Assembly (NCBI RefSeq): GCF_037055275.1 | Contig: NZ_CP146343.1 | Span: forward strand, 5,115,001 to 5,179,000 | Source: Pseudomonas sp. ML2-2023-3 | Lineage (GTDB): Bacteria; Pseudomonadota; Gammaproteobacteria; Pseudomonadales; Pseudomonadaceae | Direction: 5' to 3' | DNA: 64,000 nt | Shown here: piece by piece, positions 1 to 64,000 of the stretch | Layout of the letters: every line of letters starts with the position of its first letter | Numbering within the stretch: the stretch's first letter is position 1 | The notes under the pieces: model-generated | What the model was told of the DNA's origin: nothing | What the model saw: only the letters and a program-made list of their open reading frames with translations | The model's database searches: none | Translations under genes and position numbers: made by a program

Positions 1-661
<661 letters not shown>

Positions 662-810
662 AAACATCTTTGGGTTTTTAAGAAACCCTAAACTTGGCTC
701 AGCAATCGTTGGTTACATCTTTGATTTCTCGCGGAGTAACTTGTGATGCTGATAATCTTGTTGACTATCAGTCTGACTCCACAAGCACCCACACGAATTG
801 CTTGATTCAG

Positions 811-822
811 TTGTTAAAGAGC
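811..822 (-). promoter_or_regulatory. rRNA boxA antitermination site
   Basis: On the minus strand this reads GCTCTTTAACAA, matching the bacterial boxA consensus (TGCTCTTTAACA). It lies in the 16S leader, between the promoter-proximal region and the mature 16S 5' end, where NusB/NusE-dependent antitermination complexes load. The leader from 662 to 855 carries no gene. Confidence 0.85.
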
Positions 823-855
823 GGTTGGTTTAGCTTTCGCTGAACCGAGGCGCGC

Positions 856-883
856 ATTCTACAGCAGCCTCTGTTACTGTCAA
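856..883 (-). promoter_or_regulatory. rRNA operon promoter, gene-proximal
   Basis: On the minus strand: -35 TTGACA (878-883), 16-bp spacer, -10 TAGAAT (856-861), followed by a G+C-rich discriminator (GCGCGCCTCGG) typical of stringently controlled rRNA promoters. An A+T-rich stretch just upstream of the -35 (TCTTAAAATAA) could act as an UP element. Spacing and hexamers are near consensus. Confidence 0.8.
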
Positions 884-964
884 GCGGTTATTTTAAGATG
901 TTTTCAAAGTTTCCTCTGCAACATCAACCACTTGCGCTTTCGATCTCTCGTTAGCGGGAGGTGA

Positions 965-992
965 ATTCTACAGCGTTGCACGCTGCTGTCAA
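965..992 (-). promoter_or_regulatory. rRNA operon promoter, middle
   Basis: On the minus strand: -35 TTGACA (987-992), 16-bp spacer, -10 TAGAAT (965-970). The hexamers and spacer length are the same as in the gene-proximal promoter 109 bp downstream, so this is a second tandem rRNA promoter. Confidence 0.78.
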
Positions 993-1098
993 CACCTCAT
1001 TTCCTACTTCGATGACTTGAAGCTGACACCGCCGAAAACTAATCCAACTCATTGAAACTCAAGGAGTTTTTCGTTTCGACTGCGCCGGAAGTGGGCGA

Positions 1099-1126
1099 AT
1101 TATAGGCCGTTACAGATCTGAGTCAA
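1099..1126 (-). promoter_or_regulatory. rRNA operon promoter, distal (overlaps msrQ stop)
   Basis: On the minus strand: -35 TTGACT (1121-1126), 16-bp spacer, -10 TATAAT (1099-1104). The -35 overlaps the last codons and stop of msrQ, and the A+T-rich sequence upstream of it lies in the msrQ coding end. The 16-bp spacer matches the other two promoters of the set. Confidence 0.7.
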
Positions 1127-1755
1127 GGGTTAATTTTCACTCTTGATACCGATATCGGTTTCTTCTTATATAGACGCGGAATTCGACTCATGACCACGGG
1201 TATTCGCAGCATCAGCAGGCACACACCTATAAAGGCATAAACCGACCATTCCTTGAGGTCCGCCCGCACAATCCAAAGCATATGCAGCAACCCCAATCCT
1301 ACAACCACATACACCAGACGATGGAGTTTCTTCCAGCGCGCACCCAGCCGCCGCTGACTGTATCGATTTGAAGTCACTGCCAAGGCCAGCAAACACAGAA
1401 AACCCAGAGCACCTACAATAATGTAGGGCCGCTTGCGCAACTCCACACCCAGCTGCGACCAGTCAAACCCCAGCACGAAAGTCAGGTATGAACACACATG
1501 CAGCACCACATAGGCAAAACACCACAAGCCTATCTGGCGACGCACTGCAATCCATCCAGGCCACCCCGTAAGCTTTTGCATCGGCGTCATGCTCAGTGTT
1601 ACCAGCAGCAGAATAAGCGCCCCCAACCCCAGCCTATCAACCAGCACCTTTCCCGGATCCGGGCCCAAGGCAAAGATCCAGGCCTCATAAAGCCAGTACA
1701 AAGGCCACACAGCCGCTGCTGCAAAGACCCCAATACGCCAAGAAAGGAACTTCAT
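1123..1755 (-). CDS. msrQ: MsrQ, heme-binding membrane subunit of the MsrPQ sulfoxide reductase
   Basis: Predicted 210-residue inner-membrane protein that passes quinol-derived electrons to periplasmic MsrP for repair of oxidised methionines. About six hydrophobic helices can be read (near residues 8-28, 43-60, 75-95, 111-129, 145-163, 172-189). Candidate heme-ligand histidines are His86, His145 and His158, in the YedZ/ferric-reductase-like arrangement. The start abuts the msrP stop, so the pair is translationally coupled. Length fits the family (about 200-210). The end of the gene hosts the -35 of an rRNA promoter. Confidence 0.95.
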
Positions 1756-2768
1756 CAGTAGTTCTTCCGTAAATCGAGACCCGCATATAAAGAAGCCACT
1801 TCATCCGCGTACCCGTTAAACATCTGGGTATCACGCACATTAGGACTGAACAGGCCGCTCGGCAGACGCCGCTCACGCGCCTGCGTCCATCGCGGATGAT
1901 CGACCTGCGGATTCACATTTGCGTAGAAGCCGTACTCATCCGCAGCGATGCTCTGCCAAGTGGTTTTCGGCTGCTCCTCCACCAGGCTGATTCTCACAAT
2001 GGATTTCACACTTTTAAACCCGTACTTCCAAGGCACGACCAAACGTAGCGGCGCTCCATTCTGATTCGGCAATTCGCGCCCATACATGCCCACTGCCAAA
2101 ATCGCCAGCGGGTTCATCGCTTCATCCAGACGCAACCCCTCAACATAGGGCCAGTCAATCAAGGCGAAACCCGAGCGCTGCCCCGGCATGACCTTCGGAT
2201 CCTGTAAGGTTTCAAAGCGTATAAATTTGGCTTTCGACGTCGGCTCCACCTGCTTGAGCAATGCCGATATGGGAAAGCCCATCCATGGAATAACCATTGA
2301 CCAGGCCTCTACGCAACGCAAACGATAGATCCGCTCTTCCAACTGATAAGGCTTCATGAAGTCTTCAAGGGCATAGCGACCCGGCTTGCCCACTTCCCCA
2401 TCCACGACCACCGTCCAAGGCTCGGTTTTCAAGGCACCAGCATTCTGCGCCGGATCCCCCTTGTCGGTCCCGAACTCATAGAAGTTGTTGTAGTGCGTTG
2501 CGTCCTTGAAAGGCGTGATCGCCTCCCCGCTAACCGTGACAGCCTGCCATTTGGTCTGCGGGAGCTTATCGGCAAACCATGCCGGCGCCCTGCCCGGCTC
2601 GACATCCGCGTAACGCACCGCATCTTCGGCGCTGGCCCAACGCGGTAGCGCGCCTACAGCCAATCCGGCAAGCGAGCTGCCAAGTAATGCACGACGGGAT
2701 AAATAGAAGGATTCAGGCGTAACGTCCGACTCTTTGCAGTCGGACGCCTTAGGAAGCTTGATAAGCAT
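1755..2768 (-). CDS. msrP: MsrP, periplasmic molybdopterin methionine sulfoxide reductase
   Basis: Catalytic subunit (337 aa) that reduces methionine sulfoxide in periplasmic proteins. A twin-arginine signal is visible (SRRALLG at residues 24-30, hydrophobic segment, A-S-A cleavage region near 45-47), as expected for a folded Mo-cofactor enzyme exported by Tat. The likely Mo-ligating cysteine is Cys152 in RLRCVEAWS, a motif typical of the sulfite oxidase/YedY fold. It is the first gene of the msrPQ pair; pssA lies 63 bp upstream on the same strand. Confidence 0.96.
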
Positions 2769-2831
2769 GACAACTCCGCAGTATTGGAGGACTGATGCAC
2801 CAATAGACTACGGAGTATGGGAGAAATTACA

Positions 2832-3689
2832 TCACTCGGCGTTTTTGTTACGGCGCAAACGCAACAAGTACTGGATAGGTCCCGATGCCGCATACGCCAG
2901 GAATGCCAACAACAGGATGCGCGGCGGGTCGCTGAACACAACAGCAAACACCAACACTACCGCCAGGATGGCCACGAAAGGAACGCGCCCTTTCAAATCC
3001 AGCTCTTTAAAGCTGTTGTACTTGATATTGCTGACCATCAGCATACCGGCTGCAGCCACCAGCAGCGCAACCAGGAACGACATTTTCGAACCCTGGATTC
3101 CGTAATCACTGAACGCCCAAACGATACCCGCCACTACACCAGCAGCAGCCGGACTGGCCAGACCTATGAAGTAACGCTTATCCGCTTTACCTACCTGGGT
3201 GTTAAAACGCGCCAGACGCAATGCAGCCCCCGCGACATAGATGAAAGCCACCATCCAGCCCACCTTGCCCATATCACCCAGGGCCCAGCCAAAGGCCAGC
3301 AATGCAGGTGCAACGCCAAAGGCAACCATGTCCGACAAGGAATCGTACTCGGCGCCAAAAGCACTTTCAGTATTGGTCATACGGGCTACGCGGCCATCGA
3401 GACCGTCCAGCACCATTGCGACAAAGATCGCGATAGCAGCAAACGCAAAATACTTGCTTGCTCCTGCAGCATCACCCGCACTCATCGCGCTTTGCGCACT
3501 CATGGAGCTGATGATCGAATAAAAACCGGCGAACAGGTTCGCGGTGGTGAACAGGTTCGGCAGCAGATAGATACCACGATGCCGGACTTTACGGCCTTCG
3601 GCGTCATGCCCTTCTTCGACATGCTCATCGATAGGCAGCAGGCTATCGGCGTCTGAAGCCGCTTTTGGCTCTTCGGGACGTTCGCTCAT
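2832..3689 (-). CDS. pssA: CDP-diacylglycerol--serine O-phosphatidyltransferase (PssA)
   Basis: Membrane enzyme making phosphatidylserine from CDP-diacylglycerol and serine, the committed step to phosphatidylethanolamine. The CDP-alcohol phosphatidyltransferase signature D-G-x2-A-R-x8-G-x3-D-x3-D is complete (Asp98 to Asp120), with several hydrophobic helices around it. I place the start at the ATG at 3689 (285 aa) rather than 54 bases upstream, because AAGG lies 8 nt before it (GCAAGGTAATGTCC). The hydrophilic, acidic N-terminus of about 40 residues is usual in Pseudomonas. It lies between ilvC and msrP with its own short intergenic regions. Confidence 0.93.
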   Translation of the reverse strand: MSERPEEPKAASDADSLLPIDEHVEEGHDAEGRKVRHRGIYLLPNLFTTANLFAGFYSIISSMSAQSAMSAGDAAGASKYFAFAAIAIFVAMVLDGLDGRVARMTNTESAFGAEYDSLSDMVAFGVAPALLAFGWALGDMGKVGWMVAFIYVAGAALRLARFNTQVGKADKRYFIGLASPAAAGVVAGIVWAFSDYGIQGSKMSFLVALLVAAAGMLMVSNIKYNSFKELDLKGRVPFVAILAVVLVFAVVFSDPPRILLLAFLAYAASGPIQYLLRLRRNKNAE

Positions 3690-3792
3690 GGACATTACCT
3701 TGCAACGATATGGAAAGTTTCGGTGGAAGCTTGGGGCCAGCACACACCCGCAAACGATCCTGCTTTATACCAGAAGCTGTCGCTTAAACGAA

Positions 3793-3816
3793 AAAACGCG
3801 GCCTAGGCCGCGTTTT
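3793..3816 (-). terminator. Terminator after ilvC
   Basis: Perfect hairpin AAAACGCGGCC/GGCCGCGTTTT, with a run of Ts on the minus-strand 3' side. It sits 17 bp after the ilvC stop and ends the ilvIHC transcript. A shorter T run also follows on the plus strand. Confidence 0.85.
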
Positions 3817-3832
3817 CTCTACAGGCTAAAAC

Positions 3833-4858
<1,026 letters not shown>

Positions 4859-4898
4859 TTATATCCAGGCCATTCAGGCCAATTAGCATTTGTTAGTT

Positions 4899-5390
4899 TT
4901 AGATGCTGAGTACTTTGTCGCCACGGGCAATCCCGGTGACGCCACTGCGAACTGTTTCCAGGATCGAGGCGGTACCAATCGACTGAATGAAACTGTCGAG
5001 CTTCTCACTGGTTCCTGTCAACTGCACGGTGTACACACTGGCGCTGACATCAACGATCTGCCCACGAAATATGTCCGTGGTGCGTTTGATTTCTGCGCGC
5101 TGTGCACCCGTTGCCTTGACCTTGACCAACATCAGTTCACGCTCGATATGAGCACTTTCCGACAGGTCAACCAGCTTGACCACTTCGATCAGCTTGTTCA
5201 GGTTTTTAGTGATCTGCTCGATCACTTCATCATGGCCCACCGTGGTCAGCGTCAGACGCGACAAAGTCGGGTCTTCGGTTGGCGCTACAGTCAGGCTTTC
5301 GATGTTGTAGTTACGTTGCGAGAAAAGCCCAACAACGCGAGACAAGGCGCCCGGTTCGTTTTCAAGAAGCAAGGAAATAATGTGCCGCAT
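4899..5390 (-). CDS. ilvH: Acetolactate synthase regulatory (small) subunit IlvH
   Basis: Regulatory subunit (163 aa) that activates IlvI and gives valine feedback inhibition. The N-terminal ACT domain starts MRHIISLLLENEPGALSRV, with the Asn-Glu-Pro-Gly-Ala-Leu loop where valine binds in the family. A C-terminal ACT-like domain follows from about residue 80. The start at 5390 gives the normal family length; it lies 2 bp after the ilvI stop, so the subunits are translationally coupled. Confidence 0.97.
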   Translation of the reverse strand: MRHIISLLLENEPGALSRVVGLFSQRNYNIESLTVAPTEDPTLSRLTLTTVGHDEVIEQITKNLNKLIEVVKLVDLSESAHIERELMLVKVKATGAQRAEIKRTTDIFRGQIVDVSASVYTVQLTGTSEKLDSFIQSIGTASILETVRSGVTGIARGDKVLSI

Positions 5391-5392
5391 GA

Positions 5393-7117
5393 TTAAGTGC
5401 GCTCCGTCTTGCTCAGCCACATGTCGCGCATGGAGCCATCTTTGATCTGCATCGGATAAACGTGCTCACTGGTATCAACCTGAATATCCAGGAACACCAG
5501 GCGATCCTTCATGGCAAAAGCTTCTTCCATCTTTGGCTTCAGGTCTTTCAGATCAGTGATCCGGATACCTACATGCCCATAAGCCTCAGCCAGCTTGACG
5601 AAATCAGGCAGCGACTCCATGTACGAATGCGAATGACGACTGCCGTAGTTCATGTCCTGCCACTGACGCACCATTCCCAGCACGCCGTTGTTGAGGCTGA
5701 TGATTTTTACTGGCAAGCCATACTGCAAACACGTCGACAGCTCCTGAATGTTCATCTGAATACTGCCCTCGCCTGTTACACAGGCAACGTCAGCCTCAGG
5801 GAAACTCAGTTTTACGCCCATCGCCGCCGGGAAGCCGAACCCCATCGTGCCCAGGCCGCCAGAGTTGATCCAGCGATTAGGCTTGTTGAAGCGGTAATAC
5901 TGGGCCGCAAACATTTGATGCTGACCCACATCGGATGTTACGTACGCATCACCCTTGGTCACTTCGCAAAGCATCTCGATAACAGCCTGAGGCTTGATCT
6001 TGCTGCCGTCACCCTTGTCATAAGGGAACAGGCCGCGATCGCCACGCCATTCGTCGATCTGCTTCCACCAACTGGAAACTGCCTCTGGATTTGGCTTCTC
6101 GCCAATGTCCTTGAGGATTGCGACCATCTCGGTGAGCACACTCTCCACCGGACCCACGATCGGTACATCGGCCTTGATGGTTTTGGAAATGGACGCCGGG
6201 TCGATATCGATATGGATGATCTTGGCGTTCGGGCAGAACTTGGACGGACCGTTGATTACGCGGTCATCAAAGCGTGCGCCTACAGCCAGAATCACATCAG
6301 CATTGTGCATGGTCATGTTGGCAGTGAAGCTGCCGTGCATGCCGAGCATGCCGACGAACTGACGGTCTGTGCCAGGGTAGGCACCCAAGCCCATCAGCGT
6401 ATTGGTTACAGGCACGTTGAGCATTTTTGCCAGCTCGGTCAGCGGAGCCGAACCGCCGCCCAAAATTACGCCGCCGCCTGCATAAAGCACAGGGCGCTTG
6501 GCTGCCAGAAGCATCTCTGCCGCCTTGCGAATCTGGCCTGAGTGACCACGCAAGGCCGGGCTGTAAGAACGCAGCTTGGCTTTTTTCGGGAAAACGTATT
6601 CGAACTTCTCGGCCGGGTTGGTCATGTCTTTCGGGATATCGACCACAACCGGACCAGGACGGCCGGATTGAGCGAGGTAGAACGCCTTTTTCATGACCTC
6701 CGGGATTTCCGAAGCATGCTTGATCATAAAGCTGTGCTTCACGATGGGCCGGGAGATACCGATCATGTCGGTTTCCTGGAAAGCATCAGTCCCGACCATG
6801 GTGCTAGGCACCTGACCAGAAATGATCACCATCGGAATGGAGTCCATGTAGGCAGTGGCAATCCCGGTAATGGCATTGGTTGCTCCCGGTCCGGAAGTGA
6901 CCAGAACTACACCGGCCTTACCCGTTGCACGGGCATAGCCGTCAGCCATGTGGGTAGCCGCTTGTTCGTGGCGAACCAGGATGTGGGTAACTTCCGGTTC
7001 TTTGAACAAAGCGTCGTAGACATGCAGCAGAGCACCACCAGGGTACCCGTAGATATATTTGACACCTTCGTCGCGCAAAAAGCGCACGAGCATCTCACCG
7101 CCAGATAAAAGCTCCAC
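5393..7117 (-). CDS. ilvI: Acetolactate synthase catalytic (large) subunit IlvI
   Basis: Thiamine diphosphate- and FAD-dependent enzyme joining pyruvate with pyruvate or 2-oxobutyrate, the first common step of branched-chain amino acid synthesis. The catalytic Glu is Glu51 ([15 protein letters not shown]). The C-terminal ThDP/Mg motif is GEGSIQMN at about 449-456, where most family members have GDG. The GTG at 7117 is chosen as start because AGAGG lies properly spaced upstream; it gives 574 aa beginning [10 protein letters not shown]. First gene of the ilvIHC operon, behind a long leader. Confidence 0.96.
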
Positions 7118-7412
7118 GTTGTTCACCTCTAAAACGCCAGAATACCGTTCACAAAAATACGAACGGGTCTTAATAGGTTTACTTTTCAGCAGAGCATGAG
7201 CGACGGTGGTCGCCGACTACGTCAGCACTGACTGAGCAAGTATTGGGAGCTCCCCAAGTGTTGCGGGGGTTTCCCACCCAGCGCGAGGTAACGCGTTGCG
7301 GGTGTAGCAGGTCGGCGCGGGTGTGCGCCTCATGATCTGCTGAGAGGGTCTGCTTCTGGCAGTCCCTCTACAGCGGGACTTCGATTCTTGTCATTAGGCC
7401 TGCCCAAGTCAA
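7118..7412 (-). promoter_or_regulatory. ilvIHC promoter and long leader
   Basis: Candidate promoter on the minus strand: TTGACT (7407-7412), 17-bp spacer, AAGAAT (7384-7389). This gives a 5' leader of about 250 nt. The leader holds small hairpins (AGTCCC/GGGACT at about 7361-7380; TTGGG/CCCAA near 7240-7256) and an ORF of 38 codons (7217-7333) without a ribosome-binding site. It shows no run of Leu/Val/Ile codons and no U-tract terminator, so a classical attenuator is not evident. The rest, up to 7526, holds nothing further that I recognise. Confidence 0.5.
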
Positions 7413-7526
7413 GCCATCTATGAGATTTATTTTCATAAATTGACAGGAACGCACAAAAAAACGCGTGAAACGCCAGAAACTGACAAGAAAATGGATGACT
7501 GACAGTAAAAGCTGGCAGCCATGACC

Positions 7527-7862
7527 TCAGGCGGAGGGGCTAATCAGCAGATCAAAACCTTCGAAGTGCTTGAGCAGTGGCTTCCAGTTTCCGCGACGCT
7601 GAGCAAAAACCTGATCAGCCATATGCCGAATACCCGAAACATTTGGCAGTGGCAGGCCCTGCTCAACAATGACTTTCATCTTCGGCAGGAAGATCCACTG
7701 CACCCACAGTTCAAAATCGAGCCGGTCGACGCTGAACGGCTCCTGGCTGGACAAGTCGTGCTCCGTAGGAACCTTGTCGCTCCACAACCCCTGCGTGCGC
7801 ATTTCCTGCTCGATGAGCAACAAGAACCCGGCGACTTCAGGAGTACGGGAATCCATGACCAT
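7527..7862 (-). CDS. YqcC family protein (DUF446)
   Basis: Small soluble protein (111 aa) resembling YqcC, a family of unknown biochemical role. The recognisable core is PFSVDRLDFELWVQWIFLPK, followed by a helical C-terminus. Its start codon overlaps the stop of the upstream lipoprotein gene (TGATG), so it is translated in the mrcB-lipoprotein-yqcC unit. An alternative ATG two codons later is equally possible. No signal peptide or membrane segment. Confidence 0.85.
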   Translation of the reverse strand: MVMDSRTPEVAGFLLLIEQEMRTQGLWSDKVPTEHDLSSQEPFSVDRLDFELWVQWIFLPKMKVIVEQGLPLPNVSGIRHMADQVFAQRRGNWKPLLKHFEGFDLLISPSA

Positions 7863-8602
7863 CAGAGGCTGACCTTGGCTTTTTGACGGGCCAGTGCAGC
7901 GCCTGCAGCATCGCCCTGTTTCTCACGCGCCTGGGCAATCAAGCCCCACAGACTGGCCTGCAGGTCCGGACGACCATTGGCGAACGTCAAACCGCGACGG
8001 GCAAACTGCTCCGCCTGAGCGGCGTCACCTTGTGCCATCCGCACTTGCGCCAAGCGATAGAGTACTTGCGGCTCCCGAGGCGCCACGCGCTGAGCACGCT
8101 CAAGACTCGACGAAGCGCCATTCAAGTCACCGCTCGACTGTTGCTGCTGAGCAGTGGTAAGCAACGCCAGCACTGGACCATCCAGCTGCTCGTCGGCAGC
8201 CAGAACGCCGCTACTGCTCGATGGAATTCCGCTTGGCGTAATCGGCGCCGGGGCGCTGTACGTATTACCCGGTGTATAGCTGCCCGTGCTGATGGGCGCT
8301 GCCGCCGGGCCAGGCGTAATCGGTCCGGGCGTGAACGGCTGGGTGCTGATCGGCGTAGATACGCTTGCAGCGCCACCCGGGATCATCACGACAACGCCCG
8401 AGTCCTCGGTAATCGTGCGCGCCTGAGTAGCACGCGGCGCAGTGGCCTGTGGGTAGTTTCCAGTCGTACGCTGGGCCGAAACTCGTTCGTTATTCGACAC
8501 CGCCACACCAGAATCGACCACAGGGATCGAACCCTGAGGCACGCTGGCACAACCATTGAGCAAAGCCAGGGCTGAAACAGCCGCAATCCACAACTTATTC
8601 AC
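7862..8602 (-). CDS. lpoP: TPR outer-membrane lipoprotein, probable PBP1b activator LpoP
   Basis: 246 aa. The signal peptide ends in the lipobox LNGC (Cys18), so the mature protein should be lipidated. Residues 45-140 are Pro/Ser/Thr/Ala-rich and probably disordered, a flexible tether through the periplasm. Residues 140-246 form TPR-like helices (EPQVLYRLAQVRMAQGDAAQ, then a second A-G-R-P-D repeat). It lies 16 bp downstream of mrcB on the same strand. In P. aeruginosa an OM lipoprotein with this architecture, next to the PBP1b gene, activates PBP1b. The name is inferred from architecture and position. Confidence 0.78.
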   Translation of the reverse strand: MNKLWIAAVSALALLNGCASVPQGSIPVVDSGVAVSNNERVSAQRTTGNYPQATAPRATQARTITEDSGVVVMIPGGAASVSTPISTQPFTPGPITPGPAAAPISTGSYTPGNTYSAPAPITPSGIPSSSSGVLAADEQLDGPVLALLTTAQQQQSSGDLNGASSSLERAQRVAPREPQVLYRLAQVRMAQGDAAQAEQFARRGLTFANGRPDLQASLWGLIAQAREKQGDAAGAALARQKAKVSL

Positions 8603-8618
8603 GTAAAACCCTCTTTGC

Positions 8619-10943
8619 TTAATTCAACCAGCCCTTGACCCAATCCATCACGGCCTCACCTGAAGCAGGCGCCTGCCCGCCACAACTGGTCCCCGCTGGC
8701 GGCTCACTGCCGCGAATATACGGCATCTGTACCGCGCCAGGGCAGCTGGCGTCAGATCCTTGACCCGTATGCGGATCAATCCAGGCCTGAACAATGTTAT
8801 CGGGCTGAGGCATATCGAGCGGCAGCGGGTCAGCTTTCTTCATAAAGCTGGTCCACACTTGCAGAGCACCGGTTGCGCCGGTAAACGGCGTTTTGCCGTT
8901 GTCGTCGCGACCCAGCCAGACCACTGCCAGCAAGTCCTGACTAAAACCTGCGAACCAGCTGTCACGCGAATCGTTACTGGTACCGGTCTTGCCTGCCAAC
9001 GCAAGATTCCTGGGCAGTACGTTATAAACCGAACGCCCCGTACCTTCGCGCATTACATGCTGCATCGCATTCTGGATCAGGAAGATAGAACCCGGATCGA
9101 AGCGTTGCTGGATCTGGAACGGATAGCGCTTGAGTGGCTCGCCTTCTGCTGTCAGTACACTGCGAATCCCGCGCATCGGCGTATTAAAGCCGCCGTTGGC
9201 CAAGGTCTGATACATGGTCGCCACTTCCATCGGGCTCAATGCACCGGCACCCAGCAACATGGACGGGAACGCCGGGAACTGACGCTCAACCCCCAGTCGC
9301 GCCAAGGTCTTGAGCACATTAGGCACGCCGACTTCCTGCCCCAGTCTTACAGTACCCAGGTTGTAGGAGTTCATCATCGACTGGTAGAGGAAAACCGTGC
9401 CATGAGAACGCCGGTCATAGTTCTGAGGCTTCCAGACCTGACCGTCCGCGCCTTTGATCGACAACGGATCATCTGACAGCCAACTGGTCAGCGTGTACTG
9501 ACTCGGCCGCTCAAGCGCCGTGAGATACACCGCAGGCTTGATCAACGAACCGATGGGCCGTACCGCATCCAGGGCACGGTTAAAACCTGCAAAGCGCGGT
9601 GCACGGCTGCCGATCAGGGCCTGAACCTCACCGGTTTCGGGATTCGTGACCACCATTGCGGCTTCCACTTCATCCGAACCCTTACGCCCGGTCAGACGCT
9701 TGAAGGTCTCACCCATTGCGGCTTCAGACTTCATCTGCAGGATCGGGTCGAAGCTGGTAAAAATCCTCAACCCCTCTTCGGTCAAGTCTTCATCTCGATA
9801 ATCTTCACGTAACTGACGCTTTACCAGATCCAGAAAACCCGGGAACGAGCTGTCTGCCAGACTGCCACGCGTGGTCACGCCCAGTGGCATTTTCTTGGCA
9901 GCAGCCACTTGCTCAGACGTTGCAACACCTTGCTGCTCAAGCAAGTCGAGTACCAGATTACGGCGAACAAGCGCTCGCTCAGGGTAGCGTCGCGGATTGT
10001 AGGCAGATGGCCCTTTGACCATGCCTACCAGCAGCGCCACTTGATGCAACTTGAGCTCGGCCAGCGGCTGGCTGAAGAAGAACTGACTGGCCAGGCCAAA
10101 GCCATGAACAGCCCGTTGACCGTCTTGACCTACAAACACTTCGTTGAGATATGCCTCAAGGATTTCGCGCTTGTCGTAATGCATCTCAAGCAACAAGGCC
10201 ATCATCGCTTCAGTCAACTTGCGGCTCAGACTGCGCTCGTTGGTCAGGTAGAAGTTCTTGACCAACTGCTGAGTCAATGTGCTGCCGCCCTGACGCATTT
10301 GCCCGGCCGAGGTATTGACCCACATGGCACGTGCGATCGACTTTGGCGACACGCCAAAGTGATGATAAAAATCGCGATCCTCTACCGTTACCAGCGTTTC
10401 AAGCAGAAACGGCGGCACTTGATCGATATTGATCAGGATCCGGTCTTCGAGGTTTTTCGGATAGAGGCCACCGATCAGCAACGGCTCAAGGCGCACCACA
10501 GGCAGCTTGGAACCATTGGTCGATGACAGCTCTGCTACATAGTCACCAGAAAAACGTACACGTACCGGCTGTGCCTGTTCAGCACCTTCATAAAACTGGA
10601 AGCCACGGGTATTGAGGTCGACCGTGTTGCCATTGACTGCTGCGGCACCAGGGCCATTGGCCACGCTTTCACGGCGGTAGCCCAGCGCATCGAGCTCCGT
10701 GAGGAAGTCATTCTTGCTCAGCTTCTGGCCGACGAACAGCTCCAGCGGCCGGGCATAAACCTTGGCCGGGATGGTCCAGCGCTTGCCGGAGAACTTCTCC
10801 TGCACGATGGCATCCAGATAGACGGCAAAACCTGCCAGCACCACCAGACCGACCAGACTGAGCTTGATTGCCCAGCCCAGCCAGGGCCGAAGGCCGCCAG
10901 AAGGACGTTTGGAACGAGAACGAGGAGATCGGGTACGAGTCAT
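8619..10943 (-). CDS. mrcB: Penicillin-binding protein 1B (bifunctional transglycosylase/transpeptidase)
   Basis: Class A PBP of 774 aa that polymerises and cross-links peptidoglycan. A basic cytoplasmic N-terminus is followed by one TM helix (about 25-45). The glycosyltransferase domain has VEDRDFYHHFG and GGSTLTQQLVKN. The transpeptidase domain has the SxxK motif (S-L-I-K in RPIGSLIKP), SYN and KTGTS. Downstream lie its probable lipoprotein activator and yqcC. It is divergent from the gene at 11060; the 116 bp between them must hold both promoters. Confidence 0.97.
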   Translation of the reverse strand: MTRTRSPRSRSKRPSGGLRPWLGWAIKLSLVGLVVLAGFAVYLDAIVQEKFSGKRWTIPAKVYARPLELFVGQKLSKNDFLTELDALGYRRESVANGPGAAAVNGNTVDLNTRGFQFYEGAEQAQPVRVRFSGDYVAELSSTNGSKLPVVRLEPLLIGGLYPKNLEDRILINIDQVPPFLLETLVTVEDRDFYHHFGVSPKSIARAMWVNTSAGQMRQGGSTLTQQLVKNFYLTNERSLSRKLTEAMMALLLEMHYDKREILEAYLNEVFVGQDGQRAVHGFGLASQFFFSQPLAELKLHQVALLVGMVKGPSAYNPRRYPERALVRRNLVLDLLEQQGVATSEQVAAAKKMPLGVTTRGSLADSSFPGFLDLVKRQLREDYRDEDLTEEGLRIFTSFDPILQMKSEAAMGETFKRLTGRKGSDEVEAAMVVTNPETGEVQALIGSRAPRFAGFNRALDAVRPIGSLIKPAVYLTALERPSQYTLTSWLSDDPLSIKGADGQVWKPQNYDRRSHGTVFLYQSMMNSYNLGTVRLGQEVGVPNVLKTLARLGVERQFPAFPSMLLGAGALSPMEVATMYQTLANGGFNTPMRGIRSVLTAEGEPLKRYPFQIQQRFDPGSIFLIQNAMQHVMREGTGRSVYNVLPRNLALAGKTGTSNDSRDSWFAGFSQDLLAVVWLGRDDNGKTPFTGATGALQVWTSFMKKADPLPLDMPQPDNIVQAWIDPHTGQGSDASCPGAVQMPYIRGSEPPAGTSCGGQAPASGEAVMDWVKGWLN

Positions 10944-11059
10944 GGCGCGAGATTATACGCACTTTATTCATGTTCATCATGCGCAGCCCGGCGGTTTGCA
11001 CTCCCGCTGTCAGCCGCCATAATGGCGCATCGAATTTTCCAGACCTTGAAGGATCAACC

Positions 11060-12616
11060 GTGAGCCAGAACCTGATTGCCGCCCTGCAAAACCCGGACCT
11101 CTACCCCCATGAAGTCGATGGGTTTCAGGTTATCGAGACGCACATCTCCTGGGTCATCCTTACGGGGCCGTACGCCTACAAACTTAAGAAGCCCGTCAAC
11201 TTTGGCTTTCTGGACTTCACCGAGCTCAGCGGTCGCGAGCACTTCTGCAATGAAGAGCTGCGCCTGAACCAGCGCCTGACCGAAGGGCTGTACCTCGACG
11301 TATTGCCGATCACCGGTACTGCCGAAGCGCCAGCACTGGGCGGCGAAGGCCCGGCCATCGAATATGTGCTGAAAATGCGTCAGTTCCCGCAAAGCCAGCT
11401 GCTGAGCACCTTGCAAGCCAACGGCGAACTCAATGCCGCCCATGTCGACGAAATGGCCCAGCAGATCGCCCTGTTCCACACTCAGGCGCCCCACGTTCCT
11501 GCTGAACACTACCAAGGTACTCCAGAAGCCGTGATGGATCCTGTCCGTCAGAACTTCGATCAGATTCGCCCATTTCTTTCGGACAAAGCTGACCTGCTGC
11601 AACTGGACGCGCTCCAGGCCTGGGCAGAAGCAAGCTTTACCCGCCTCAAGCCGTTGTTCGAGCAGCGCAAGGCACAGGGATTCATCCGCGAATGCCACGG
11701 TGACATTCACTTGGGCAACGCCACCATCATTGATGGCAAGGTAGTGATTTTCGACTGCATTGAATTCAACGAGCCTTTCCGCTTTACCGATGTGTATGCC
11801 GACACCGCTTTTCTGGCGATGGACCTTGAAGACCGTGGCCTTAAGTCGCTGGCTCGACGGTTTGTCAGCCAGTACCTGGAACTGACAGGCGATTATCAGG
11901 GCCTGGAGCTGCTGAACTTCTACAAAGCCTACCGTGCACTGGTTCGCGCCAAAATCAGCCTGTTCAGCATGCCTGCAGAAGCCAGCCCTGTTCAGCGCGC
12001 GGCCACACTGCGCCAATACCGCAATTACGCCAATCTGGCGGAAAGCTACAGCACTATCCCTTCACGCTTCCTGACGATCACCCACGGTGTTTCGGCTGTA
12101 GGCAAAAGCTCAGTCGCCATGCGACTTGTCGAGGCACTGGGGGCGATTCGTCTGCGCTCAGACGTTATCCGCAAGCAGTTGTTCGGACAGCAGACCACTG
12201 AAAACGCGGTAGGCGATGGCATTTACAATGCCGACTCCAGTACTGCTACCTACAACAAGCTGCATGAACTGGCTGGCATCGTGCTGCGTGCGGGTTTCCC
12301 CGTGGTGATCGACGCTACCTACCTCAAGCGTGAACAGCGCGATGCCGCCGCTCAAGTAGCAGAAGCCACCGGCGTGCCTTGCCTGATCCTTGACTGCACA
12401 GCGCCAGACGCCGTGATCGAAGGCTGGCTGGCCCATCGCAAGTCCATTGGCACCGACCCTTCTGACGCCACTCTGGAAGTAGTCAAGGCACAGCAAGCCA
12501 GTCGCGAAGCCCTGGGCGCCGATGAAATCCTGCGCAGCAAATGTGTTGAAACCCACAACAGCAAAAGCCTCGACACTCTGATCGCTGATATTCGCCAGCG
12601 CTTGCCAGGCCTGTAA
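11060..12616 (+). CDS. Fusion of APH-like kinase domain and P-loop (AAA) kinase domain, function unknown
   Basis: Predicted 518-aa cytosolic protein. The first 330 residues resemble aminoglycoside phosphotransferase/choline kinase-like proteins, with the catalytic-loop motif ECHGDIHLGN and the metal site FDCIEFN. The last 170 residues carry a Walker A (GVSAVGKSS) like small-molecule kinases. The substrate is unknown; such fusions are common in proteobacteria. The GTG at 11060 is chosen as start because GAAGGA is 7 nt upstream; longer versions run antisense into mrcB. Confidence 0.85.
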   Translation: MSQNLIAALQNPDLYPHEVDGFQVIETHISWVILTGPYAYKLKKPVNFGFLDFTELSGREHFCNEELRLNQRLTEGLYLDVLPITGTAEAPALGGEGPAIEYVLKMRQFPQSQLLSTLQANGELNAAHVDEMAQQIALFHTQAPHVPAEHYQGTPEAVMDPVRQNFDQIRPFLSDKADLLQLDALQAWAEASFTRLKPLFEQRKAQGFIRECHGDIHLGNATIIDGKVVIFDCIEFNEPFRFTDVYADTAFLAMDLEDRGLKSLARRFVSQYLELTGDYQGLELLNFYKAYRALVRAKISLFSMPAEASPVQRAATLRQYRNYANLAESYSTIPSRFLTITHGVSAVGKSSVAMRLVEALGAIRLRSDVIRKQLFGQQTTENAVGDGIYNADSSTATYNKLHELAGIVLRAGFPVVIDATYLKREQRDAAAQVAEATGVPCLILDCTAPDAVIEGWLAHRKSIGTDPSDATLEVVKAQQASREALGADEILRSKCVETHNSKSLDTLIADIRQRLPGL

Positions 12617-12627
12617 GGATTCGCGCT

Positions 12628-12656
12628 AGCCGTGAAACCGCAATGGTTTCACGGCT
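12628..12656. repeat. Perfect 12-bp inverted repeat after the kinase fusion gene
   Basis: AGCCGTGAAACC, 5-nt loop, GGTTTCACGGCT, 11 bp after the stop at 12616. It has no T-tract, so it is either a weak or Rho-assisted terminator or an mRNA-stabilising stem. A short palindrome (GCTCAATTGAGC) follows directly. The rest of the gene-free stretch 12657-12955 shows nothing else that I can name, apart from the ribosome-binding site AAGGAG before 12956. Confidence 0.6.
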
Positions 12657-12955
12657 CAATTGAGCACCGGTGAAATTGAGCGGCCTTTAGTGTTCGTACT
12701 CGCCAGCACTGCCGGTAATACAATTACGACACCCGATCCAGCACACATGCAGTGCAATGGATCATGCAGGGTTGCACCGCCTCAGACGCTCTATCCCCTA
12801 CGCCCCCGCCATCTTCTGACAAAATCCTTGTTGTTTAGAGCCAATCCTTTGTTCCAAAACCGACTAACGGACTGCGGTTTTCCTACTGAGCGCTACACTT
12901 CGTAGAATCAAAATGCCCCATAAACGCTGAGCTCACGCCGTCGCAAGGAGAGCTG

Positions 12956-13228
12956 ATGAATGATGAACTCCAGCATTTGAAAAATCTTGGGAAGACCTCA
13001 GCGCAATGGCTTCACGCTGTTGGTATTCACAGCGCCTCGGACTTGAGACGTCTGGGGGCTGTTGATGCATATCGAGCAGTAAAGGCCCGGGGCTTCAGGG
13101 CTTCTAAAGTATTGCTGTATGCGATTGAAGGAGCCTTGCTGGATGTTCACTGGAACGATATCCCCGCGCAGCGCAAAGAAGAGCTGAACCAGCAGGTGGA
13201 TCACCTGGCCACGTTGAAAAAAGCCTGA
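12956..13228 (+). CDS. TfoX C-terminal domain-containing protein
   Basis: 90 aa, corresponding only to the C-terminal helical domain of TfoX/Sxy (LKNLGKTSAQWLHAVGI ... SASDLRRLGAVDAYRAV), which resembles a helix-hairpin-helix fold. The N-terminal TfoX domain of the competence regulator is absent. Start supported by AAGGAG a few bases upstream. Whether it influences competence or binds nucleic acid is unknown. It lies immediately upstream of prrF, on the same strand but with no sign of co-transcription, since prrF has its own promoter. Confidence 0.85.
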   Translation: MNDELQHLKNLGKTSAQWLHAVGIHSASDLRRLGAVDAYRAVKARGFRASKVLLYAIEGALLDVHWNDIPAQRKEELNQQVDHLATLKKA

Positions 13229-13273
13229 AGTGACTCATTTCAAACACGCACGATGAACGGTAAAAAACAGTTG

Positions 13274-13301
13274 TTGACATGGTAATGAGAATTGTTATGA
13301 T
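13274..13301 (+). promoter_or_regulatory. PrrF promoter with overlapping Fur box
   Basis: -35 TTGACA (13274-13279), 16-bp spacer, -10 TATGAT (13296-13301). A Fur box at 13281-13299 (GGTAATGAGAATTGTTATG) matches 14 of 19 positions of the classical consensus and fills the spacer, so Fe-Fur would block RNA polymerase. This is the arrangement expected of an iron-starvation-induced sRNA. Confidence 0.88.
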
Positions 13302-13307
13302 TACGCC

Positions 13308-13421
13308 ATCTGGTCGCGAGACCAGTCGATCTTCTGAAAGGCCCTTGGTTCGGACTCTCAGAAAATCTCCTCATCAGGCTAATCACGGTTATTTGACCCG
13401 GCTCTTGCCGGGTCTTTTTTT
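13308..13421 (+). ncRNA. prrF1: PrrF iron-responsive small RNA
   Basis: An RNA of about 114 nt that base-pairs, with Hfq, to mRNAs of iron-rich proteins when iron is scarce, the Pseudomonas counterpart of RyhB. Recognised by the conserved core CTCCTCATCAGGCTAATCACG (13368 onward) and the 5' hairpin CTGGTC-GCGA-GACCAG (13310-13325). It ends in a GACCCGGC/GCCGGGTC hairpin plus seven Ts (13395-13421). Only one copy is present here, whereas P. aeruginosa has two in tandem. It sits between the TfoX-domain gene and the heme-uptake operon, as in other pseudomonads. The 5' end is inferred from the promoter. Confidence 0.93.
13395..13421 (+). terminator. Intrinsic terminator of PrrF
   Basis: GACCCGGC, TCTT loop, GCCGGGTC and TTTTTTT. 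The terminal U-run also serves as the Hfq-binding end of the sRNA. Confidence 0.93.
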
Positions 13422-13462
13422 GCCTGCCGAAAAGCGCCAGCCAAATGACTCACGCTACCTGC

Positions 13463-14230
13463 TCAGCGGGCAATCACCATCGGGCAGCCCAGCTCCGGGT
13501 GAGGCTGCACTAAAACGTCCAGACCAAAAACGGCTTTTAGCGCGTCCGGCTGCAGCACCTTTTGCGGACAATCCAGGGCACGGGGACGTCCCTCCTCAAG
13601 CAACAACAGACGATCGCAGTAACGCGCGGCAAGATTCAGGTCATGGAGGATGATCAGTACCGCCGCTCCGCGGTCCGCGAACGCACGAATGGCCTTGAGC
13701 GTCGTGTGCTGATGCAAAGGGTCGAGCATGGAGGTCGGCTCATCAAGCAACAGGGTTTGCCCGCTTTGCCCTGGCCATAATTGCGCCAGCACCCTCGCCA
13801 GATGCACCCGTTGCCGCTCACCACCCGACAACGCCAGATAGCTGCGCCCCGCCAAGTGCTCAACGTCAGCCGCCTGCAACGCGGCGTGAATGATTTCTGA
13901 ATCGCGGGTCCGACCTGTCTGATGTGGCAGTCGCCCCATACCCACTACTTCTTCAACACGAAAGGCGAAATCCAGGGTAGAGGTCTGCGGCAAGACCGCA
14001 AGACGCTGGGCCCGTTGCGCGCCCTTGAAGTTGCCCAGGACTTGCTGGTCCAGCCAGACCTGCCCCCCACTCGGAGCCAAGTCCCCGCACAACGCGGCCA
14101 GCAGTGTGCTTTTACCCGCGCCATTGGGACCCAGCACGCCCAGCACTTCACCCGGACGTACATCAAGAGTGACATCCGCCAACACGATTTTCCGGTCACG
14201 ACGGATCTGCAGATTCTCCGCACGCAGCAT
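13463..14230 (-). CDS. hmuV: Heme ABC transporter ATP-binding protein (HmuV/PhuV)
   Basis: ATPase (255 aa) powering heme import across the inner membrane. Walker [12 protein letters not shown] (about 34-44), Q-loop in VLPQTS, signature [15 protein letters not shown], Walker B LLLDEPTS and the switch His in ILHDLNLA are all intact. Last gene of hmuT-hmuU-hmuV; the start shares one base with the hmuU stop. PrrF lies just beyond on the other strand. Confidence 0.95.
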
Positions 14231-15267
14231 CAGTGGCGACCTCGCAACAGTAAGTAGAGGAAGAACGGCGCCCCAAGGAATGCGGTAACAATCCCGATGG
14301 GCAGCTCTGCAGGTGCCAGGGCCAGTCGTGCAATCAAGTCGGCAAACAGCAGTAACGCGGCACCTGCCAGCACGGAAGCAGGTAACAGCACGCGGTGATC
14401 AGGCCCTGCCAGCAGCCGTACCAGATGCGGCACCACCAGCCCGACAAAACCAATCATGCCTGCCGCCGCCACAGCAGCGCCCACACCCAAGGCAGTGCAA
14501 AACACCAGCTCGCGCTTAAGGCCTTCGACGTCGATCCCCAGATGATTGGCCTCCGACTCTCCCAACAACAGCGCATTGAGCGCACTTGCTCGCCGAGGCA
14601 ACCACAAGGCAACACCCACAGTAACAATCAACAAGGGCCACAACCGCGCGTAACTGGCGCCATTAAGACTGCCCAGATTCCAGAAAGTCAGGGTACGCAA
14701 TGTCGCGTCATCTGCCAGATAGGTAAACAATCCGACCGCCGAACCGGCCAAAGCTGTCAGCGCGATCCCCGCAAGCAACATGACGGCGACATTGGTCTGA
14801 CCGTTGCGCCGCCCCAGCCGATACACCAGTGCCGTTACACCCAACCCCCCGAGAAACGCGCACAGCGACAGCAAATAGGGTCCGATAAAATCTGGCAGCC
14901 CGCCAAACGCAGATCCGCCCACAATCGCAATCGCCGCACCCAAGGCTGCGCCGCTGGACACACCGACCAACCCGGGGTCGGCCAACGGGTTACGGAACAA
15001 CCCCTGCATGGCTACACCTGACAACGCCAGCACACCGCCAACTGCCAACCCCAGCAATGTCCGAGGCAAACGAATCTGCCCCAGGATCAGCTCGGCCTGC
15101 TCCAGACCTTCGCCCGGTATCGGTATGCCCAGCAACCTCAGAGCCGCGCGCAGGGTGTCAAACAACGGCAAGCTCACAGGCCCCAGCGCCAGCGACAACC
15201 ACGTCGCCAACAGGCACAGGGCACTCAGGCCAATAAACAATGATCGGGGTTTAACCAGGGTCCTCAT
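14230..15267 (-). CDS. hmuU: Heme ABC transporter permease (HmuU/PhuU)
   Basis: Inner-membrane permease (345 aa) of the FecCD/BtuC family with about ten hydrophobic helices. The family signature region [21 protein letters not shown] is at about 91-111, and [14 protein letters not shown] contains the conserved coupling-helix Gly. It overlaps hmuT by 4 bp (ATGA), consistent with fixed stoichiometry. Confidence 0.95.
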
Positions 15268-16139
15268 GGGTTAGCCGGGGCCGCGGGATAAAAGTCTGCT
15301 GTCAGTTGCTTCAAGCTGGCTGGCAATCGTGGCCCCAGTCCACCCACCAGCAGTGTTGGGTCCAGCTCGTACACGCGGCCATTTTTAGCCGCACGGATAG
15401 ACGCCAATACCGGGTTTTCCTTGAACAGTGCCGTGCGAGCCGCCTCACCTGTCAAACTGCGATCCGCAAACACCAAAACTTCAGGATTGAGCCCTGCCAG
15501 CGCCTCCACAGAAAACGGCTTGTAGCCGGTGTGGGTGGCCAGGTTATGTCCGCCAGCTTGAGTCAGCAGCCAGTCTGCCGCCGTATCCTTGCCGGCAATC
15601 AGCGGCTTGCCCCCCGCGTGCCCCAATAACAACAGCACCCCAGGCTTCTTGTGATCGGCTTGTGCCGCCTTTACCTGCTGCTGATGACGAACAAGTTGTT
15701 GCTGGTAGTCATTGAACAGTTGCCCCGCTTGCGCCTCGTTACCCAGCAGTCGCCCCAAATGCTTCAAGGTGGCTTCAAGGCTTGCAAGATCGGCCTTGGC
15801 CGAAAACATCTCTACCGGGACACCTGCACCGCGAATCTGCGCCAAAACCGGCGGCGGTCCCATCTCGTCAGTGCCGATCAGGACATCCGGTTTCAGGCTC
15901 AGGATCCCTTCTGCCGAAAGCTGGCGCTGATAACCGATGCTGGGCAGCGACTTGAGTGATTCAGGATGTTGGCTGGTGGTATCGACCCCAACCAATTTAG
16001 ACTCCGCGCCCAGCGCGCTTACCCACTCCGAAAGCGCTCCACCCGCGCTGACCCAGCGTTGTGGCAACTCGCCAGCCAGGCTGGCATGACTGATCATAAG
16101 GCCTGCACAGAGCGAAATCAGGCGGGTACTCAGGCGCAT
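15264..16139 (-). CDS. hmuT: Periplasmic heme-binding protein (HmuT/PhuT)
   Basis: Solute-binding protein (291 aa), class III, delivering heme to HmuUV. An N-terminal Sec signal peptide (residues 1-22) ends A-S-L-A. The body is of the BtuF/FhuD type (LIGTDEMGPPPVLAQIRGAG and GLNPEVLVFADRSL). A Tyr (in SIGYQRQL) is the kind of residue that coordinates heme in PhuT-type proteins. First gene of the operon. The receptor gene phuR and the cytoplasmic heme chaperone gene phuS are not next to it. Confidence 0.92.
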   Translation of the reverse strand: MRLSTRLISLCAGLMISHASLAGELPQRWVSAGGALSEWVSALGAESKLVGVDTTSQHPESLKSLPSIGYQRQLSAEGILSLKPDVLIGTDEMGPPPVLAQIRGAGVPVEMFSAKADLASLEATLKHLGRLLGNEAQAGQLFNDYQQQLVRHQQQVKAAQADHKKPGVLLLLGHAGGKPLIAGKDTAADWLLTQAGGHNLATHTGYKPFSVEALAGLNPEVLVFADRSLTGEAARTALFKENPVLASIRAAKNGRVYELDPTLLVGGLGPRLPASLKQLTADFYPAAPANP

Positions 16140-16227
16140 ACAGGGGCATTCCTTGAAAAAGAGGGCTCAACGGGACAAGGGGATTGTCACGCCGTGAAAA
16201 CAGCACATCGCAGAGCAAGCCGCCATT

Positions 16228-16242
16228 TGATAATTGTTTGCA
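16228..16242 (-). promoter_or_regulatory. Candidate Fur box upstream of hmuTUV
   Basis: On the minus strand TGCAAACAATTATCA: the second half-site ATTATCA is a perfect Fur heptamer, while the first matches 4 of 7. It lies 89 bp upstream of hmuT and about 75 bp upstream of the divergent Rieske gene, so it could serve either. Called from pattern and context only. Confidence 0.5.
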
Positions 16243-16316
16243 TTTGCACGTCAACCTCTTAACCCACGCTGAAACACGTCAACCACACAGCCGTTTGGCT
16301 GCTATTAAGGATTGCC

Positions 16317-16655
16317 ATGAAGTTTTTATGCCCCTCACAGGCACTAAGCGAAGGCGCCAGCCGTGGCTTCGAGCTGGATGAGCTGAGCCTGCTCGTCATT
16401 CGTCGTGAAGGCCAGGTATATGCCTACAAAAACCGCTGCCCCCATCGCGGGGTAACACTGGAATGGCAACCGGATCAGTTTCTCGACTCAAGCGCCAGCC
16501 TGATCCAGTGCGCGACTCACTCGGCACTGTTTCTGATCGAAAGCGGTGAATGCGTTGCCGGGCCTTGCGCCGGGCAGTTTCTGACAGCCCTTGACTGCCG
16601 TGAAGACAGTCAAGGGATCTGGATTACGCCACAAGTGTCAGAGGATGACGTCTAG
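16317..16655 (+). CDS. Rieske [2Fe-2S] domain protein
   Basis: Small cytosolic ferredoxin-like Rieske protein (112 aa). The cluster ligands are complete: Cys41-x-His43 (CPHRG) and Cys65-x2-His68 (CATHSALF). No membrane anchor or fused oxygenase domain, so it is probably an electron carrier or an accessory protein; the partner is unknown. Its last 18 bases overlap the 3' end of the convergent sfsA. Confidence 0.92.
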
Positions 16656-17345
16656 TCGGCGATCAACCACCACTCCATCAGGCGTCAGGCTTACGCCATA
16701 CGCCAGCACTTGCACTCCGGCTGCGACCGCCTCGCGCAACGCTGCCGCGTAACCGGGGTCGATCTCCTGGGCCGGACGCACCGCGTCGATACCCGTAAGG
16801 TTGACGCAATACAGCTGAACGGCACGCACCCCTTCACGCGCCAGGGTGGCAAGCTCGCGCAGATGCTTGGCACCACGCTGCGTAACAGCATCCGGAAATG
16901 CAGCGACACGAGAGTCGTCAAAACCCAGGGTCACACTCTTGACCTCTACAAAGGCAAAGCCTTGGGGGTATTCCAGACGGAAATCAATCCGGCTTTTTTC
17001 CTGGCCGTAAGGGACTTCACGCTTGAGTGCAGTGAAGCCATCAAGCTCAGTAATCACCCCTGCCAACAACGCCTCCTCGATCAAGTGATTGGCTCGCGCG
17101 GTATTCACGCACGCCAACCGCCCTTGCGGGGTTTGGCTGATTTCCCAAGTGCCCGGCAATTTGCGCTTGGGATCATTGGAGCGGCTGAACCAGACCTGAC
17201 CACCTTCGACCATGCAATTGAGCATGGAGCCCGTATTCGGGCAGTGGATGGTCATCAACTCGCCAGTGGTGGTTTCGATATCCGCCAGGAAGCGCTTGTA
17301 GCGCTTGATCAGCCGCCCTTCTTCCAGTTCAGGTGAAAAACGCAT
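16638..17345 (-). CDS. sfsA: SfsA family protein (sugar fermentation stimulation homolog)
   Basis: 235 aa with the SfsA landmarks [26 protein letters not shown] and the nuclease-like FVEVKSVTL. The family combines an OB-fold with a PD-(D/E)XK-like domain and has been linked to DNA binding, but its real role is unsettled. The start overlaps the stop of the aminotransferase gene (TGATG), so the two are co-translated. It converges on the Rieske gene with an overlap of 18 bp. Confidence 0.95.
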
Positions 17346-18517
17346 CAGCCTTTCCAGCTCTTGAGACCAAGGGCGATCCGCTCAACGGCCTCCTGCAGGC
17401 GCGGCAAACTTTGAGTGTAGGCAAACCGTACGTGGTGCCCTGACTTGAAGCGCCCAAAATCCAGGCCCGGCGTAAAGGCTATGTGCTGGGTTTCAAGAAA
17501 GTGCTGGCAAAATGCAAACGCATCGCCGCCAAACGCGCTGATATCGGCGTACAGGTAAAACGCACCCTCTGGCTCTACCGCAATACCAAAGCCAAGCTCA
17601 CGCAAGGCCGGCAACAGAAAGTCACGACGCCGCCCGAATTCGGCCCGACGCTCTTCCAGAATGGCCAGTGTCTGCGGTTCAAAACAGGCCAGGGCTGCGT
17701 ATTGAGCCATGCTTGGCGCGCTGATATAGAGGTTCTGCGCGAGCTTCTCCAGATCAGCCACGGCTTCAGGCGGTGCCACCAGCCAGCCCAAACGCCACCC
17801 GGTCATGCCGAAATACTTGGAAAAGCTATTGAGCACAAACGCGCTGTCATCGACTTCAAGCACGCTCGTCGCATCGCAGCCATAGGTCAGGCCATGGTAA
17901 ATCTCATCCACCACCAGATGCCCGTTGCGGGCCTTGATCGCCGTAGACAGTGCCGCCAGCTCATCACGGTTCAAGATCGTACCGGTAGGGTTGGCCGGGG
18001 ATGCCACCAGCGCACCTACACTGTCTTGATTCCAGTAGCGCTCGACCAGATCCGCCGTCAGTTGGTAGCGCACCTCCGGGCCAACCGGCACCAATTGCGC
18101 GGCTCCCTCTACCAGACGTAGGAAATGTCGATTACAGGGGTAGCCAGGATCTGCAAGCAGCCAGTGTTTTCCGGGATCGACCAGCAGGCTGGATGCAAGC
18201 AACAAGGCGCCAGAACCACCTGGAGTGACAAGTATCCGTGAAGGATCGATGTTCAATCCATAACGCTGCTGATAGAACCCGGAGATCGCCTCGCGCAGCT
18301 CCGGCAGACCACGTGCTGCGGTGTAGCGGGTTTTTCCGGCAGCCAGGGCGGCCTGCCCCGCGGCAATGATCGGCTCAGCCGTGGTGAAATCCGGCTCCCC
18401 GATTTCCAGGTGAATCACATCGTGCCCCGCAGCCTGAAGCTCGTTGGCACGCGCCAACAACGCCATCACGTGGAACGGTTCGATTGCGCGGCTGCGCGCA
18501 CTGTAAGACTGAGCCAT
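17345..18517 (-). CDS. PLP-dependent class I aminotransferase
   Basis: Fold-type I aminotransferase (390 aa from the ATG at 18517, [17 protein letters not shown]). The substrate-binding EIGEPDF, the PLP-contacting [10 protein letters not shown] and the Schiff-base lysine in [16 protein letters not shown] are present. It resembles aspartate/aromatic aminotransferases, but the substrate cannot be assigned from sequence alone. A longer frame reaches 18619 but gives an atypical N-terminus. Operon with sfsA. Confidence 0.9.
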
Positions 18518-18839
18518 GAGCCTGCCTTCCTGGGTAAGCAAAAGCCTGATTCTACCCAAGCAGTGCCACAAGGGAGAGCTAATTACTGTCTTAGGCAAGC
18601 GGCCTATAGAACCAAACAACCCAGCCTTTGGTCATAGCTCGACTAAAATTAATATTCAGGTACTAATCTCAAGCACCACAGGCTCTGTACACAACCACTG
18701 ACAACGGGCTAGACATGCGGGAGTAGCGCAGCCCGATTTGATCTGGTAAGTTCGCCCGCTTGCAGCCGCAGGGCCGGCAGGTGTCGGTGATGTTGCAATC
18801 CTGCGCAATGGATTAGAAGAATGAGAGGCGGTCCATTTC
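18518..18839. other. Intergenic region between the aminotransferase and dksA
   Basis: 322 bp of divergent regulatory space. It must hold promoters for both genes. An A+T-rich patch (about 18645-18665) and a G+C-rich inverted-repeat region (about 18745-18780) in the probable dksA leader can be seen, and GAATGAGAGGCGG precedes the dksA start. I could not assign a convincing -35/-10 pair. Confidence 0.4.
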
Positions 18840-19280
18840 ATGCCCACACAAACCAAGCAACAGAATACTCAACTTAGCGGCTTCGAACCCTACGTTGAAA
18901 AGAAGGGCGAAGAGTACATGGGCGAGCCCATGCGCAAGCACTTCACCAAGATTCTGCAAAAGTGGAAACAGGACTTGATGCAGGAAGTCGACCGCACCGT
19001 TGATCACATGAAAGACGAAGCGGCAAACTTTCCTGACCCATCCGACCGCGCTAGCCAGGAAGAAGAGTTCAGCCTGGAACTGCGCGCCCGCGATCGCGAG
19101 CGCAAGCTGATCAAGAAAATCGACAAGACTCTCCAACTGATCGAAGACGAGGAATACGGCTGGTGCGAATCCTGTGGTGTCGAGATCGGTATTCGTCGAC
19201 TCGAGGCCCGTCCTACTGCCGACATGTGCGTAGACTGCAAGACCTTGGCTGAAATCAAGGAAAAACAAGTCGGCAAGTAA
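18840..19280 (+). CDS. dksA: RNA polymerase-binding transcription factor DksA
   Basis: 146-aa partner of ppGpp that enters the RNAP secondary channel and controls, among others, rRNA promoters. The coiled-coil tip motif D-x2-D-x-A is intact (Asp66, Asp69, Ala71), as are the four zinc cysteines (Cys109, Cys112, Cys130, Cys133). It is therefore the zinc-containing form rather than the Cys-poor DksA2. It is followed by a strong terminator and a REP pair, then gluQRS. Confidence 0.98.
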   Translation: MPTQTKQQNTQLSGFEPYVEKKGEEYMGEPMRKHFTKILQKWKQDLMQEVDRTVDHMKDEAANFPDPSDRASQEEEFSLELRARDRERKLIKKIDKTLQLIEDEEYGWCESCGVEIGIRRLEARPTADMCVDCKTLAEIKEKQVGK

Positions 19281-19295
19281 TCGCTGGCTTGACTG

Positions 19296-19326
19296 AATGG
19301 GGCGTGCGAACGCCCCATTTTTGTTT
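19296..19326 (+). terminator. Terminator after dksA
   Basis: Stem AATGGGGCGT/ACGCCCCATT followed by TTTTGTTTTT, 16 bp after the dksA stop. Confidence 0.92.
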
Positions 19327-19346
19327 TTGGACTTTCTGTGTCCTGC

Positions 19347-19430
19347 GTGGGAGCGGGCTTGCTCGCGATAGCATCACCGCGCCAATCGCTCTAAACCGGG
19401 TAGCCCCATCGCGAGCACGCCCGCTCCCAC
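19347..19430. repeat. REP pair (REPIN), GTGGGAGCGGGC family, copy 1
   Basis: Two REP units in inverted orientation: 19347-19369 (GTGGGAGCGGGCTTGCTCG...) and 19408-19430, whose complement differs by one base. The spacer is 38 bp. It sits between the dksA terminator and gluQRS. A second copy of the family is at 33703-33787. Pairs of this kind are mobilised by RAYT transposases encoded elsewhere in the genome. Confidence 0.88.
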
Positions 19431-19449
19431 ACAAAACCGGCCCACGTCC

Positions 19450-20337
19450 ATGACTGCTCCCTCCTACATCGGGCGCTTCGCCCCAACGCCCAGTGGCCAC
19501 CTGCACTTTGGCTCGCTGGTCGCCGCCCTCGCTTCTTATCTGGATGCCCGCTCTGTGGGTGGCCGCTGGCTGCTGCGCATGGAAGACCTCGACCCTCCCC
19601 GCGAAATGCCCGGTGCACAAGCCGCCATTCTGGATGCCCTTGAACGCTACGGTTTTGAATGGGACGGCGAGCTGGTTCGCCAAAGCGACCGTCACGAGGC
19701 ATACGCCCAAGTGCTGAACCGACTGTTCAGCATGGGCCTGGCTTACGCCTGCACCTGTTCGCGCAAACAGCTTGAAGGCTATAACGGCATTTATCCGGGG
19801 CTGTGCCGCAATGCGGGCCACTCGATGGAAAACGCCGCTATCCGCATACGCGTCCCCGAGCTCGAATACCGTTTTGAGGATCGGGTTCAGGGCTTGTTTG
19901 GTCAGCATCTGGGACGGGATGTGGGGGACTTTGTGATTCGGCGCCGGGACGGCCTGTATGCCTACCAACTGGCCGTGGTGCTCGATGACGCCGCCCAGGG
20001 TGTGACTGATATCGTGCGTGGCGCCGACCTGCTGGACTCCACACCGCGCCAGCTCTACCTGCAGGAGCTGCTGGGCTTGTCACAACCGCGCTACCTGCAT
20101 GTGCCGCTGATCGTGCAGCCCGATGGCCACAAGCTCGGCAAATCGTACCGCTCGCCGCCCCTGACACCCGAGCAGGCAACACCATTGCTGCTTCGCGCCT
20201 TGCGCGCCCTGGGTCAGACGCCTGACGAATGCTTGAACGACGCCACCCCGCGTGAAGTCCTGGATTGGGGCATCGTTCACTGGAGCGCAGCCAAAATCCC
20301 GCGCACACTGACCCTCCCCGAAGCGCAATTACGCTGA
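19450..20337 (+). CDS. gluQ: Glutamyl-Q tRNA(Asp) synthetase
   Basis: Truncated GluRS paralog (295 aa) that attaches glutamate to the queuosine base of tRNA(Asp); it lacks the anticodon-binding domain. The class I motifs are present as HFGS (near residue 19, the HIGH equivalent) and KLGKS (the KMSKS equivalent). A zinc-ligand-type Cys cluster is visible (ACTCSRKQ ... GLCRN). Located downstream of dksA and upstream of cbrXAB, the usual pseudomonad order. Confidence 0.96.
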   Translation: MTAPSYIGRFAPTPSGHLHFGSLVAALASYLDARSVGGRWLLRMEDLDPPREMPGAQAAILDALERYGFEWDGELVRQSDRHEAYAQVLNRLFSMGLAYACTCSRKQLEGYNGIYPGLCRNAGHSMENAAIRIRVPELEYRFEDRVQGLFGQHLGRDVGDFVIRRRDGLYAYQLAVVLDDAAQGVTDIVRGADLLDSTPRQLYLQELLGLSQPRYLHVPLIVQPDGHKLGKSYRSPPLTPEQATPLLLRALRALGQTPDECLNDATPREVLDWGIVHWSAAKIPRTLTLPEAQLR

Positions 20338-20415
20338 CAACCCTTGCAGGTTGCCAGCCATCCGTTACCATCGCCGCACGTTTTTGGGCATGCGGCCTGT
20401 AAAAGTGAGGGCGGG

Positions 20416-20592
20416 ATGTATATCTATCGATTGGTCCTGTTGCTGGTTGTCGGGATCTACCTGTTTTCTCCCGCCATCATGGATTGGTGGATCGATGCAA
20501 CAGGTGCCTGGTACAGGCCCTATCTGCTCTGGCTGATTCTGATCGTTGTGACCTTTATTCTTCAGAGCCAAAAAGATGCCGATGAGCTTTAG
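20416..20592 (+). CDS. cbrX: CbrX, small membrane protein upstream of CbrA
   Basis: 58 aa starting MYIYRLVLLL, with two hydrophobic segments (about residues 4-20 and 35-52) around a Trp-rich loop. The start at 20416 is preceded by GAGGGCGGG. The last 17 bp overlap the cbrA start, so CbrA synthesis is probably coupled to translation of this ORF. A small protein at this position is part of the cbrXAB unit in other pseudomonads. Its own function is not established from sequence. Confidence 0.85.
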   Translation: MYIYRLVLLLVVGIYLFSPAIMDWWIDATGAWYRPYLLWLILIVVTFILQSQKDADEL

Positions 20593-23530
20593 CCTGACCC
20601 AGATGATCCTGATCAGCGCCGCCTACCTGGGGGTACTGTTTGGTGTGGCCTGGATCAGTGAACGCGGCATGATCCCGCGCGCAATCATTCGCCACCCGCT
20701 GACCTACACACTGTCGCTGGGCGTCTATGCCAGTGCCTGGGCGTTTTACGGCACCGTGGGCCTGGCCTACGAATACGGCTATGGATTTCTATCCAGCTAC
20801 CTGGGGGTTTCCGGGGCCTTTTTGCTGGCGCCCGTGCTGCTCTACCCCATCCTGAAAATTACCCGCACTTATCAGCTTTCATCCCTGGCTGACTTGTTCG
20901 CTTTCCGTTTTCGCAGCACATGGGCCGGTGCGCTGACCACGATTTTCATGCTCATAGGCGTGTTACCGCTGCTGGCCCTGCAGATCCAGGCCGTGGCCGA
21001 CTCCATCAGCATCCTCACACGCGAACCCGTGCAACACCGCGTCGCCCTGAGCTTCTGTGCGCTGATTACCCTGTTTACGATCTTCTTCGGCTCGCGGCAC
21101 ATCGCCACCCGTGAAAAACACGAAGGTTTGGTCTTCGCGATCGCCTTTGAGTCGGTAATCAAACTGATCGCCATTGGCGGGGTGGGCCTCTACGCGCTTT
21201 ATGGTGTGTTCGACGGCCCGCAACAGCTTGAAGTCTGGCTGCTGCAAAACCAGACCGCCCTCGCCGCTCTGCACACGCCATTGCAAGAAGGCCCGTGGCG
21301 TACCTTGCTACTGGTGTTTTTCGCCTCGGCCATCGTGATGCCGCACATGTATCACATGACCTTCACCGAGAACCTCAACCCGCGCGGACTGGTCAGCGCC
21401 AGCTGGGGCCTGCCGCTGTTCCTGCTGCTGATGAGCCTGGCCGTGCCGCTGATTCTATGGGCTGGCCTCAAGCTGGGCGCCACCACCAATCCCGAGTACT
21501 TCACCCTCGGTATCGGCATCGCCGCCAACAGCAAACCCCTTGCGTTGCTGGCCTATGTCGGCGGATTGTCTGCCTCTAGCGGGCTGATTATCGTCACCAC
21601 CCTGGCACTGTCCGGCATGGCCCTGAACCATCTGGTGCTGCCGCTTTATCAGCCACCCGCCGAGGGCAACATCTACCGCTGGCTGAAGTGGACCCGCCGG
21701 GCACTGATCGTAGCCATCATCATGGCTGGCTATGGCTTTTACCTGCTGCTGGGCGCCGAACAGGATCTGGCCAACCTCGGTATCGTCGCATTCGTCGCGA
21801 CCTTGCAGTTCCTGCCGGGCGTGCTCTCGGTACTGTACTGGCCGACCGCCAACCGACGCGGCTTTATTGCCGGATTGCTGGCAGGGATTCTGGTGTGGAT
21901 GGCGAGCATGCTGTTCCCGCTGATCGGCAACTTCCAGGGGTTCTACATCCCGTGGCTGAACATGATCTATGTGCTGGACGACACCAGCTGGCACATGGCG
22001 GCAATCGCCTCACTGGCAGCCAACGTCCTGATGTTCACCCTGATTTCGCTGTTCACCAATGCCAGCCCCGAAGAGGCCAGTGCCGCCGAAGCTTGCGCCG
22101 TCGACAACGTACGCCGTCCACAACGGCGCGAGCTGCACGCCGCCTCACCGCAAGAATTCGCCACCCAGCTGGCCAAACCGTTGGGCGCCAAGGCGGCACA
22201 AAAAGAAGTCGAGCAAGCACTGCGTGACCTGTTCTTACCGTTCGACGAGCGCCGCCCCTACGCCTTGCGCCGTTTGCGCGACCGTATCGAAGCCAACCTT
22301 TCAGGCTTGATGGGCCCCAGCGTTGCCCAGGACATGGTCGAAACCTTTTTGCCCTACAAGTCGGGCGGCGAAAACTACGTCACCGAAGACATCCACTTCA
22401 TTGAAAGCCGGCTTGAGGACTACCACTCACGCCTGACGGGGCTGGCAGCCGAACTCGACGCCTTGCGCCGTTATCACCGCCAAACCTTGCAAGAGCTGCC
22501 CATGGGCGTTTGTTCGCTGGCCAAGGATCAAGAGATCCTGATGTGGAACAAGGCCATGGAAGAGTTGACCGGTATCCCGGCCCAGCGTGTGGTGGGTTCG
22601 CGCCTTAGCACCCTGGGAGATCCGTGGCGAGAGTTGTTGCAAGGCTTTATCGACCTGCCTGACGAACACTTGCACAAGCAGCACCTGGCCCTGGATGGCC
22701 AGACTCGCTGGCTCAACCTGCACAAAGCCGCGATCGATGAACCTCTGGCCCCAGGAAACAGCGGCCTGGTGTTACTGGTCGAAGACCTTACAGAAACCCA
22801 GATGCTCGAAGACAAGCTGGTGCATTCCGAGCGACTGGCCAGCATCGGACGCCTGGCGGCGGGTGTCGCTCACGAAATCGGCAACCCTGTCACCGGGATC
22901 GCCTGCCTGGCGCAAAACCTGCGCGAGGAACGCGAAGACGACAGCGAGCTGACTGAAATCAGCAGCCAGATTCTTGAACAGACCAAACGTATCTCGCGCA
23001 TCGTCCAGTCCTTGATGAGCTTCGCCCATGCCGGCAGCCACCAGCACAATGACGAGCCCGTCTGTCTGGCCGAAGTGGCACAGGATGCCATTGGCCTGCT
23101 GGCCCTGAACCGACGCAATTTCGAGGTGCAGTTCTATAACCTCTGCGACCCTGATCATTGGGTCGACGGAGACCCGCAACGACTCGCCCAAGTATTGATC
23201 AACCTGCTCTCCAACGCCCGTGACGCCTCACCGGCCGGGAGTGCAGTGAGGGTCAAGAGCGAAGCCAGCGAGCACACCGTCGACCTCATCGTGGAAGACG
23301 AAGGCACAGGCATCCCCAAGAACATCATGGATCGATTGTTCGAACCGTTTTTCACCACCAAGGACCCTGGCGAAGGCACCGGTCTGGGCCTTGCACTGGT
23401 CTATTCCATCGTTGAAGAGCATTATGGACAAATCACCATCGACAGCCCGGCTGACATTCACAGCCAACGCGGAACCCGTATCCGGGTGACACTACCGCGT
23501 CATGTCGAAGCGACGTCCGCTGTGAACTGA
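20576..23530 (+). CDS. cbrA: Sensor histidine kinase CbrA (SLC5-transporter-like sensor)
   Basis: 984-aa kinase of the CbrAB system governing carbon/nitrogen balance. The N-terminal 500 residues form a multi-helix SSSF/SLC5 transporter-like domain. A STAC-type linker and a PAS-like region (about 635-740) follow. The HisKA domain has the phosphorylated His near residue 766 (GVAHEIGNP), and the HATPase has N ([10 protein letters not shown]), G1 (DEGTGIP) and G2 (GTGLGLA) boxes. The start may be this ATG or the one two codons later; both overlap cbrX. cbrB is 22 bp downstream. Confidence 0.97.
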
Positions 23531-23552
23531 GACCGTCGAGAGAACCGAATCA

Positions 23553-24986
23553 ATGCCGCATATTTTGATCGTCGAAGATGAAACCATCATCCGCTCCGCG
23601 TTACGCCGTTTACTGGAGCGTAACCAGTACCAGGTCAGCGAGGCCGGCTCGGTGCAAGAAGCACAGGAGCGTTTCAGCATCCCCTCGTTCGACTTGATTG
23701 TCAGCGACCTGCGCCTGCCAGGCGCTCCGGGCACCGAGCTGATCAAGCTCGGCCAAGGCAAGCCGGTGCTGATCATGACCAGCTATGCCAGCCTGCGCTC
23801 GGCTGTTGACTCGATGAAAATGGGCGCTGTCGACTACATCGCCAAACCCTTTGATCACGATGAAATGCTGCAAGCGGTGGCGCGTATTCTGCGTGACCGG
23901 CAAAACGTCCAGAGCGCACCTGTCGAGCGCCCTGCCAAACCGGGTGTCAGCGACAAAAGTGCTGTGGATAACAGCAACGGTGAAATCGGCATCATCGGCT
24001 CCTGCCCACCCATGCTGGACATGTACAGCAAGATCCGCAAAGTCGCGCCAACCGATTCCAATGTCTTGATCCAGGGTGAATCCGGTACCGGCAAAGAGCT
24101 GGTTGCACGCGCCCTGCACAATCTTTCCCGGCGTGCCAAGGCACCGATGATTTCGGTGAACTGCGCAGCCATTCCTGAATCTCTGATCGAGTCCGAACTG
24201 TTCGGCCACGAAAAAGGCGCGTTTACCGGCGCCAGCGCTGGCCGTGCAGGCCTGGTTGAAGCGGCCGACGGCGGAACACTGTTCCTTGATGAAATCGGCG
24301 AACTGCCGCTTGAGGCCCAAGCCCGTCTGCTTCGCGTGCTGCAAGAGGGCGAGATTCGCCGCGTAGGTTCCGTGCAGTCGCAAAAGGTCGATGTACGCCT
24401 GATTGCCGCGACGCACCGCGACCTGAAAAGCCTGGCCAAGGTCGGTCAGTTCCGCGAAGACTTGTACTACCGCCTGCACGTCATCGCACTCAAGCTGCCC
24501 GCATTGCGCGAGCGTGGCGCTGACGTGAACGAAATCGCCAACGCTTTTCTTGCACGCCAAAGTGCCCGCATTGGCCGCACTGACCTGAAATTCGCCCCCG
24601 ATGCCGAGCGGGCAATCAGTCATTACTCCTGGCCGGGTAACGTGCGTGAACTGGAAAACGCAGTAGAGCGAGCGGTGATCCTGTGTGAAAGCCCGGAAAT
24701 TTCGGCTGAACTGCTGGGTATCGATATTGAGCTGAGCGATCTGCAAGACGATGATTTTATCGGCCTGGCCCCGCAGCAGAGCATCGTCAACGGTAACACC
24801 AGCCTTGATCCGACCGAAGATCTGTCACTGGAAGACTACTTCCAGCACTTCGTGCTTGAGCATCAGGACCACATGACCGAGACAGAACTGGCCCGCAAAC
24901 TGGGGGTCAGCCGCAAGTGCTTGTGGGAGCGGCGCCAACGCCTGGGCATTCCTCGGCGCAAAACCGGCGTGCCAAGCGAGGGCTAG
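23553..24986 (+). CDS. cbrB: Sigma-54-dependent response regulator CbrB
   Basis: NtrC-family activator (477 aa) phosphorylated by CbrA. The receiver domain has acceptor Asp52 (VSDLRLPG). The AAA+ domain carries GESGTGKE (Walker A) and the sigma-54-contacting GAFTGAS loop. The C-terminal Fis-type HTH is in [24 protein letters not shown]. Its best known target, the CrcZ sRNA, follows immediately with a matching sigma-54 promoter and CbrB-type sites. Confidence 0.97.
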
Positions 24987-25011
24987 GTAACACGTTTAAA
25001 TGTAAAAAAAC

Positions 25012-25037
25012 TGTTACCTCAGTCAAATCACGTAACA
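25012..25037 (+). promoter_or_regulatory. Candidate CbrB binding site upstream of crcZ
   Basis: Inverted half-sites TGTTAC (25012-25017) and GTAACA (25032-25037) separated by 14 bp. A further GTAACA at 24987-24992 and a GGTAAC at 25052-25057 lie nearby. The region is 110-175 bp upstream of the inferred CrcZ start, the usual distance for enhancer-binding proteins. The pattern fits sites reported for CbrB. Confidence 0.7.
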
Positions 25038-25077
25038 AAAGCCGGGTCTTAAGGTAACGATGACCCGGCTTTTTTTT
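25037..25077 (+). terminator. Terminator after cbrB
   Basis: Stem AAAAGCCGGGTC/GACCCGGCTTTT with a 13-nt loop, followed by further Ts. It separates cbrB from the crcZ promoter and lies inside the enhancer region. Confidence 0.9.
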
Positions 25078-25134
25078 GCCCTGAAAAAAGCAAAAACACT
25101 TAAAAACCCTTATTTTGCTGGCCCGTGCAAAAGT

Positions 25135-25150
25135 TGGCACGACCCCTGCT
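25135..25150 (+). promoter_or_regulatory. Sigma-54 promoter of crcZ
   Basis: TTGGCACGACCCCTGCT at 25134-25150: the GG (25136-25137) and GC (25148-25149) are 12 bp apart as required for -24/-12. The predicted transcription start is near 25161. Confidence 0.93.
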
Positions 25151-25160
25151 ATATGTATTC

Positions 25161-25530
25161 GTACAAGAACAATAAGAATCACAGCAACACACAATAAAAA
25201 TAAGACGTATCGGCTCACGCATAACAAGAACAACACGGCGGAGGCGCAGCTAACTGATTGTTTTGGAGAGGCGTTGTAAATGGGGCTTGCCCCACGACTA
25301 GGCAGAGAACAACAAAAACTGCACTTAAAGCAGAGCCTGAACTAGTTGGATCATGGATCACATCAACACAGCGACCAAAGCAATCCGTTTGCTCTTATCT
25401 CCCGATTGGGAGGGTTACTCAGGCAAGACCTCTGTAACCAGGGCGATTAACAAAAACAAAAAGCCCGCAATCAATAATAAAAATAGAGCATGCAATTCAT
25501 TCTGGGGGAGCTTTGGCTCCCCTTGTGCTT
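25161..25530 (+). ncRNA. crcZ: CrcZ small RNA (Hfq/Crc-sequestering)
   Basis: An RNA of about 370 nt that relieves carbon catabolite repression by titrating Hfq/Crc. At least six A-rich AANAANAA-type motifs are visible: near 25165 (AAGAACAATAAGAA), 25192, 25220 (AACAAGAACAAC), 25307 (GAACAACAAAAAC), 25448 (AACAAAAACAAAAAG) and 25471. It sits between cbrB and pcnB, as in other pseudomonads. The 3' end is put after the hairpin GGGGAGC/GCTCCCC (25505-25522) and is approximate. Start inferred from the promoter. Confidence 0.92.
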
Positions 25531-25650
25531 GCTGCGATTCAGAAAAAACTCCCACGGCTCTACCTCAACGTTCTCGCAGCTATTTTTGCCTGTTACCTGC
25601 AGCTTCGCTCACAAGAGCGACTCAGCGTCCTACACCATCCCCTGACTAAA

Positions 25651-25659
25651 TGCTAGAAT
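25651..25659 (+). promoter_or_regulatory. Candidate extended -10 promoter of pcnB
   Basis: TGCTAGAAT is an extended -10 element (TGn-TAGAAT) 61 bp upstream of the pcnB start. No good -35 is seen at 17 bp, which is tolerable for extended -10 promoters. Between CrcZ and this point (25531-25650) nothing else is recognised. Confidence 0.5.
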
Positions 25660-25720
25660 CCCCGCCCATCATGCGGTCATTCTTCGTTTTGGCCGAACAT
25701 TCCTTCAAACAGTGCATCCC

Positions 25721-27115
25721 ATGCTGAAGAAGCTGTTCCAGTCATTCCGTTCCCCCAAGCGTCGTACGCAACAACTGCGCAGCACCCCTGAAGTGCTCAA
25801 CAGCAGCCAACACTCGCTGCAACGTGCCCAGTTCAGCCGCTACGCGGTCAACATCGTCGAGCGCCTGCAGAACGCCGGTTACCAGGCCTATCTGGTAGGC
25901 GGTTGCGTACGCGACATGCTGCTCAACATCACGCCAAAAGACTTTGACGTCGCTACCAGCGCCACGCCTGAACAAGTGCGCGCCGAGTTTCGCAATGCGC
26001 GAATCATCGGTCGACGTTTCAAACTGGTGCATATCCACTTTGGTCGCGAAATCATTGAAGTCGCAACCTTCCGTGCCAATCACCCGCAAAACGACGAAGA
26101 GGAAGACAGCAACCAGTCCTCACGTAACGAGAGCGGGCGCATCTTGCGCGACAACGTTTACGGCACCCTTGAAGAAGACGCCCAGCGTCGTGACTTCACG
26201 ATCAACGCCCTGTACTACGACCCGGTCAGCGAACGCATCCTCGACTACGCCAATGGCGTACACGACATACGTAACCGCTTGCTGCGCCTGATTGGTGACC
26301 CGCAACAGCGCTACCAGGAGGATCCGGTGCGCATGCTGCGCGCAGTGCGTTTTGCCGCCAAGCTCAACTTTGGCATCGAAAAACACACCGCCGAGCCGAT
26401 TCGCGAACTGGCCCCCATGCTGCGCGAAATCCCCTCGGCACGGTTGTTCGAAGAAGTCCTCAAGCTGTTCCTCTCGGGTAACGCTTCAGACACCTTCGAA
26501 ATGCTGGTTGACCTCGAGTTGTTCGACCCACTGTTCCCGGCCAGCGCCGAAGCACTGGAACACAATCCGACATACACCCACACCCTGATCAGCGAAGCCT
26601 TGCGCAACACCGATCTGCGGATCAAACAGGGCAAACCGGTAACTCCGGCCTTCCTGTTTGCTGCCCTGCTCTGGCCTGCCCTGCCGGCCCGTGTACTGCG
26701 TCTGCAAGATCAAGGCATGCCGCCCATTCCTGCCATGCAGGAAGCCGCGCACGAACTGATCGCCGAACAGTGCCAGCGCATTGCCATTCCCAAGCGTTTC
26801 ACCATGCCGATTCGCGAGATCTGGGACATGCAGGAGCGCCTGCCACGGCGCAGCGGCAAACGTGCCGACATGTTGCTCGACAACCCGCGCTTCCGTGCCG
26901 GCTACGACTTCTTGCTGCTGCGTGAAAGCGCAGGCGAGCAGACCAATGGCCTGGGCGAGTGGTGGACGGACTATCAGGACGCCAATGACAGCGGTCGCCG
27001 CGACATGATTCGTGACCTGAGCAACGCCAAGGATGACGGCACCGGGCCTGCACCGCGTAAACGTCGCCGCACCAGCGGTGCCAAGCGCAAACGCAGCGCC
27101 GCAGCGGACGAGTAA
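25721..27115 (+). CDS. pcnB: Poly(A) polymerase I (PcnB)
   Basis: Adds 3' poly(A) tails that mark RNA for decay. 464 aa from the ATG at 25721 (MLKKLFQSFRSPKRR); a GTG nine bases upstream is also possible, but no clear ribosome-binding site decides. The nucleotidyltransferase core is YLVGGCVRDMLL ... DFDVAT with metal-binding aspartates. The RNA-binding region GRRFKLVHIHFG and a very basic C-terminal tail (RKRRRTSGAKRKRS) are typical for PcnB rather than CCA transferase. folK follows after 3 bp. Confidence 0.96.
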   Translation: MLKKLFQSFRSPKRRTQQLRSTPEVLNSSQHSLQRAQFSRYAVNIVERLQNAGYQAYLVGGCVRDMLLNITPKDFDVATSATPEQVRAEFRNARIIGRRFKLVHIHFGREIIEVATFRANHPQNDEEEDSNQSSRNESGRILRDNVYGTLEEDAQRRDFTINALYYDPVSERILDYANGVHDIRNRLLRLIGDPQQRYQEDPVRMLRAVRFAAKLNFGIEKHTAEPIRELAPMLREIPSARLFEEVLKLFLSGNASDTFEMLVDLELFDPLFPASAEALEHNPTYTHTLISEALRNTDLRIKQGKPVTPAFLFAALLWPALPARVLRLQDQGMPPIPAMQEAAHELIAEQCQRIAIPKRFTMPIREIWDMQERLPRRSGKRADMLLDNPRFRAGYDFLLLRESAGEQTNGLGEWWTDYQDANDSGRRDMIRDLSNAKDDGTGPAPRKRRRTSGAKRKRSAAADE

Positions 27116-27118
27116 GCG

Positions 27119-27601
27119 ATGGAGCGCGTCTACATTGGAATGGGCAGCAACTTGGCCGCCCCTGAAGAGCAATTGCGCAGTGCCGTCCAGGCACTGGCGC
27201 AATTGCCTGACTCCCGACTCGTCGGGGTGTCGGCGTTCTATCAAAGCGATTCATTGCTACCCGGTCAGCCGCGCTACACCAATGCCGTGGCCGCCATCGA
27301 CAGCACGCTGCCACCTCTGGACCTGCTCGACGCACTGCAAGCCATCGAGCTAGATCAAGGTCGCGAACGCCACGAACGCTGGGGCCCACGCACCCTGGAT
27401 CTCGACATTTTGCTGTTTGGCGATCGCCTGATCGACGAACCCCGCCTCAAAGTCCCCCACTACCACATGCACGCCCGACCTTTTGTGCTCTACCCCCTGG
27501 CTGAAGTGGCGCCAGCATCCCTGAAACTCGCCGATGGCCGTAGCCTGTCGCAATTGCTGGCCGACTGCCCATTCATCGGGCTTGAGCGCATCACCGCTTA
27601 A
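27119..27601 (+). CDS. folK: 6-Hydroxymethyl-7,8-dihydropterin pyrophosphokinase
   Basis: 160-aa folate-pathway kinase transferring pyrophosphate from ATP to hydroxymethyl-dihydropterin. The HPPK signature RWGPRTLDLDILLFG carries the Mg-binding Asp pair, and GMGSNL opens the fold. It lies 3 bp downstream of pcnB, so it is co-transcribed; folP, the next enzyme of the pathway, is at 50538-51389. Confidence 0.97.
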   Translation: MERVYIGMGSNLAAPEEQLRSAVQALAQLPDSRLVGVSAFYQSDSLLPGQPRYTNAVAAIDSTLPPLDLLDALQAIELDQGRERHERWGPRTLDLDILLFGDRLIDEPRLKVPHYHMHARPFVLYPLAEVAPASLKLADGRSLSQLLADCPFIGLERITA

Positions 27602-27619
27602 GCTGAAACGAATCAATAA

Positions 27620-27648
27620 CCGGGTAACACCTTTGCGGTAACACCCGG
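27620..27648. repeat. GGTAACACC direct repeat inside a CCGGGT/ACCCGG inverted repeat
   Basis: GGTAACACC occurs at 27623-27631 and 27637-27645, flanked by CCGGGT and ACCCGG arms. It is 19 bp after folK and about 180 bp upstream of panB, with no T-tract. It may be an operator or a weak terminator. The GTAACA core equals the half-site seen upstream of crcZ. Confidence 0.45.
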
Positions 27649-27823
27649 AATTGACTTCCTGTGAGCTCGTCACGACTATAGGCATCCCGCTGCCATCCGC
27701 TGGATGGCGCAATGTGAAAAGCAGGCTTTATAAGCGCCCTCTATAAAGGTGTGCCTGTTCATAACGATGAATCACACGCGTTACTCGCAGTGGTTATCAC
27801 ACTGCCTGACGAGGATCCTTTTC

Positions 27824-28624
27824 ATGCCAGCTATTACCCTGACCACCCTGCAAAGCCTTAAGCAAAAAGGTGAAAAAATCACCATGCTGACGTGCTATGA
27901 CGCCACCTTTGCCCATGCCTGCAATCAGGCCGGTGTTGAAGTGTTACTGGTAGGCGACTCCCTGGGCATGGTTCTACAAGGGCATGACAGCACATTGCCT
28001 GTGACGACCGCCGACATGGCTTACCACGTGGCTTGCGTCAAACGCGGTAACCAGGACGCCCTGATTCTCGCAGACATGGCCTTCATGGCGAATGCGACCC
28101 TGGAACAAAGCCTGAACAACAGCGCGCTGCTGATGAAAGCCGGCGCGCACATGGTCAAAGTCGAAGGCGCCGTGTGGCTCGCCGAATCGATTCGCGCCAT
28201 GACCGAACGAGGTATCCCTGTGTGCGCGCACATGGGTCTGACCCCGCAGACGGTGAACGTACTGGGCGGTTACAAAGTTCAGGGACGCAACGAAAACCAG
28301 GCGCGCCAGATGCGTGCCGACGCCATTGCCCTGGAGCAAGCAGGCGCAGCCATGCTGCTGCTTGAGTGCGTACCGAGCGAACTGGCGGCAGAAATCACCC
28401 ACGCAGTGAAAATCCCGGTGATCGGCATTGGTGCCGGCAGTGACACAGACGGACAGGTCCTGGTGCTGCACGACATGCTCGGCCTGTCGCTGACGGGTCG
28501 TGTGCCCAAGTTTGTGAAGAATTTCATGACCGGCCAGCCTGACATCCAGTCCGCCCTGAGTGCCTACGTCACTGAAGTCAAAGCCGTCAGCTTTCCTGCT
28601 ACCGAACACGGGTTCTCTGCATGA
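27824..28624 (+). CDS. panB: 3-Methyl-2-oxobutanoate hydroxymethyltransferase
   Basis: First enzyme of pantothenate synthesis, transferring a hydroxymethyl group from 5,10-methylene-THF to ketoisovalerate. 266 aa. Core motifs: [25 protein letters not shown] (metal-binding Asp), VKVEGA and [11 protein letters not shown] (catalytic Glu). The ATG at 27824 is preceded by GAGGATCC; a longer frame back to 27749 is rejected. It overlaps panC by 4 bp. Confidence 0.96.
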
Positions 28625-29481
28625 ACACAGTTAAAACCGTTCGCGAATTGCGCGCCGTTATCGCCCGTGCACGCCGCGAAGGCAAACAAATAGCCCTGGT
28701 TCCGACCATGGGCAATCTGCACAGCGGTCATGGCGCCCTGGTTACCACCGCCGCGCAACAGGCTGACTTTGTAGTGGCCAGCATTTTTGTAAACCCGCTG
28801 CAGTTTGGTGCCAACGAAGACCTCGCCACCTATCCGCGCACTCTGGCGGCCGATCAGGAAAGACTCCTGCAGGCAGGTTGCCATTTGCTGTTTGCCCCAA
28901 CCGTCGAGGAAATGTACCCCAACGGCATGGAGGGCCTGACCCGTGTTACTGCCGCCAAGTTGAGCAATGAACTGTGCGGCAGCCGTCGCCCGGGGCATTT
29001 CGATGGCGTGACCACGGTGGTCAGCAAACTGTTCAATATGGTTCAGCCTGATCTGGCGATCTTTGGCCAAAAGGACTACCAGCAGCTGGCAGTCATTCGT
29101 GCAATGGTCAACGACCTCAACTTTCCGATCCAGATCATCAGTGAACCGACCGTACGCGCCGAAGATGGCCTGGCCCTGTCTTCGCGAAATGGTTACCTGA
29201 GCGAAGAGCAGCGTGCCCTGGCACCTGCGCTGTACCGTCATTTGAGCGAGATGGCTCACGCCATTGAAGCTGGTGAGCGCGATTACCCGGCATTGGTCAG
29301 CCAGCATCTGGCGCAGATCGAAGCCATCGGCTTTCGCCCCGACTACCTGGAAGTGCGTCACGGCCAGACTTTGCTCCCGGCCACGGCCACTGATCGTGAC
29401 CTGGTGATTTTGGTCGCGGCTTTTATGGGTGCCACCCGTTTAATCGACAACGTGCACTTAAACCTCGACAGCGCGCTCTGA
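28621..29481 (+). CDS. panC: Pantothenate synthetase
   Basis: Joins pantoate and beta-alanine with ATP. 286 aa. The class I-like HIGH motif is [10 protein letters not shown], followed by FVNPLQFG, the pantoate site FGQKDYQQL and [10 protein letters not shown] (KMSKS-equivalent). The ATGA overlap with panB shows coupling. The beta-alanine-forming panD, which often follows panC in Pseudomonas, is absent here: pgi comes next. Confidence 0.96.
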
Positions 29482-29743
29482 CAGAGCCGACTGCGCGGAC
29501 CCGCGGAATGACCCGCACTCCATAAAGAAACACTGAAACGATTCAGCTCGTGTGACACAGCGGTGACAAAAGTTACCGTTTGTTGTCAGACAAAGCCAAG
29601 ACAGAAGCAGGCGAGAGAGGTACTGTAATCGCCCTGCTTCTAGCTGACGTGCAGAATCAGACCGACCGGGCACCTCGATAATAAAAAGGTGCAGGCGTTT
29701 TCAGTGTCCAAAGGCAGTTCAAGCAAAAAGGATATCCGCAGCG
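29482..29743. other. panC-pgi intergenic region without panD
   Basis: 262 bp with no recognisable coding sequence. An inverted-repeat pair is visible (GAAGCAGGCGA near 29606 and CGCCCTGCTTC at 29630-29640), possibly a terminator for panBC. It is too short for a full aspartate decarboxylase gene (about 380 bp), and no PanD-like peptide is encoded. Confidence 0.6.
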
Positions 29744-31408
29744 ATGGCGTACTACCGCACCCCTCATGACGTTACCGCTCTGCCCGCTTGGCAAGCGTTG
29801 AAACTCCACCGCGCTGACATGCAAAATTTCAGCATGCGCGACGCGTTTAACAGCAACCCCAAACGTTTTGAAGAATTCACCCTGAGCAGCTGCGGGCTGT
29901 TTCTGGACTACTCGAAAAACCTGATCACCAACGAGACCCGCGACCTGTTGGTCAATCTCGCCAACGAGGTCGATCTCAAAGGCGCGATCAAGTCGCTGTT
30001 TGGTGGCGAAATCGTCAACGCCTCTGAAGGCCGTCCAGCCTTGCACACCGCGCTGCGCCGCCCGGTTGCCGACAAACTGTCGGTGAACGGCGTGAACATC
30101 ATGCCCGAGGTGCATAAAGTCCTGAACCAGATGACCGAGCTGGTCGGCAGGATTCACGACGGTCTGTGGCGTGGTTACACCGAAAAACCGATCACCGATA
30201 TCGTCAACATTGGCATTGGTGGCTCTTTCCTGGGCCCCGAGCTGGTCTCTGAAGCGCTGTTGTCCTACGCCCAAAAAGGGGTGCGTTGCCACTACCTGGC
30301 AAATATCGACGGCAGTGAATTCCATGAACTGACCGCCAAATTGCGCGCCGAAACCACGCTGTTTATCGTTTCGTCCAAATCCTTCAACACCCTCGAAACC
30401 CTGAAAAACGCTCAGGCTGCCCGGGCCTGGTACCTGGCCCAGGGCGGTTCGGAAGCAGAGCTGCATCGCCACTTTATCGCCGTATCGAGCAACAACGCGG
30501 CCGCTGTGGCCTTCGGTATTCGCGAAGAGAACATCTTCCCGATGTGGGACTGGGTCGGCGGGCGTTACTCGCTGTGGTCGGCCATCGGCTTGCCAATTGC
30601 CCTGGCAATCGGCATGTCCAACTTCAAGGAGCTTCTGTCCGGTGCCTACACCATGGACCAGCACTTCCAGACCGCTCCGTTTGAACAGAACATGCCTGTG
30701 CTGATGGCCGCACTGGGTGTCTGGTATGGCAATTTCTGGGGCGCACAAAGCCACGCGATCCTGCCGTACGACCACTACCTGCGCAACATCACCAAACACT
30801 TGCAACAGCTGGACATGGAGTCCAACGGCAAAAGCGTGCGCCAGGACGGCACTCCGGTGTCCACCGACACGGGTCCTGTCATCTGGGGCGGCGTAGGCTG
30901 CAACGGTCAGCATGCGTATCACCAGTTACTGCATCAGGGCACCCAGCTGATCCCGGCCGATTTCATCGTGCCGATCGTCAGTTTCAACCCTGTGGCCGAT
31001 CACCATCAGTGGCTGTATGCCAACTGCCTGTCGCAAAGCCAGGCTCTGATGCTGGGTAAAACCCGCGAAGAAGCCGAAACTGAATTGCGCGACAAAGGCA
31101 TGGCCGAAGAAGAGGTGCAAAAACTCGCACCGCACAAGGTGATTCCAGGCAACCGTCCGAGCAATACCCTGGTGGTTGAACGCATCAGCCCGCGTCGTCT
31201 GGGCGCGCTGGTTGCGCTGTACGAGCACAAGGTCTTTGTGCAAAGCGTGATCTGGGGCATCAACGCCTTCGACCAATGGGGTGTCGAGCTGGGCAAGGAA
31301 CTGGGCAAGGGCGTTTACAACCGCCTGGTCGGCAGCCAGGAAGAGCCGGCCGACGATGCTTCGACCCAAGGTCTGATCAACTACTTCCGCGGTCGCCATC
31401 GCGGTTGA
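29744..31408 (+). CDS. pgi: Glucose-6-phosphate isomerase
   Basis: Interconverts glucose-6-P and fructose-6-P; in pseudomonads it works mainly in gluconeogenesis and the Entner-Doudoroff cycle. 554 aa, the length of the long bacterial form. Landmarks: [24 protein letters not shown] (phosphate-binding), [16 protein letters not shown] (signature) and the catalytic Lys near [13 protein letters not shown]. Start [10 protein letters not shown] preceded by AAGGATATCCGCAGCG. Confidence 0.98.
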
Positions 31409-31460
31409 TTGATAGCCAGCCAGTCTTCACCGACTGGCTGGCACCATCGAGAAAGGCATC

Positions 31461-32342
31461 ATGGAACTTATCCGCCGCCCCATCGAACGCCAGATCATGA
31501 GCCTGACCGGGCTCTCCCTCGGCCAGCTCGACCTCGAAAACCCCAAGGGCGATCCCGGCCTGTTTGGCCCGGACTCCATCAGTTGGCAGGTACATGGTGA
31601 TTTCACCAGCATGCTGATTGGCGGCATCAGCGCCTTGATGCTGCAAGCCTTGCACCCACTGGCCCTGGCCGGGGTGTGGGACCACTCCAATTTTCGTCAG
31701 GACATGCTGGGTCGGTTACGCCGCACCGGGCAGTTCATTTCTGGAACCACTTTCGGTGCCACCGGTGATGCCAACTGGCTGATCGACAAGGTGCGTACCA
31801 TCCACCTGCAAGTCACCGGCACCGGCCTCGATGGTCGCCCCTATGCCGCCAGCGACCCCGAATTGTTGACTTGGGTGCATGTGGCAGAGGTCAGCAATTT
31901 CCTCGCCGCCCACTTGCGCTATCGCAACCCCCATTTATCCGGTGCAGATCAGGATCGTTACTACGACGAAATAGCCATGATCGCTGAACGCCTGGGCGCT
32001 ACAAACGTTCCGCGCTCACGCCAGCAAGTGACCGACTACCTCGAGGCAATCCGTCCACAATTGCTGTGTGATGAGCGTAGCCACGAGGTGATTCGCCTGC
32101 TGCTCAATGCTCCCTCCCCCAGCCTGCTGGCCAAACCCTTTGGCGCGCTGATGATGAAGGCCGGGATTGATTTGCTGCCTGACTGGGCCAGCGATCAACT
32201 GGGACTGCACCAGCGTCCTCTGATTCGCAAGCTGGTGCGGGCCGAAGTGAACAGTACGGCGCCGATCCTTCGCTGGGCCGTGCGCAATGGCTCCGTGCAA
32301 CGAGCACGGCGGCGCATGGGGCTGAGCAACAAAAGCCTGTAG
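31461..32342 (+). CDS. MpaB/rubber-oxygenase-like family protein (DUF2236)
   Basis: 293 aa, soluble. The DUF2236 pattern is recognisable: [19 protein letters not shown] (the His is a conserved heme-ligand-type residue in latex-clearing relatives), [15 protein letters not shown] and [17 protein letters not shown]. The family includes fungal MpaB and rubber oxygenases, but most bacterial members are uncharacterised; no substrate can be assigned. Its stop codon lies within the first REP unit that follows. Confidence 0.8.
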
Positions 32343-32434
32343 TCGCTGCCGAGGAACGCAGGCTGCGATACAACTGCAACGACCAATCTGACGGACTGTA
32401 CCGATGCAATCGTAGCCTGCGGCAGCGACTACAC
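32338..32434. repeat. REP pair (REPIN), TGTAGTCGCTG family, copy 1
   Basis: Inverted units: 32338-32369 (TGTAGTCGCTGCCGAGG ... GGCTGCGAT) and 32409-32434, whose complement reads GTGTAGTCGCTGCCGCAGGC... with a 7-bp length difference. The first unit supplies the TAG stop of the preceding MpaB-family gene (32340-32342). Confidence 0.82.
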
Positions 32435-32509
32435 CCATGGGTGAATTTCATGCCACCATGCCCGCCTGACTCCGAGCACAACACTCCAAGAATAAAGAGG
32501 ACTCTAGCA

Positions 32510-33691
32510 ATGCAAGATGTCGTAATCGTTGCCGCTACCCGCACTGCCGTTGGCAGTTTTCAAGGCTCCCTGGCCCATGTACCCGCCGTGGAACTGGGCG
32601 CTGCGGTCATCCGCCAGTTACTGGTGCAAACCGGGCTGGATGGCACTCAGGTCGACGAAGTGATCATGGGCCAGGTACTGACCGCCGGGGCCGGGCAAAA
32701 CCCTGCTCGCCAGGCTGCAATCAAGGCCGGGCTACCCTTCGCGGTTCCTGCCTTGACCCTCAACAAAGTCTGCGGCTCGGGGCTCAAGGCCCTGCACCTG
32801 GCCGCCCAGGCGATTCGTTGCGGCGATGCAGAGGTGATCATTGCCGGCGGACAGGAAAACATGAGCCTGTCCAACTACATCATGCCCGGTGCCCGCACCG
32901 GCCTGCGCATGGGCCACGGCCAGATCGTCGACACCATGATCAGCGATGGCCTGTGGGATGCGTTCAACGACTACCACATGGGTATCACTGCAGAGAACCT
33001 TGTGGATAAGTACGACATCAGCCGTGAAGCGCAAGACGCCTTTGCCGCCGCCTCGCAACAAAAAGCCACGGCAGCTATTGAAGCCGGGCGCTTTGTCGAT
33101 GAGATCACCCCCATCCTGATCCCGCAGCGCAAAGGCGATCCGATCGCTTTCGCCACCGACGAACAGCCTCGCGCAGGCACCACTGCCGAGTCGTTGGCCA
33201 AGCTTCGTCCAGCCTTCAAGAAGGACGGCTCCGTGACCGCGGGTAATGCATCCTCACTCAATGACGGCGCAGCCGCAGTGATGCTGATGAGTGCCACCAA
33301 GGCCAAAGCCCTTGGCTTGCCGGTGCTGGCCAGGATTGCCGCCTACGCCAACGCTGGCGTAGACCCGGCCATCATGGGTATCGGTCCTGTGAGCGCCACT
33401 CAGCGCTGCCTGAGCAAGGCAGGCTGGAGCCTTGAGCAACTGGACCTGATCGAAGCCAACGAAGCGTTCGCGGCACAAGCGCTGGCAGTGGGCAAAGAGT
33501 TGAACTGGGACGCGAGCAAGGTCAACGTCAACGGAGGGGCTATTGCCATTGGCCACCCGATTGGAGCGTCGGGCTGCCGTATCCTCGTCACCCTGCTCCA
33601 CGAAATGATCAAGCGCGACGGGAAAAAAGGCCTGGCAACCCTGTGCATTGGCGGTGGCCAGGGCGTGGCGCTGGCGATCGAGCGGGAGTAA
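32510..33691 (+). CDS. atoB: Acetyl-CoA C-acetyltransferase (thiolase)
   Basis: Biosynthetic-type thiolase condensing two acetyl-CoA, 393 aa. Nucleophile Cys88 in [11 protein letters not shown], the active-site His in [14 protein letters not shown] and the second Cys in LCIGGGQG are present. The ATG at 32510 with AAAGAGGAC upstream gives the normal N-terminus [15 protein letters not shown]. It stands alone between two REP pairs, with no beta-oxidation or PHB genes nearby, so the pathway is open; the symbol reflects enzyme class only. Confidence 0.9.
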
Positions 33692-33702
33692 CCGCACACC
33701 CT

Positions 33703-33787
33703 GTGGGAGCGGGCTTGCTCGCGATGCAGACTACTCGGTCTGTCGGTCAAGCCGCGCGGATACGATCGTGAGCAAGCCCGCTTCCAC
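33703..33787. repeat. REP pair (REPIN), GTGGGAGCGGGC family, copy 2
   Basis: Units at 33703-33725 (identical in sequence to 19347-19369) and, inverted, at 33765-33787 with two changes. The 39-bp spacer is close in length to that of copy 1. It lies 11 bp after the thiolase stop. Confidence 0.87.
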
Positions 33788-33853
33788 ACTGAAGTTTCGT
33801 ACACCCTATTCTGCTAAACTGCCGCGCCTTATCTATCCCCCAAGGCGCATGGC

Positions 33854-34867
33854 ATGTCTTCCTTGAATCAGGCGCTGCGCGCCGCCCTCGATAACCGTCA
33901 CGACCTGTTGGCCGAGCTGCATGCTCAGGGCACTGACTGCTATCGCCTGTTCCACGGCAGCCAGGAAGGCGCTGGCGGACTGACCATCGACCGCTACGGC
34001 CCGCAACTGCTGGTGCAAAGCTTTCATCAGCGTCTTGAGCGCGATGATTTGCTGCAACTGCATGACGCGATCAATCGTCACTTGGGCCTCGACCTGTTGC
34101 TGGTTTACAACGACCGCTCCCAGGGCAATTCACGCATTGATCGCGAAGATACCGTGTACCGCGCTGAAGATGCCGCACTCGAAGACACCGTCGGCCACGA
34201 ATGGGGGCTGAAGTACCGCGTGCGCGGGCGCCATGCCGGGCAAGACCCTCTGTTGTTTCTCGACCTGCGCAACGCTCGCGGCTGGGTCAAACAACACAGT
34301 GCCGGCAAAAGCGTACTCAACCTCTTCTCCTACACTTGCGGCGTGGGCCTGAGTGCGGCTGCGGGTGGCGCCCGTGAAGTCTGCAATCTCGATTTCGCCG
34401 AGGGTAACCTCGCGGTGGGCCGGGAAAACGGCCTGCTGAACCCTCAATTGCCCAAGATGAAGTTCGTGCAGTCCGACTATTTTGCAGCCATCCGCCAACT
34501 GGCCGGCTTGCCGATTATTCAACGCCGCCACAAGCTGCCCGCCTACCCGCGACTGGATCAACGTGAATATGATCTGGTGTTGCTTGACCCCCCTGCATGG
34601 GCCAAAAGCGCATTCGGCACAGTCGATCTGCTGCGCGATTACCAAAGCCTGCTCAAGCCTGCGGTGTTGACTACCGCCCCGGACGGCGTGCTGATTTGTT
34701 GCAACAACCTGGCGAAGGTCAGCATGGACGACTGGCGCGAACAGGTTTTGCGCTGTGCCGAGAAGGCAGGCCGCCCGGTTCGCGACTGGCAAGTATTGAC
34801 CCCGGCCAGTGACTTCCCGTCCCAGGATCAGCAGCCACCGTTGAAAACCTTGATCCTTCAGTTTTAA
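33854..34867 (+). CDS. Class I SAM-dependent methyltransferase, RlmI-like
   Basis: 337 aa related to the COG1092 rRNA (cytosine) methyltransferases. The SAM-binding motif NLFSYTCGVGL and the catalytic-loop motif LLDPPAWAKS are clear, preceded by the EEHI-type domain (YNDRSQGNSR). The N-terminal PUA domain of RlmI appears missing or reduced. The rRNA target cannot be assigned. Start taken at 33854 (MSSLNQALRAAL); it follows the REP pair. Confidence 0.82.
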   Translation: MSSLNQALRAALDNRHDLLAELHAQGTDCYRLFHGSQEGAGGLTIDRYGPQLLVQSFHQRLERDDLLQLHDAINRHLGLDLLLVYNDRSQGNSRIDREDTVYRAEDAALEDTVGHEWGLKYRVRGRHAGQDPLLFLDLRNARGWVKQHSAGKSVLNLFSYTCGVGLSAAAGGAREVCNLDFAEGNLAVGRENGLLNPQLPKMKFVQSDYFAAIRQLAGLPIIQRRHKLPAYPRLDQREYDLVLLDPPAWAKSAFGTVDLLRDYQSLLKPAVLTTAPDGVLICCNNLAKVSMDDWREQVLRCAEKAGRPVRDWQVLTPASDFPSQDQQPPLKTLILQF

Positions 34868-34954
34868 AACATCCTCTGAGTACAGCGTTCGTCTCGGAAC
34901 CAGAAACGCGTGCCATACTCAAAGGCACTCCGACTGCTATAGACGACGCCCTAC

Positions 34955-37867
34955 ATGCTCAAAGGATTGATCCGCGCCATCGGCACCGTGCTGATTGCTA
35001 TCGCGCTGTACAGCGTGCTTGGCTTCCTGATTTTGCCGGGCATTGGCCTGCGCATCATCAACCAGCAGCTTGCCAACTACGCCACGGTGCCCGCCAAACT
35101 CGACCGGCTGGAATTCAACCCTTTCAGCCTGGAGCTGACACTGTGGGGGTTCAGGACCGGCGAACCAGGCAAGGAACAGATCGGTTTTGAACGGCTGTAC
35201 GTCAATCTTCAGCTCGATAGCCTGTGGACAAAAGCGTTGCACCTGGCTGAAGTCCAACTGGACAAGCCCAAGACCGAGGTGCTGTTCAACAAGGATGGCT
35301 CACTCAATCTGACCCAACTGTTCAAGTTGCCGGCCAGCGAACCTGCCCCGAGCGAACCCGACAGCAAACCGTTCCCTGTGCGCCTCGACAGCATCAAGCT
35401 GGCTGACGGCTACCTGCACTTCACCGATATGCGTCCCGGCGAACCCATTGAATTTTTGTACGACTCAATGGACCTGGAGCTGAAAAACCTCAGCACCCTG
35501 CCCGATGACAACGCCGACATGACCCTGGTGGCTGTCGGCCCGGCGGGCGGGCGTATTGACTGGAGCGGCACGTTAAGCCTGGTGCCTATAGCCTCCACCG
35601 GCAAACTGAAAGTTACCGATGGCCAGATGAAGGTCTGGTGGCCTTATGTACGCGATGCCCTGCCACTGGTACTGGAAGATGGCGTGCTGAATTTCAGCAC
35701 CGATTACAGCCTGAACCTGTCCAAAGAAACCGAGATGGTGCTGACCAATGCCTCGGCCAGCATTGCTCCGTTCAAGATCAACGCTCCAGACGGGCGCCCC
35801 CTGGTACGACTGGAGCGCCTGGATGTCAGTGACACCCGCGTGGATCTGGCCAAGCAGCAAGTCGTCGTCGGCAAGATCAACAGCCGCAACCTCGAAACCT
35901 GGGCCACCCGCGAGAAGGATGGCCAGCTTGATTGGCAAAAACTGTTTGCCACTCCAGCCACAAAGGCACCGTCCAAAAAAGAACAAGTCGTCACGGTTGA
36001 AGCACCAAAATCAGCACCCGTAGCACCGGGCAAGCCGTGGGAAGTGCTGCTTAAGGATGTTGAATTACGCGACTATCGCGTACACCTCGCCGATAAAGAG
36101 CCCAAAACCCCGGTAGCGCTGGATATCGGTCCGCTTAACTTGAACCTGCAGAACTTCGACAGCCTGAACCGCTCGCCCTTCACCCTCAAACTGGATACCG
36201 GTGTGGGCAAGCAAGGCAAGCTTGACGCCAGTGGCGACGTCAACCTGAGCCCGGTGAGTGCCAGGCTCAAGGTTACAACCAAGGACATCGACCTGCGTAT
36301 CGCCCAGGCCTACATCGATCCGTTCATACGACTTGAACTGCGCAGCGCCATGCTCGGCAGCGACCTGGCGGTCGATCTCAAAAGCACCGAGCCACTGGCC
36401 TTTACCGTAGAGGGCCGTGCACAGGTCGATCAACTGCACACGCTGGACACACTCAAAGACCGCGACTTCCTCAAGTGGCAAAAACTGGTGCTGGAGGACG
36501 TGAAATACCAGCACGGCGATAGCTTGTCGGTGACCAGGGTCAACTTCGAGAAGCCGTACGTGCGCTTCATGATCAACGACGACCGCACCACCAATATTGA
36601 TGACCTGCTGATCCCCCAACCCGCAGGCAGCACCGCCAAGAGCACCGCCAGCAAGGACAAGCCGCTGGGCATTCACATAGGCGCGATTGCGATCAACGAC
36701 GGCTCGGCCAACTTCGCCGACTTCAGCCTGACACCCAACTTCCAGACAGCCGTTCAACAGCTCAACGGACAGATCGGCACCATCGATAGCCGCAATGCCA
36801 AGCCCGCCCCGGTGAATATAGCGGGTAAGGTCGACCGTTATGCCCCGGTGACCATCAAGGGCAGCGTCAACCCGTTTGACCCGATGGCAAGCCTGGATAT
36901 CGCCACCAGCTTCAAGCGTGTCGAACTGACGACATTGACGCCCTACTCCGGCAAATTTGCCGGCTACCGTATCCGCAAGGGTCGGCTGAACCTTGATCTG
37001 CACTACATGATCACCAAGGGTCAGCTCAAGGCCGAGAACAAACTGGTGGTCGAGCAATTGCAGCTCGGGGAGAAAGTCGACAGCCCCGATGCGGTTGATC
37101 TGCCGATCAAACTGGCAATTGCTTTGCTCAAAGACACGGACGGCAAGATCTCCATCGAGCTGCCGATCAGCGGCGACCTTAACAACCCGCAATTCAGTGT
37201 GATGCCCATTATCTGGCAGACCGTGCGCAATCTGGTGCTGCGTGCCGCCCAAGCCCCCTTCAAGTTCATTGGCGGCCTGATCAATGGTGGCGGCGCCGAA
37301 GACCTGGGCACGGTTTCATTCGCGCCAGGATCAAGCGAGCTGAGCCCTGAGGCGCAAAAAGCGCTGACCACCCTGGCCCAGGCGTTGAAAGAACGCCCCG
37401 CCTTGCGCCTGGAGATCGAAGGGACTGCAGCACAGAGCAGTGATGGCCCTTTCATTGCGAAAGAACGTCTTGAGCGCGAGTTCCAGTACAACTACTACAA
37501 GATCCTCCAGCGCCGTGGTGACAAAGTCCCGGCCAAGGCGGGTTTGCTGACCGTGCCGGATGATGAGAAAGGACCGTTGCTCGAAGGCATCTACCGCACC
37601 CGTCTCAAACAGCAGCCGCCTGCAGAATGGAAAGACCTGAGCCGTGACGAGCGCGCGGCCAAAATGACCGATGCATTGATCGACTTCTGGAGCAAAAGCG
37701 AAGTGCTGTTGCGTCAACTCGGCCAGGACCGCGCAAGCAGCATCAAGGACTTCCTGGTGGACAAAGGCCAGTTGGCTGATGAGCGCGTGTACTTTATCGA
37801 TGCCACGTTGGGTGAAGCAGAGAGTGATGGCCGGGTGATTTCGCCTCTGCATCTGGATAGCGAGTAA
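34955..37867 (+). CDS. DUF748 domain-containing large envelope protein (AsmA-like)
   Basis: 970 aa. One N-terminal membrane anchor (residues 8-32) is followed by a long periplasmic region. Repetitive beta-rich segments (FSLELTLWGFRTGEPG, FSLTPNFQTAVQQLNGQI) are typical of DUF748, distantly like AsmA/TamB proteins that bridge the envelope. Near residue 790 an OmpA-like stretch appears (GTVSFAPGSSELSPEAQKAL). Role unknown; lipid transport or envelope homeostasis is only inferred. A single gene with a REP pair behind it. Confidence 0.85.
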   Translation: MLKGLIRAIGTVLIAIALYSVLGFLILPGIGLRIINQQLANYATVPAKLDRLEFNPFSLELTLWGFRTGEPGKEQIGFERLYVNLQLDSLWTKALHLAEVQLDKPKTEVLFNKDGSLNLTQLFKLPASEPAPSEPDSKPFPVRLDSIKLADGYLHFTDMRPGEPIEFLYDSMDLELKNLSTLPDDNADMTLVAVGPAGGRIDWSGTLSLVPIASTGKLKVTDGQMKVWWPYVRDALPLVLEDGVLNFSTDYSLNLSKETEMVLTNASASIAPFKINAPDGRPLVRLERLDVSDTRVDLAKQQVVVGKINSRNLETWATREKDGQLDWQKLFATPATKAPSKKEQVVTVEAPKSAPVAPGKPWEVLLKDVELRDYRVHLADKEPKTPVALDIGPLNLNLQNFDSLNRSPFTLKLDTGVGKQGKLDASGDVNLSPVSARLKVTTKDIDLRIAQAYIDPFIRLELRSAMLGSDLAVDLKSTEPLAFTVEGRAQVDQLHTLDTLKDRDFLKWQKLVLEDVKYQHGDSLSVTRVNFEKPYVRFMINDDRTTNIDDLLIPQPAGSTAKSTASKDKPLGIHIGAIAINDGSANFADFSLTPNFQTAVQQLNGQIGTIDSRNAKPAPVNIAGKVDRYAPVTIKGSVNPFDPMASLDIATSFKRVELTTLTPYSGKFAGYRIRKGRLNLDLHYMITKGQLKAENKLVVEQLQLGEKVDSPDAVDLPIKLAIALLKDTDGKISIELPISGDLNNPQFSVMPIIWQTVRNLVLRAAQAPFKFIGGLINGGGAEDLGTVSFAPGSSELSPEAQKALTTLAQALKERPALRLEIEGTAAQSSDGPFIAKERLEREFQYNYYKILQRRGDKVPAKAGLLTVPDDEKGPLLEGIYRTRLKQQPPAEWKDLSRDERAAKMTDALIDFWSKSEVLLRQLGQDRASSIKDFLVDKGQLADERVYFIDATLGEAESDGRVISPLHLDSE

Positions 37868-37883
37868 GCGTGCCGGCAAAACC

Positions 37884-37984
37884 TGTAGTCGCTGACGAGG
37901 CAAGAGGCTGCGATTAAGGGCACCACCACAAGGTCGGGGCTGCTACGCACCCCATCGCAGCCTCGTGCCTCGTCAGCGACTACA
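37884..37984. repeat. REP pair (REPIN), TGTAGTCGCTG family, copy 2
   Basis: Inverted 31-nt units at 37884-37914 (TGTAGTCGCTGACGAGGC...) and 37954-37984, differing at one base; 39-bp spacer. It lies 16 bp after the DUF748 gene. Confidence 0.87.
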
Positions 37985-38001
37985 TATTCAGCAGAAATAG
38001 A

Positions 38002-38031
38002 ACAGCCCCCGACGCAAGCGCCGAGGGCTGT
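38002..38031 (-). terminator. Candidate terminator after the BON-domain gene
   Basis: Imperfect hairpin ACAGCCC...GGGCTGT with an inner CGGCGC/GCGTCG stem, followed on the minus strand by TTCTATTTC. The U-tract is weak. It lies 114 bp beyond the BON gene stop, in the convergent region with the DUF748 gene. Confidence 0.45.
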
Positions 38032-38144
38032 AATGGCCACATCCATATGGCCGTCGCATGAACCTTGTTTCAAAGCCTGCGGGCGTACTGCTCAAATCAC
38101 CCGCTGCGGCTTTGTTTCCCCCGGTTCTACGAAATGAGGGGTGT

Positions 38145-38498
38145 TTATTCGGCTTTCAGGCCATCAGCCGAGACAGCTTTAACGCCTTTGATCTTTTTGG
38201 TGATGGCAACAGCGATGTCTTTTTGAGCTTCGGTCACTGGGACCATCGAGGAAAGGGAAACAACACCTTTGTTTGTCTCAACTTTGATATCGGTGCCCGG
38301 AATGCCTTTTTCAGTCACCAGGTCAGCTTTCACTTTGGTGGTGATCCAGGTGTCAGAAGTGGCTTCCTTGGCTTTAGTTACTTCGCCAGCAGCGACGACC
38401 ATCGGTGCCTGTGTAGTCGCTTGAGCAGCAAATGCAGCGTTGGCCATGGTCAGGGTCAGAGCGGTGGCAGTTGCAGCAGCGATAGCGAACTTCTTCAT
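38145..38498 (-). CDS. BON-domain periplasmic protein (OsmY-like)
   Basis: 117 aa. Sec signal peptide (residues 1-24, MKKFAIAAATATALTLTMAN, cleavage after A-F-A), then one BON domain (about 48-115: TSDTWITTKVKADLVTEKGI ... VSLSSMVPV ... GVKAVSADGL). BON domains bind phospholipid and are linked to osmotic or envelope stress in OsmY; a single domain here makes it about half of OsmY. CAGGAG precedes the start. Its own sigma-54-type promoter lies upstream, after the pnp terminator. Confidence 0.9.
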   Translation of the reverse strand: MKKFAIAAATATALTLTMANAAFAAQATTQAPMVVAAGEVTKAKEATSDTWITTKVKADLVTEKGIPGTDIKVETNKGVVSLSSMVPVTEAQKDIAVAITKKIKGVKAVSADGLKAE

Positions 38499-38562
38499 AC
38501 GAGTAACTCCTGTCTTCTTTAAAATCTGCGCCGTCTTATGGCAGCAGGGTTATCTCTACTAT

Positions 38563-38579
38563 TGCAGGGCCTGTGCCAA
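38563..38579 (-). promoter_or_regulatory. Sigma-54 (-24/-12) promoter of the BON-domain gene
   Basis: On the minus strand TTGGCACAGGCCCTGCA: GG and GC 12 bp apart, nearly identical to the crcZ promoter in this window. The predicted start near 38553 leaves a leader of about 55 nt before the ATG at 38498. Confidence 0.8.
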
Positions 38580-38605
38580 CTTTTTAAGATAAATTAATCC
38601 TTATA

Positions 38606-38618
38606 AATCAATGGCTTA
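38606..38618 (+). promoter_or_regulatory. Candidate IHF site upstream of the sigma-54 promoter
   Basis: AATCAATGGCTTA fits the IHF consensus WATCAANNNNTTR at every position and lies in an A+T-rich stretch (38578-38630). It is about 30 bp upstream of the -24 element, where IHF bends DNA in enhancer-dependent promoters. Confidence 0.6.
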
Positions 38619-38662
38619 CGATTTATCTCCACAATGGCGATCGTGCAGAATGCATGACGCCC

Positions 38663-38679
38663 TGCAAATTTGCATGCAA
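38663..38679. promoter_or_regulatory. Overlapping palindromes, candidate enhancer site
   Basis: TGCAAATTTGCA (38663-38674) is a perfect 12-bp palindrome and overlaps the 10-bp palindrome TTGCATGCAA (38670-38679). More TGCA cores lie at 38644 and 38651. Distance to the predicted start is about 110-125 bp, typical for an activator of sigma-54 promoters. The protein that binds is unknown; it does not match the CbrB-type TGTTAC/GTAACA sites. Confidence 0.5.
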
Positions 38680-38737
38680 GTTGCGGGTTTCCACTCATGG
38701 CCTATCGCCCATTGGCGCTGACTTTTCGTCGCCCATA

Positions 38738-38765
38738 AAAAAAGGATCCCGAAGGATCCTTTTTT
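38738..38765 (-). terminator. Terminator after pnp
   Basis: AAAAAAGGATCC, CGAA tetraloop, GGATCCTTTTTT: symmetrical, so functional in either direction, but placed 23 bp after the pnp stop. Confidence 0.93.
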
Positions 38766-38787
38766 GTAACGCGGGTATCGGGGGCTA

Positions 38788-40893
38788 TTACGCTTCCGAT
38801 GCCTTGGCAGCAGCTACGTCCTTGATGGACAGCTTGATACGGCCGCGGTTATCCACGTCCAGTACCAGTACTTCAACTTCCTGACCTTCTTTAAGAATGT
38901 CAGTCACTTTCTCAACGCGAGCGTCGCTCAGCATGGAGATGTGAACCAGGCCGTCCTTGCCAGGCAGGATGTTTACGAATGCGCCGAAGTCGACGATACG
39001 CTCAACCTTGCCCACGTAGATCTTGCCGATCTCGGCTTCAGCGGTGATGCCCAGAACGCGCTGACGCGCTGCTTCTGCAGCTTCTTTGGTTTCGCCGAAG
39101 ATCTTGATCGAACCGTCGTCTTCGATATCGATCGAAGCTTTGGTTTCTTCACAGATTGCACGGATGGTCGCGCCGCCTTTACCGATGACATCACGGATTT
39201 TGTCGGTGTCGATCTTCATCGCAATCATGGTCGGAGCGTTGGCCGACAGTTCGTTGCGCGATACGGCAATGATCTGGTTCATCTGACCCAAGATGTTCAG
39301 GCGAGCGTCCAGAGCTTGGCCCAGTGCGATCTCCATGATTTCTTCGGTGATGCCCTTGATCTTGATGTCCATCTGCAGCGCGGTAACACCTTTGGCGGTA
39401 CCGGCTACTTTGAAGTCCATGTCGCCCAAGTGATCTTCGTCACCCAGGATGTCGGTCAGGACAGCGAATTTCTCGCCTTCTTTAACCAGACCCATGGCGA
39501 TACCGGCAACCGGTGCCTTCATCGGAACACCAGCGTCCATCAGTGCCAGGGAAGCACCACACACCGATGCCATCGAGCTGGAACCGTTGGATTCGGTGAT
39601 TTCCGATACAACACGGATGGTGTACGGGAACACGTCGGCAGCAGGCAGCATGGCCTGAACCGAACGGCGGGCCAGACGGCCGTGACCGATTTCGCGACGA
39701 CCGGCGCCACCCATACGACCACACTCACCTACCGAGAACGGAGGGAAGTTGTAGTGCAGCATGAACGGGTCTTTTTTCTCGCCTTCCAGGGTGTCCAGCA
39801 GTTGTGCGTCACGGGCAGTACCCAGCGTTGCAACAACCAGAGCCTGAGTTTCACCACGGGTGAACAGAGCAGAACCGTGGGTCTTCGGCAGAACACCTAC
39901 TTCGATGTTCAGAGGACGAACAGTCTTGGTGTCACGGCCATCGATACGCGGCTTGCCGTTTACGATGTTTTCGCGAACGGTGCGGTATTCGATTTCGCCG
40001 AAAGCAGCTTTGACTTCGCTGGCAGAAGGCTGGCCTTCTTCACCGGACAGCTTGGCTACAACCTGATCCTTCAACTCGCCCAGACGTGCGTAACGGTCTG
40101 CCTTGACGGTGATGGTGTAAGCCTGGGAGATCGCTTCGCCGAACTCGGCACGGATAGCGCCCAGCAGTGCGGTAGCTTCCGGGGCAGCAGCCCAGTCCCA
40201 CGTTGGTTTTGCAGCTTCGGCAGCCAGCTCTTTGACAGCCTGGATCACTACCTGGAATTCGTCGTGGGCAAACAGTACTGCGCCCAGCATCTGGTCTTCG
40301 GTCAGCTCTTTGGCTTCCGATTCAACCATCAATACGGCTTCCGAAGTACCGGCAACGACCATGTCCAGGCTCGAAGCAGCCAGTTGCTCGTAAGTCGGGT
40401 TCAGCAGGTAGCCGGTGCTTTCGTGGTAAGCAACGCGGGCAGCGCCGATCGGACCATCAAAAGGAATACCGGAGATAGCCAGGGCTGCCGAAGTACCGAT
40501 CATCGCAGCGACGTCCGGATCGGTTTTCTTGCTGGTGGACAGAACGGTGCAGACAACCTGCACTTCGTTCATGAAACCTTCTGGGAACAGCGGACGGATC
40601 GGACGGTCGATCAGACGCGACGTCAGGGTTTCTTTCTCGGAAGGGCGACCTTCACGTTTGAAGAAACCGCCTGGGATTTTACCCGCGGCGTAGGTTTTTT
40701 CTTGGTAGTGAACAGACAGAGGGAAGAAGCCCTTGCCTGGATCAGCTTGCTTGGAGCCGACAACAGTCACCAACACGCTGACGTCGTCGTCAACGGTGAC
40801 CAATACTGCGCCGGAGGCCTGACGGGCGATACGGCCAGTCTCTAGAGTAACGGTCGACTGACCGAACTGAAATTTTTTGATAACCGGGTTCAC
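38788..40893 (-). CDS. pnp: Polynucleotide phosphorylase (PNPase)
   Basis: 3'-5' phosphorolytic exoribonuclease of the degradosome, 701 aa. Two RNase PH-like domains (the second with [15 protein letters not shown] and the catalytic Asp in [18 protein letters not shown]) are followed by a KH domain ([16 protein letters not shown]) and an S1 domain ([24 protein letters not shown]). Downstream of rpsO across a 230-bp spacer containing a long hairpin, it probably autoregulates through it as in enterobacteria. Confidence 0.98.
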
Positions 40894-41040
40894 GGTGTCC
40901 TACCTTCTTTGTGGCTCTTGGGGAACGGGTTTCTTGCGAAAGTCATGCGCAACATCGGGTATTGACCCGACTCAAGATGCTTACGAAAACAGCCCGCGCG
41001 GCAAGCTTTCGTAAGAATCCGGCTAGTCCAGATAAAACTT

Positions 41041-41103
41041 GAGGCTGGAAGCCTGCCGTACGCCTGCGGAAAATCCGCAAACGCACGACAGACAACCAGC
41101 CTC
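41041..41103 (-). other. Long hairpin in the rpsO-pnp spacer (possible RNase III processing site)
   Basis: On the minus strand GAGGCTGG pairs with CCAGCCTC at the ends. Inside, TGTCGTGCG faces CGTACGGCA, and TGCGGA/TCCGCA closes the apex: an extended stem of about 63 nt. There is no U-tract, so it is not a simple terminator. In E. coli, pnp is preceded by an RNase III-cleaved stem used for PNPase autoregulation; position and shape suggest the same here. Confidence 0.6.
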
Positions 41104-41117
41104 TAGCAACATCGCTA

Positions 41118-41387
41118 TTAGCGACGCAGACCCAGGCGAGCGATCAGCGTTTTGTAACGCTCAACGTTTTTGCCTTTGAGGTAGTCCAGCAGCTTACGAC
41201 GCTGGTTTACCATGCGGATCAGACCACGACGGGAGTGGTGATCCTTGATGTTTGCCTTGAAGTGACCTTGCAGCGTGTTGATGTTAAAGGTCAGCAGTGC
41301 AACCTGCACTTCTGGAGAACCTGTATCACCTGGAGCTTGCTGGTAGTCAGCTACGATTTCTGCTTTGTGTTCAACTGTAAGTGCCAT
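41118..41387 (-). CDS. rpsO: Ribosomal protein uS15
   Basis: 89-aa 30S protein binding the central domain of 16S rRNA. Recognised by [39 protein letters not shown] and the final RLGLRR. A small hairpin in the leader (CGAGGA/TCCTCG at 41441-41456) may take part in the S15 autocontrol known in other bacteria. It lies between truB and pnp in the usual order. Confidence 0.98.
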
Positions 41388-41549
41388 TTGGCTTTCCTTT
41401 CAATTAGGGCCTGCTTGCGAACAAGACAGATCCAATAGGCCGAGGACAAATCCTCGTATTTAAAAGTGAGATGTGACCGTGCCTAATAACAGCCACCCTC
41501 ATTCCAGTCTGCCCCAAGAGTATTACATCCCGATGCAGCCTGGTTTCGG

Positions 41550-42467
41550 TCATTCCGACCGAATCAGTCGACGCGGCGCGATGCGCCCGTCTTCGCTCAC
41601 TTCACCGATACCGATAAAGCGACCGTTGTGATCTTGTACTCGTACCATACCGAACTTCGGGGCATCAGGAGCACGAACCGGTTGGCCATTGAGCCAATAG
41701 AACGCACTGTGTTCCGAGAAGTGCAGTAATGGCCAGTCCAGCAAGCCACTGTCCGATGGCATAAGGAAGCGATCAACCGCTTCGTTGCCGCCTTCGGCAT
41801 GCACAGCTTCCAACTCTTCCAGCGTCACCGTTTGGGCCAGGCTGAAAGGTCCAGCGTGTGTACGACGCAGCTCTGCAACGTATGCACCGCAACCCAGTTG
41901 CTCACCGATATCTTCCACGAGGGTACGGATATAGGTGCCTTTGGTGCAGTCGACGGCCAAGCGCGCAGTGTCACCTTCGCTGGCCAGCAATTCGAGGCGG
42001 GTAATAGTAACAGAACGTGGTTCACGCTCCACCACTTCGCCTGCACGGGCCAACTTGTAAAGCGGCTGTCCGTCTCGCTTGAGTGCAGAGTACATCGGCG
42101 GTATCTGACTGATTTTCCCACGAAAACTAGGCAAAACAGCTTCGATATCGGCGCGACCAACGGTCACTGGACGTGTCAGCAAAACATCGCCTTCAGCATC
42201 TGCAGTCGTGGTGGTCTTGCCCAATTGCATCAGGGTTTCATAACCCTTGTCGGAATCGAGCAGGTATTGCGAAAACTTGGTGGCTTCGCCAAAGCACAAC
42301 GGCAAGACACCGCTGGCCAATGGATCTAGGCTACCGGTGTGCCCTGCCTTCTCGGCATTGAGCAGCCAGCGAACTTTCTGCAGGGCCGCGTTGGAAGTGA
42401 ATCCAAGCGGCTTGTCGAGCAGGATGATGCCGCTGACGTTACGACGGATACGCTTGACCTGAGCCAC
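41550..42467 (-). CDS. truB: tRNA pseudouridine(55) synthase
   Basis: 305 aa; makes pseudouridine 55 in the T-loop of tRNAs. Catalytic Asp48 in [12 protein letters not shown], the KPLGFTS motif near residue 19 and a C-terminal PUA-like region are present. rbfA ends 3 bp upstream, so the two are coupled in the nusA-infB-rbfA-truB operon. Confidence 0.97.
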
Positions 42468-42470
42468 CGG

Positions 42471-42872
42471 TTACTCCTTGGTGTCTTCGGGAGCAGTGGC
42501 TTCAGGGTGCTGATTGTCTTCAGCCACTGCACGCTCGATCAAAGCGGACAGGTGAGCGCCACGCACGACACTTTCATCGTAGTGGAAGTGCAGCTGAGGA
42601 ACGCTGCGCAGTTTCATTTCACGCGCCAGTTGCATGCGCAGGAAACCCGCTGCCGAGTTCAGCACCTTGATGCTTTGAGCGATCTCTTCAGCGCTGTCCT
42701 CGCCCATCACGGTGATGAAGATCTTCGCGTGACCGACGTCACGGCTGACTTCAACAGCAGTAATGGTGACCAGACCCACGCGCGGGTCTTTGACTTCACG
42801 ACGGATCAGCTGTGCCAGCTCGCGCTGCATCTGATCGCCAATACGTTGGGTACGGCTATATTCTTTTGCCAT
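42471..42872 (-). CDS. rbfA: Ribosome-binding factor A
   Basis: 133 aa KH-fold protein that helps mature the 16S 5' end in 30S assembly. Motifs: [24 protein letters not shown] and [25 protein letters not shown]. The Glu/Pro-rich C-terminal tail is usual. The spacer to infB (158 bp) contains a hairpin. Confidence 0.97.
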
Positions 42873-42925
42873 GTATTGTTACCTGTTACTCACCCATGGG
42901 AAACCCATGCGGTCTGAAAGCGGCA

Positions 42926-42959
42926 AACGCCCGGCACGACAGAAGCCGGACCGGGCGTT
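42926..42959 (-). terminator. Hairpin in the infB-rbfA spacer
   Basis: Stem AACGCCCGG/CCGGGCGTT with a 16-nt loop and only TTT after it. It may act as a partial terminator or a processing site that lowers expression of rbfA-truB relative to infB. Confidence 0.5.
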
Positions 42960-43030
42960 GCGTTTAGAGTCCAGGCCGAGCACTGCGCATTTGCATGCGC
43001 GGGCTCGTCCTCGCTCTTGAGGCTCGCGAG

Positions 43031-45532
43031 TTAGAGGCTGCGAGCAACCTGGACCTTCTCGAACACTTCGATCTTGTCACCGACTTTAACGTCGTTGTAG
43101 CTCTTGACGCCGATACCGCATTCCATGCCGGCACGCACTTCGGACATGTCATCTTTAAAGCGGCGCAGGGATTCCAGCTCGCCTTCGTAGATAACGATGT
43201 CTTCACGCAGTACGCGGATTGGACGGTTACGGTGAACAACACCTTCAAGCACCATGCAACCTGCAACCGCGCCAAACTTAGGCGAACGGAACACGTCACG
43301 GACTTCAGCGATACCCAGGATGTTCTCCCGAACGTCGCTGCCAAGCATGCCGGTAAGGGCTTTCTTGACGTCTTCGATGATGTCGTAGATGACGTTGTAG
43401 TAACGCATGTCCAGACCTTCCTGCTCGACAATCTTGCGAGCGCCGGCATCGGCACGCACGTTGAAGCCAAACAGAACAGCGTTGGAGGCCAGTGCCAGGT
43501 TAGCGTCGCTCTCGGTGATACCACCAACACCGCCGCCAACTACGCGCACTTGCACTTCGTCGTTACCCAGGCCGCTCAACGCGCCCTGCAGAGCTTCCAA
43601 GGAACCACGGACGTCAGATTTGAGGACGATGTTAAGCGTCTTCTTCTCTTCCTGGCCCATGTTCTCGAAGATGTTTTCCAGCTTGCCTGCGTGAGCACGC
43701 GCCAGTTTCACTTCGCGGAACTTGCCTTGACGGAACAGGGCAACTTCACGCGCCTTCTTCTCGTCAGTCATTACGCTCATCTCGTCGCCAGCATCTGGCG
43801 TTCCGTCCAGGCCGAGGATCTCGACAGGGATGGATGGACCGGCTTCCTTGATAGGCTTGCCGTTCTCATCGAGCATGGCACGGATGCGACCGTAGTTGGA
43901 GCCGACCAGAACCATGTCGCCTTGGCGCAGGGTACCGTCTTGAACCAGAACAGTTGCAACAGGCCCACGGCCTTTGTCCAGGCGGGACTCAACAACTACA
44001 CCACGGCCAGGAGCCGATGGAGTGGCCTTGAGTTCCAGAACTTCAGCTTGCAGCAATACGGCTTCGAGCAATTCGTCAACGCCGGTACCCATTTTCGCCG
44101 AGACCGAAACAAACGGAGTGTCACCACCCCACTCTTCCGAGGTCACGCCGTGAACGGACAATTCGCTGCGGATGCGATCGAGATCAGCACCTGGCTTGTC
44201 GATCTTGTTCACTGCAACAACCAGAGGCACGCCAGCGGCTTTCGCATGCTGAACAGCTTCGATGGTTTGCGGCATTACGCCGTCGTCTGCAGCAACAACC
44301 AGAATCACGATGTCAGTCGCCTTGGCACCACGTGCACGCATTGCGGTAAACGCAGCGTGACCCGGGGTATCGAGGAAAGTGACCATGCCGCGTTCGGTTT
44401 CAACGTGGTACGCACCGATGTGCTGAGTAATACCACCGGCTTCGCCAGCAGCTACCTTGGCACGACGGATATAGTCGAGCAGGGAAGTTTTACCGTGGTC
44501 AACGTGGCCCATTACGGTCACAACCGGAGCACGGGAGAACGACTCGCCTTCGAATTTCAGGGATTCGGCCAGGGAATCTTCCAGGGCGTTGTCGCTTACC
44601 AGAGTCACTTTGTGGCCCAGTTCTTCAGCTACCAGTTGAGCAGTTTCCTGATCAAGTACCTGGTTGATGGTCGCTGGAGTACCCAGCTTGAACATGAACT
44701 TGATGACTTCGGCAGCCTTGACCGACATCTGTGCAGCCAAATCGCCGACAGTGATGGTCTCGCCAATCTGCACGTCACGAACTACAGGGCCGGTTGGGCT
44801 CTGGAAACCGTGAGCGTTACGCTTCTTCAGCTTGCCCTTGCCACGACCACCGCGACGGAAGCTGTCGCTTTCTTCGTCGGAAGTGCGTGGAGCAACACGT
44901 GGAGTCGGTGCTTTTTCTTTGACCGAGGCACGATGCGGAGCGTTTTTACGATCGCCGTCACCACTACCGCGACGATTGTTATCGTCTGCACGTGGTTTGT
45001 CCGGGCGACGCTGTTCGTCACGCTTGCGTGCATCAGCAGCCGGAGCAGGCGCTGCTGCCGGTGCGGTTTGCACAGGTGCAGGTGCCGCTACGGCTGGAGC
45101 TGGCGCAGGAGTAGATGCAGGCTGACGGCGCGCTTCTTCTTCGGCGCGACGCTTGGACTCTTCTTCAGCCTTCTGACGTGCGGCACTTTCTACTGCACGA
45201 CGTTCATCCATCTCACGTTTGCGCTCGGCTTCGATTTCTTCCGGGCTTTGCTGTACGAAGACTTTCTTCTTGCGTACTTCAACGCTAATGCTTTTGCTGC
45301 CAGCAACACGCAGGGTACTGGTGGTTTTACGCTGCAAAGTGATCTTGCGCGGTTCTTCCACTTTAGCCTTGTGGCTGCTTTTCAGGTGAGTCAGCAGAGC
45401 TTGCTTCTCACTGTCGGTCACATTCTGCTCGGCGGCGTTGTGCGGCAGACCTGCCTCACGCATCTGCTGCAACAGGCGCTCAACCGGTGTTTTGACCTCA
45501 TCGGCCAGTTGTTTCACCGTGACTTGCGTCAT
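43031..45532 (-). CDS. infB: Translation initiation factor IF-2
   Basis: GTPase (833 aa) that places fMet-tRNA on the 30S subunit. An IF2_N domain ([20 protein letters not shown]) is followed by a low-complexity charged/Ala-Pro linker (about 95-250). The G domain has GHVDHGKTS (about 340-348), DTPGHAAF and NKID, and the C-terminal domains bind fMet-tRNA. An initiator tRNA gene lies upstream in the same cluster (47689-47765). Follows nusA by 27 bp. Confidence 0.98.
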
Positions 45533-45559
45533 GCATTTCTCTCCTCAGGCCGCGCCTAA

Positions 45560-47041
45560 TTACTCGAACCAATGGGCTCGGGCGGCCATGATCAACTTGC
45601 CGGCACGATCATCGTCAATGCCGTCGATGTCGAGCAGGTCGTCAATAGACTGCTCGGCCAGGTCTTCGCGGGTAATTACGCCGCGCACCGCCAGTTCCAT
45701 CGCCAAATCCTTGTCCATACCCTCAAGTGAGAGCAGGTCTTCGGCCGGATGGGCGTCTGCCAGCTTTTCCTCAGTAGCGATGGCTTTAGTCAACAGTCGA
45801 TCCTTGGCCCGAGCGCGAAGCTCGTTGACGGTATCTTCGTCAAAGCCATCGATGTTGAGCATTTCCTCCACCGGTACGTAGGCAATCTCTTCCAGGCTAG
45901 TAAAGCCTTCATCAACCAGTACCTGCGCCAGGTCTTCATCGACTTCCAGCTCTTCGATGAAGTTGCGCAGGATGTCGCCGGTTTCTGCTTGCTGCTTAGC
46001 CTGGATGTCCGATTCGGTCATCACGTTCAAGGTCCAGCCGGTCAACTGGCTGGCCAAACGTACGTTCTGACCGCCGCGACCAATCGCCTGGGCCAGATTG
46101 TCTGCGCCAACGGCGATGTCCATTGCATGGGCATCTTCGTCGACGATAATTGCCGCCACTTCTGCTGGCGACATTGCGTTGATCACGAACTGCGCCGGGT
46201 TGTCATCCCAAAGGACGATATCCACTCGCTCTCCGCCCAATTCGCCGGACACTGCCTGGACACGCGAACCGCGCATACCAATGCAGGCACCTTGCGGATC
46301 AATGCGTTTGTCTTTGGAGCGAACGGCTATTTTAGCGCGCGATCCAGGATCGCGGGAGGCCGCCATCACTTCGATCAGGCCTTCGGAGATCTCTGGCACT
46401 TCAATGCGGAACAGCTCGATCAGCATCTCTGGCGCGGTACGCGACAGGATCAGCTGAGGGCCGCGGTTCTCTGTGCGGATTTCCTTGAGCAGCGCGCGAA
46501 GGCGTACGCCAACACGGAAAGTTTCACGGGAAATGATGTCTTCACGGGCCAGCAACGCTTCAGCGTTATTGCCCAGATCAACGATCACGTTGTCACGTGT
46601 CACTTTTTTAACGGTACCCGAAATGATCTCGCCCAGACGCTCGCGATAAGCATCGACTACTTGAGCACGCTCGGCTTCGCGGACTTTTTGCACGATGACC
46701 TGTTTGGCCGTTTGTGCAGCAATCCGACCGAATTCGATAGAATCGATTTTCTCTTCGATAATATCGCCGGCTACAGCGCCTGGCTGTTTCGCCTGGGCCT
46801 GGTCAACCGCCAACTCGTATGCTGGATCATCCAGATCTTCGTCTTCGACCACAGTCCAGCGACGGAAAGTCTCGTAGTTACCGGTGTGGCGATTGATTTC
46901 CACACGCAGTTCGACTTCGTCCTCAAAACGCTTTTTGGTCGCGGTGGCCAGAGCCAGCTCCAGCGCTTCAAAAATAACGTTTGCCGGTACGCCCTTTTCA
47001 TTGGACACCGACTCAACAACCAGCAGTACTTCTTTGCTCAT
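45560..47041 (-). CDS. nusA: Transcription termination/antitermination factor NusA
   Basis: 493 aa from the ATG at 47041 ([19 protein letters not shown]); a longer frame to 47062 is rejected. N-terminal RNAP-binding domain, S1 domain ([22 protein letters not shown]), two KH domains ([27 protein letters not shown]) and acidic C-terminal AR repeats ([16 protein letters not shown]). Second gene of rimP-nusA-infB. Confidence 0.98.
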
Positions 47042-47088
47042 CGTACGCCTCGCCTTTCGCAAGCCATTGGATCCGCGGGATCCGCGTC

Positions 47089-47547
47089 TCAGTCAAAACT
47101 GGGAATAATGTTGGCCTTGTCGATCATATCGATCGGCAACAGGAATTCATGGTCTTCAACTTGCACCACAATGTCCTGCTCTTCTACGCCGCGCAGAAGG
47201 CCCTGAAAGTTACGTCGCCCTTCGAAAGGCGAGCGCAGCTTGATCCTCACTTGCTCACCGGCAAATTTCGCAAACTGCTCAATGGTGAACAGTGGGCGTT
47301 CCATGCCAGGAGAAGAAACTTCAAGGGTGTATTCAACAGCGATAGGATCTTCGACATCCAAAACGCCGCTGATCTGACGACTCACGATTGCGCAGTCATC
47401 CACCAGTACGCCGCCTTCCTTGTCGATATACACACGCAACATTGAATGGCGGCCTTGAGCCGAAAATTCAATACCCCAGCATTCATAGCCAAGGGCCACG
47501 ATCACCGGGGCCAACAAGTCCTGCAACTGTTCTAGCTTGCTCGACAC
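47089..47547 (-). CDS. rimP: Ribosome maturation factor RimP
   Basis: 152 aa; needed for 30S assembly. Typical segments: [46 protein letters not shown] and [15 protein letters not shown]. First protein gene of the rimP-nusA-infB operon. The tRNA terminator lies upstream, so a promoter should be within 47548-47655. Confidence 0.97.
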
Positions 47548-47655
47548 CTGAACCCCCTAGTGCATGTTTGTGCATGCTGTGCAAAATGAAAAAATGGGCG
47601 AAGCGCCCATCTCTGAAACGTCGTTGAATACCGACGCTATAAAGTGTCCAGTTAA

Positions 47656-47678
47656 CAAAAAGCCCCTAATAAGGGGCT
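47656..47678 (-). terminator. Terminator after tRNA-fMet
   Basis: On the minus strand AGCCCC, TTATTA loop, GGGGCT, then TTTTTG; 11 bp past the tRNA 3' end. Confidence 0.88.
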
Positions 47679-47688
47679 CCGCTAAAAC

Positions 47689-47765
<77 letters not shown>

Positions 47766-47829
47766 ACAAAGCTGGAGCGGAAGTATACGGTTGATCCTTT
47801 TCAGGGTCAATCTAACCTTCCACATACAA

Positions 47830-47856
47830 GAAAGCCCGCTACTGCGGGCATTCTTG
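47830..47856 (-). terminator. Terminator after tRNA-Leu
   Basis: On the minus strand GCCCGC, AGTA loop, GCGGGC, then TTTCTTG, just after the tRNA-Leu 3' end. Confidence 0.75.
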
Positions 47857-47861
47857 ATAAT

Positions 47862-47947
47862 TGGTACCGAGAAGGGGACTCGAACCCCTACACCCTATGG
47901 GCACAACCACCTCAAGGTTGCGTGTCTACCAATTCCACCACCTCGGC
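47862..47947 (-). tRNA. tRNA-Leu (anticodon GAG)
   Basis: 86 nt including CCA, with a long variable arm (TGCCCATAGGGTGTA). The anticodon loop CAACC-TTGAGGT-GGTTG gives GAG. D-loop AATTGGTAGACACG and T-arm GGTTCGAGTCC are as in bacterial tRNA-Leu. It lies 29 bp downstream of secG. Confidence 0.97.
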
Positions 47948-47975
47948 AATACTACGTTACATCATGAAACCCGTT

Positions 47976-48359
47976 TTACTTTTGCTCTTGAGCTGGAGGT
48001 ACGTCAGTCGCAGGAGTTGCCGACTTTTGCTCTTGAAGCACCGGAACATCATCTGAAGCCGGCTTTTGCACTGGAACTTCCAACACCGCTGGATTTGGCA
48101 AACCTACTTGAGTCAGCTGTTCAGCTTTCTCTTTAGCAAAGTAACCTAACCCTAAGCTGGTTATGAAAAAACCTGCGGCAAGTATAGCAGTAAACTTACT
48201 AAGAAAGGTAGAGGAACCTTGGCTTCCGAACACAGTATTTGATGCACCTGCGCCAAAAGATGCTCCAGCATCCGCTCCCTTACCCTGTTGCAGCAAAACC
48301 AGGGCAATTACACCCAATGCTGTCAGCAGATGAAACACAGTTACGACGTTATCCAGCAT
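47976..48359 (-). CDS. secG: Preprotein translocase subunit SecG
   Basis: 127-aa membrane component of SecYEG. Two TM helices (about 3-22 and 52-74) around the conserved [28 protein letters not shown]. The Pro/Glu/Gln-rich C-terminal tail (VPPAQEQK end) is variable in pseudomonads. It starts 2 bp after tpiA. Confidence 0.96.
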
Positions 48360-48361
48360 TT

Positions 48362-49117
48362 TCAGTTTCCTGCGGCACGAATGATCGCACCGAACTCATC
48401 TGCATTCAGGGAAGCCCCGCCAATGAGTCCCCCATCGATATCCGGCATGCTGAACAGTTCGACCGCATTGGCCGCCTTCACGCTGCCGCCGTATAGAAGC
48501 CGCACACCTTGTGCCACTTCAGAATTCTTTTGCGCCAGCTGTGCGCGAATGGCCGCATGCACATCTTGCGCCTGCTGCGGTGATGCGGTCAGTCCGGTGC
48601 CAATGGCCCAAACTGGCTCGTATGCAATCACAGCATTTACAAATGCATCAATACCAAACTCGTCAATCACGACATTCAGCTGACGCGCTACCACTTCAAG
48701 CGTTTGCCCCGCTTCGCGCTGCTCCAGGGTTTCCCCTATGCACAACACAGGCGTCAAACCAGAGGCTTGAGCCGCTGCAAACTTGCGATTGAGCGTCTCG
48801 TCCTGCTCACCCAAAATCAGGCGGCGCTCCGAGTGACCCACAAGCACCAGCTTGCAACCTGCGTCCACTAACTGGCTCGATGAAATCTCGCCAGTCAGTG
48901 CGCCCTGCCCCGACTCCACCGCAGCATCCTGTGCACCGACCGAAATCGGTGCGCCTTGCAAGCCATTGATCACTCGATCAATAAACAGCTGAGGCGGGAA
49001 TACTGCAACATCAACATCGTTTGGCAAGACCAGACCACGCAGACCGTCGATCAGCTCAGCGACGCTGGCGCGGGTACCGTGCATCTTCCAGTTACCAGCT
49101 ACCATAGTGCGACGCAT
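48362..49117 (-). CDS. tpiA: Triosephosphate isomerase
   Basis: 251 aa TIM barrel. Catalytic residues in AGNWKMHG (Lys12), LVGHSERR (His) and [11 protein letters not shown] (Glu) are intact, and the phosphate loop [11 protein letters not shown] is near the C-terminus. It lies between glmM and secG, the common gammaproteobacterial order. Confidence 0.97.
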
Positions 49118-49183
49118 GCTTTACCTCGTCGGTCAAAGTGGGCGCAGATGTTACCCAACCAAATCCGCGCTGGCAAGCCGAAT

Positions 49184-50521
49184 TCAGGCACAAACTTCAC
49201 TTACCAGCTTTGCCAGCTCGTCGGCGTAGCCGCGAACCATGTTTTCGTCATCGCCTTCGACCATTACACGCACCAAAGGCTCTGTTCCCGACTTGCGCAG
49301 CAGCACGCGACCACGACCCTTCATGGCCTCAGTCACACGCGCGCACGCTTCCTTGACCGCCGGGTGCTCAACAGGATTCACGCCGCCAGCAAAACGCACG
49401 TTCACCAGAATCTGCGGGCACTTGCGCAAAGCCTGACGCGACTGGGCAAGACTTTCATCGCGACGACGCAATGACAGCAACACCTGAAGCGCTGCGATGA
49501 TCGCGTCACCCGTCGTGGTGTGCTGGAAGCAGACGATGTGCCCGGAGTTCTCGCCACCCACCAGCCAATCGCGCTCTTGCAGGCCAGCGATGACGTAACG
49601 GTCTCCCACATTGGCGCGCACAAACGGGATACCCAGGTCAGCCAGCGCCAGTTCAAGCCCAAGGTTGCTCATCAGCGTGCCGACGACGCCACCTTGCAAC
49701 TTGCCACGCTCGTGCAAATCACGGGCGATGATGAACAGCAATTCATCGCCATCAACTACGGCACCCGTATGATCGACCATGAGAACCCGATCACCATCGC
49801 CATCAAAAGCGATGCCCAGGTCTGCACCTTCAGCCACAACGGCAGCCTGCAACTGCCCCATATGGGTCGAACCGCAGTTTTCGTTGATGTTCAGTCCATC
49901 AGGCTGGGCCGACAGCACGACGACCTGGGCTCCCAGCTCTTTGAAAACACTAGGCGCAACCTTGTAGGTGGCACCGTGGGCGCAATCGAGAACAATCTTG
50001 AGGCCGCTGAAGTTGGTACTGCTTGGCACACTGCTTTTGCAGAACTCGATATAGCGACCCGGAGCATCATTGATACGCGACACTTTCCCCAGCTTGTCAG
50101 ACTCGACAACCGTCATGGGTGCGTCCAACAACTCTTCAATCATCAATTCAACATCATCAGGGAGCTTGGTGCCGTCCCCGGAAAAGAACTTGATGCCGTT
50201 ATCATCATGAGGATTGTGCGAAGCGCTGATCACGATGCCTGCTTCGGCATGGAAGGTGCGCGTCAGGTAGGCAATAGCCGGCGTGGGCATAGGGCCCAGC
50301 AGCATCACATCAGCCCCGGCAGCAGACAGGCCTGCCTCCAGCGCGGATTCGAACATATAACCCGATATGCGAGTGTCCTTGCCTACCAGGATCCGGCAAG
50401 CACCCTTGCTACGAAACGCCATGCCCGCCGCCCAGCCCAACTTGAGCATAAAGTCAGGGGTAATCGGGTAAACGCCGACCCGACCACGAATACCGTCGGT
50501 GCCAAAATACTTCTTTGTCAT
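49184..50521 (-). CDS. glmM: Phosphoglucosamine mutase
   Basis: Converts glucosamine-6-P to glucosamine-1-P for peptidoglycan and LPS. 445 aa. The phosphoserine loop is in [16 protein letters not shown] (about residues 99-114), the metal site in DGDGDR, the sugar loop in GGENSGH and the phosphate loop in [12 protein letters not shown]. folP ends 16 bp upstream. Confidence 0.97.
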
Positions 50522-50537
50522 AAGCGCTCCATCATTC

Positions 50538-51389
50538 TTAGTCGGCGGAATCTACCGCTGCGATCATCCGTACCACATCAACTGTTTCGGCAACGTCATG
50601 GACACGCAGAATGCGCGCGCCCTTGGTCATCGCCAATGCCGCAAGAGCCAGGCTGCCATAGAGCCTCTCTGCAACCGGCCGGTTCAGTGTTTGCCCGACC
50701 ATACTTTTACGTGACACGCCCACCAGCAAAGGTCGACCCAGCGCATGCAGGGCCTCCATATGCTTGAACAGGCTCAAATTGTGCTGCAAGGTTTTGGCAA
50801 AACCAAAACCCGGGTCCAGCACGATGCTCTCAGGCCCGATACCTGCCGCCGCACAGCGCGCCATGCTGTCAGCCAGAAACGCCGACACCTCGCCCACCAG
50901 ATCTTCGTAGTGCGGATTGTCCTGCATGTCGCCGGGCTCACCGAGCATATGCATCAGACACACCGGCAAACCGGTGGCCGCAGCGGCCTGCAAGGCACCC
51001 TCACGACGCAGCGAACGCACATCATTGATAAGCCCCGCCCCGAGACGCGCAACCTCAGTCATGACGATTGGCGCGGAGGTATCGACCGAAATAATGACAT
51101 CCAGTTCCCGGCTTATACGCTCGACAACAGGAGCAACCCGATCGAGCTCTTCCTGAGACGAAACGGCAGGCGCTCCGGGGCGAGTTGACTCACCGCCAAC
51201 ATCAATCAGAGTTGCACCCGCCTCAACCATCGCCTGCGCATGGCGCAGAGCAGCATCCACAGCAGCAAAGCGGCCGCCGTCGGAAAAGGAATCAGGGGTG
51301 ACATTGAGAATGCCCATAATATGCGTATGGGCCAAATCAAGAACCCGGTTGCCGCAAGGCAACCGGGTCGAGGACTGAACAGAAGTCAT
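50538..51389 (-). CDS. folP: Dihydropteroate synthase
   Basis: Sulfonamide target of folate synthesis, 283 aa. Motifs: [38 protein letters not shown] and GVSRKSMVG. It follows ftsH by 8 bp and precedes glmM, as in E. coli. Confidence 0.97.
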
Positions 51390-51397
51390 TTCAAGCC

Positions 51398-53314
51398 TTA
51401 TTGATCAGCAGCAGGGCCGCCGATAGGTGTTTCCGGGCGCTCGGTTTTATCCAGCGTCGGGGCAGTCGGGGTACCCGAACTACCGTCTTCCCAGTCACGC
51501 GGCTCGCGCGGCGGACGACCCGCCATGATGTCGTCGATCTGATCGGCATCGATCGTTTCGTACTTCATCAACGCGTCAGCCATAGCATCGAGCTTGTCAC
51601 GGTTTTCGGTCAGGATCTGCTTGGCCGTGTTGTAGCACTGATCAATGATGCTGCGTACTTCGGAGTCGATCAGCTTGGCTGTTTCGCCCGACACGCTTGC
51701 AGACTGACCACCACCACGACCCAGATAAGACTCTTCGTCCTCGGCATACATCAGAGGGCCAAGCTTCTCGGACAAGCCCCACTTGGTCACCATGTTCCGC
51801 GCAATCTGGCTGGCACGCATGATGTCGTTGGAAGCGCCGGTGGTAACACCGTCGAAACCCAGGGTCATCTCTTCAGCGATACGGCCACCATATAGCGAGC
51901 AGATCTGGCTGATCAGCGCACGCTTGGACAGGCTGTAACGATCTTCTTCCGGCAGGAACATGGTTACGCCCAAGGCGCGACCACGAGGGATGATCGAAAC
52001 CTTGTAGACCGGATCATGCTCAGGCACTACGCGACCGACGATAGCGTGACCCGCCTCGTGATAAGCCGTGTTGCGCTTTTCTTTGTCCGACATGACCATC
52101 GATTTGCGCTCGGCGCCCATCATGATCTTGTCTTTAGCCAGCTCAAACTCTTTCATTTCAACAACACGCTTACCGGTGCGCGCTGCGAACAGGGAAGCTT
52201 CGTTCACCAGGTTTGCCAGATCGGCACCCGAGAAGCCCGGAGTACCACGTGCAATCACGCCCGGCTGGACATCATCGCCCATCGGCACTTTACGCATGTG
52301 CACCTTGAGGATCTGCTCGCGACCACGAATGTCCGGCAAGCCAACCACAACCTGACGGTCAAAACGACCTGGACGCAACAGCGCAGGATCGAGCACATCA
52401 GGACGGTTGGTGGCAGCAATCACAATGATGCCGTCATTCATCTCAAAGCCGTCCATCTCAACCAGCAACTGGTTAAGCGTCTGCTCGCGCTCATCATGAC
52501 CGCCGCCCATGCCGTTACCACGGTGACGGCCGACCGCATCGATTTCATCGATAAAGATGATGCAGGGTGCGTGTTTCTTGGCTTGTTCAAACATGTCACG
52601 AACACGGCTTGCGCCGACGCCCACGAACATTTCAACAAAGTCGGAACCGGAAATCGTGAAGAACGGCACCTTGGCTTCGCCCGCGATTGCCTTGGCAATC
52701 AGGGTTTTACCGGTACCCGGTGGGCCAACCATCAGCACACCACGAGGAATACGACCACCCAGGCGCTGGAACTTGCCCGGATCTCGCAGGAATTCGACCA
52801 GTTCGCCGACTTCTTCCTTCGCCTCATCACAACCCGCTACGTCAGCCAGAGTCGTTTTGACCTGGTCTTCCGACAGCAGCCGCGCCTTGCTCTTGCCAAA
52901 GCTCATCGGGCCGCCTTTGCCGCCGGCACCGCCCTGCATCTGGCGCATCATGAACATGAAGACAGCGATGATCACCAGAATCGGGAAGCTTGCAACCAGC
53001 AGCTGAGTCCAGATGCTTTGTTGCTCTGGCAGTTTGCCCTCAACGGTCACATGGTTATCCACCAGGTCACCGATCAAACCGTTGTCCTGAATAGCCGGAC
53101 GGATGGTTTTGAAGGAATCGCCATCGCTGCGTTTGCCGGTAATCACGTAGCCATCCACGGCAACGCGCTCGACCTTGCCATCCTTAACTTGCTGGATGAA
53201 GTCGGAATAGTTGAGGGTTTGTGGCTCGTTTGGACTGGAGAAGTTGTTCATCACTGTCACCAGGACAGCGGCGATGATCAACCACAGGATCAGATTCTTT
53301 GCCATATCGTTCAA
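51398..53314 (-). CDS. ftsH: ATP-dependent zinc metalloprotease FtsH
   Basis: Membrane-bound AAA+ protease, 638 aa if started at the TTG at 53314, or 635 from the ATG at 53305. AGAGGG lies 7 nt before the TTG but 16 nt before the ATG, favouring TTG. Two TM helices (about 7-23 and 105-125) flank a periplasmic domain. Walker [10 protein letters not shown], Walker [12 protein letters not shown], the SRH and the zinc motif HEAGH are intact. The C-terminal tail is variable. Upstream of folP. Confidence 0.97.
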
Positions 53315-53450
53315 TTAGCTACCCTCTGAAGCAAGCCCCGCTACTGAAGCGTGCTTCGCATGATATTCACCGGCATAACTTACTACATTGCCTACAACCC
53401 TTGCAGGCTCCGTCTGTAACCCTTTGTGAAACTTTGACTACACAATATTC

Positions 53451-53478
53451 GTTATGCCAGATCTGTAAAGCGATTCAA
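53451..53478 (-). promoter_or_regulatory. Candidate sigma-70 promoter of ftsH
   Basis: On the minus strand TTGAAT (53473-53478), 16-bp spacer, CATAAC (53451-53456), just downstream of rlmE. This implies a leader of about 130 nt for ftsH. A heat-shock promoter was looked for but no clear sigma-32 pattern was found. Confidence 0.4.
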
Positions 53479-53496
53479 AAAAAACTATCGCCCTTG

Positions 53497-54147
53497 TCAG
53501 AGACGCTCATCACTGGCGGAACCATCGATACCGCGGAAGCCGCGCCCCAGCAAATACTGCTCGCGGGACCTGTCTCGAGACGACGACGGCTTGCGCATCT
53601 GCACCTTGTCGAACAGCTTGCGAATGTCTTTGTGGTACTGATCGAAGCCTTCGCCTTGGAAAACTTTAATCAGAAAATCACCACCAGGACGTAGGACGCG
53701 ACCAGCAAGGTCCAGTGCCAATTCGCACAGGAACATCGCCCGGGGCATATCCACAGCGGCCAATCCACTCATATTGGGGGCCATATCAGAAATCACAAGG
53801 TCTACTTGCGTATTTCCTACTGCTTCGAGGATCTGTGCCAGTACGGCGTCCTCGGTAAAGTCGCCCTTGATGAAGGTCACATCAGGAATGCTGTCCATGT
53901 CCAGGATGTCGGAAGCAATCAAACGCCCCTGACCACCGATCAGACGACTGGTCACCTGTGACCAGCCACCCGGGGCAGCACCCAGGTCAATCACTGTCAT
54001 GCCGGGACGAATGAGTCGATCGCGCTCTTGAATCTCCAGCAATTTGTAGCTGGCGCGCGAGCGATACCCGTCTTTTTGCGCCATTTTGACGTACGGGTCG
54101 TTGAAATGCTCTTTCAGCCAGTTAAGGCTAGTCTTGGAACGGGCCAC
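53497..54147 (-). CDS. rlmE: 23S rRNA (uridine(2552)-2'-O)-methyltransferase
   Basis: Heat-shock methyltransferase FtsJ/RrmJ modifying U2552 of 23S rRNA. 216 aa from the GTG at 54147 ([14 protein letters not shown]), with GAGG 6 nt upstream. SAM motif [11 protein letters not shown], catalytic Asp in DMAPNMSG and Lys in IKVFQGEGF. Divergent from yhbY and upstream of ftsH, as in E. coli. Confidence 0.97.
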
Positions 54148-54254
54148 GGGCCACCTCAAAAATTTTAAACGGGTCGTGATTAACTGGGCGGTCTGGGACT
54201 CGCTCGGGTAAACTGGCCGCCGCTTTTTACAAGATCAGACACAGGGGTCAGATT

Positions 54255-54563
54255 ATGCCGCTCACTCAAGAGCAGAAGAAACAGTACAAATCCATTGGCC
54301 ACCATCTGAAACCAGTTTTGACTGTGGCTGATAATGGTTTGACTGAAGGTGTTTTAGCCGAACTCGAACGCGCATTGGGCGATCACGAGCTGATTAAAAT
54401 CAAAGTCAACATTCTGGATCGTGAATCCCGCCTGGAAGCCGTCGCACAAATGTGCAAGGCCGGCAAAGCGGAACTGGTACAGGTTATCGGCAAAATGGCG
54501 CTTCTGTACCGCAAGAACGTCAATGTAAACAAGCAACTGTCGAACATCCATCGCTTCAAGTGA
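54255..54563 (+). CDS. yhbY: YhbY family ribosome assembly RNA-binding protein
   Basis: 102-aa CRM/KH-like RNA-binding protein associated with pre-50S particles. Recognised by LTQEQKKQYKSIGHHLKPVL, the GxxG-type KAGKAELVQVIGKMALLYRK and the basic C-terminus. Divergent partner of rlmE. Confidence 0.93.
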   Translation: MPLTQEQKKQYKSIGHHLKPVLTVADNGLTEGVLAELERALGDHELIKIKVNILDRESRLEAVAQMCKAGKAELVQVIGKMALLYRKNVNVNKQLSNIHRFK

Positions 54564-54841
54564 TGTCGACAAGGGTCAAGGGTGCGCCTGGCGCGCCCTG
54601 AAACTCTTCCAGGGATAAACCCGAGAGCCATGCAAGAACTGCCCGCGCAACGCATCAGGCAGCCAGAGACGCCCAACGCAACCCTTCCCGCACCTGCTAC
54701 TCGCCTTTCAACTTGCAACGCTGCCAACCGGGTTCAGGCCAGCACCGCTAAAAATTCTGTGTGCAACAACCACAAGCTGCCGACCCGGAACACCCGGGCC
54801 AGCCGCCAAAGAAGTGCGCCCGCACAAGGCGGGCGCCATTC
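54564..54841. other. Convergent spacer between yhbY and greA
   Basis: 278 bp with no gene. Just after yhbY is the stem GGGTGCGC/GCGCGCCC (54579-54597) without a T-tract. At the other end is the greA terminator. The Pro/Thr-rich frames in between have no ribosome-binding site or family resemblance. Confidence 0.55.
54816..54836 (-). terminator. Terminator of the carAB-greA transcript
   Basis: Stem GCGCCCGC/GCGGGCGC with a 5-nt loop, followed on the minus strand by ACTTCTTT; 5 bp after the greA stop. Confidence 0.7.
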
Positions 54842-55318
54842 TTAGATGTGACGCACCTCAATGATCTCGTATTCAATAACACCGCCAGGTGTTTTCACCG
54901 CGACTACGTCACCCTCTTCCTTGGCAATCAAGGCACGAGCAAGTGGCGAACCCACGGAGATTTTTCCGAGCTTGAAGTCAGCTTCATCTTCACCAACGAT
55001 CTGATAGACAACGCGCTCGTCAGTTTCAACGTTCGCGATCTCAACCGTGGTGCCGAAAATCACCTTGCCGGTGTGAGGAATCGCTGCCACATCAATAACC
55101 ACTGCGTTTTGCAGACGGCCTTCGATGTCACGGATACGAGCCTCAGACATACCCTGGAGCTCACGAGCTGCATGGTATTCAGCATTTTCTTTCAAATCGC
55201 CCAACTCACGCGCCGTACCGATTTCCTTGCTCAGCTTCGGCCGAACAACCTTGGTCAGGTGTGCGAGTTCTTCCTCCAGGGCCTTGTGGCCCTGGACGGT
55301 CATTGGATACTTGATCAT
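54842..55318 (-). CDS. greA: Transcription elongation factor GreA
   Basis: Rescues backtracked RNAP by stimulating transcript cleavage. 158 aa: N-terminal coiled coil (about 8-75) with the acidic tip ([13 protein letters not shown]) and a C-terminal domain ending [14 protein letters not shown]. The ATG overlaps the carB stop by 4 bp, so greA is translated from the car transcript. Confidence 0.97.
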
Positions 55319-58300
55319 GACTTCAATCCTGCGTGTAGATCCTGCAAGCGGCGCACGGTTTTTTCAGGACCGAACTTGAGCGCTTCGCAGATCGCTTCGC
55401 CAGCAGCAATGGTCGTGGTGCAGTAGATCTTGTGCTGCAGCGCGTTGCGGCGAATGGAGTAGGAGTCAGCAATCGACTGACGACCCTCGGTAGTGTTGAT
55501 GATCAAGGTAACTTCGTCATTCTTGATCATGTCGACAACGTGCGGACGACCTTCGGTCACCTTGTTCACGCGACGTACTTTCAAGCTGGCAGCTTCGATG
55601 AACTTGGCTGTGCCCGCCGTTGAAACGATCTCGAAGCCCAGGCTGATCAGGTCGCGAGCAACGCCAGCCACCAGGGGCTTGTCGTCGTCACGAACGCTGA
55701 TGAAGGCAGTACCGCCAGTCGGCAGCACTTCGCTTGCACCCATCTGGGCCTTGGCAAAAGCTTCGCCGAAGGTATCGCCCACACCCATCACTTCACCGGT
55801 GGACTTCATCTCAGGGCCGAGAATCGGGTCAACACCCGGGAATTTGGCGAACGGGAAGACCGCCTCTTTCACGCTGTAGAAGTTAGGAATGATTTCTTTG
55901 GTGAAGCCGATTTCTTTCAGGGTTTTACCGGCCATCACGCGAGCTGCGATCATCGCCAGGGAAACACCGATGCACTTGGACACGAAAGGAACGGTACGCG
56001 AAGCACGCGGGTTCACTTCGATCACGTAGATATCTTCGCCCTGCAGAGCCAACTGCACGTTCATCAGGCCGACAACGCCCAATTCCAGAGCCATCTTCTT
56101 GACCTGCTCGCGCATCTCGTCCTGGATGTGCAGCGGCAGCGAGTACGGCGGCAGCGAACATGCAGAGTCACCAGAGTGAACACCCGCCTGCTCGATGTGC
56201 TGCATGATCGCGCCGATCACTACATCAGTACCGTCGCAGACAGCATCCACGTCCATTTCGATGGCACAGTTGAGGAAGTGATCCAGCAGCACAGGGCTGT
56301 CGTTGGACACTTTCACCGCGTCGCGCAGGTAGCGCTTGAGCTCTTCTTCTTCGTAAACGATTTCCATCGCACGGCCGCCCAAAACGTAGGACGGACGAAC
56401 AACCAGCGGGTAACCGATCTTGCCAGCGGCGCGAATCGCTTCGTCTTCGCTGCGCACAGTGGCGTTTGGCGGCTGACGCAGGTTCAGGCGCTCAACCATC
56501 TGCTGGAAACGCTCGCGGTCTTCAGCACGGTCGATGGCGTCAGGGCTGGTACCGATGATCGGTACGCCGGCTTCTTCCAGGGCGCGGGCCAGTTTCAGCG
56601 GGGTTTGGCCGCCGTACTGGACGATCACGCCTTTTGGCTTCTCGACCCGCACGATTTCCAGGACGTCTTCGAGGGTTACGGATTCAAAGTACAGACGATC
56701 CGAAGTGTCGTAGTCGGTGGAAACGGTTTCCGGGTTGCAGTTGACCATGATGGTCTCGTAACCGTCTGCACGCAGCGCCAGAGCGGCGTGAACGCAGCAA
56801 TAGTCGAACTCGATACCTTGGCCGATACGGTTCGGGCCACCGCCCAGGATCATGATCTTGTCACGATCCGAAGGGTTGGCTTCGCACTCTTCCTCGTAGG
56901 TGGAGTACATGTAAGCGGTGTCGGTGGCGAACTCGGCGGCGCAGGTGTCAACGCGCTTGTAGACCGGGAACACTTCCAGCTTGTGACGGTGACGACGCAG
57001 GTTTTTCTCGGTGACACCCAGCAGTACGGCCAGGCGCGCATCGGAGAAGCCCTTGCGCTTGAGGCGATACATGGCATCACGGTCAATCGAGGACAGCGCC
57101 ATGGTCTTGATCTTTTCTTCGTCCTTGATCAGATCTTCGATCTGCACCAGGAACCAAGGGTCAATCATGTTCATGCCGAAGATATCTTCGACGGTCATGC
57201 CTGCGCGGAACGCGTCAGCCACGTACCAGATACGCTCGGCGCCCGGCACGGTCAGTTCGCGCTTGAGCACGGCCATGCTTTCCGGGTTGCTCAGGTCCAG
57301 CTTTGGATCAAGACCGCTTACACCCACTTCCAGACCGCGAAGGGCCTTTTGCAGGGATTCCTGGAAAGTCCGGCCGATAGCCATGACTTCACCCACAGAT
57401 TTCATCTGCGTGGTCAAACGAGCGTCAGCCTTGGCGAACTTCTCGAAAGCAAAGCGCGGCAGCTTGGTCACAACGTAGTCGATGGACGGCTCGAAGGACG
57501 CAGGAGTAGCGCCGCCGGTGATTTCGTTTTGCAGTTCGTCCAGGGTGTAGCCGATCGCCAACTTGGCAGCGATACGTGCAATCGGGAAACCGGTCGCTTT
57601 CGATGCCAGGGCCGAGGAACGCGATACACGCGGGTTCATCTCGATCACAACCATACGGCCGGTGTCCGGGCAAATACCGAACTGAACGTTGGAACCGCCG
57701 GTTTCAACGCCGATCTCACGCAGTACCGCCAGGGAGGCGTTACGCATGATCTGGTATTCCTTGTCCGTCAGGGTTTGTGCCGGAGCAACGGTGATCGAGT
57801 CACCGGTGTGCACGCCCATCGGGTCAAAGTTTTCAATCGAGCACACGATGATGCAGTTGTCCTTCTTATCGCGGACAACCTCCATCTCGTACTCTTTCCA
57901 GCCGATCAGGGATTCGTCGATCAGCAGCTCTTTGGTTGGCGACAGGTCCAGGCCGCGAGCGCAGATTTCTTCGAACTCTTCACGGTTGTAAGCAATACCG
58001 CCACCGGTGCCGCCCATGGTGAAGGACGGACGGATGATGCACGGGAAGCCCAGCTTTTCGAGAACCGCATTAGCCTCTTCCATGCTGTGAGCGATACCGG
58101 AACGCGGGCAGTCAAGACCGATGGACTTCATCGCCTTGTCGAAACGCGAACGGTCTTCAGCCTTGTCGATGGTGTCGGCATTGGCGCCGATCATCTCTAC
58201 GCCGAACTTCTCCAGAACGCCTTCGCGCTCCAGATCCAGTGCGCAGTTCAGAGCAGTCTGGCCGCCCATGGTTGGGAGCAGTGCGTCCGGACGCTCTTTT

Positions 58301-58536
58301 TCGATGATCTTGGCAACGGTCTGCCATTTGATCGGCTCGATGTAGGTGGCGTCGGCCATGTCCGGGTCGGTCATGATGGTGGCCGGGTTGGAGTTCACCA
58401 GGATGACGCGATAACCCTCTTCGCGCAGGGCTTTACAGGCCTGGGCGCCGGAGTAGTCGAATTCACAGGCCTGGCCGATAACAATCGGGCCAGCGCCGAG
58501 AATCAGGATGCTTTTTATGTCTGTACGTTTTGGCAT
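55315..58536 (-). CDS. carB: Carbamoyl-phosphate synthase large subunit
   Basis: 1073 aa from the ATG at 58536 ([16 protein letters not shown]); a TTG 15 bases upstream is the alternative. Two homologous ATP-grasp halves (first about 1-400, second about 550-935) are separated by the oligomerisation domain. A C-terminal MGS-like allosteric domain binds UMP/ornithine in the family. Works with CarA to supply carbamoyl phosphate for arginine and pyrimidines. Confidence 0.98.
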
Positions 58537-58591
58537 GGGTTTGTCACTCAAATCCGCAGGTCAGTCGGCAAGCTGTCAATCAGGCTTCTGA

Positions 58592-58635
58592 AGCGCCCTG
58601 GGGGCCACCGAAGGTCGGGGCCGCCACAGGGCGCT
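58592..58635 (-). other. Hairpin in the carA-carB spacer
   Basis: AGCGCCCTG and CAGGGCGCT form a perfect 9-bp stem around a G+C-rich loop in the 114-bp spacer. No U-tract. The spacer is too short for the extra ORF found between carA and carB in some pseudomonads. Confidence 0.55.
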
Positions 58636-58650
58636 GCAGCAGGGAGCTGA

Positions 58651-59787
58651 TCAGCGGCGCTTGGCCATCTCATTGATGAAGCGATCGAACAGCGGCGCAA
58701 CGTCGTTCGGGCCAGGGCTTGCTTCAGGGTGACCCTGGAAGCTGAAAGCGCTCTTGTCGGTCAGCTCGATACCTTGCAGCGTGCCGTCGAACAGCGACTT
58801 GTGAATGGCGCGCACGTTGGCTGGCAAGGTTGCTTCGTCTACCGCAAAACCGTGGTTCTGGCTGGTGATCATCACAACACCTGTGTCCAGATCCTGGACC
58901 GGGTGGTTAGCGCCGTGGTGGCCATGACCCATTTTCACGGTCTTGGCGCCCGAGGCCAGAGCCAGCAGCTGGTGACCGAGGCAGATACCAAACACCGGAA
59001 TCTCGGTATTCAGAACTTCCTTGATGGCCGTGATCGCGTAGTCGCAAGGCTCAGGATCGCCAGGACCGTTGGACAGGAACACGCCATCAGGGTTGAGTGC
59101 CAGTACATCGCTGGCCGGGGTCTGAGCAGGAACCACCGTAACGCGGCAGCCGCGCTCAACCAGCATGCGTAGGATGTTCCATTTTACGCCGTAGTCGTAC
59201 GCGACCACGTGGTAAGGCAGCTCGCTGGCTTCGATAGTCGGGTGACTGTCAGTGGCCAGGTTCCAGACGCTGGAGCGCCACTCGTAGGCTTTTTCGGTGC
59301 TGACGACTTTCGCCAGATCCATGCCTTTCAGGCCCGGGAAGCCGCGAGCAGCTGCAATTGCAGCCTCGTCAGAAATATTGTCGCCCGCCATGATGCAACC
59401 GTTCTGCGCGCCTTTCTCACGCAGGATGCGCGTCAGGCGGCGAGTGTCGATACCGGCGATGGCTACAACATTGTTGGCTTTCAGGTAGTCGGCCAGCGAC
59501 ATGGTGTTGCGCCAGTTGCTTGCAACCAGCGGCAGATCACGGATTACCAGACCTGCGGACCAGACACGATCAGACTCGGCGTCTTCCGGGGTAGTACCGG
59601 TATTGCCAACATGCGGGTAAGTCAGGGTCACGATTTGCTGAGCGTAGGAAGGATCCGTCAGGATCTCCTGGTAGCCAGTCATTGCGGTGTTAAACACCAC
59701 CTCACCAACGGTTTGACCGTCGGCCCCAATGGCTTCGCCGCGAAAAATGCTGCCATCAGCGAGGGCGAGTATGGCTTGCTTAGTCAA
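58651..59787 (-). CDS. carA: Carbamoyl-phosphate synthase small (glutaminase) subunit
   Basis: 378 aa; hydrolyses glutamine and channels ammonia to CarB. N-terminal CPSase_sm_chain domain, then a class I amidotransferase with nucleophile Cys in FGICLGHQL and the His/Glu pair in [10 protein letters not shown]. The start is the TTG at 59787 ([13 protein letters not shown]), supported by a strong GGGAGG 5 nt upstream. The TTG overlaps the TGA of a 30-codon leader ORF (see 59784-59876). Confidence 0.97.
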
Positions 59788-59876
59788 GAAGACCTCCCGT
59801 AAATAAAGCCTGAAAGGGCGATCGCAGGTTGTAAAAAAGCGGAGTGACGTATGGACACGTCACCCCGCTTCTTCAT
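59784..59876 (-). CDS. Putative carA leader peptide ORF (30 codons)
   Basis: Starts ATG-AAG-AAG-CGG and encodes [20 protein letters not shown]... ending GRSS. The stop TGA overlaps the carA start (TTGA). Codons 3-14 lie inside the terminator-like hairpin at 59837-59870, so ribosomes on this ORF would melt it. No good ribosome-binding site is seen before the ATG (AGATAATTCG), so translation is unproven. Arg codons (CGG, CGT, AGG) are present but not clustered. Confidence 0.45.
59833..59870 (-). terminator. Attenuator-like terminator in the carA leader
   Basis: On the minus strand AAGCGGGGTGACGT, 6-nt loop, ACGTCACTCCGCTT with one mismatch, and six Ts. It lies between the dapB terminator and carA, so it acts in the carA leader rather than after dapB. 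An upstream stem TTTAGTG/CACTAAA (59891-59910) may be part of the switch. Confidence 0.7.
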
Positions 59877-59916
59877 CGAATTATCTGCGCGCTTTTAGTG
59901 GACACACTAAAGCTGT

Positions 59917-59945
59917 AGCTTACAGAAAAAGGCTTTTTTGGTCTA
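59917..59945 (-). promoter_or_regulatory. Candidate carA promoter
   Basis: On the minus strand TAGACC, 17-bp spacer, TAAGCT preceded by TG. Weak match to consensus, but the only reasonable pair between the dapB terminator and the leader hairpin. Confidence 0.35.
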
Positions 59946-59998
59946 CCGCTAAAGAGTCTAAAAGACAGGAGAATGCGACAGGAAATCGCTTAGCGGTT

Positions 59999-60037
59999 AA
60001 AAATCGGGCTGCTGGCGCGCCAACAGCCCGATTTTAC
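59999..60037 (-). terminator. Terminator after dapB
   Basis: AAAATCGGGCTG/CAGCCCGATTTT with a G+C-rich palindromic loop (TTGGCGCGCCAG) and TTTTT on the minus strand; 9 bp after the dapB stop. Confidence 0.92.
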
Positions 60038-60046
60038 AGAGATAAC

Positions 60047-60853
<807 letters not shown>

Positions 60854-60863
60854 CTACCGCTCC

Positions 60864-61988
60864 TTACAGGTCGCCGAAAAAACGCTTCACGCCTTCAAAC
60901 CAGCCCGTGGCGTTTGGGGAATGGCAGCTATCGCCTTCCAGCGTGGTACGGAACTCTTCCATCAGTTCACGCTGACGACGACTCAACTTGACTGGAGTTT
61001 CAACTACAACGCGGCACATCAGATCGCCTGCACCACCGCCACGCACCGGAGCAACGCCCTTGCCACGCAAGCGGAACTGCTTGCCAGTCTGAGTACCTTC
61101 AGGGACTTTCAACTTGACCCGACCATCCAGCGTTGGCACTTCAAGCTCTGCGCCCAATGCGGCATCAGCCACGCTGATCGGCACTTCACAGAACAAATGC
61201 TTGCCGTCGCGCTGGAAAATCGCGTGCTCGCGCACATCGATCACTACATACAGATCGCCAGTCGGCCCACCCTGTACACCCGCCTCGCCTTCGCCCGACA
61301 GACGAATGCGATCGCCGGTATCAACGCCCGCAGGGACTTTCACGGAAAGGGTTTTGTATTCTTCTACACGGCCTTCGCCACGGCAGCTGTCACACGGATC
61401 AGAGATGACCTTGCCTTGACCATGGCAACGCGGGCAAGTCTGCTGAACAGCGAAGAAACCCTGCTGCATGCGCACCTGACCAATACCGCCACAGGTTGTA
61501 CAGGTCACAGGCGAAGAGCCCTTCTTGGCGCCCGAGCCGTCACATGGCTTGCAGTTGACCAGCGTCGGAACGCGGATATTGACCGTGGTACCGCGCACGG
61601 CCTCTTCCAGATCCAGCTCCAGCGTGTAGCGCAAATCACTGCCACGCTGAGCGCCGCCCCGGGAGCCGCCACGGCCACCACCAAAGAAATCGCTGAACAC
61701 ATCGCCAAAAATATCGGAGAAGTTCTGGCCGCCAAAACCAGCACCGCCGCCACCCATTTGCGGATCAACACCGGCATGGCCGTATTGATCGTAGGCCGCA
61801 CGCTTGCTGGAGTCCGACAGAACTTCGTAAGCTTCGTTAGCTTCCTTGAACAGTTCTTCCGAGGCCTTGTCATCCGGATTGCGGTCCGGGTGATGCTTCA
61901 TCGCCAGTCGGCGATAAGCTTTTTTCAGTTCGATCTCAGTCGTAGTGCGTTCAACACCCAATATTTCGTAATAGTCGCGCTTTGCCAT
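60864..61988 (-). CDS. dnaJ: Molecular chaperone DnaJ
   Basis: Hsp40 co-chaperone, 374 aa from the ATG at 61988 ([15 protein letters not shown]). J-domain with HPD (KHHPDRNPD), Gly/Phe-rich region (about 75-115), then four CxxCxGxG zinc repeats ([32 protein letters not shown]) and the substrate-binding C-terminus. Downstream of dnaK. Confidence 0.98.
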
Positions 61989-62308
61989 AATTCTTTGCAC
62001 TCTCAAGGACGTTCGACAAAACCCTCCCGAGCCTCGCCAAACCCGCCAAGCCCGAAAAGGATCAGACCCGACTCACGTCTTTTCAACGATATTGGTTTCT
62101 GTTTAACAGCCAATGCATTGGCCGACAGGAGCGATTACCTCTGGCCGGAAAACAAGAAAGATCCAGACCAAACCGCCAGCATTCGACCTTGTCGCATGCT
62201 GTAAAAATTCCTTTACTCCAGACACGCCAACGCGGGAGCAAGCTCCCGCGCGGCGACATCCTACCAGTCACCGCTAAAGCGCGGTCAACTGGCCGACAAA
62301 CAAGCTGA
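61989..62308. other. dnaK-dnaJ spacer
   Basis: 320 bp without a gene. A stem CGCGGGAG/CTCCCGCG lies at 62231-62250, 58 bp after dnaK and without a T-tract. Its GCGGGAGCAAGCTCCCGC core resembles a single REP unit folded on itself. It may stabilise the dnaK message. No clear sigma-32 promoter for dnaJ was recognised. Confidence 0.55.
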
Positions 62309-64000
62309 TTACTTGTTGTCTTTTACTTCTTCGAACTCAGCGTCGACAACGTCGTCCGCTTTTTCAGCCGAATCAGCTGGCTTGGCCGCTGCGTCTGCCG
62401 GGTTCGCTTGCTCGGCGTACATTTTCTGTGCAACCGGAGCAGACACCTTGGACAGCTCTTCAACCTTGGCTTCGATAGCAGCCTTGTCGTCGCCTTTAAC
62501 AGCGGCTTCAAGTGCAACTACAGCAGCTTCGATTGCAGCTTTCTCTTCCTCGGTTACCTTGTCGCCAGCATCGACGATCATTTTGCGAGTCGAGTGAACC
62601 AGTGCGTCGCCCTGGTTACGTGCAGCTGCCAGCTCTTCGAACTTGCGGTCTTCCTCAGCATTGATCTCGGCATCACGAACCATCTGAGCGATTTCTTCCT
62701 CGGACAGACCCGAGTTAGCCTTGATCACGATGGACTGAGACTTGCCAGTCGCCTTGTCTTTTGCACTTACGTGCAGGATGCCGTTGGCATCGATATCGAA
62801 GGTTACTTCGATCTGAGGCACGCCACGTGGAGCTGGTGGAATGTCGGCCAGATCGAACTTGCCCAACGACTTGTTCTGTGCGGCTTGCTTACGCTCACCT
62901 TGCAGTACGTGAATGGTCACAGCGCCTTGGTTATCGTCAGCAGTCGAGAACACTTGCGATTTCTTGGTAGGAATCGTGGTGTTTTTCTCGATCAGAGCAG
63001 TCATTACACCGCCCATGGTTTCGATACCCAGAGTCAGCGGGCTCACGTCCAGCAACAGAACGTCTTTAACATCACCGGCCAATACCGCGCCCTGGATGGC
63101 AGCACCCATTGCAACAGCTTCGTCCGGGTTCACGTCTTTACGTGCTTCCTTGCCGAAGAACTCGGTTACCAGCTTCTGTACCAGCGGCATACGAGTCTGA
63201 CCACCGACCAAGATCACGTCGTTGATCGCGCCAACGTCGATACCAGCGTCTTTCAGAGCAATGCGGCAAGGCTCGATGGTGCGCTGAACCAGGTCTTCAA
63301 CCAGCGATTCCAGCTTGGCGCGGGAAATCTTCACGTTCAAGTGCTTAGGACCGGTGGCATCTGCAGTGATGTAAGGCAGATTCACGTCAGTCGACTGGCT
63401 CGAAGACAGTTCGATCTTGGCTTTTTCAGCAGCTTCTTTCAGACGCTGCATCGCCAGCGGGTCACCTTTGAGGTTCATGCCGCTTTCTTTCTTGAACTCG
63501 TCAACCAGGTAGTCGATCAGACGGATGTCAAAGTCTTCACCACCCAGGAACGTGTCACCGTTGGTTGCCAGCACTTCAAACTGGTGCTCGCCATCAACTT
63601 CGGCAATTTCAATGACCGACACGTCGAAAGTACCGCCACCCAAGTCATAAACGATGACAGTGTGGTCGCCCTTCGCTTTGTCCATACCGTAAGCCAGAGC
63701 AGCTGCGGTTGGTTCGTTGATGATGCGTTTAACGTCCAGACCCGCGATACGGCCGGCGTCTTTGGTTGCCTGACGCTGGCTGTCGTTGAAGTAGGCCGGA
63801 ACGGTAATGACCGCTTCAGTCACTGGCTCGCCGAGGTAGTCTTCGGCGGTTTTCTTCATTTTCTTCAGAATTTCAGCCGAAATCTGTGGCGGAGCCATTT
63901 TCTGGCCGTTCACTTCAACCCAAGCGTCGCCGTTGTCAGCCTTGGCGATCTTGTACGGAACCATCTGAATGTCTTTCTGTACGACTTCTTCGTCAAAGCG
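62309..64000 (-). CDS. dnaK: Molecular chaperone DnaK (5' end beyond the window)
   Basis: Hsp70; 563 codons are visible and the frame is open to the window edge ([18 protein letters not shown]...), so about 75 N-terminal residues are missing. The nucleotide-binding domain has [26 protein letters not shown] and [13 protein letters not shown] motifs. A substrate domain follows ([18 protein letters not shown]), then a lid and the C-terminal EEVKDNK tail. Recycled with DnaJ encoded downstream. Confidence 0.98.

Follow-up and report, generated by a model that had tools for sequence, protein, structure and literature searches.

OsmY-type genes are usually controlled by stress sigma factors. In a stretch of 64,000 nucleotides from Pseudomonas sp. 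ML2-2023-3, referred to below as the window, a gene for an OsmY-like BON-domain protein lies next to pnp, and the question raised by this locus is which sigma factor and which activator serve it. A preliminary description had proposed a sigma-54 enhancer-type promoter in front of the gene, and this main claim holds: the GG/GC pair of the promoter is kept in all 109 distinct upstream regions compared. The features of the locus are, in their order towards the BON gene:

38788..40893, minus strand: pnp (polynucleotide phosphorylase; Pfam RNase_PH, PNPase, KH and S1 domains), upstream neighbour of the BON gene
38737..38765, no strand assigned: terminator-like inverted repeat GGATCC-CGAA-GGATCC bordered by runs of A and T, which separates the BON gene from pnp (read in the sequence)
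38671..38685, minus strand: putative distal activator box CGCAACTTGCATGCA, conserved across BON upstream regions
38641..38657, minus strand: putative proximal activator box TCATGCATTCTGCACGA, conserved across BON upstream regions, the same box type occurring elsewhere in the genus
38606..38618, plus strand: IHF consensus site AATCAATGGCTTA, fitting WATCAANNNNTTR at all positions
38563..38578, minus strand: -24/-12 sigma-54 element TGGCACAGGCCCTGCA, matching the consensus at 9-10 of 11 letters in all 109 upstream regions
38552..38553, minus strand: predicted transcription start, about 12 nt past the GC of the -12, placed from the position of the -12
38526..38547, minus strand: leader hairpin CTGC-T-GCC-ATAAGAC-GGC-GCAG at the 5′ end of the predicted leader (from leader folding)
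38507..38511, minus strand: Shine-Dalgarno sequence AGGAG (read in the sequence)
38145..38498, minus strand: BON-domain (OsmY-like) protein of 117 aa with a single BON domain (PF04972, E 2.2e-13) and, by eye, a signal-peptide-like start; the ATG start codon is at 38498

The elements named in the preliminary description, i.e., the overlapping palindromes TGCAAATTTGCA (38663-38674) and TTGCATGCAA (38670-38679), the IHF site AATCAATGGCTTA (38606-38618), the -24/-12 element, written there as TTGGCACAGGCCCTGCA (38563-38579, minus strand), and the start codon at 38498, are all present at these positions. At sigma-54 promoters transcription requires RpoN and starts about 12 nt after the GC, and the activator sites are usually paired and located 80-150 nt away. 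Paired upstream sites, as well as an IHF site between them and the -24, are both found in the sequence of this locus. The layout shares with NtrC-type, IHF-assisted sigma-54 promoters the exact GG-N10-GC arrangement, the paired upstream sites and the intervening IHF site.

The conservation of these elements was analysed for 116 BON loci, of which L085, containing a partial gene, was dropped; the remaining 115 upstream regions collapsed to 109 distinct ones, which span Pseudomonas BON proteins down to 45% identity and keep the layout with few departures. The host is close to the P. fragi/P. bubulae group, the BON proteins of L031-L035 being 97-100% identical. The best -24/-12 candidate was selected against TGGCAC-N5-TTGCW within at most 330 nt upstream. 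All 109 sequences have a GG and a GC doublet separated by 10 nt, with a TGGCA core (TGGCAC in 103, TGGCAT in 6), at the position expected; the element lies 78-90 nt ahead of the ATG with the exception of L013, where the start is misassigned. Seven further BON promoters beyond the 109 contain TGGCAC or TGGCAT in five cases, TGGCGC in G378 and TGGCGT in G243. The counts for the boxes and the IHF site are anchored on the -24/-12, which is therefore present by construction, and are compared with one single-base shuffle per sequence: the proximal box, with at most one mismatch to GCANNNTGCAYGA, is found in 106/109 upstream regions (0/109 shuffled), the distal box, as GCANSTTGCAYGCAG with at most three mismatches, in 102/109 (1/109 shuffled), and the IHF site, with at most one mismatch, in 100/109 (4/109 shuffled). 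The two boxes are spaced by 31 nt in 96 of the 102 sequences having the distal box. A distance of 40-41 nt separates the IHF site from the -24 in 104 of the 109 regions, and the proximal box is 75-77 nt away from the -24 in the 108 of 109 that were scored. This nearly rigid spacing differs from that of sigma-54 promoters with NtrC-type activators. Taken together, the stretch looks like a real and widely conserved sigma-54 promoter of a gene for a small exported-type protein in Pseudomonas.

The same comparison modifies the picture of the enhancer. The -24/-12, the IHF site (100/109) and an activator box (106/109) are co-conserved as anticipated, whereas the palindrome TGCAAATTTGCA is not kept in relatives. 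What is kept is the part reading CGCAACTTGCATGCA (38685-38671); the neighbour TTGCATGCA, which overlaps TGCAAATTTGCA, is conserved, and TGCAAATTTGCA is not the conserved element. An enhancer centred at about -115, as originally drawn, has to be replaced by two boxes at about -97 and -126, of which the better conserved proximal box (38641-38657) had been overlooked.

Conserved blocks between two genes could in principle belong to an RNA or to the 3′ region of pnp instead of a promoter. The leader does fold: a hairpin with at least five pairs is present in 97 of 97 distinct leaders (mean z -2.5, by folding), with a sequence that varies between species, and the CAGGA of the Shine-Dalgarno region is invariant in 35 aligned leaders. 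RNAalifold gave no consensus structure for an alignment of 35 of the 97 leaders, though each leader folds singly, and no covariation is therefore claimed for the hairpin. Against an assignment of the blocks to an RNA or to pnp, the boxes are set apart from pnp by the terminator-like repeat, and the blocks are found also where no pnp is seen nearby and in front of unrelated genes. No pnp is found within at least 1.4 kb upstream for 47 of the 109 regions, and boxes, IHF site and -24/-12 are conserved there too, so that the promoter is kept without a pnp neighbour. This explanation is considered to have almost no chance of being correct. Separately, a GGA is located in the hairpin loop of 21 of the 97 leaders; an RsmA-type site is therefore possible in some species, and none is seen in the host.

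A second possibility is that a sigma-70, AlgU or RpoS promoter drives the BON gene and that the sigma-54 elements represent a minor promoter. The usual stress-sigma control of OsmY-type genes speaks for it, as does an AlgU-like pair with 2 mismatches of 11 in 9 of the 109 upstream regions. What is conserved between the genes, however, is the set of boxes, IHF site and -24/-12, and the AlgU-like pair (AlgU alone was scanned across relatives) is not conserved. AlgU control as such was rejected on the basis of the 9/109 count. We regard a sigma-70, AlgU or RpoS promoter as the main promoter of the gene as very improbable. The comparison with enterobacterial OsmY is also instructive at the protein level. 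Like OsmY, the protein is of an exported type with a BON domain (PF04972), and OsmY is its best match in an NCBIfam search, but with 51.6 bits it falls far short of the cut-off of 174. Unlike OsmY, for which the model has 206 positions, it has 117 aa and one BON domain, and its promoter is of the sigma-54 type, whereas OsmY is under RpoS-type control. In L024, L028 and L029 (G004, G017 and G031) the gene encodes a two-domain version, with a second BON match in one frame of 219-225 aa; the promoter layout in this group is as usual. An osmY/BON-domain gene, PFLCHA0_RS26215, is among the mutated genes given in a study of rhizosphere evolution of P. protegens (PMC8262913).

The promoter architecture is not confined to the BON gene. 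The strict pattern GCA-N3-TGCA-N64..66-TGGCAY-N7-GC was scanned in 59 Pseudomonas genomes and was found at 197 places in 57 of them, compared with a single place for the reversed pattern; the AlgB-containing genomes G013 and G027 have no strict match. In the host genome the pattern occurs four times and its reverse not at all, which shows that the arrangement of box, spacing and promoter exceeds chance. The four host targets are the BON gene and the genes for a DUF3509 protein, a 307-aa protein and an 83-aa protein. The downstream gene was inspected at 96 distinct places among the fetched loci, out of the 197, with families recognised by short motifs. Six families account for 76 of these 96 places: DUF3509 proteins (25), a ∼300-aa protein (19), BON proteins (14), a ∼75-aa protein (12), hemerythrin-domain proteins (5) and the algB-side small protein (1). 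Pfam confirms one member each of the DUF3509 (E 1.3e-27) and hemerythrin (E 1.4e-19) families and gives no match for the tested members of the ∼300-aa family and the two small families, whose membrane-bound look is judged by eye. The remaining 20 places lie outside the six families; in 10 of these the spacer G+C exceeds 50%, so that they perhaps reflect chance. Likewise, some GC-rich pattern matches in AlgB-containing genomes, including the sole match of G301, are probably chance. L265, L267, L277, L280, L281 and L290 contain AT-rich places where a full box and a -24/-12 precede genes that belong to none of the six families; these are possibly further targets in other Pseudomonas groups. In L202 (G072, reverse strand, positions 2472 and 4597) two DUF3509 copies about 2.1 kb apart each have the architecture in front.

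Which activator recognises the boxes was approached through the enhancer-binding proteins of the host. Using AlgB as a query, 23 activator loci were found, and their 1.5-kb flanks were compared within the host genome. For this comparison a weight matrix was trained on 143 sites, including the window site and no algB flank; left out of the training were sites with a spacer G+C above 55%, L180, L213 and L215, as well as own-genome and other loci judged to be chance (L117-L122, L127, L128, L130-L134 and L139-L159). The window site scores 53.3, a value that is not independent since the site belonged to the 143-site training set; elsewhere in the 64-kb window the highest score is 6.5. With 23.0, algB ranks first among the 23 activator loci, and none of the remaining 22 exceeds 7.6. 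The algB-side site precedes the gene divergent from algB (C1:893091-894431) and combines a palindrome of the TCGTGCA type with another box, a stretch resembling an IHF site, and TGGCATGGCACCTGCA. It is seen in the weight-matrix scan only; the stricter pattern, run over the host activator loci, did not find the algB-side site, the box of which has one departure, GCG for GCA. In G062 and G063 strict sites flank the algB-kinB locus on both sides.

The scan was extended to 43 algB flanks, comprising 40 newly fetched ones and L213, L215 and L260. Distances of 73-77 nt only were admitted, and the spacing observed at the algB flanks is therefore partly imposed. Scores range from 6.0 to 42.0, with 25 of the 43 flanks at 15 or above and 18 below 15, of which 7 are below the best control value of 7.6. 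The best site precedes a frame of 93-100 aa in 33 flanks, of 273-291 aa in nine and of 54 aa in one. All nine of the 273-291-aa frames contain three BON domains according to Pfam. Such a triple-BON gene is a near neighbour of algB in L215 (6822-7658), L310, L313, L318, L320, L321, L327, L331 and L338, which connects AlgB with BON proteins a second time.

Domain matches support the naming of the algB locus. Host AlgB contains response-regulator, sigma-54 interaction and Fis-type domains, which makes the candidate activator similar to those of NtrC-type systems; many of the relatives listed carry the name AlgB in their source records, and an NCBIfam search with host AlgB gave no match above the cut-off. 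As in the known KinB-AlgB system, AlgB adjoins a kinase with a KinB sensor domain (Pfam KinB_sensor, E 7.5e-32), the periplasmic part of which matches PDB entry 3kkb (E 8.9e-10). NtrC and CbrB are not supported as activators: by eye, their half-sites differ from the TCGTGCA-N3-TGCACGA type of box found here, and among the 23 host activator loci only the algB flank has the architecture. The earlier remark that the palindromes are unlike CbrB sites is borne out by this comparison by eye. The link to nitrogen/carbon status that had been drawn from RpoN control is unsupported, because the evidence points to AlgB. PA4738, PA4739, PA5481 and PA5482 show a joint decrease in one list for P. aeruginosa (PMC3557286). 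This would fit co-regulation if these genes are those of the pnp side and the algB side, PA4739 presumably being the pnp-side BON gene and PA5481/PA5482 the algB-side genes. AlgB belongs to the NtrC class of regulators and has a GAFTGA motif (PMC6932827), and a joint KinB and RpoN regulon has been published for P. aeruginosa (Damron 2012).

The distribution of AlgB offers a further comparison. A match to AlgB at 1e-140 is present in 376 of 398 genomes of the genus. Of the 22 AlgB-minus genomes the 20 listed were compared with 24 AlgB-plus genomes chosen for similar size: any strict match occurs in 21/24 AlgB-plus versus 4/20 AlgB-minus genomes, a co-loss that is not fully independent because the AlgB-minus genomes may represent few clades. 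The matches in the AlgB-minus genomes are GC-rich only in G276, one GC-rich and one AT-rich in G215, and one AT-rich each in G144 and G239. A short BON orthologue was not found at 1e-10 in 16 of these 20 genomes and is kept in four, G239, G378, G287 and G276. The BON promoter is intact in G276 and G287, which are real exceptions to the co-occurrence unless algB is split there. It is also intact in G239, the genome of which is 86% complete, and in G378 the boxes are kept and the -24 is changed to TGGCGC. The triple-BON-type gene has the composite promoter in 3/3 AlgB-plus and 0/3 AlgB-minus genomes, with orthology assumed and the three AlgB-minus cases maybe from one clade; the flanks fetched for these three loci contain no algB match. 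G100, a genome of 6.6 Mb, yields neither an AlgB match (1e-140) nor a BON match (1e-10) and lacks the strict pattern.

These data bear on the possibility that the RpoN promoter is driven by another of the 22 further enhancer-binding proteins of the host and that the algB-side genes are merely further targets of that protein. Targets need not adjoin the gene of their regulator, and the BON promoter is intact in two genomes, G276 and G287, without detected AlgB. Yet none of the other 22 activator loci has the architecture within 1.5 kb, a site near algB was read in 43 flanks, weak in some, and the strict match is found in only 4/20 AlgB-minus compared with 21/24 similar-sized AlgB-plus genomes. 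A different activator is thus unlikely, and the BON gene is most probably transcribed from an RpoN promoter driven by AlgB, as part of an AlgB-RpoN regulon of small envelope-type proteins across Pseudomonas.

The sequences themselves show the -24/-12, the IHF site and the boxes at their respective distances, the reappearance of this arrangement ahead of other genes and its presence next to algB, and they suggest how AlgB-dependent activation may proceed. RpoN (sigma-54) holoenzyme would occupy the -24/-12, and AlgB would bind to the pair of boxes, which lie about three helical turns from each other at about -97 and -126. IHF would bend the DNA between the boxes and the -24/-12, bringing the activator to the promoter, where its ATPase would open the sigma-54 complex. 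KinB, as partner kinase/phosphatase, may modulate AlgB, and the regulon would include the genes adjoining algB. A role in envelope maintenance is suggested for the target proteins by their domains and the appearance of their sequences.

The sigma-54 promoter is of a known kind; the AlgB operator with its conserved targets may be the new part. A search of openly licensed literature found no report linking this BON gene to RpoN or AlgB, and earlier publication is possible; a word search through the main text of P. fluorescens food-spoiler papers rich in mentions of rpoN gave no occurrence of BON domain, OsmY, DUF3509 or hemerythrin. AlgB is mostly discussed through the algD promoter and alginate (PMC10418997), unlike the candidate sigma-54 targets described here, i.e., BON, DUF3509 and small proteins. 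A mutation of algB in Azotobacter reportedly left the alginate yield unaffected (PMC6979010). We lean somewhat towards the view that the general task of AlgB is not alginate but an RpoN-driven envelope set controlled via the TCGTGCA-N3-TGCACGA operator pair. That this set consists of single and triple BON proteins, DUF3509 proteins, small and ∼300-aa membrane-type proteins and a hemerythrin-domain protein seems slightly more plausible than the opposite.

If AlgB is the switch of this promoter, it would acquire directly controlled sigma-54 targets that are amenable to bench tests: the defined operator, the near-rigid spacing and the short list of conserved targets would allow direct AlgB and RpoN targets to be examined with a few reporter fusions. 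Function by association would become available for uncharacterised families, i.e., DUF3509, the SGVSWGAIFAGA protein and the small proteins of ∼75 and ∼94 aa. If the envelope set is indeed the general task of AlgB, KinB-AlgB would be a two-component system for the state of the envelope, with a sigma-54 regulon that can be read in most Pseudomonas genomes.
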